Below are positions 1-34,602 of a stretch of 34,602 nucleotides of DNA, piece after piece; position 1 is the first letter of the stretch, and each line of letters begins with the position of its first letter. The stretch lies in NCBI GenBank assembly GCA_903864915.1, contig CAIPHS010000006.1, positions 1-34,602 of the forward strand. The letters are read 5' to 3'. Made by a program: the position numbers and the translations under genes. Below the pieces are notes generated by a model. It searched no databases and had not been told where the DNA came from. It worked only from the letters and a program-made list of their open reading frames with translations. Source of the DNA: an uncultured Candidatus Woesearchaeota archaeon (GTDB lineage: Archaea; Nanobdellota; Nanobdellia; UBA10117).

Positions 1-360
1 AAGGGATTTGCAAGGCTGGCCCTCACTGCAAGGGATCGTGATAAGTTCCTGAAGGTGCTGGAGAATGTTGATGTTTCAAAGGAGAGCAAGAAGATTCTTG
101 CAAACCTTCCTGAGGAGGTCTCTGCCATGCTGAAACAGAAGTACAACAAGACAGACATCAACGAGTTTGTTGACTCTGCCGTCAGCATTGCTGCTGTCAT
201 CAAAAAACGGACACTGCAGATACCTTTCATGAGTTATTGGGGCTTGGAGAAGCCGAAGTTCTTCCTGGGCTTGAAGACTGACGGGCTGGATGAGTTCGTG
301 TATGCATGGGCAAGGGCTATGCTCCCTGAACCTGCGCTGAAGGCAAAGCCTAAGGTATAA
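1..360 (+). CDS. 3' part of an unidentified protein (5' end outside window)
   Basis: Frame of ORF 55..360 is open back to base 1 (KGFARLALTARDRDKFLKVLENV...), so the track's GTG start is probably not the true start; no family recognised. Confidence 0.6.
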   Translation, partial: KGFARLALTARDRDKFLKVLENVDVSKESKKILANLPEEVSAMLKQKYNKTDINEFVDSAVSIAAVIKKRTLQIPFMSYWGLEKPKFFLGLKTDGLDEFVYAWARAMLPEPALKAKPKV

Positions 361-415
361 TTAAGTATACCATAAGGTTTAAATATGTATACTACTTGGT
401 ATAGTTAGTTATGCT

Positions 416-967
416 ATGGTGAAAAAACAAGAAGAAATCCTGTTTAACAAGAATCTTACCAGACTTTTGATGTTATTTGCGAACCAGCCAGACTACAAAT
501 TTACCCAGGCAGACATAAGAAAAGCCACTGGGCTTTCAAAGCTTACTGTGAGTAAATGGCTGCAGGGGCTCGAAAAGCTGGAATTTGTAAAAACTGAAGC
601 CATAGGCAGAAATATTTTGTATTATGTTACTGGGGATAATCCGGTAATCAAGCAGGAGAAAATCCTGCTGAACGTATCCAATCTTTATGTTGCTGCAAAG
701 CAGCTTGCAAAGATGCTGGAGTGTGAAGTATACCTGTTCGGCTCTGCGGCAAGGGGTGAGGATACTGAAAAAAGTGATATCGACTTACTGATCATAGGCG
801 ATAAGGTTCCTCAGAATGCGGTGATGGCAATAACAGGACCTGTAGAGAAAGACATGGGCAAAAAAATCACATTTCACATATTCACAAGGCTTGAGTGGTC
901 CCAAACCGCTAGAAAAGACAAAGCATTTTATGAAAGGGTGGAAAAAGACAGGATAAGGCTGGCATGA
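416..967 (+). CDS. Winged-helix/MarR-like HTH fused to MNT-type nucleotidyltransferase (antitoxin of HEPN-MNT pair)
   Basis: N-terminal HTH (FTQADIRKATGLSKLTVSKWLQGLEKLEFV) followed by the Pol-beta NTase motif GSAARGEDTEKSDIDLLI; 4-bp overlap with the downstream HEPN gene. Confidence 0.85.
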   Translation: MVKKQEEILFNKNLTRLLMLFANQPDYKFTQADIRKATGLSKLTVSKWLQGLEKLEFVKTEAIGRNILYYVTGDNPVIKQEKILLNVSNLYVAAKQLAKMLECEVYLFGSAARGEDTEKSDIDLLIIGDKVPQNAVMAITGPVEKDMGKKITFHIFTRLEWSQTARKDKAFYERVEKDRIRLA

Positions 968-1434
968 AAACCAACGGCAAACCGGTTGATATGCGGGCGA
1001 AAATAAGCGCCGCCCTGGACAGGGCAATAAAGCTCGGGCACCTGAAGATTGAAGAGCCTGGTGGCGAAGAAGTAGTGAAACATTACGTTGAGCAGGCCCA
1101 GTTGGACCTGGACACAGCTGAACACTCTATGGAAGAGAAAGATTACAAATGGTCCATTGTGCAGAGCTATTATTCCATGTTCAATGCAGCCAGGGCAGTT
1201 TTGTTCAAACTGGGATTCAGGGACCAGAAACATTATGTCATAGCTGACGTCCTTGAAGAAATAAGCAAGGAAGGAAAGCTTGAGCCGAAATATGTTGATG
1301 ATTTCAAGGCTTCGATGAGAAGCAGGGAGGACGCCAATTACAGATCAATATTCTCCCTGGAGACTGCCAATTTCACTCTTGAAATGGCAAAGGAATTCCT
1401 TAACAGGATGAAAGCGCTTGTCAAGGTGCTATGA
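964..1434 (+). CDS. HEPN domain protein (toxin partner of MNT)
   Basis: YVEQAQLDLDTAEHSMEEKDYKWSIVQSYYSMFNAARAVLFKLGFRDQKHYV is HEPN-like; coupled to the MNT gene. Confidence 0.8.
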   Translation: MKTNGKPVDMRAKISAALDRAIKLGHLKIEEPGGEEVVKHYVEQAQLDLDTAEHSMEEKDYKWSIVQSYYSMFNAARAVLFKLGFRDQKHYVIADVLEEISKEGKLEPKYVDDFKASMRSREDANYRSIFSLETANFTLEMAKEFLNRMKALVKVL

Positions 1435-1541
1435 TTATGGTAAATAAATTGAAGCCGGAGTTTGCAAGGAAATTAAAGCAGATTGAAAAGCAGAGGAAAA
1501 TACCCGTTTCGGATTTTGCAAGGCATGTGGGGTTGAAGTAG
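1431..1541 (+). CDS. 36-aa small antitoxin-like protein MIMVNKLKPEFARKLKQIEKQRKIPVSDFARHVGLK
   Basis: ATG at 1431 overlaps the HEPN stop; TAG at 1539-1541 directly abuts the ATG of the RelE-like toxin at 1542; aligns to the C-terminal part of the antitoxin at 2562..2801 (LRPEYVEKLNTLEKQKGIPFKSIAEL). Confidence 0.7.
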   Translation: MIMVNKLKPEFARKLKQIEKQRKIPVSDFARHVGLK

Positions 1542-1823
1542 ATGTATTCTTTGGAGATAGACGCTAAGCTCCTTGAGAAGTTCAGGAAATTAAGGCACAG
1601 GGACAGCAAGCAGCTTGCCGAGGTCAGCAAGAAAGTCAACAAGATACTTGAGGACCCTCATCACTTTGAGCATCTTGAGCTTGTCAAGGGCAAATTCCAC
1701 AGGGTACATGTTGACCGGTCCTTTGTCCTTGTATATTCAATAGATGAGGCTAGAAACATTGTAATATTGCATGAATATGATCATCACGACAACGTATACG
1801 TGCACCCGCACGTAGATAACTGA
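1542..1823 (+). CDS. RelE/ParE-superfamily toxin
   Basis: KFHRVHVDRSFVLVYSIDEARNIVILHEYDHHDNVY typical of archaeal RelE-like proteins; paralogous to 2802..3071. Confidence 0.8.
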   Translation: MYSLEIDAKLLEKFRKLRHRDSKQLAEVSKKVNKILEDPHHFEHLELVKGKFHRVHVDRSFVLVYSIDEARNIVILHEYDHHDNVYVHPHVDN

Positions 1824-1824
1824 T

Positions 1825-2418
1825 TTAGCCCAAATCTTTGTATTTTACATTGGCTTTTTGAAGAATATAGGATGTGCCTGAGTGGACCCAATTTTCAGCT
1901 CCGGCAGAGTACTCAAAGACCGTGCAGGTGGCTAATTCATTTGTGCTAGGTTCTACATCAACAACCTCACCAATCTTATCAACAATTCCGCCACGAGCCA
2001 CTTGCATGAAAAAGTTGTTCAGCAGCTTGGCCCTTATTACACCTTTGTTTTCAAGAGTGGACACTAAAGACTTAAGGTCTGGAGCTCCGGATTCAGCTAT
2101 GCCGCGTATTTTCCTGCTGAACAGGGCATCGAAATACGGGCGCTTGATTGCATCAACATCAAGGTTTACATGAACCCTGTCGTATTCATTGAATGGCAGT
2201 TCGTCTTCCAGAATTCCGATTAGCGTGTGAGCAGATTTTATATCATAAACTTTGAAGTCATTCTCTCCCAGGGCTTTCAACAAGTTGACAATTTGGACCC
2301 TGTCTGAAGGCTCGCCCAAGACTATAGCAGAGTAATCAATCTCCAGGCTGGCTTTCAGCCAGTCAACCATTCGCGAGTCAAGTTTCTTCGTTTCCAAAAG
2401 AGATGTGATGATGCTCAT
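1825..2418 (-). CDS. Putative degenerate secretion-ATPase (GspE/VirB11-like) relic, unknown function
   Basis: IVLGEPSDRVQIVNLLKAL sits where GEPGSGKTTLLNAL would be expected; C-terminus IVDKIGEVVDVEPSTNELATCTVFEYSAGAENWVHSGTSYIL resembles the C-terminus of archaeal type II/IV secretion ATPases. Recognised by eye only. Confidence 0.45.
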   Translation of the reverse strand: MSIITSLLETKKLDSRMVDWLKASLEIDYSAIVLGEPSDRVQIVNLLKALGENDFKVYDIKSAHTLIGILEDELPFNEYDRVHVNLDVDAIKRPYFDALFSRKIRGIAESGAPDLKSLVSTLENKGVIRAKLLNNFFMQVARGGIVDKIGEVVDVEPSTNELATCTVFEYSAGAENWVHSGTSYILQKANVKYKDLG

Positions 2419-2420
2419 AT

Positions 2421-2438
2421 GTTTACTATACCGTAAAC
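2421..2438. promoter_or_regulatory. Inverted repeat GTTTAC-TATACC-GTAAAC between TATA-like box and start codon
   Basis: Perfect 6-bp arms ending 3 bp upstream of the ATG of the minus-strand gene 1825..2418. Confidence 0.5.
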
Positions 2439-2543
2439 AAATTTAAACCTTTGCATGAAAACGAGAAACATTGTGTTTTAAGTTTAATGTTCAGCAGGCA
2501 CCCGATAAATGAGATACTTCTGCAGAAAGGTTTATTAATACCG

Positions 2544-2562
2544 TGTTAATATGGTATTAACA
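2544..2562. promoter_or_regulatory. Inverted repeat TGTTAATA-TGG-TATTAACA at antitoxin start
   Basis: Perfect 8-bp arms overlapping the A of the ATG at 2562; also nested TTAATACC...GGTATTAA (2535-2560). Confidence 0.6.
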
Positions 2563-2801
2563 TGGTACAAGCTATTGTAACAATATCCGACCATGCAAAT
2601 CGCGTGTTAAATATTGTAAAGGCCAAATATGGTCTAAAAGACAAATCACAAGCTATAGAGCTTGTTGCTGAAAAATATGAAGAGGAAATCATGGAACCTG
2701 AATTAAGGCCTGAATATGTTGAAAAGCTAAACACATTGGAAAAGCAGAAAGGCATACCTTTCAAAAGTATTGCCGAACTCAAAAAAATAGTTGAGGATTA
2801 A
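2562..2801 (+). CDS. RHH-type antitoxin (DUF2683-like)
   Basis: N-terminal ribbon-helix-helix-like VQAIVTISDHANRVLNIVKAKYGLKDKSQAIELVAEKY, stop codon abutting the ATG of a RelE-like toxin. Confidence 0.75.
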   Translation: MVQAIVTISDHANRVLNIVKAKYGLKDKSQAIELVAEKYEEEIMEPELRPEYVEKLNTLEKQKGIPFKSIAELKKIVED

Positions 2802-3071
2802 ATGTATAATTGTGAAATCAATCCTGAACTAAGGCTTATTCTTAACAAGCTTTCAAAAAAGGACAAAGTCACATACGAACAGGTTTTTAAGAAAATCGAT
2901 GAGATAGCAAACTGTTCTGATGTTGACCATTACAAAAATTTAACGCATGAAATGAAAGACCGGAAAAGGGTGCACATTGGAAACTTTGTTCTCGTTTTCA
3001 AATATATTAGCAGCGAGAATAAGATATACTTTGTAGATTTTGACCATCACGATAATATTTACGGGCGTTAA
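2802..3071 (+). CDS. RelE-superfamily toxin
   Basis: RVHIGNFVLVFKYISSENKIYFVDFDHHDNIY; paralog of 1542..1823. Confidence 0.8.
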   Translation: MYNCEINPELRLILNKLSKKDKVTYEQVFKKIDEIANCSDVDHYKNLTHEMKDRKRVHIGNFVLVFKYISSENKIYFVDFDHHDNIYGR

Positions 3072-3114
3072 CGAGTTCTTTTATGCCTGGGCTAACTGCT
3101 GCTTTGGACTTAGA

Positions 3115-3357
3115 TTAAGCTTTTGACGGGTGCGCATGCCTTACCTTTGCTATTGTAACTTCTAGATCCTTTGGCGTTATTCCTGCTTTTTTGACTGCAG
3201 CCCTCGTAGCTTTAAGCATAGATTCAAACTTTTCTTTCGTTGCTGTAATATCTGATTTATTGGGCAACTCAGGCAGCTTCCCTGTCCGGTCATACTCTGC
3301 CAGAGCTTCAAAGGCATCTGCGTATTTGGTAAATATCTTCTCGTCATAGAGTTTCAT
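3115..3357 (-). CDS. Hypothetical 80-aa protein, possibly antitoxin/regulator-like
   Basis: Intact ORF with a palindrome at its start codon and location in a TA cluster; no family recognised. Confidence 0.5.
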   Translation of the reverse strand: MKLYDEKIFTKYADAFEALAEYDRTGKLPELPNKSDITATKEKFESMLKATRAAVKKAGITPKDLEVTIAKVRHAHPSKA

Positions 3358-3373
3358 GTGTATTTATACACAT
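3356..3373. promoter_or_regulatory. Inverted repeat ATGTGTA-TTTA-TACACAT
   Basis: Perfect 7-bp arms overlapping the start codon of 3115..3357 (minus). Confidence 0.5.
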
Positions 3374-3406
3374 AATTTATTGATAAAGGCTATGCTGAAA
3401 TAAAAC

Positions 3407-4006
3407 TTACTTTACAAGCTCTAGAATCTTCGCCAGCTTTTCTTCATGGGTCTTCAGCTCGTCCATCTTGTTATAGAAAGCCAGGATGCTTTCTTCCTCT
3501 GGCGTGCGGTTTTCTTTTTCAGAGAGCGCGTCTGCATAATAATCTAAACAGACAAGCGCAACGAAATAGTTCTTGTCCAAGCCTTTGGCAGCCTCTGCAT
3601 ATTTCCGGACCATGGGCTTTGAGCCTTCAGCGAATTGCTTCTTTATGGAATCATACCAGATCTTCGCTTCTTTTTGGACTTCAGCGTCTTCTAAGTCCGG
3701 GCTATTAGTCTCATCTGTCAGCATTATGCGCATTAAGTCGGGATTTGAAATAATCTCTTTCAGCGCATACAGCATAAAAGAGCTGTTTCTTTTAACTAAT
3801 TCCTGGACCCTGCTAGTCAGCTGCTTTCTTCTGTCGAGCAGGTCTGCAGGCATATCCGGGCCAAGCTTTTCCTCAAGATTGTCCAGCCTTCCGATATAGC
3901 CTTTAACATAACGCATTCTGCCAAAAAAATCATTATCAAAGTCCTTCTGGATGTTCTTCTCATAGTCATCCAGGCATCTTTTGTAGGATTCCAAGTCTTC
4001 TAACAT
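3407..4006 (-). CDS. Hypothetical helical protein
   Basis: ORF 3407..4186; internal ATG at 4006 (MLEDLESYKRCLDDYEKN) is a more plausible start because upstream residues overlap the divergent tspO promoter region. Confidence 0.6.
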   Translation of the reverse strand: MLEDLESYKRCLDDYEKNIQKDFDNDFFGRMRYVKGYIGRLDNLEEKLGPDMPADLLDRRKQLTSRVQELVKRNSSFMLYALKEIISNPDLMRIMLTDETNSPDLEDAEVQKEAKIWYDSIKKQFAEGSKPMVRKYAEAAKGLDKNYFVALVCLDYYADALSEKENRTPEEESILAFYNKMDELKTHEEKLAKILELVK

Positions 4007-4067
4007 AACAATATTGCCACAAATAGTTATAAAAATGTTGGCATGACAATTGGGTAGGAGGCCACAT

Positions 4068-4538
4068 ATGAAAACTAAAGGAACGGGCAAGTTAGTCTTA
4101 GCAGTAATAGTCTGCCAGCTTGCAGGTGTTTTCGGCTCGTTATTCACAATGCCAGCCATACCGACCTGGTATGCTTCTCTCAACAAACCAAGCTTCGCTC
4201 CTCCAGGATGGCTGATTGGAACAATCTGGCTTATTCTTTACACATTAATGGGAATTTCCCTTTATCTGGTTTGGATATCCAAGAAGAAGCACAAAACAAG
4301 AGCAACCAGGATGTTTGAATTCCAGTTAATCCTGAATGCGTTATGGTCATTCCTGTTCTTCGGATTAAGGTCCCCGTTATATGGCTTAATTGGTATAGCT
4401 ATGGTGTGGGTTGCTATTTTAGCGACAATCATATTTTTTTACAAAATAGACAAGAAAGCAGCTTACCTGTTAGTCCCTTATCTGGCATGGGTTAGTATTG
4501 CAACATTACTAAATTATCTGATTTTTATGTTGAACTAG
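4068..4538 (+). CDS. tspO: TspO/MBR family membrane protein
   Basis: FTMPAIPTWYASLNKPSFAPPGWLIGTIWLILYTLMGISLYLVW and NALWSFLFFGLRSPLYGL; ATG at 4068 preceded by a strong SD (GGTAGGAGG). Confidence 0.9.
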   Translation: MKTKGTGKLVLAVIVCQLAGVFGSLFTMPAIPTWYASLNKPSFAPPGWLIGTIWLILYTLMGISLYLVWISKKKHKTRATRMFEFQLILNALWSFLFFGLRSPLYGLIGIAMVWVAILATIIFFYKIDKKAAYLLVPYLAWVSIATLLNYLIFMLN

Positions 4539-4800
4539 GTTTTTGATCGTATGCCAGGATAACGACATACTCGCCTTCTTTCAAAGGCAGCATTAAGTAT
4601 CCGCCTGAAGGGCCTTTGAAAATCGGCAGGCCTGCATATTTTGCATCAGTCTTGACGATATTCATGTCTTGAAGCTTTGATTCAGAAACAGGAGTTCTTT
4701 GCCCTACTATATTCTCAATAGTTCCCTGGTATACCCGGAAAGGGACCGCACTGGCCATGTTTTTGAATACATCGTCGGATTTAAAAGCGTTTTCACTCAC
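4525..4800 (-). CDS. Hypothetical protein
   Basis: Intact ORF; start could be GTG 4800 or ATG 4758. Confidence 0.5.
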   Translation of the reverse strand: MSENAFKSDDVFKNMASAVPFRVYQGTIENIVGQRTPVSESKLQDMNIVKTDAKYAGLPIFKGPSGGYLMLPLKEGEYVVILAYDQKPSST

Positions 4801-4810
4801 CTAAAGGAGT

Positions 4811-5119
4811 ATGGCTGATTATGAGACCTTCGTGAAATATGTTAGGGTAAAGAGCATCATACACACCGGAAGCAGGATGTATTTCTACCTGAACAACCTG
4901 TGCCAGAAAAATGACGACCTGGCAGAAAGGATATTCAAAGAACTGGAACAAGGCATTTTTGACAAGCATTCGTCAGCTGGCTACGATTTCCGCAAAAAAT
5001 ACAGGATGTTTGGCAAAAGCACTGATTTTGAGAGCAGGCTGCGGGAAGAGTTCCCCACCATGAAAGAAAGGCTGGATGATATATTGAAGAAAAAGGACTA
5101 CCTGCAGGAACAGCGGTAA
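4811..5119 (+). CDS. Hypothetical protein
   Basis: ATG preceded by AAAGGAG; TATA-like TTTAAAAG near 4780. Confidence 0.6.
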   Translation: MADYETFVKYVRVKSIIHTGSRMYFYLNNLCQKNDDLAERIFKELEQGIFDKHSSAGYDFRKKYRMFGKSTDFESRLREEFPTMKERLDDILKKKDYLQEQR

Positions 5120-5158
5120 TGGCATGTTTTAAAAAACTAACACGGATGTTTATGTTTT

Positions 5159-5632
5159 ATGAACAAACCAGTTGAACTTACAGAAGACGAGAAGGACGCT
5201 AATAAGCTGCAGCAATTCGAAGCGAAACTACGGGCTGCAGAAATAGATGCGGACAATAATTCTGCATGTTTGGAGGACCTGGTCAAGCTGGCTGAAGACG
5301 CCATTAGCCTGACAACCATAGAAGAACAAAGCCTTTTCACATACTTTGACGGGGACAAGCGCTACGAATACTTCTCCACCACGAAAACTACCAATAAGGA
5401 ATTTACCGAAAACACATTTTATTGCGAAGACAAGAATGGCAAGAAAACGAGAATGCAGCCAAAAACCTTTGTGGACCGGAATTTAAGCATGTTCAGTGCA
5501 TACGCGTTGCTGAAAACCCTCCATACTGTTGTATTTGGCGGAGAAGATGGCCCGCGCCGTTATCGTAAAAATACCTACCCTCTGCAAGAGGTTGCTAACA
5601 GGCCAACAGATGAAAACGGGACATACTTTTGA
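5159..5632 (+). CDS. Hypothetical protein
   Basis: Intact 157-aa ORF, no family recognised. Confidence 0.6.
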   Translation: MNKPVELTEDEKDANKLQQFEAKLRAAEIDADNNSACLEDLVKLAEDAISLTTIEEQSLFTYFDGDKRYEYFSTTKTTNKEFTENTFYCEDKNGKKTRMQPKTFVDRNLSMFSAYALLKTLHTVVFGGEDGPRRYRKNTYPLQEVANRPTDENGTYF

Positions 5633-5684
5633 TTATCGCCAGCTGAAAACAAATCTATAAAAAAGACCAATAAAGTTAGAATCC

Positions 5685-6836
5685 ATGGTTAAAACCCTGT
5701 TCAGTTCTGAATCAGTCACTGAAGGACATCCAGACAAATTATGCGACCAGATTGCAGATTCTATTTTAGATGAGCTGATCAAACAGGACCCGCACTCAAG
5801 GGTCGCAGTTGAGGCCCTGACTACAACTGGTTTGCTGGTTGTGGCTGGCGAAGTCACCACTGAAGGCTGGCTTGATGTTCAGAAGATTGCAAGGGATACT
5901 ATTAGAGGCATAGGCTATGACAAGCCGGAATACGGGTTTGATGCCGAAAGCTGTTCAGTTCTTGTAAGCCTGCATGAACAAAGCCCGGACATCGCGCTTG
6001 GTGTTAACAAGGCTGAAAACAAGGACCAGGGGGCTGGCGACCAGGGCATAATGTTTGGCTTCGCCTGCAACGAAACTCCTGAGCTGATGCCACTGCCAAT
6101 TTCTTTGGCACATAAATTGACCATGAAACTTGCCCATTGCAGGAAGATGGGGGAAATAAAGTGGCTAAGGCCTGATGGAAAATCACAAGTCACGGTTGAA
6201 TACGAAGACGGCAAGCCAAAAAGGGTGACAAATGTTGTTGTTTCAACACAGCACGCGCCGGATGTAACTCACGAGCAGATAAGGAAAGAAGTAATTGAGA
6301 AAATAATAAAACCGATTTGCGGGAAATGGGTGGATGACAAGACTGAATTTTTAGTCAATCCTACTGGAAGGTTTGTAATAGGCGGCCCGCCTGGCGATAG
6401 TGGTGTTACCGGAAGAAAGATTGTTGTTGACACTTACGGGGGCATGGGAAGGACTGGAGGCGGCGCATTTTCGGGAAAAGATCCCTCAAAAGTTGACAGG
6501 TCTGCTGCGTACATGGCAAGGCACATTGCCAAGAATGTTGTTGCTGCCGGATTGGCTGACAAATGCGAGCTGCAGATAGGTTATGCAATAGGTGTTGCGA
6601 AGCCTGTTTCGTTCATGATAGACACTTTCGGAACTGGAAAAGTTCCTAATGTGAAAATTGAGGAAGCCTGCCTGAAGGTTTTTGACTTGAGGCCTGCTGC
6701 AATAATATCTTACCTTGACTTATTGAGGCCAATCTACATGAAAACAGCCTGTTATGGACACTTCGGCAGGGAAGAGCCCGAATTCACTTGGGAACGAATA
6801 AACATGGTCGAAGAGCTGAAGAAGGCTGTGGCTTAA
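5685..6836 (+). CDS. metK: S-adenosylmethionine synthetase, bacterial-type
   Basis: [73 protein letters not shown]. Confidence 0.97.
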
Positions 6837-6874
6837 CACCGTTACATTTTTAAACCAAACTTCACAGTGTTAAG
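6832..6874. promoter_or_regulatory. 8-bp inverted repeat CTTAACAC...GTGTTAAG flanking TATA-like region
   Basis: Arms 6832-6839 and 6867-6874, 27-bp spacer containing TTTTTAAA, immediately upstream of the HTH regulator ATG at 6877. Confidence 0.4.
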
Positions 6875-6876
6875 AG

Positions 6877-7113
6877 ATGTTGCCTTGTGAGAAAGCCGCG
6901 AAATACAAAGTTCCTGCTATCAAAGCCAGGCTAGCCAAAGAACTAAAAAACAAAGGCTATCCGCAAAGGCGGATTGCAGATTTTCTTGATGTAACTGAAG
7001 CTGCTGTTTCGCAATATCTTTCCGGAAAGAGGGCTGGTAAAAGGGAAAGAAACATGAAAACAAAACATGTGCCTGAAGTTTGTAAACATTGCGGTTTGTG
7101 CAAACTAAAATGA
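6877..7113 (+). CDS. HTH transcriptional regulator with C-terminal CxxCxxC (COG2522-like)
   Basis: HTH RRIADFLDVTEAAVSQYLSGKR; C-terminal VCKHCGLCK; stop overlaps the iscS start (ATGA). Confidence 0.8.
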   Translation: MLPCEKAAKYKVPAIKARLAKELKNKGYPQRRIADFLDVTEAAVSQYLSGKRAGKRERNMKTKHVPEVCKHCGLCKLK

Positions 7114-8273
7114 AATCAATTTACTTCGATAATGCTGCAACAACACCTGTGAGGAAGGAAGTATTCACGGCTATGAAGCCTTATTTCTCAACATATTTTG
7201 GCAATCCTTCATCTTTGCATGCTAAAGGGCTGGAAGCGAGGGATGCTGTTGAGGAAGCCAGAAAACTTATTGCAGAAATACTGAACTGCGCAACTGATGA
7301 ATTGATTTTCACAAGCGGCGGAACAGAATCTGTTAATCTTGCAATCAAAGGAATCGCTTTTGCAAGGAAGAAAGGGCACATCATAACACAAAAGACCGAG
7401 CATGATGCTGTTCTGGAGACTTGCAAGTGGCTCGAGAAGCAGGGTTTTGAATTGACTTACTTGAATGTTGACGAATTTGGTCTGGTAAAACCAGAACAAG
7501 TTGAAAAACACATCAGGAAAGACACTATTCTTGTTTCAATCATGTATGCTAACAATGAAATCGGAACAATTCAGCCGATAAAAGAAATCGCTGAAGTCTG
7601 CAGGAAACATGAAGTACTGTTCCACACTGATGCCTGCCAGGCAGCCGGCTATCTTGACATGGATGTGAAAAATCTTGGAATCGATCTTATGACAATCAAT
7701 GGTTCAAAGATATACGGGCCAAAAGGAGTCGGACTGCTTTTCATAAAAAAGGGAATTGAGATTGAACCGTTGCTTCACGGCGGCGGACAGGAATACGGAT
7801 TAAGGTCGGGGACTGAAAATGTGCCTGCCATAGTCGGTTTTGCAAAGGCCCTGGAGCTCGCGCAGAAGGAAAAAGTTACGGAAGTCCAGAGATTGACAGC
7901 CCTGCAGGATAGATTAGTTTCAGGTTTGCAAAGAATAGCTGACTCAAAACTGAACGGTCATCCGCAGAAAAGGCTGCCTAACAATGTCAATGTTTCAATT
8001 TACGGAGTTGAAGGCGAGGCAGTTTTGCTGATGCTGAATGAAAAAGGAATTTGCGCATCAACAGGCTCTGCATGTTCAACAAAAAGTTTGGAGGCAAGCC
8101 ATGTCTTGCTTGCAATGGGAATGTCACACGAAATGGCGCACGGAAGCCTGAGATTCAGCCTTGGCAAGCATACCAAAGAGAAAGATATCAGCAGGCTGAT
8201 GAAAGTCCTGCCTGGAATCGTCAAGAAATTAAGGGATATGTCTCCGATAAAAGCGGAGGTTAGGAATGGCTGA
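7110..8273 (+). CDS. iscS: Cysteine desulfurase (IscS/NifS)
   Basis: IYFDNAATTPVRKEV, PLP lysine region NGSKIYGPKGVGLLF, Cys loop CASTGSACST; ATG at 7110 preferred over the track's TTG 7089. Confidence 0.96.
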   Translation: MKSIYFDNAATTPVRKEVFTAMKPYFSTYFGNPSSLHAKGLEARDAVEEARKLIAEILNCATDELIFTSGGTESVNLAIKGIAFARKKGHIITQKTEHDAVLETCKWLEKQGFELTYLNVDEFGLVKPEQVEKHIRKDTILVSIMYANNEIGTIQPIKEIAEVCRKHEVLFHTDACQAAGYLDMDVKNLGIDLMTINGSKIYGPKGVGLLFIKKGIEIEPLLHGGGQEYGLRSGTENVPAIVGFAKALELAQKEKVTEVQRLTALQDRLVSGLQRIADSKLNGHPQKRLPNNVNVSIYGVEGEAVLLMLNEKGICASTGSACSTKSLEASHVLLAMGMSHEMAHGSLRFSLGKHTKEKDISRLMKVLPGIVKKLRDMSPIKAEVRNG

Positions 8274-8724
8274 AAAAAAATGGTTTTACACGGACATTGT
8301 AAAGGAGCATTTCTTCAACCCAAGAAATATTCTGAAAACAGACAAGGAAGCGGAAGAATTTGCCAAGCACGCAGATGGTGTTGGCGAAGTTGGCAGTCCT
8401 ATTTGTGGCGATGTCATGAAATTATGGATAAAAATCAAAGACAATAAAATAGTGGACTGCAGGTGGCAAACTTTTGGATGTGCGAGCGCAATTGCCTCTG
8501 CATCAATGATGTCTGAAATGGTCAAGGAAAACGGCGGCATGAACATAGAGGATGCGTTGAACATAACTGCGCAAGACATCGTGAAAAAGCTTGAAGGCCT
8601 GCCAGCCAGGAAGATCCACTGTTCAGTTCTGGGACACAAGGCATTGAGAGCTGCTCTTAATGATTACTTCTGCAAAACTGGGCAGAAAGACAGGATGGTA
8701 AAAGATGAAAAACACACGTGCTGA
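8266..8724 (+). CDS. iscU: Fe-S cluster scaffold IscU/NifU-N
   Basis: GSPICGDVMKLWIKI, WQTFGCASAIASASMMSEMV, KIHCSVLG. Confidence 0.95.
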   Translation: MAEKKWFYTDIVKEHFFNPRNILKTDKEAEEFAKHADGVGEVGSPICGDVMKLWIKIKDNKIVDCRWQTFGCASAIASASMMSEMVKENGGMNIEDALNITAQDIVKKLEGLPARKIHCSVLGHKALRAALNDYFCKTGQKDRMVKDEKHTC

Positions 8725-8932
8725 AGTCGAAAAAGTCCTGAAAGAGATAAGGCCAATGTTACAAATGGACGGAGGTGATGTAAGATTAGTAAAAATAACG
8801 AAGGATGTAGCTGTGGTGAAGCTTGCGGGTGCATGCGCAGGATGCCCGTTTGCAAATGCAACGCTAAAAGACCTAGTGGAAGCAAGAATAAAGGAAAAAG
8901 TAAAGGGAATTAAGGAAGTCAGATCTGCTTAA
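8705..8932 (+). CDS. NifU C-terminal (Nfu) domain Fe-S protein
   Basis: IRPMLQMDGGDVRLVKI...CAGCPFANATLK. Confidence 0.92.
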   Translation: MKNTRAEVEKVLKEIRPMLQMDGGDVRLVKITKDVAVVKLAGACAGCPFANATLKDLVEARIKEKVKGIKEVRSA

Positions 8933-9845
8933 TCCTAAGCTCCTTCAACTTCTGCCTTGCTATCTTCATAATTAGATTCTCATCCAGAGGCTTTGCACTT
9001 TCCCATAGCCTGTCAAACATGTTCTTGTATGCATCGCATACATCCTTGCTCTCTATCCACACGAAGCCGGCAATCCCATGGGCTGACGAGCGTATGGGTA
9101 GCGCAACAACATCTGAAGTGTCGCTCAAATACAACGTCACAGAGTCTATATTTGCATCAAGATAACGGAATTCAACATTTTGCATTTTTGACAGCTTTGC
9201 CAGGTTGTCATAGCAGGTTTTAACTTCATTATAGGCAAGCTCCTTGTTTTTCAAAGCATCATGCGCCTTAAGGAAAACCCTCCTGGGATTGAGGGATAAA
9301 ATATACTGAACCTTCAGGTTGCCTTTCAAACAATTTTCTTTCATGGCTGCCTTATGTTCTGTAGTACCTAGCAACTTGCCCAAGACTTCAGAGTAGGCCA
9401 ACGACGGGATATTTCCGGGCCTCTTGTAGAACTTCACCTCATTCAGTTTTTCACAAGATAGCTTTTCAGACGCCTCAAAGTCAAAATAGTGTACAACGAT
9501 TTTCGTTTTGTCTGCTTTGAAAATCTGGTCTATGCCCTTGCTTGCGGAATCGCATTCGCCAATGTCTGCTTTCAAGTCCTCCTTCTTTTTCTGAAGGCTT
9601 TGTTTTAGCTTTGCATTATTGACCTGGTAGATGCCATTAGATTTCAAAACAAAGCCCAGTTTCTGCAAATCTTTCAGCTGCGCAAACAAATTTGGCTTCT
9701 GGATGAACTTGTTTGTCAGTTTCCTGTAGGCTATTTCGATACTTTTCGGCTTTGCGCCGCCTTCAGCGGAAGCAGCATCAATAGCCCGCAAGAGTTCGAA
9801 TTGCTGCTCAGTCACGCCCATCAAATCCCCAATATTACTATGCAT
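8919..9845 (-). CDS. wHTH transcriptional regulator, TrmB-like architecture (uncertain)
   Basis: N-terminal helical/wHTH-like ~80 aa, then a PLD-like ligand-binding-type region (IPSLAYSEVLGKLLGTTEH...ALPIRSSAHGIAGFVWIESKDV). Confidence 0.55.
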   Translation of the reverse strand: MHSNIGDLMGVTEQQFELLRAIDAASAEGGAKPKSIEIAYRKLTNKFIQKPNLFAQLKDLQKLGFVLKSNGIYQVNNAKLKQSLQKKKEDLKADIGECDSASKGIDQIFKADKTKIVVHYFDFEASEKLSCEKLNEVKFYKRPGNIPSLAYSEVLGKLLGTTEHKAAMKENCLKGNLKVQYILSLNPRRVFLKAHDALKNKELAYNEVKTCYDNLAKLSKMQNVEFRYLDANIDSVTLYLSDTSDVVALPIRSSAHGIAGFVWIESKDVCDAYKNMFDRLWESAKPLDENLIMKIARQKLKELRIKQI

Positions 9846-9851
9846 GGTAAT

Positions 9852-9863
9852 ATAGTATACTAT
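9852..9863. promoter_or_regulatory. 12-bp palindrome ATAGTATACTAT
   Basis: Perfect palindrome just upstream of the regulator start (9845, minus), between a TATA-like box (AAAGGTATATAAG on minus) and the ATG. Confidence 0.5.
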
Positions 9864-9913
9864 TATCCATACTTATATACCTTTCCATCATTGTAAACAA
9901 TAAGGTGCTCAAA

Positions 9914-10255
9914 ATGCCATACGGACCAAAAGACTGGAAAATGAAATATGATCCTATCGAAGAAAGACACGTATTAGTGCCATCTGACTGGGAGTATCAC
10001 ATTGACTATGACAAATGTTTAGAAATAGAGAAACAAAAAGATGAAGAATTTTGGGAAAGGGTGCATAGAAAAACAAGTGGTGAGATATCGTGCCCGCCAA
10101 ATCTCCAGCGCATACTTAAATCTAACCAAAATAAAATTAATGTTAGTGGACATTGGGTTGATAGAGATGACTATAACAGCCTATCTCCTGACGGTAAACA
10201 AGCAATAATCTTAATTTTGGATGTGCTAGACGAAGTTTTTGATAGGTATGAATAA
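9914..10255 (+). CDS. PKDW-family small protein 1 (novel tandem paralog)
   Basis: N-terminus MPYGPKDWKMKYDPIEERHVLVPSDWEYHIDYDKCLE; shared with the next two ORFs. Confidence 0.7.
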   Translation: MPYGPKDWKMKYDPIEERHVLVPSDWEYHIDYDKCLEIEKQKDEEFWERVHRKTSGEISCPPNLQRILKSNQNKINVSGHWVDRDDYNSLSPDGKQAIILILDVLDEVFDRYE

Positions 10256-10593
10256 TGCCAATAGTGCCAAAAGACTGGAAATGGGTGTATGACCCACAAA
10301 CGGGTGAAGGAGATTGGGCACCGCCAGGCTTCACTTACAAATGCGATTACAATAGATTTTTCAGAGAAGAAAAGCAAAAATTAGCTGACAGAGTCAGACT
10401 CACTCCATTAACAACACCTTATGAAAGTTTTGTGGAGATGACGGAAAGAAACTATAGAACGGAAAGCCACGAAGAACCCAATGAGATATCTAAAGAAATA
10501 GCATGGAGCTTAGCATCTCTTCTATGGCCCATATACCAAAGCTTACCGGAAGCAGAAAAAAGAAAATTCGAATTGGCGCTTGAACGACTATGA
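10255..10593 (+). CDS. PKDW-family small protein 2
   Basis: MPIVPKDWKWVYDPQTGEGDWAPPGFTYKCDYNRFF; start overlaps the stop of paralog 1. Confidence 0.7.
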   Translation: MPIVPKDWKWVYDPQTGEGDWAPPGFTYKCDYNRFFREEKQKLADRVRLTPLTTPYESFVEMTERNYRTESHEEPNEISKEIAWSLASLLWPIYQSLPEAEKRKFELALERL

Positions 10594-10623
10594 TAAAAAA
10601 ATCAGAGGTGGGGAATTTGTGAA

Positions 10624-10920
10624 ATGCCAATCGTACCAAAAGACTGGGAATGGCAGTATGACTGGAGTACAGGTAAAGGCAAATATTGCCCGCCTGACTT
10701 TGAATATAAACCAGATTATAATGAAATCTTTCCACCAATAAGCCAAACTTCTAGCTATTTGGAAACCAAACTTATACCATCAGCGCTCGATAAAGACATA
10801 GCATGCATAGACTTCTGGGAAAGGCTGAGACGAGACGCTCAATTAAAAGAAAGGTATGAAAATAATAAAATATTTAGAGATTTTTGCGATAAATATTACA
10901 AAAAAGAGCTCTGGTATTAA
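10624..10920 (+). CDS. PKDW-family small protein 3
   Basis: MPIVPKDWEWQYDWSTGKGKYCPPDFEYKPDYNEIF. Confidence 0.7.
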   Translation: MPIVPKDWEWQYDWSTGKGKYCPPDFEYKPDYNEIFPPISQTSSYLETKLIPSALDKDIACIDFWERLRRDAQLKERYENNKIFRDFCDKYYKKELWY

Positions 10921-10922
10921 AA

Positions 10923-11945
10923 ATGGAACTAAAAGAAATGGCTAAAAAAATCTTGGATGATGTGAAGGCTAAGGTATGGCCAGTCTACCAGCCGTATTTG
11001 CCTAAAGGCGATGATGAATTTTCTGTAATGGTGCGGGATTATCCTGAAAGGCAGGGGAAATATGGCAGAGCCGCCCTGATTTGCCTGAGCAATGAGCTTT
11101 TCGGCGGCAAGCCTGAACGAGCATACCTGACGGCTGCAGCATACCAGGCTGGCGAGGATTGGATACTAATTCATGATGATTTCCATGACGAATCTGAGGA
11201 AAGAAGACACTTACCTTGCCTGCATCAAATCTATGGCGAAAAGCATGCGGTAAACGCCGGCGATGCCCTGCACATGATTATGTGGAGCATGCTACGAAAT
11301 AATCACCAGCTCTTGGGTGAAACTTTAGCGCGGACGCTTGAAGACAAGATTCACGAAACACTCCTTACAACCACAAAAGGCCAGCACGTTGAATTAAATT
11401 GGATAAAGAATAACTGTATAGGTGTTACGGATGATGATTATTTCTACAAAGTTGACATTATTTCCGGTCTGTACACCATAATTACGCCTTTGCAATTGGG
11501 TGCTATAATCGCAGGAGCAAGCGAAAGCGACCTTCAGAAGATTGTAAAGTTTGCAAAACCGCTTGGAAGAGCTTTCCAAATCAGAGATGACGTTCTCAAC
11601 CTGCTCGAAAAGAAGGAGTACGGAAAGGAAGCTTACGGGGATATTTACGAAGGCAAGAGAACATTGATGCTAACCCACGCGTTCATCAATTGCACACCTT
11701 CCGAACAAGAAAGAGTAGCTGAAATTTATGCAAAGAAACGAAAGGAAAAGACTGCTGGAGAAGTAGCTTATGTTGTTGAATTAATGAAGAAATATGACAG
11801 CATAAAATACGCGCAAAAGTTTGCTGAAGATTATGCAAAAGATGCTTTGAATATTTTTGACAAGGAATTTTCACATCTGCCAGCCACGCAAGCCAAGCAG
11901 GACCTTAGAACCCTGATCGAATATATGGCTATGAGGACTGAATGA
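10923..11945 (+). CDS. Trans-isoprenyl diphosphate synthase (GGPP synthase-like)
   Basis: First Asp-rich motif ILIHDDFHDESEERR, NAGDALH, QIRDDVLNLLEKKEYGKEAYGDIYEGKRTLMLTHA. Confidence 0.9.
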   Translation: MELKEMAKKILDDVKAKVWPVYQPYLPKGDDEFSVMVRDYPERQGKYGRAALICLSNELFGGKPERAYLTAAAYQAGEDWILIHDDFHDESEERRHLPCLHQIYGEKHAVNAGDALHMIMWSMLRNNHQLLGETLARTLEDKIHETLLTTTKGQHVELNWIKNNCIGVTDDDYFYKVDIISGLYTIITPLQLGAIIAGASESDLQKIVKFAKPLGRAFQIRDDVLNLLEKKEYGKEAYGDIYEGKRTLMLTHAFINCTPSEQERVAEIYAKKRKEKTAGEVAYVVELMKKYDSIKYAQKFAEDYAKDALNIFDKEFSHLPATQAKQDLRTLIEYMAMRTE

Positions 11946-12262
11946 TGGAAAAGAAAGCAACGCCCGCATGGCACAAAGATCCAAAGTATGTAAAATATTC
12001 CTACTTAGCAGTATTAGCTACAATAGGAATATTTTTACTATCACTTTTCATTGGCTTTGCAACAAACATAATTGATTTCATATGGTTAGCTATGGCTGCA
12101 CGCTTTGCACTTACCGGAGTATATTTTGCAAGTATTTATTGCACTTACCAATTTGCAAGAGTGCATGGCAAGCCAAGATGGTGGTTAGTACCTGTCTTCT
12201 TATTTCCGCTAATAACCATACCAGTCGTTTATTTCAGTGTAAAAAAACAGATTGCTGCTTGA
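11942..12262 (+). CDS. Small membrane protein
   Basis: ATG overlaps the previous stop; three hydrophobic segments. Confidence 0.6.
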   Translation: MMEKKATPAWHKDPKYVKYSYLAVLATIGIFLLSLFIGFATNIIDFIWLAMAARFALTGVYFASIYCTYQFARVHGKPRWWLVPVFLFPLITIPVVYFSVKKQIAA

Positions 12263-13747
12263 TCACTTCTTCTTTTTCATTTCTTTCTTTTCCGAATCTA
12301 CCTGAGGCCTCATCATCGGGAAGAGAATAACTTCTTTTATCGACTGCTGGTCGGTTAATATCGCAGTCAGCCTGTCTATTCCCACACCCCATCCGGATGT
12401 TGGCGGCATGCCGTATTCAAGCGCCCGGACGAAATCCTCATCCATAGGGTTTGCTTCTTCAGAACCTTTCTTGCCCAGCTCAACCTGCTCCTCCAATCTT
12501 TTTTTCTGGTCAATAGGGTCATTCAGTTCATTGTATGCCTTCAATATTTCAAACCCGTTTGCGAGCAGCTGAACGGTTGCAATTTTTGTAGGATCATCAT
12601 CTTTTCTTTTCGCTAAAGGTATCATTTCAGTCGGGTAATCTATCAGGAACGTCGGCGATATCAGCTTTGGCCTCACATATTCCTTGTACAATTTATCAGC
12701 GATGGCGCCATAGCCGATGACACCTTTCAAATCGAGCTTCAATTTCTTCGCTTTGATGGCTTTCTTGAGCTTCGCTTCGGTATCCTGCTTGTTGATGTCG
12801 ATGCCTGTCTCTTTCAAAACAATATCCCTGAATTTCACTCTTGGCAATGGTGCTGTGAAGTCCAGCGTTACGCCGCCAAACTTGACTTTCAGGCTGCCAT
12901 TAACTTTCCTGACAACTCTGGAAAGCATCTCTTCAGTCATTTCCATTAATTTCTCATAATCTGCGTATGCTTCATAGAATTCTATCTGTGTGAATTCAGG
13001 ATTGTGCGAAGTGTCGATGGATTCGTTCCTGAAATCCTTTGAAATCTCATAGACCTTTTCAAACCCGCCGGCTATCAGCCTTTTCAGGTGCAGTTCGTCA
13101 GAAATCCTGAGGTATGCATCAGTTTTCAAATCATTGATATAAGTCTTGAATGGCTTTGCAGCCGCACCGCCGTATAATTCCTGCAAGACCGGAGTTTCGA
13201 CCTCAATAAATCCCCGTTCGTCCAGAAACTTCCTGATTTCGCGGATAATCTCTGCTCTTTTCAGGAAAATATCGCGAACACCTTTGTTGACTATCAGGTC
13301 CACGTATCTTTGCCTGTATCTTTCCTCAACATCCTTCAGGCCAAACCATTCCGTTGGCAAATGCCGCAGGGCTTTTGCCAGCAATTCCGCCTTTTCAACT
13401 TTTATTGAAACTTCGCCGCGTTTTGTCTTGGTAACTGTGCCGTGAATCCCCATGAAATCCCCGCGCTCTATGAATTTCAGCAAATCATAATTTTTCCCCA
13501 TAGAATCTTCAGCCAGCCACAGCTGTATCTTGCCTGAAGAATCTTCCAAGTCTGCAAACGTAAGCTTGCCATGTTCACGCATGGACATGATTCTGCCAGC
13601 CATGGAAACTTTCTTGTTTTCAAGTTTTGCAAAACCATCCTGGACTTCCTTTGCCAGGTTTGTTCTGGTGAAGGCTTTGCCTGGGTAAGGATTGATTCCA
13701 AGCTTCTGCAGCTGCTTTAGCTTCTCTAACCTGTCAGCATCAACCAT
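12263..13747 (-). CDS. lysS: Lysyl-tRNA synthetase, class II
   Basis: RQRYVDLIVN, FIEVETPVLQELYGGAAAKPFKTYINDL, LRISDELHLKRLIAGGFEKVYEISKDFRNESIDTSHNPEFTQIEFYEAYADY, GWGVGIDRLTAILTDQQSIKEVILFPMMRPQ. Confidence 0.97.
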   Translation of the reverse strand: MVDADRLEKLKQLQKLGINPYPGKAFTRTNLAKEVQDGFAKLENKKVSMAGRIMSMREHGKLTFADLEDSSGKIQLWLAEDSMGKNYDLLKFIERGDFMGIHGTVTKTKRGEVSIKVEKAELLAKALRHLPTEWFGLKDVEERYRQRYVDLIVNKGVRDIFLKRAEIIREIRKFLDERGFIEVETPVLQELYGGAAAKPFKTYINDLKTDAYLRISDELHLKRLIAGGFEKVYEISKDFRNESIDTSHNPEFTQIEFYEAYADYEKLMEMTEEMLSRVVRKVNGSLKVKFGGVTLDFTAPLPRVKFRDIVLKETGIDINKQDTEAKLKKAIKAKKLKLDLKGVIGYGAIADKLYKEYVRPKLISPTFLIDYPTEMIPLAKRKDDDPTKIATVQLLANGFEILKAYNELNDPIDQKKRLEEQVELGKKGSEEANPMDEDFVRALEYGMPPTSGWGVGIDRLTAILTDQQSIKEVILFPMMRPQVDSEKKEMKKKK

Positions 13748-13794
13748 ACTAAGTATTCACAATATCTTGTTTAAAAATCTACTCTAAGCAAAAG

Positions 13795-15297
13795 TTAGGG
13801 TGTTGTAAGCAGAGTTCTTTGCGGTTTTCCAGTCCTTTCAATATCCCTCTGTTCTTCAAATTTAAGCAGGTCTTCTCTTGTAATGTTCTCAGGATATTTA
13901 TTATTAAGGCAGGCCAGACACAAGTTTTCCCCGAGCTCAATGGCTTTTGTAATGCCTGATATATCAAGATATGTCAGCGAGTCTGCACCCAGATACTGCC
14001 TTATTTCCTCAACTGTTTTTTCTGATGCAATAAGCTCCTTCCTTGTCGGAATGTCAATCCCCAAAATACACGGATGTTTTATCGGCGGGCAGGCTACTAT
14101 AAAATGAACTTCTTTTGCTCCATGGTCTTTCAAAACCCGCACAACTTTTCTTGATGTCGCGCCCCTGACGATGGAATCGTCAACAATCCCTAGTGATTTG
14201 CCCCTGATCTGGTATACAATCGGCGTGAGCTTGAATTCAATCTCATTCACTCTTGACTTCTCATCCGGCATGATGAAACTTCTTCCAGTGTAGCGGTTTT
14301 TATCAAAGACCTCAACATGGGCTTTTCCCAACTCTGCAGCAATTCCCTGTGCGGTTGCCCTGCCAGAATCCGGAACACACGCGATGACATCAATCTTGTC
14401 TGCAATTCCGTTTTCTTTCAGCTGCCTTGCAAGAATATGCCCCATTCTTTCCCTGACAGTATAGATATTCTTGTTCTCGATTGATGAAGACGGCCTTGCG
14501 AAATAAATCCACTCAAACATACAATGCATTTTCTTGTTTTGCTGGATTATTTTCGTGGTAATGTTCATGTCCTTGTCAATCCAGATCGCCTCTCCGGGCA
14601 TTACGTCCCTGATTATCTTGTATCCCAGAATATCAAGCGCGCAGGTTTCGGATGCGAATGCGTAGCTCACCTTTCCGTTCTCCTGCCTGGAGCCAAAAAC
14701 CAGTGGCCTGATTGCATAGGGGTCGCGGAAAGCTACAAAACCTCCATCCATCAACACTGCCAAAACTGAATAGCTGCCTTTGAGCTGCATCATTAAAGTT
14801 TCGAGCGCTTGAAACACACGCTCCTTTGTTATTTTCTTGTCAACTGCTATCTGCGATAATAGTTCTATAAACAAATGATTTATCGCGACAACATCGCAAG
14901 TGGATTGTGAATACCTTCTTACAGAGGCCATCTTTTCTCTTATTTGCTCTGCATTTACAATGTTGCCGTTATGCACCATTGCAACACCCGAAATGTTTTC
15001 ATAAGTCGGCTGTGCATCCCTTTTCCTGTTTGATTTGTTCTGATCCCCTATTGTCGGGTATCTTACCTGACCGATGCCGATGTCGCCCTTCATTGACTCC
15101 AAAACATCTTGTGAAAAAATATCAGCCACAAGGCCAGCGTCCTTGTACAAATAAGGAGTATTCCAGTTTTCCAGCGTAAAAATTCCCGCAGAATCCTGGC
15201 CCCTGTGCTGCAGCGCCCTCAGGGCATTGAAAATTTTGAATGAAACATTCTTCGAGCCAGTTATACCTATTATTCCGCAAATATCAGCACTCTCCAA
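13795..15297 (-). CDS. purF: Amidophosphoribosyltransferase
   Basis: CGIIGITG...LRALQHRGQDSAGIFT, PRTase motif LGIVDDSIVRGATSRKVVRVL, CPPIKHPCILGIDIPTRKELIA; start apparently TTG. Confidence 0.96.
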   Translation of the reverse strand: MESADICGIIGITGSKNVSFKIFNALRALQHRGQDSAGIFTLENWNTPYLYKDAGLVADIFSQDVLESMKGDIGIGQVRYPTIGDQNKSNRKRDAQPTYENISGVAMVHNGNIVNAEQIREKMASVRRYSQSTCDVVAINHLFIELLSQIAVDKKITKERVFQALETLMMQLKGSYSVLAVLMDGGFVAFRDPYAIRPLVFGSRQENGKVSYAFASETCALDILGYKIIRDVMPGEAIWIDKDMNITTKIIQQNKKMHCMFEWIYFARPSSSIENKNIYTVRERMGHILARQLKENGIADKIDVIACVPDSGRATAQGIAAELGKAHVEVFDKNRYTGRSFIMPDEKSRVNEIEFKLTPIVYQIRGKSLGIVDDSIVRGATSRKVVRVLKDHGAKEVHFIVACPPIKHPCILGIDIPTRKELIASEKTVEEIRQYLGADSLTYLDISGITKAIELGENLCLACLNNKYPENITREDLLKFEEQRDIERTGKPQRTLLTTP

Positions 15298-15347
15298 TTC
15301 TATGATTCTAAAATTATTAATAAGGATTTGTATTCAGCAGAAGCTCA

Positions 15348-15410
15348 CAAGCTTTCGCTTGCGGGGAGAACTATTATGCGGCAGCGCAAAGGCCTAGCTT
15401 TGCTGGCTGC
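15348..15410 (-). ncRNA. Candidate structured RNA between tRNA-Lys and purF
   Basis: Minus strand: CAAGC-GAAA-GCTTG hairpin (15348-15361, GNRA tetraloop) and a long stem GCAGC(CA)GCAAAG...CTTTGCGCTGC (15381-15410). Confidence 0.35.
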
Positions 15411-15427
15411 GTTTTATTCTAAAACGC
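15409..15427 (-). other. Hairpin GCGTTTTA-GAA-TAAAACGC immediately 3' of tRNA-Lys
   Basis: Perfect 8-bp stem, 3-nt loop; overlaps the tRNA discriminator base and the adjacent stem. Confidence 0.5.
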
Positions 15428-15541
15428 GGGCCCGACGAGATTTGAACTCGCGACTCCCAGCTTACTAACGCAGTTAGTTCCGCAAAACGGAACTTTTTGC
15501 GATAAAAGGCTGGTGCTCTAACCTGGCTGAGCTACGGGCCC
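15427..15541 (-). tRNA. tRNA-Lys(UUU) with a 40-nt intron at 37/38
   Basis: Minus: GGGCCCG TA GCTC AGCCAGGTTA GAGC A CCAGC CTTTTA [intron 15463..15502] A GCTGG GAGTC GCGAG TTCAAAT CTCGT CGGGCCC G; all cloverleaf stems pair. Confidence 0.93.
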
Positions 15542-15577
15542 ACAAAACTGAAAGAAAAAGTTTGTTTTTAAGCTTAT

Positions 15578-15766
15578 TTACTTCTTGGAAGACCGTTTGC
15601 CGTATTTCTTGTTCTGCCAGTTGTAGCTTCGCATCTTCTTATCAGGGTAGCCGCAATGGCTGCATCGCTTGTTTTGAAAGTGATAACTATGCCTGCCACA
15701 CCTTCTACATCGGATGTGGGATTTCTTTCCAGTTCGTCTTCCTTTTGCTGGTGTTCCTTTAGACAT
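15578..15766 (-). CDS. rpl37e: Ribosomal protein eL37
   Basis: [41 protein letters not shown] zinc-binding pattern. Confidence 0.96.
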
Positions 15767-15768
15767 AG

Positions 15769-15783
15769 TTAGCCTCTAGAAAT
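15769..15783 (-). promoter_or_regulatory. Shared r-protein leader element ATTTCTAGAGGCTAA (copy 1)
   Basis: Identical 15-mer also upstream of uS12 (30796-30810, minus). Confidence 0.6.
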
Positions 15784-15796
15784 CTTATTTTTAAAT

Positions 15797-16039
15797 CTAT
15801 GGGCTTGGTGCTACAAGGACAATCATGTCTCCGCGTATGAAAACGTCGCCAATTTTCCTCTGAACCTGGCCTTCCTCATTGCGTTCTTCAGCATCTGACA
15901 GAACCATGTTTATGTGGATGTCGAATGCTCGCAAGATGCCCATTATCTGCTTCTTGGCTTTCGTTTCTACAAGTACGCGCTTTCCCTTTGCTGAATTCAG
16001 CAAATCCAAGGGTCGTTCTATATTTTCCATGATTGGCAA
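15797..16039 (-). CDS. LSm/Sm-like archaeal protein
   Basis: ERPLDLLNSAKGKRVLVETKAKKQIMGILRAFDIHINMVLSDAEE...VFIRGDMIVLVAP; start may be ATG 16030. Confidence 0.93.
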   Translation of the reverse strand: MPIMENIERPLDLLNSAKGKRVLVETKAKKQIMGILRAFDIHINMVLSDAEERNEEGQVQRKIGDVFIRGDMIVLVAPSP

Positions 16040-16167
16040 GGTATTTTAACACTTTAAAAGGTTTTGTAACAAACAAAAGCTATTTAAAATCAATAAAGAA
16101 CCCTCAAAACAGAAATGATGCGCTGAAAGCCCTGATGGCTTTCGCTGATCATTTTGGACAAGCAAAA

Positions 16168-16548
16168 ATGACAATTTGGAAAGCTAGAAGGCAAGGAAAA
16201 AAGGTAACCGGCGGTAAATACTGGCCGGACAAGAAGAAAAGGCTGGCCGAAATGGGCTCAGACCCGCTTCTGACAAGAGTAGGCAAACTTGCCACGAGGG
16301 AAAAGAGAACCAGGGGTGGAAGCCAGATAACCCAGCTAATCACTGTTGACGTTGCTAATATTCTCATAAATGGCAAGTACAAGAAGACTAAAATAAAGCT
16401 GGTACAGGAAAACCCTGCGAACAGAAACTTTGCAAGAATGAATGCCATTACAAAAGGTGCAATTATAGAAACCGATGACGGAACAGCAAAGGTCACTTCA
16501 AGACCTTCAAGAGACGGGATTGTCAACGCTGTGCTGATTAAGAAGTAG
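16168..16548 (+). CDS. rps8e: Ribosomal protein eS8
   Basis: MTIWKARRQGKKVTGGKYWPDKKKRLAEMGSDPLLT...; conserved start chosen, upstream 45 aa of the track ORF probably not translated. Confidence 0.9.
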   Translation: MTIWKARRQGKKVTGGKYWPDKKKRLAEMGSDPLLTRVGKLATREKRTRGGSQITQLITVDVANILINGKYKKTKIKLVQENPANRNFARMNAITKGAIIETDDGTAKVTSRPSRDGIVNAVLIKK

Positions 16549-16561
16549 GCTTAAAAGATTT
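16543..16561 (+). promoter_or_regulatory. Promoter segment AAGTAGGCTTAAAAGATTT (GTPase 1)
   Basis: 18/19 identical to 17097-17115 upstream of GTPase 2; contains TATA-like CTTAAAAG. Confidence 0.55.
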
Positions 16562-16578
16562 CAATGCCTTTCTATTGC

Positions 16579-17085
16579 ATGGGTGCTACTGCATCCTTGC
16601 AGAAGATTTGCCTGCTAGGACTTCCAGAAGTTGGGAAAACCCAAATTGCCAAGCGTTATACTAGTGACGAATTTGAACGTGGTTATTTCAGCAGCCTTGC
16701 TGTAAAAATCTACAAGCGCGGCACAAACGTAGAATACGAAGGCAAGACTTACACAATTGTCAACTTTATCTGGGACGTGCCTGGGAGCTATTTGCATGGA
16801 GGCGCGAAGCAGCACGTGTTAAGTTACCTAGACAAGGCATCAGGCATCATAGCGGTTTACGACTGCACTAAACCAAATACTGTTGGCGAACTTGAACAGA
16901 TCCTTAAGGAATCCAAAATCATCGGCAAGAAACCGATTATTTTTGCGGCGAACAAGGCAGACCTGCTCCCTGCAGACAAAAGACATACACTTGCGCCGAA
17001 CCGCATATACACAAGTGCCAAGACTGGCGAGAACATACAGGAATTATTCATCATGCTGAACAGGCTGCTGCTTGACAAAATCTGA
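16579..17085 (+). CDS. Ras/Rab-like small GTPase 1
   Basis: G1 GLPEVGKTQ, G3 WDVPGSY, VYDCTKPNT, G4 NKAD, G5 TSAKTGENI; start 16579 (MGATASLQKICLLG) aligns with paralog start MNATKSAQKICVLG. Confidence 0.85.
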   Translation: MGATASLQKICLLGLPEVGKTQIAKRYTSDEFERGYFSSLAVKIYKRGTNVEYEGKTYTIVNFIWDVPGSYLHGGAKQHVLSYLDKASGIIAVYDCTKPNTVGELEQILKESKIIGKKPIIFAANKADLLPADKRHTLAPNRIYTSAKTGENIQELFIMLNRLLLDKI

Positions 17086-17096
17086 AAGCCACCCTA

Positions 17097-17115
17097 AAGT
17101 AAGCTTAAAAGATTT
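17097..17115 (+). promoter_or_regulatory. Promoter segment AAGTAAGCTTAAAAGATTT (GTPase 2)
   Basis: See 16543-16561. Confidence 0.55.
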
Positions 17116-17129
17116 AGTTCTGACATTTT

Positions 17130-17645
17130 ATGATGAATGCTACGAAAAGCGCGCAGAAAATCTGCGTTTTGGGGTTTTCGGAAAGCGGTAAGACCCAGAT
17201 TATTAGAAAGCATGTTCTTAACGAGTTTAAGGAAAAGTATGATGAAACTCTTGGCGCGCATGTTTACAAGCACACAAAAAACATCAACTACGAAGGCACA
17301 ATTTATACCATTGCAAATTTCCTTTGGGACGTACCTGGGAGGTATCAGCATAAACCATCAAAAGTGCCATTAACGTATATCTACAAGGCAGATGGTGTGA
17401 TAGGCGTTTATGACTGCACTAATCCATCCACCCTCAATGAACTTGAGCGGATTCTACAGGAAAATTCCGATTCAATCGGCAAATCCGCTGTTGTTTTTGC
17501 AGCAAACAAGGCGGATTTGATAGCAAAATCCAAGCGGCCACGGCTGCCTGAAAATCACATGTATGTCAGCGCAAAGACTGGCGAGAACATTGAGAGGCTT
17601 TTGAAGCTGCTTGACAAGAAAATACTTGCAAATGGCAAATTGTAG
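17130..17645 (+). CDS. Ras/Rab-like small GTPase 2
   Basis: G1 GFSESGKTQ, G3 WDVPGRY, VYDCTNPST, G4 NKAD, G5 VSAKTGENI. Confidence 0.85.
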   Translation: MMNATKSAQKICVLGFSESGKTQIIRKHVLNEFKEKYDETLGAHVYKHTKNINYEGTIYTIANFLWDVPGRYQHKPSKVPLTYIYKADGVIGVYDCTNPSTLNELERILQENSDSIGKSAVVFAANKADLIAKSKRPRLPENHMYVSAKTGENIERLLKLLDKKILANGKL

Positions 17646-17695
17646 TCCGGACATCATAAAGTCTTTTAAAACAAACTAACAAACATTAACTTTAC

Positions 17696-20173
17696 ATGCC
17701 TGAATTATTAGAATCACTTTTGAGTGAGTCAGACGAGCCGGATGACATTCTAGAAAAAATAAAGCTGTTTTTCATAAGCAACGACAACAGGCCGGAAACC
17801 ATCAAAACTCTGGCAAAAAAATTAAGGATTTCCCAAAAAGAACTGCACAACTCCATAAGCAATGATACTGAGCATGCAATTCACAGAAGCAACTTGTTTT
17901 ATTTTGATGAACATTGCCTGAGGGATGAAGCAAAAGCCAAACGCCTGATACGGACAAATTCTGCATTGGAGCAAATAAGATTGTTTTTTGTTAAAACTGA
18001 CAACAAGCGATGTTCTGTTGAGGAGATGGCCAATGGCTTAGGTGCCAGGTTATGCGATATTAGAACTGTTCTTAATGCCAGCAGCCTGATTAGCAAAGAA
18101 TCTGCTTTTTGCCTGGATAAAAAATACTTCACTGAGGACACAAGAATCATAGCCCTTGCCAACACCGACCTGCAGGAGCTGGTTAAAAATGACAAGTTCA
18201 TGCTTGCCGCAGACATATTCACCAACGCTGTAGCGAATGCCAACTCCATGTCTTATGCTGATGTACGAAGCTCTGGCCTAAACCTTGCTTATCTGTATTA
18301 CATCACCCAGAAACACGAGCACGAGGCATGGAACACAGACAGGCCAAAAACATCCGTTGAAAAAAGGCTGGAAATTTGCGGAGTGTCGCACAAGACGCCG
18401 TACGAAAGCTTGCAGGAAGCAGTTTTGAAAAATTTGCTAATGAGAAAAAAGGAAGGCAGGGAAAAGGACGTTGAGATTTTAGACATCATGCTGACTGCTG
18501 ATGAAAGGAAGCTGATGTGTGACAATCTGGTTGACGCCGGGCTTGCTGACGAAACACGTGCAGAATTCACCCTGCTATTCAACGGTAAACAATGGCGCCA
18601 TCATGCCTACCGGCTTAACATTGGCAAGATACAGAAATGTGCAAACAAGAACGAGCTTATCATTAATGAGCTCAACAAACAGGAGACATTGCGCTTGCTT
18701 CATGATGTGATGGATGGCAGCATCGCATATGCGCAACAGGCAACTGATATCAGCAACAACCTCATGGAGAGGCTGGAAAAGCTCGATCTCATAAAAATAG
18801 AGAGTGTTCCCGTAGGATGTTCGCAGGCAGACCCTCAGAATGTGCAGGAGTACAAGGTCATCAGGCTGTCTACAAAACTCCTGAAGTACAACACGCCCAT
18901 AATCACAAAAATACTTGAGGCCGACAAAAGCATCTCCTTGGAATCCACGCTAAGCATGCTAAACTTCGACTGCAACGAGAAAGACCTTGCTGAACTGAAC
19001 AAGCTCGGTGTTAAAACAAAAGATGACTTGCAGAAATTAGCAACAGCCAGCCAAAGCCAGATTGTTGAGCTGCCAAGATTTTTCGAGCCAACATGCTCAA
19101 ACTACAAAAACACAGTGGAAGCTAACGAAAACATCAGGCGAGTAGTAATCAGGGACTACGAAGGGAAATGGAGGTTTTCTGATGCTGTTGCCTATATGAT
19201 GAAACAATCAGATGTTACAGAAGAAAACCTGCGGCTCAAGCTGGAGGTCCTTCTTGTACGGCTGGGCAAGGATGCTAAGAATACACACAACAACCTGCTT
19301 TACAATAAGAACATTGAGGGTATGAAAGCCCAGGCGAAATTCGGCAATGCCAGTATCATAGAGCAGGCGCTTGAAGAAATAAGAACAGCTGAAAATCTGG
19401 AAAAAGCTGAAAAACGGAAGCTAAAACCCTGGAAGCCAGCGCCAGCTGTCAGGCAGCCAAAACCAAAGCCTGCCAGAGTCGAAAGCGTTAATAAATTTAG
19501 CACCCCGAAAAGGAGAATAATTGTGGAGGATAAAACTATGGGAGAATCAGATAAAGTAAACGAGGCTTACGTAATAAATTATGCAGATATTGCAGCTGCG
19601 TTAAAGCACGGTAAAATAGATATCACAAGCAAAGAAGGCCTTACTTATGTTGCTGAAATATGCGAAAATGCAGGCATGCCTGCAAAACCAGCCATGCAAA
19701 GAGCATATGCCACAAGGTACAAAATAAAAGAACTTGGCGGCGTTACAAAGGCAGCAAAGAAAGGAAACCTTGTTGCAATAATGATATATTTGCCAAAATC
19801 AGAAGACTTGGAAGGAAAAACTGGAGAGGCAAAGCCTGCAGAAGAAGTGCACACCGAAGATGCTGCTGCTCCTAAGACAAAAGGCAGAAAGGCAAAAACA
19901 GCAGATCCGATGAAATATGGAATAGAACCAAATTGCCAAACCTACTTGACTTCAATTGGCAAAACTTTGAATGTTTTGATGGAAAATAGCTTATCGGTGA
20001 TGACTTCTGAAGAGCTTGGCAAGGTAGAAGCTGGATTAGCAGAAGTTGATAGTATGCTGAAGGGCTATCTTTCAACCTACGTCATCCATAAACGGGAAGA
20101 ATTGGCAGACGCAACTGCAAAGCTGAAAAAGGCGCAGGATGAGATAAACAGCCTTGAAGACCTTGCAAAGTAA
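17696..20173 (+). CDS. 825-aa multidomain protein of unknown function
   Basis: Internal N-terminal repeat (ILEKIKLFFISNDNRPETIKTLAKKLRISQKELHNSI / ALEQIRLFFVKTDNKRCSVEEMANGLGARLCDIRTVL), P/K-rich linker ~590-620, distinct C-terminal domain and terminal coiled coil. Confidence 0.7.
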   Translation: MPELLESLLSESDEPDDILEKIKLFFISNDNRPETIKTLAKKLRISQKELHNSISNDTEHAIHRSNLFYFDEHCLRDEAKAKRLIRTNSALEQIRLFFVKTDNKRCSVEEMANGLGARLCDIRTVLNASSLISKESAFCLDKKYFTEDTRIIALANTDLQELVKNDKFMLAADIFTNAVANANSMSYADVRSSGLNLAYLYYITQKHEHEAWNTDRPKTSVEKRLEICGVSHKTPYESLQEAVLKNLLMRKKEGREKDVEILDIMLTADERKLMCDNLVDAGLADETRAEFTLLFNGKQWRHHAYRLNIGKIQKCANKNELIINELNKQETLRLLHDVMDGSIAYAQQATDISNNLMERLEKLDLIKIESVPVGCSQADPQNVQEYKVIRLSTKLLKYNTPIITKILEADKSISLESTLSMLNFDCNEKDLAELNKLGVKTKDDLQKLATASQSQIVELPRFFEPTCSNYKNTVEANENIRRVVIRDYEGKWRFSDAVAYMMKQSDVTEENLRLKLEVLLVRLGKDAKNTHNNLLYNKNIEGMKAQAKFGNASIIEQALEEIRTAENLEKAEKRKLKPWKPAPAVRQPKPKPARVESVNKFSTPKRRIIVEDKTMGESDKVNEAYVINYADIAAALKHGKIDITSKEGLTYVAEICENAGMPAKPAMQRAYATRYKIKELGGVTKAAKKGNLVAIMIYLPKSEDLEGKTGEAKPAEEVHTEDAAAPKTKGRKAKTADPMKYGIEPNCQTYLTSIGKTLNVLMENSLSVMTSEELGKVEAGLAEVDSMLKGYLSTYVIHKREELADATAKLKKAQDEINSLEDLAK

Positions 20174-20174
20174 G

Positions 20175-20200
20175 CTTTTCTTTTTCTCTTTTTTATTTTA
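20175..20200 (+). terminator. Pyrimidine/T-rich archaeal-type terminator
   Basis: CTTTTCTTTTTCTCTTTTTTATTTTA right after the stop of the 825-aa gene. Confidence 0.4.
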
Positions 20201-20857
20201 TGTAAAATAATCCAAGCAGCAGCTAGAAATGACCTGCTGCTGGTCTAAATACTTCCTTACAATTTCTTTCTCTTTTGAGCCGAGCAACCTTACGCCTTTG
20301 AAATATTTGGCATGAAGACCTTCGGGGCAAAAAACGCGTATGCCATCGTCGTCAGGATCCGGGCTTAGCTTGCGCTCAAGAATGCATTCGTCCGCTTCAA
20401 GTATGACGCCCTTGCACTTTTGAGCTTCAGCACAAACCTTATCCCACCAAGCGTCACCAAAACTCTTTGCTTTCTCTTTCTCCTCTTTAGGCACTCTAAA
20501 CCTATAGCCATCAAGAAAATTACGCCTTATCTTTTCCACCCATTCTTGATCTATACCCGCAGATATCAGCTCCGAATTGATATAAAACTGTTCAGCAATA
20601 GTATTCGCATAGCCCTCTGCAGTCATTAGCGCATCGGAATTGCTGAATCCTTTCATGTATGAATATTTACTGGCAAGATTTTTTTCGACATTTGCAAAAT
20701 ATAGAAAGTTTTTAGTTCCGGGTCTCGCGCGTCCGGGCGGCAAGGTCCCAGTATTGAACAGCACAAGCAGGCTTTCTAGGCTGGTGCCATGAAGCATCAA
20801 AGGCTTCTTTGACAAGCCATTATCCAATAGCTTGGCTATTCTCTCTTTGGGCAGCAT
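20198..20857 (-). CDS. Possible ADP-ribosyltransferase-fold protein
   Basis: LMLHGTSLESLLVLFNTGTLP...NFLYFANVEKNLASKYS...RVFCPEGLHAKYFKGVRLL resembles an H-Y-E ART arrangement; by eye only. Confidence 0.4.
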   Translation of the reverse strand: MLPKERIAKLLDNGLSKKPLMLHGTSLESLLVLFNTGTLPPGRARPGTKNFLYFANVEKNLASKYSYMKGFSNSDALMTAEGYANTIAEQFYINSELISAGIDQEWVEKIRRNFLDGYRFRVPKEEKEKAKSFGDAWWDKVCAEAQKCKGVILEADECILERKLSPDPDDDGIRVFCPEGLHAKYFKGVRLLGSKEKEIVRKYLDQQQVISSCCLDYFT

Positions 20858-20943
20858 TTTTTTACTAAAAGCAAGAGGGTTTTAAACCTAACCAAAAGAC
20901 TTATATATCAATTATATCAATATTGTAATTATAAGAGGTTAAA

Positions 20944-21308
20944 ATGGTTAAAGAAGATATTGAAAACTTAAAAATGAGTTCAAGTCAGATCCAACTGGAT
21001 TTATTGAACATATTGAGAAATACATAGAAAACAGCTGCCCGAACATGGGTGGGAATTACACCCAGCGTGCCTGCCATGACCGTGCAACCCGGTTATACAT
21101 GGCATACAAGATGTTAAGGGATACTAATGATAATAGCGTAATATACAACACCGTCACAACCAAAATTAGGAAAATTATGTCAGACTGTGGAAACAGCAAG
21201 TGTGGTGATGTAGCAATTGGCTTAGACGAGCTGGTTGGTTACCTAAGGAAAGAGGACAAGGCAACCAAAGCGGTTCAACCAGCGGAGGTTAAACCCGATG
21301 GCAGATAG
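20944..21308 (+). pseudogene. Small Cys-containing protein interrupted by a frameshift at an A5 run
   Basis: ATG 20944 frame reads MVKEDIENLK then hits TAG; frame of ORF 21045..21308 is open upstream as NEFKSDPTGFIEHIEKYIENSCPNMGGNYTQ. One extra A at 20970-20974 joins them. Confidence 0.6.
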
Positions 21309-21480
21309 TCCCGCAAGTATAAGTGGCTGTTACAAGTGGCTTACAGGCAGCTACAACACAGGTTATGGTCCCATAGACACTAGCAACAAATCTGAGGAAA
21401 ACCAGCCTGCAGCGCCAGATAAGCCCGCACAAAAAGACCCAAAAAGGCCCACTTTAGACGATTTTTTCCCGAAAAGGTAG
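21298..21480 (+). CDS. Small hypothetical protein
   Basis: ATG overlaps the end of the preceding ORF; SD-like GCGGAGGTTAAACCCG upstream. Confidence 0.45.
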   Translation: MADSPASISGCYKWLTGSYNTGYGPIDTSNKSEENQPAAPDKPAQKDPKRPTLDDFFPKR

Positions 21481-21588
21481 GCCTACCGAAAGCTTTTTAA
21501 AGTAACTTGCTTTTTCTATTTAAACAAAACGCAACTCTTAAAAAGAAGAGTGTGAGAACTGCGCTTTAGTGCTTGAAAAGGGAGAAAA

Positions 21589-21816
21589 ATGGGTACTGTA
21601 CCAAAAACATTGACGGATATGTTAAAAGAGAGCAGCAATTTACCTTTGGAACCTACTAAACAAGTTAAAACCGAGTTTAATCTTCCTCTTGAGATCTATG
21701 CTTTGTATGCTGATGCTTTCAAGGACACTTCTAATTTCAAACCTTTCTCTGAAATCAAAAACAATCCATTAGCATTAATTATACCATATCATAATTCTGG
21801 AGTAAAAAATGGGTAA
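21589..21816 (+). CDS. Small hypothetical protein
   Basis: SD GGGAGAA upstream; 3' overlap with the next ORF. Confidence 0.5.
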   Translation: MGTVPKTLTDMLKESSNLPLEPTKQVKTEFNLPLEIYALYADAFKDTSNFKPFSEIKNNPLALIIPYHNSGVKNG

Positions 21817-22168
21817 AAAAAGTAAAGAACAGTCACCAAATCCCCAAACATGCCCAATATTTTTAGATCTTGTCACAAAAACAGACGGTGAAAGCCCAAA
21901 ATGCGGCGATGCCCTCCTTGTCTTAAGTGATATGAGAATGTGCGTCAAAGTAGGTAGCCAAAAGCTTGCAGGCAATAAAAAGCTTGCTGAGGATTTGGGC
22001 TGCATAATCAATAACTGCGCAAAGGCACATTACGATTGTCAATCAGGACAGTATAATTGCCAAAAAAACGCGCAAATTTACAATAGAATAAAAGAAGCAT
22101 TAAAACCATACACAACCGAGAATGAAGCAAAAAGTTTTGTCGGTCTAACATCTGAGGTAGGAGATTAA
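21809..22168 (+). CDS. Small Cys-rich hypothetical protein
   Basis: Eight Cys: TCPIF, KCGD, RMCV, LGCIINNCAKAHYDCQSGQYNCQ. Confidence 0.55.
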   Translation: MGKKSKEQSPNPQTCPIFLDLVTKTDGESPKCGDALLVLSDMRMCVKVGSQKLAGNKKLAEDLGCIINNCAKAHYDCQSGQYNCQKNAQIYNRIKEALKPYTTENEAKSFVGLTSEVGD

Positions 22169-22169
22169 A

Positions 22170-23123
22170 ATGGCTGAATTTGTAAAAAGATGTCCGGAAT
22201 GCAATTCAATCAACCTATCCGTGGACGAAAAGCACGGTGAAGTTGTCTGCAAAAGCTGTGGAACTGTCATTGACGAGAACATGGTAGACACAACGCCTGA
22301 ATGGCGTGAGTTCTCTGAAGACGGCGAAGACAGGAGAAGGGCCGGTGCTCCAGCTACGTTCACCAAAGCAGACATGGGAACAGGTACAACTATTGGTACA
22401 GGTTCTGAAATCTACAATCTTCCTGGCGCCCAAAGAAGGCGTTTCTTAAGATTAAGGGAATGGCATAACCGTTCCTCAACAAGTTTGGAACGAAACCTAA
22501 GATATGCGCTTGTTGAACTGAAGAGAGTTGCATCAATATTGAATGTTCCTCCGGCAATTGAAGAGGAATCTGCAAGAATCTACAACATGGCCGTAAGAAA
22601 GGCTTTGGTAAGAGGCAGGTCAATGGAATCTGTCGTTGTCGGTGCAATTTACATTGCTGCAAGACGTTTCAATTTACCAAGAAGCCTGAACGAGATCTGC
22701 AAGATTACAAGAGCCAACAAAAGGGATGTCGGCAAGACATACAGATTCATAGCAAGAAGCTTGAACATCAAGCTGTTGCCTTCAGGCCCTGTTGACTACA
22801 TACCTAAATTCGCAAACAGGCTAAACTTTTCAGCCGCAACACAGACAAAGGCTGTTGAAATCCTGAAGAAAGCGCAAGAACTCGAATTAACCAGCGGCAG
22901 GGGCCCAATTGGATTGAGTGCAGCTGCCTTGTATGTCGCATCATTGCTAACTGGAGAGAAACGAACTCAAAGGGAAATAGCAGATGCTGTTGGTGTAACC
23001 GAAGTCACCATCCGAAACAGGTACAAGGAAATCATAGAAAAGCTCGGCCTCAAGGAATTAATGGAAAAAGCCATGGAAGCAGAAGCTGAGGTAGAGCGCC
23101 AGAAAGAGAAGAGAAAACGCTAA
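22170..23123 (+). CDS. tfb: Transcription initiation factor TFB
   Basis: Zn ribbon CPECNSINLSVDEKHGEVVCKSCGTVIDENMVDTTPEWREFS; two cyclin-like repeats. Confidence 0.97.
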   Translation: MAEFVKRCPECNSINLSVDEKHGEVVCKSCGTVIDENMVDTTPEWREFSEDGEDRRRAGAPATFTKADMGTGTTIGTGSEIYNLPGAQRRRFLRLREWHNRSSTSLERNLRYALVELKRVASILNVPPAIEEESARIYNMAVRKALVRGRSMESVVVGAIYIAARRFNLPRSLNEICKITRANKRDVGKTYRFIARSLNIKLLPSGPVDYIPKFANRLNFSAATQTKAVEILKKAQELELTSGRGPIGLSAAALYVASLLTGEKRTQREIADAVGVTEVTIRNRYKEIIEKLGLKELMEKAMEAEAEVERQKEKRKR

Positions 23124-23579
23124 ATGGCTAAATTAGAATACTTTATCTCAAGGGAATACATTTGGAACGAAACTGAAAAAGAAGTACAGCCATTAGGCAA
23201 ATTAGAGTCTACTACACTGCAATTGGTGCCTGGCATAACTATTGAAGTTGAACATAGTGGAGATGAGCGTGAAGATTTTGGCCTTTTTTCAGGCAAAATT
23301 CAAAATGTCACAATACCTTTAACGAGGTGGGATCAAACCAATGCTTTTAGTGCCTATCATCAGGCAGACGTTCGTTTAGAGCCTTATGACGCAGTAGAAG
23401 CCGCCAAAAAGTTCGGCGTATCTGTAAAAGACATCAAAGAGCGATTATTCCATTATACTACAATATTTGTTAACGGCGACATGCGAAGAGAAAAAAGAGC
23501 TACCAAACACATAGAAGATTTGCATTCAGCAACAAATCTACGTGAAGGCTTAGACACAGTTCTTGGCTGCGTTCAATAA
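23124..23579 (+). CDS. Hypothetical protein
   Basis: Starts immediately after the tfb stop; no family recognised. Confidence 0.6.
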   Translation: MAKLEYFISREYIWNETEKEVQPLGKLESTTLQLVPGITIEVEHSGDEREDFGLFSGKIQNVTIPLTRWDQTNAFSAYHQADVRLEPYDAVEAAKKFGVSVKDIKERLFHYTTIFVNGDMRREKRATKHIEDLHSATNLREGLDTVLGCVQ

Positions 23580-24637
23580 AATTTTTTAATAATTTTTTCA
23601 AATTCTTTCTCGGTTGCATCTGTCTTGATGCCTGTCCTGCTGAAATGCGTCCTTGCTGCCTTGAAGCCAGTTGACCATAGGTTTTCAATCACTGACTGCA
23701 GCCTTGGGACCTGCTTCAGGTGCATCGCTGCCAGGTCATAGAAGCCAACTATTGGTATTTTGGACTCCAAAAGAATAGTATGCAGCAAACTCTTGGTTTC
23801 TGCAGAAATATGTTTCATTTTAAACGTTAATCTAAACATTTTTTCAACAAGCTGTTCATCCCAAAGTTTTCCTAACCACATTGGACCTGCACCCTGGAAG
23901 CAGCCAATCTGCTGCAGAATCTTATCGGCCTTGTCTGCACCCCTTTCTGCCCGCAAATAACAGCGCATGTAATGCCTTGTTGTGTGTGCAAACAAAGGTG
24001 TAAGGGCAATATCGTATTGCGCGCCAACTTCCTGCACTTTCTTAATCAGAATTCGCAGGCCAGCTTCGTTCATCAGGTAATTGTACAAAGGCTTGGCTCC
24101 ATATTTCCTAAGACAAGCATCAGGATAAGTCCCGCACAAAGCTGAAGTGTCTGTTGCGGTGACTGCAATGATGCCGCCACGGTTTTCAACAATTGCTTTC
24201 ACGCCAGCGTCAAGAAATGGAACTGGAGTTCCGAACGGGTCAATGTCAACGTAACCAAACTTCTTGTCTTTGCGTTTGTGCCTGCCGGCGAGGAGCTCGT
24301 GAGCGCGGAGATTTGAAATAATTACTTTGAGTTTGTTCAATTTTGCATTTTGTTTCATCAATGCAAACGCTGTGGAGCTTGCGTCATTGATGTAAACCCT
24401 TTCCACGCCTGCTTCCTTCTTGATCCGCAGACCACGGACACCTGTTGCAGCCAGCAAGTCAACAGCAGACTCAACATTGCCGACAGCTTTCAGCAACAAA
24501 ACTGACAAATCCCTGTTAAGTGTCATGGCGGGATTGTAAAACACTGGAGCTTTTGAGTCAAGCTTGTACAATTTTGGGTCTGGAACTTTTAGTTTGACTG
24601 CTCCTTCAGTTATGTCTATAAACTTTACCCTTGTCAT
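23573..24637 (-). CDS. trm1: tRNA (guanine26-N2)-dimethyltransferase Trm1
   Basis: ITEGAVKLKVPD, VFYNPAMTLNRDLSVLLLKA, DLLAATGVRGLRIKKEAGV, YVDIDPFGTPVPFLDA; start 24637 preferred over the track's 24826. Confidence 0.95.
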   Translation of the reverse strand: MTRVKFIDITEGAVKLKVPDPKLYKLDSKAPVFYNPAMTLNRDLSVLLLKAVGNVESAVDLLAATGVRGLRIKKEAGVERVYINDASSTAFALMKQNAKLNKLKVIISNLRAHELLAGRHKRKDKKFGYVDIDPFGTPVPFLDAGVKAIVENRGGIIAVTATDTSALCGTYPDACLRKYGAKPLYNYLMNEAGLRILIKKVQEVGAQYDIALTPLFAHTTRHYMRCYLRAERGADKADKILQQIGCFQGAGPMWLGKLWDEQLVEKMFRLTFKMKHISAETKSLLHTILLESKIPIVGFYDLAAMHLKQVPRLQSVIENLWSTGFKAARTHFSRTGIKTDATEKEFEKIIKKFY

Positions 24638-24696
24638 GTTATTTGAATAGTAACAAGCCCTTATTAATACATTTTCCAACTTCATAATGTGAAAAA

Positions 24697-24870
24697 ATGG
24701 GAATGATTGAACCAAAAACATGGGGATGGATAAAAGTGTTAGGCGGCTTGGTCGCCTTTTGGTTTGCTTGGAAAACAGGCATAACAATGTATAGCTTAGG
24801 CGGCGCAGTAGCCATCTTAGCAACATTAGTTATCGTGGGCGGATTGAACCTAGCCATGAGCAAGAAGTAA
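24697..24870 (+). CDS. 57-aa small membrane protein (not in ORF track)
   Basis: MGMIEPKTWGWIKVLGGLVAFWFAWKTGITMYSLGGAVAILATLVIVGGLNLAMSKK; two hydrophobic segments; followed by a T-run. Confidence 0.6.
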   Translation: MGMIEPKTWGWIKVLGGLVAFWFAWKTGITMYSLGGAVAILATLVIVGGLNLAMSKK

Positions 24871-24888
24871 ACCTTAGCGCTTTTTTTC

Positions 24889-24905
24889 TTTTATTTTTGT
24901 TTTAT
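24889..24905 (+). terminator. T-rich archaeal-type terminator
   Basis: GCTTTTTTTCTTTTATTTTTGTTTTATT after the small membrane protein. Confidence 0.4.
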
Positions 24906-24955
24906 TAATTTGTCACAGAGCCAAGTTTCTTAAATTTGCATGTCCTGGTTAAACT

Positions 24956-25651
24956 ATGCAACGTCTCTGGCAAGTTGATGCTAGCCGCGGCCTGGCCCTA
25001 ACTTTCATGCTAGTGTCAAACTTTGTCACAGACCTGCAATACTTCAAGGGCTATTCCAGTTTTGGAAATCTTTGGTTCGCCTTTGCCCAGCTTACGGCAT
25101 TTATGTTCATCTTCATTGTTGGTTTCTCTTTGGTTTTAAGCTATAACTGGGCTGTAAAGGAAAACAAGGCCACACTTGGCAAATACCTGAAGCGGGGCCT
25201 TTGGATATTTGGCCTTGGCCTACTCATAACCTTCATCTCGTATTGGTTCATCGGCGCGGATTACATTAGGTGGGGTGTGCTAAGTCTGATAGGCAGTTCG
25301 ATAATCCTTGCTTATCCTTTCCTTAAAGCGAAGCCTGTCTGGTCTGCGGTCATGGGGTTGCTGTTCGTTATTGCTGGCTGGATAGCCTGGCATGTAACAT
25401 TGACAACCAATTTACTTTTGCCAGTTGGTTTTACGACAGCAAGCTTTTCCTCTGTTGATTATTTCCCGCTTCTGCCCTGGTTTGGTGTTGCCCTGCTGGG
25501 AATATTTTTCGCCAAGACATATTATTCCAAAATCAGCAATCTCCAAAGCTCAAAACCGAAATTCAAGCCGCTTTGCTGGCTAGGCAGGCATTCCCTAGTC
25601 ATTTACCTGATCCACCAGCCCATTTTCCTGGCGCTTTTGCTGTTTTTTTGA
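24956..25651 (+). CDS. DUF1624/HGSNAT-like membrane protein
   Basis: VDASRGLALTFMLVSNFVTDL, polytopic, LGRHSLVIYLIHQPIFLALLL. Confidence 0.8.
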   Translation: MQRLWQVDASRGLALTFMLVSNFVTDLQYFKGYSSFGNLWFAFAQLTAFMFIFIVGFSLVLSYNWAVKENKATLGKYLKRGLWIFGLGLLITFISYWFIGADYIRWGVLSLIGSSIILAYPFLKAKPVWSAVMGLLFVIAGWIAWHVTLTTNLLLPVGFTTASFSSVDYFPLLPWFGVALLGIFFAKTYYSKISNLQSSKPKFKPLCWLGRHSLVIYLIHQPIFLALLLFF

Positions 25652-25687
25652 GAAATCTTATAAAACTATACTCATCTCATAATAATC

Positions 25688-25921
25688 ATGCAAATCGTAA
25701 CCAATGAAAAGACGTTGAATGAAATCCTAGGTTGCAAAGGCCCATTGCGAGATTTAAAATTCAAAAAAGAGCCTCTCGGATTTTTTAGCTTCAAGCACTT
25801 TAATGAGCAAGAAAGGGATAAAATCATCACAGACGAAGCAAAAAAAGAAGGCTACGTCGTTGTTTACAAGGAATACAGACCCGCGTTGGGTGGGTTTAAA
25901 TATACTGGCTTTAAAAGATAA
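25688..25921 (+). CDS. Hypothetical protein
   Basis: Intact short ORF. Confidence 0.5.
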   Translation: MQIVTNEKTLNEILGCKGPLRDLKFKKEPLGFFSFKHFNEQERDKIITDEAKKEGYVVVYKEYRPALGGFKYTGFKR

Positions 25922-25968
25922 TAGTATTTTAGCGAAGTTTTATATTGCAAATTTGCATTACTACAAAA

Positions 25969-26535
25969 ATGACTAAGTTTGTAGTGGAGCATCTTGAGCC
26001 CTCGATGTACAAGTGGTGTATCATCGAGTATACGCACATGTCCAAAAGGGTTGGCAAGGCAAACCTGATGTTCACTAACGTAACCGCTGGCGCGGCTAAG
26101 TTAAAGTCCTTGGGCGATGTAAGGAAGGACAGCATCAAGGATATTCCCCTGAAGAAGGCTTGTGTGCTGGATCCTTCTGCAAAGAAGCTTCTGACGCCAA
26201 AAGAGGCAAAGAAGTTTGATTATTTCATCTTTGGCGGGATACTTGGAGACAACCCGCAGAGATTCAGAACAAAGAAACTTATCACGTCAAAGCTAAAACT
26301 GCCTGCTTACAACCTAGGCGACAAGCAGATGTCAACTGACACTGCAGTGATTGTCTGCAAGAAAATCGTTGACGGCACGCCGTTGGGCAAGTTAAAGTTT
26401 GCCGAGGAATACGAAATTGAAGAAGAGCCTGGCTTCTACAGAATTCTGCCTTACAGGTACCTTGTTGAGAAAGGAAAGATTGTGTTCGCACCCAACCTGA
26501 AGGACTTTCTAAGTAAATTAAAACCGTCAGTTTAA
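25969..26535 (+). CDS. SFM1-like SPOUT methyltransferase (DUF431-like)
   Basis: KFVVEHLEPSMYKWCIIEYTHMSKRVGKANLMFTNV; FGGILGDNPQRFRTKKLIT; LGDKQMSTDTAVIVCKKIVDG. Confidence 0.75.
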   Translation: MTKFVVEHLEPSMYKWCIIEYTHMSKRVGKANLMFTNVTAGAAKLKSLGDVRKDSIKDIPLKKACVLDPSAKKLLTPKEAKKFDYFIFGGILGDNPQRFRTKKLITSKLKLPAYNLGDKQMSTDTAVIVCKKIVDGTPLGKLKFAEEYEIEEEPGFYRILPYRYLVEKGKIVFAPNLKDFLSKLKPSV

Positions 26536-26593
26536 CTATCATACTTACGAAAAGATTATATCTTTGCACGTGATAACAATATTAAGGTGCTAT

Positions 26594-26968
26594 ATGGGGA
26601 AAGATGTAAGGAGCTTAGAGCATATCATAGTATCTCCTCAGAAAGCTAAACAAATATCGTATCCTTTGCGAGTAGAAAAATTTAATCAATTGATAGAGTT
26701 TATCAAAACGTATCGCACTGGTGATGCAATCAAAACCGAATATGCCAAATGGATTACTAAGAACATAGTAAATAACCCAAGAGCCTTTTCCGCTGCAACA
26801 AAAGAAGCCAGTGAGCTACTCAGAATCCTATGTGATGAAGGTTACATTTCGAAACAAGAAATTGTGGGTGGTGGCATGAGCATACACACAATAACAAGCT
26901 ACGCCTTACTGCCTGATAAGGTGCCCGAATTAAAAGCATACCTAAGTCGGCTGCGGAAAAATAATTGA
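26594..26968 (+). CDS. Hypothetical protein
   Basis: Intact ORF; start MGKDVRSLEH (26594). Confidence 0.5.
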   Translation: MGKDVRSLEHIIVSPQKAKQISYPLRVEKFNQLIEFIKTYRTGDAIKTEYAKWITKNIVNNPRAFSAATKEASELLRILCDEGYISKQEIVGGGMSIHTITSYALLPDKVPELKAYLSRLRKNN

Positions 26969-26970
26969 AC

Positions 26971-27735
26971 CTAGAGTTTCTTCCAAGTAATCTTGTTTTT
27001 TTCCAATATATCTATTATTTTCTTCTTCTGAGGGCTTGAAAGGCCTTTCCACTCGACTAAAGCGTAGTCTGGCTTTGGAGTTGTTTTGTTGAAAGCTTCC
27101 AAGATTAAGTTTTCATCCAAATTATCCGCATGATGTTTTGGACAGATATGGCCAAGTGCAATCTCTGCCAGTTTTTTGTTGAAGCGCGGGCAGTAATGCC
27201 CTCCGCCGAAGCCAATTGCAACGTCTACTTTTTCCGGCTCCTCGGTTACCAACTTGTAAATAACATCTGCGGCAGCCTCGCAGGCGTTTTTGTCATTCCA
27301 TTCCTTCTCGGTGCTGCCAACTTCCACAAACATGACTGGAAAATCAATGGTTGGGCTGTGGTGCGTGACTTCCATACCAACTTCGTATTTCGCCAACACT
27401 TTCCTTTCTGCTTTAAGGTTCTGAAATTCCAAAATACCTTGCCTTATGCAAAGGGCGGGCGCAATGGATAACGTCTTTGGTTTTCCGCCAAGGTCTGCCG
27501 AAGCCCAGTTGCCAGTTGTGTGGCAGGTGAGCAAAGGCACACCGGCTTCTGACTTGTGTGAAGAAGCGACAATAATCAATTCGGGCTTGATTTTCTGGAA
27601 TTCTTTCTCATGCTTGTCCAAATCGAGCACATTCCCACCAATCTCAAAGATGTTGATATCCTGATATTTTTCTAGGAGAACTTTCCCTATGTTCGCAGAA
27701 GCAATGTTCGACTTGGCGACTACTATTAATTTCAT
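26971..27735 (-). CDS. dtdA: D-aminoacyl-tRNA deacylase, archaeal DtdA type
   Basis: LIIVASSHKSEAGVPLLTCHTTGNW, EVTHHSPTIDFPVMFVEVGSTEKEW, GFGGGHYCPRF. Confidence 0.93.
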   Translation of the reverse strand: MKLIVVAKSNIASANIGKVLLEKYQDINIFEIGGNVLDLDKHEKEFQKIKPELIIVASSHKSEAGVPLLTCHTTGNWASADLGGKPKTLSIAPALCIRQGILEFQNLKAERKVLAKYEVGMEVTHHSPTIDFPVMFVEVGSTEKEWNDKNACEAAADVIYKLVTEEPEKVDVAIGFGGGHYCPRFNKKLAEIALGHICPKHHADNLDENLILEAFNKTTPKPDYALVEWKGLSSPQKKKIIDILEKNKITWKKL

Positions 27736-27819
27736 AGATAGTACCTGTTAAAAGTTATATAAAAGATATAACAAAAGGTATTAATTTATAAATTCAGGAC
27801 AATATAGTAAATAACTAAT

Positions 27820-28206
27820 ATGACATACCTCCAAACATATTCTGAGTTGTACGAAAGATGCCTGAAGACCTCTAAGGAAATGCAGGACTTGGCCGAAAAA
27901 CTCAATAAAATTACAGATTCTAACGAGAAATTTAACGCCAGGAGAGAATTAGAAGGCCTGTTGGGCAAGAATGACGAACAACTTGACAAGCTGGAATATC
28001 TAAGCAACGTGATAATTGCTAACAAAAGCCTGCGATGGAAAATTTCAAAGCACTACAAATTTTCTTTGGATACTGCACCAGCCATAATATTAGACAGATT
28101 GCAGAATTTGACAGATTCATACGTGCATATTAGCCTGTTGACTGTAAAGGATGATTTGGATGCGTACGTTAAGCAAAAAACTGAACAAACTGGTTTGAGT
28201 TTTTAG
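27820..28206 (+). CDS. Hypothetical coiled-coil protein
   Basis: Intact helical ORF. Confidence 0.5.
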   Translation: MTYLQTYSELYERCLKTSKEMQDLAEKLNKITDSNEKFNARRELEGLLGKNDEQLDKLEYLSNVIIANKSLRWKISKHYKFSLDTAPAIILDRLQNLTDSYVHISLLTVKDDLDAYVKQKTEQTGLSF

Positions 28207-28242
28207 TTAAACTTTTATAGTTGGGGGTCCCTAGATTTTGAT

Positions 28243-28563
28243 ATGGCAGATGCGCGAGGACTTGTAAACTGGATTCGGGGTAATATTTCGAAATTAAGAG
28301 ATGAAAGTTTTTCTCTAAGTCAAGAAATTGGTCTGATAAAGCAAACGGAAGGTTTGGCTAAGGATCTTATGGGTATGTCGGTAGGTGCGGACAAAGGGCA
28401 CGCTAAACAATTGTTTACTGATTTGGAGAACTATCGGCGATTTTACTTAGAAGAATACCAAGCGCTTAAGGGTAAGGGAACTTTGAATCCTAGCAAGCTG
28501 GATGCGGAGAGACACCGCGTGCTTATATTGGCTCTTGAACATCTGGCCGAAATTGCTGTCTAA
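28243..28563 (+). CDS. Hypothetical helical protein
   Basis: Intact ORF. Confidence 0.5.
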   Translation: MADARGLVNWIRGNISKLRDESFSLSQEIGLIKQTEGLAKDLMGMSVGADKGHAKQLFTDLENYRRFYLEEYQALKGKGTLNPSKLDAERHRVLILALEHLAEIAV

Positions 28564-29126
28564 GTTTTTACTGTAACTTTGGCTTTTGCCACTTCAGCCC
28601 TAATCTGATCCTGCCTTTGGATTGACATCAGGTTTTCGAATGAACTCGCATGCCTTGCATCTGCGGCAGCCACAGATTCTACAACCAGATTGCACAAAGC
28701 TATGGATTTCTGCTCGGTATCATCGGGGTCTGTAATTATTGAGTGTGCAAGGTAGTGCAGGCCTTCCAGCTGGTGTGAAGCACCAAAAACAGTAAATGAA
28801 ACTTTGTCTTTGTCAGCAACCCTTCTCGTTTCGGCATAAACTGGTGTTTTGTAATGAATATTATTATAAAATAGGGATGTGATGACATCCTCTGGCTTCA
28901 GGAATGCATGTTTTGCAAGGGCCTCAGCTTCTGTCCATGCAATCCTGTCAGCGATAAGACGTGTGCCAAAAATAACTGGCGCAACATATTCCATCACATT
29001 AGTTCCCAGATAATGTATCGCTATTCTTCTATGATCCATGCTTCCGGCAACAAACATCTTTTGGCCTAAAACTGGTATATGGTAATTTAAATCTTCTAAT
29101 TTTGGATTGCCAACATAAGTTATCAT
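28560..29126 (-). CDS. Conserved-looking hypothetical protein
   Basis: Start MITYVGNPKLEDLNYHIPVLGQK at 29126; directly after the eS6 gene. Confidence 0.6.
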   Translation of the reverse strand: MITYVGNPKLEDLNYHIPVLGQKMFVAGSMDHRRIAIHYLGTNVMEYVAPVIFGTRLIADRIAWTEAEALAKHAFLKPEDVITSLFYNNIHYKTPVYAETRRVADKDKVSFTVFGASHQLEGLHYLAHSIITDPDDTEQKSIALCNLVVESVAAADARHASSFENLMSIQRQDQIRAEVAKAKVTVKT

Positions 29127-29133
29127 TTTAGAA

Positions 29134-29574
29134 TTATGCCTGCGCAGGCGCAGCTTCTGCTGGCTTGGCCGCTTCCTTTGGCTTCTCAACAACATTAAAG
29201 TGTTTCATCAAATCTGTTTCGCCCCACTTCGTTATCTTGCAATTAATTTGCGTAATATCCGGAGCAACAATATTGCCGTGTACCAGCTTTCTTACTCTCT
29301 TGCCCTTGAATTTCTTTTCAGCTTTGTAGCCTGGCTTGTCGCCAGTCATTATCAGCCTTGTTCTTCCCGGGCTTTCAAGATCAGGGTGCATCGGGAAACC
29401 TGCTTTGTCTGAGCCGCCAGTTATCTGCATTTCAAATCCTGGCAAGCCTATCAGCTCTCCCCTGAAAGTTTCGCCGATTTTCTTTCCGACCAATTGGTCT
29501 GCGTCAGGGCCTTTGACCTCTGACTTGAATGAGCGTTTGGTTTTTGAATCCCCTATTACGAGTTTGATTTCCAT
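29134..29574 (-). CDS. rps6e: Ribosomal protein eS6
   Basis: MEIKLVIGDSKTKRSFKSEVKGPDADQLVGKKIGETFRGELIGLPGFEMQITGGSDKAGFPMHPDL. Confidence 0.95.
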   Translation of the reverse strand: MEIKLVIGDSKTKRSFKSEVKGPDADQLVGKKIGETFRGELIGLPGFEMQITGGSDKAGFPMHPDLESPGRTRLIMTGDKPGYKAEKKFKGKRVRKLVHGNIVAPDITQINCKITKWGETDLMKHFNVVEKPKEAAKPAEAAPAQA

Positions 29575-29576
29575 GA

Positions 29577-30350
29577 TTAACGTGAAGCTCCTGCCTGTCT
29601 TTCAAGCTCTGATCTCTTGCCTACGCAGACTGACTTTGCATCGCCCGCGGCAGCTGCCATTATCTCATCTGCCAAAGCGTCAGCCATGCTTTTCTTGTGC
29701 TTTCTGGAAGCTATGAAAGCTCCCTGGACCATCCATCTCAAGGCAAGGTCTACTCTTCGCTGCGGAGCCATGTCTGCAGCTTTCGGATATCTTACACCAC
29801 CGTATTCGATGGTTGCTACACCTTCTCGAGGAGTTCCCTGCTCAAGTGCTCTCACTAAAACCTCAACAGGGTTCTTCTTGGTCTTCCTCTCGATTGTTTC
29901 GAAGGTTGCAATAATAACCCGGTACTGGGTTGCAATCTTGCCGGTGTTAATATTAGAAGTCCAGTAATGCTTCTTGCCCTTGTGGCCTGCAACCATCAGC
30001 TTGGCAGTCAGTCTTTCCACAATGGATTTCTTTGATTTCCAGAACTGCTTCTTAATTGTCCTGCCCGCAGTATAAGGAACGAAAACAGGCGTCAGGTTGA
30101 TGTAATTTTTCAACCCAAGGTCTTTCACTTCTATGTTTGTGTCCCACCTGTTGAACAGCTTGATATTTTTTCGGTAATCTGGGAAAGGTGCTGCCGCAGT
30201 CTTTGGTTCTTCAATGATTTTTTTCTTTGTAACCTTTTTCTTCGGCTTCACAGTTGCCTTGGGTTCAATAGTAACAATAATTTCTTTTGGGGCTTCTTTT
30301 GCAGGTGCTTGTGGTGTTGGTATTGATATTGGTGTTTCTTGAGTCTCCAT
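29577..30350 (-). CDS. rps7: Ribosomal protein uS7 with ~65-aa N-terminal extension
   Basis: LFNRWDTNIEVKDLGLKNYINLTP...RALEQGTPREGVATIEYGGVRYPKAADMAPQRRVDLALRWMVQGA. Confidence 0.95.
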   Translation of the reverse strand: METQETPISIPTPQAPAKEAPKEIIVTIEPKATVKPKKKVTKKKIIEEPKTAAAPFPDYRKNIKLFNRWDTNIEVKDLGLKNYINLTPVFVPYTAGRTIKKQFWKSKKSIVERLTAKLMVAGHKGKKHYWTSNINTGKIATQYRVIIATFETIERKTKKNPVEVLVRALEQGTPREGVATIEYGGVRYPKAADMAPQRRVDLALRWMVQGAFIASRKHKKSMADALADEIMAAAAGDAKSVCVGKRSELERQAGASR

Positions 30351-30351
30351 T

Positions 30352-30792
30352 TTACTTACCAGCCGCCTTTTCTACCTTGCCCTTGCAAAGCCATTTTAGC
30401 GGCTTGTTGTTAACCGCAATAACTTTCCACTTGACTTCGGGGATATCGCCTTTTGACTTTCCCATCGCTCCGCCGATGCCCTCAACAAGAACTTCGTCGT
30501 GCTCGTTTATGAAAGTGATAGCGTGATTTCCCGGGCAGAATGCAGTTATCTGCTTGTTGTTCTTTGACAATTGTATCCTGACTGCCTTTCTCATGGCAGA
30601 GTTCGGCTGCTTTGCCTCCAATTGTCGCTTTTCTAGGACTATGCCCCGTGCCTGTGGCGCATTTTCAAGAGGGTCGACTTTCTTCTTCAGCTCAAGAACC
30701 CGCTTTACATACCACTTGTTATTCCAGCGGAGTTTGCTTCGCCTGTTTTTGACCTTCTTTCCGGCAAATAATCCTCTTCCTTTTTTACTCAT
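30352..30792 (-). CDS. rps12: Ribosomal protein uS12
   Basis: [83 protein letters not shown]. Confidence 0.97.
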
Positions 30793-30795
30793 AGT

Positions 30796-30810
30796 TTAGC
30801 CTCTAGAAAT
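30796..30810 (-). promoter_or_regulatory. Shared r-protein leader element ATTTCTAGAGGCTAA (copy 2)
   Basis: Identical to 15769-15783. Confidence 0.6.
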
Positions 30811-30839
30811 TGATTTATAAACATATCGAAAGCGTGGGC

Positions 30840-31108
30840 TTATTTAGAAGCGATAGCGGCAACCGTGATGTTGAATGGTTTTTTCAGTTGCGCAGACAAA
30901 GCTTCAGATGTGATAGGCAATTCTAAAATGCCTGCTTTTGACAAGTCAGCAGCCTCTTTCAGCTGCCTTTTCATGACTTCCGAACAAGATTTTGTCATAA
31001 ATACTTCTTTTGTATTTCCGAGTTTTACAGCCTTCAAAGTTTCATTGAAGCCAACAATCAGCTTGCTTTCCTTGTCTGCTTTCAGCAGTTTGTCTGTTTC
31101 ATTTGCCA

Positions 31109-31109
<1 letters not shown>
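30840..31109 (-). CDS. rpl30e: Ribosomal protein eL30
   Basis: L7Ae/L30e fold sequence KLIVGFNETLKAVKLGNTKEVFMTKSC; located after rpoA2 as in archaeal operons. Confidence 0.88.

Positions 31110-34602
<3,493 letters not shown>

Follow-up and report, generated by a model that had tools for sequence, protein, structure and literature searches.

Polymorphic toxin arrays combine a constant N-terminal part, which serves trafficking, with a variable C-terminal part. For some of the enzymes that make GGPP, dimerisation is a process in which the N-terminal helices are important. The constant head and variable tail of the toxin arrays are also seen in a trio of small ORFs that lies beside a GGPP-type synthase gene in an uncultured Candidatus Woesearchaeota archaeon. 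Our window, that is, the whole stretch of DNA analysed (34,602 nucleotides), is one complete contig of a genome of 650,790 bases in 13 contigs, judged 82.65% complete, and its gene content (S8e, TFIIB, a split RNA polymerase A) is that of a small-genome archaeon. The largest RNA polymerase subunit is encoded by two genes (31109-34581, minus strand), as is usual in archaea.

We put at about one in three the probability that the three proteins are small adaptor or accessory subunits of a prenyl-synthase operon, with a constant head and variable partner-binding helices. The trio is a real, undescribed but narrow cluster of ORFan paralogues, and such clusters are common.

A constant module and three unlike tails

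Three consecutive ORFs with a common N-terminus had been predicted here from the sequence, and ORF calls, alignment and shuffling all bear this out, on the plus strand (Table 1). The array had been placed from position 9905, where a GTG is found; the ATG at 9914 is the likelier start of ORF1, because the protein then begins with MP like ORF2 and ORF3 and a Shine-Dalgarno-like stretch, AAGGTG, lies ahead of it. GC content over the array is 0.37-0.40, against mostly 0.41-0.47 around it.

The common module is 38-43 residues long, and the first 43 residues of the three ORFs align without gaps. Pairwise scores over this length (87, 74 and 139) were each reached by 0 of 5,000 shuffles, with identities of 56% between ORF2 and ORF3 and 42% between ORF2 and ORF1. 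Thirteen residues are invariant in all three modules: M1, P2, P5, K6, D7, W8, Y12, D13, P23, Y28, D31, Y32 and Q41. The W/Y-rich consensus given in the original prediction fits ORF2 and ORF3; ORF1 departs from it at much beyond the invariant positions, with M for W10, PS for PP, W for F and YH for YK, and with neither the TG.G motif nor the terminal F. By the NG86 method, dN is 0.34 and dS 1.86 between the modules of ORF2 and ORF3 (ratio about 0.18) and 0.55 and 1.26 between those of ORF1 and ORF3, dS being saturated for ORF1 and ORF2. From this excess of silent change, the module of copies 2 and 3 looks to be under purifying selection. It had been described as an unrecognised domain, and we likewise found no match for it in Pfam, NCBIfam, PHROGs, PADLOC or, by sequence, the PDB; a literature search returned nothing on it. 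The sequence family of the trio appears to be undescribed. The role first suggested for the module, that of a tag for targeting, loading or recognition, is conjectural.

From about residue 38 onwards the proteins diverge, as had been predicted: the tails are not significantly alike by shuffling, the observed scores of pairs 1/2, 1/3 and 2/3 being reached by 3,207, 121 and 1,786 of 5,000 shuffles, and the nominal 0.024 of pair 1/3 is owed to one common FWER motif. Comparison in other frames and as DNA revealed no clear homology among them, and a search of the other proteins of the genome found no relatives at E 10. Pfam matches of ORF1 to DUF382, a nodavirus methyltransferase and Rap1_C fell below the cut-offs and were taken as chance. 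Each tail is open over 55-70 codons, for which a first-order model of the region gives a chance of 0.4-1.4% per tail; the coding signal from codon usage is about zero in the tails of ORF1 and ORF2 and better in that of ORF3. We reject simple decay because the frames are intact and the tails are open against that chance; the idea of decaying or frameshifted duplicates also met with no convincing similarity across shifted frames or at the DNA level. With three copies from one genome, the pattern is accounted for equally well by tails that diverged fast and by a swapping of payloads.

The synthase gene and its surroundings

The gene after the array is, as predicted, that of a GGPP synthase by family (Pfam polyprenyl_synt; 159 bits against a cut-off of 27), and its C20 product is putative. 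The nearest solved relative is PDB entry 1wmw (8.2e-51), which we take to be the GGPP synthase of Thermus, and both aspartate-rich metal-binding motifs are present in the translation: HDDFHDESEERR (DDFHD) and RDDVLN (DDVLN). All NCBIfam equivalog cut-offs are missed, the best model being archaeal IdsA with 152 of 468 bits. The synthase family occurs in 62 of 285 genomes of the class, this one included, and is absent from all six other genomes of the same family and all 11 of the same order that were searched; since these 17 genomes have no synthase, both it and the trio are unusual around their own genome. The 15 best other members of the class have synthases that are about 27-32% identical to the adjacent one. 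With the trio next to a gene so rare around it, acquisition seems plausible.

The tail of ORF2 was compared with 20 proteins of the window, and its closest match was the N-terminus of the adjacent synthase, over the first 30 or so residues (EPNEISKEIAWSLASLLWPIYQS-LPEAE in the tail, ELKEMAKKILDDVKAKVWPVYQPYLPKGD in the synthase). The score of 49 was reached by 27 of 20,000 shuffles (p 0.0014), and the next best window protein scored 38; corrected for about 60 tail-protein comparisons, p becomes about 0.08, which is borderline. The likeness to the 5' part of the synthase gene is marginal at the DNA level (47 of 2,000 shuffles). WPVYQPYLP, the stretch that matched, is a peculiarity of the adjacent synthase and not typical of the family, other synthases of the class being without it.

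The trio, the synthase and a small hydrophobic protein probably form a five-gene operon, as judged by spacing alone: the junctions are TAATG (the ORF1 stop and ORF2 start codons having one A in common), a 30-nucleotide gap containing GAGGTGGGG, 2 nucleotides, and an ATGA overlap. The hydrophobic protein matched no family above the cut-offs, and its membrane character was judged by eye.

A divergent regulator had been predicted to adjoin the array. A divergent gene is present; its identity as a regulator is a guess, the protein having no match in Pfam, NCBIfam, PADLOC or the PDB. Its one clear relative (39% identical) lies in another gene context in a 68% complete genome, G006, in which our search finds neither trio nor synthase. 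Between the divergent genes, the palindrome ATAGTATACTAT is a possible operator, the evidence for which is weak because 162 of 5,000 shuffles of the 68-nucleotide gap also hold a 12-bp palindrome. The putative ACTTATATA element is positioned for ORF1 on the plus strand and, read backwards, for the divergent gene on the minus strand.

Table 1. Features of the trio, the adjoining genes and the intervals between them.
Feature	Position	Strand	Remarks
Divergent putative regulator	8919..9845	-	308 aa
Perfect 12-bp palindrome ATAGTATACTAT	9852..9863		Between divergent genes; possible operator
TATA-box-like ACTTATATA	9871..9879		Putative; read from the sequence
ORF1	9914..10255	+	113 aa; module aa 1-38; acidic, pI 5.0; Shine-Dalgarno-like AAGGTG upstream
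24-nt 5' box ATGCCANNNGNNCCAAAAGACTGG, copy 1	9914..9937	+	DNA identity comparison
ORF2	10255..10593	+	112 aa; tail aa 74-101 resembles GGPP synthase N-terminus
24-nt 5' box, copy 2	10255..10278	+	DNA identity comparison
ORF3	10624..10920	+	98 aa; strong Shine-Dalgarno-like GAGGTGGGG upstream
24-nt 5' box, copy 3	10624..10647	+	DNA identity comparison
Trans-polyprenyl (GGPP-type) synthase	10923..11945	+	340 aa; 2 nt after ORF3 stop; PF00348 1.6e-46
Hydrophobic protein	11942..12262	+	106 aa; overlaps synthase stop (ATGA); probable last operon gene

Elsewhere in the window, a nucleotidyltransferase with a MarR-like N-terminal part is followed by a HEPN protein (416-1434, plus strand), an arrangement of the MNT-HEPN toxin-antitoxin type. 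Two tandem small GTPases of the Ras/Roc-like kind (16564-17085 and 17130-17645, plus strand; Pfam Ras, 7.7e-14 and 1.9e-16) are encoded in this reduced archaeal genome, and the plus strand also carries genes for a membrane protein like the HGSNAT-type heparan-alpha-glucosaminide acetyltransferases (24956-25651; 3e-61) and for an SFM1-like protein arginine methyltransferase (25945-26535; 1.7e-48).

Possible roles of the trio

A structure prediction had been proposed as a check, and AlphaFold2 models that took ORF2 or ORF1 as the query gave an aromatic beta-hairpin followed by a mostly helical tail, at low confidence (pLDDT 67 and 65, pTM 0.40 and 0.34). Both models, built from the same three sequences, place strands at residues 8-13 and 18-23 and mostly helices thereafter; the best fold-search match of the ORF2 model had an uninformative E-value of 1.7. 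As adaptors, the proteins would be three small soluble paralogues that arose by tandem duplication and are encoded by the first genes of an operon with the synthase and a small membrane protein. The module would be an aromatic hairpin (W8-x-W10-x-Y12, a turn and a second strand), with W8, W10 and Y12 lining one face, and would preserve a single contact common to the three proteins; the tails, mostly helical and changing fast, would each bind something different. The candidate closest at hand may be the synthase of the operon, since the ORF2 tail is similar to its first 30 or so residues. Against this stands the finding of no orthologue outside the genome itself, so that module, tails and operon are without independent conservation. 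A more specific version is very improbable: the constant aromatic hairpin would bear tails that imitate parts of their clients (for ORF2, the N-terminal helix of the synthase), and client assembly would be tuned in this way. Should the module serve for docking, this reduced-genome archaeon would have a new interaction domain of very small size, linked with an isoprenoid gene that is patchily distributed and often missing in the group. Otherwise the trio cleanly exemplifies a tandem ORFan family of young age, in which the head is conserved and the tails drift.

That second possibility is about as likely as the adaptor reading. The proteins would be plain ORFan paralogues without a common role as tags: the needs of stability or translation would preserve the N-terminus, the tails would drift under little demand, and the link with the synthase would be positional alone. 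The distribution of the module argues for it: a genome-wide check for more copies, suggested by the original prediction, returned these three only, all adjacent and in one incomplete genome, and the profile search of relatives found none. The module was not found in 58 relatives, 382 genomes of the class, 380 of the phylum or 176 of the class with a completeness of 93% or more (these sets overlap). Back-translated strict patterns found no copy in GTDB contigs, such scans being of a kind that misses divergent relatives. Two matches, in G416 and G331 (E 0.003 and 0.005 per genome), covered 20-22 profile residues within open frames of 451 and 30 amino acids, and were treated as chance because a search of about 380 genomes should yield one or two of this kind.

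The unlikeness of the tails, the near-zero coding signal in two of them and the lack of a family match in the searched libraries also favour plain ORFans; the three tails open at low chance each and the purifying selection on the module between copies 2 and 3 speak against them. The original prediction had held two outcomes against itself, a match to a known domain and a family of these copies only, with random-looking tails. No known domain matched; these copies are indeed the only ones, but their tails are open frames. The trio is a lineage-restricted ORFan family, not a set of decayed duplicates.

Could the 5' ends be shared mainly as DNA or RNA, residues 1-8 simply following? A 24-nucleotide start box serving translation or regulation, or gene conversion, would then be at work, which we consider rather unlikely as the main explanation. 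The first 24 nucleotides of the ORFs are 79-92% identical, silent sites included, and identity drops to 0.46-0.58 over the next 24. P2, P5, K6 and D7 each use one codon across the three copies, an agreement with a chance of about 5e-4 (product of window codon frequencies), whereas the codons of D13, P23, Y28, D31 and Y32 differ silently. The rest of the window holds no further copy of the box ATGCCANNNGNNCCAAAAGACTGG, even when three mismatches are allowed. For the box itself, both gene conversion of the 5' end and a nucleotide-level signal are possible. However, amino acids are conserved as far as residue 32 despite silent change, which points to constraint on the protein too; we found no conserved RNA fold around the three starts (z 0.61, 0.09 and -1.76), and the 30 nucleotides upstream of them are not alike (8 of 30).

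It is unlikely that a mobile element or virus carried the trio in, as accessory proteins of small size with one head in common, and left it beside the synthase. The dip in GC, the ORFan character and the near relatives without the trio would suit such an origin. However, none of the window genes scanned with Pfam was recognised as an integrase, phage and plasmid records held no match to the module, nor did PHROGs, and the flanks are housekeeping genes. It is quite improbable that an epibiotic archaeon secretes these small proteins or turns them towards its host, the module being the signal for their export or loading: the idea fits a small-genome archaeon and the tag first suggested for the module, but the latter is acidic and hydrophilic (GRAVY about -1) with no hydrophobic stretch, so it is no standard signal peptide, and no export genes were recognised in the window.

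Comparison with known systems

How, then, does the trio, read as adaptors of the synthase operon, compare with described systems? It differs from polymorphic toxin and effector arrays in the size of its proteins, which have merely 98-113 residues, and a toxin identity was rejected since neither toxin nor immunity families were found, the tails having no domain in Pfam, NCBIfam or PADLOC. With the WW domain (PF00397) the module has in common that it is short, rich in W, Y and P, and based on a beta-hairpin. However, a second conserved W some 20-23 residues further on is lacking, only W8 being invariant, and two strands are predicted rather than three; the three modules had no Pfam-A match up to E 10, in a search where the HMMER filters drop most weak matches. 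A further comparison is with the N-terminal helix of trans-polyprenyl synthases: the ORF2 tail bears a borderline resemblance to that part of the very synthase with which it is co-encoded, a likeness that other synthases of the class lack.
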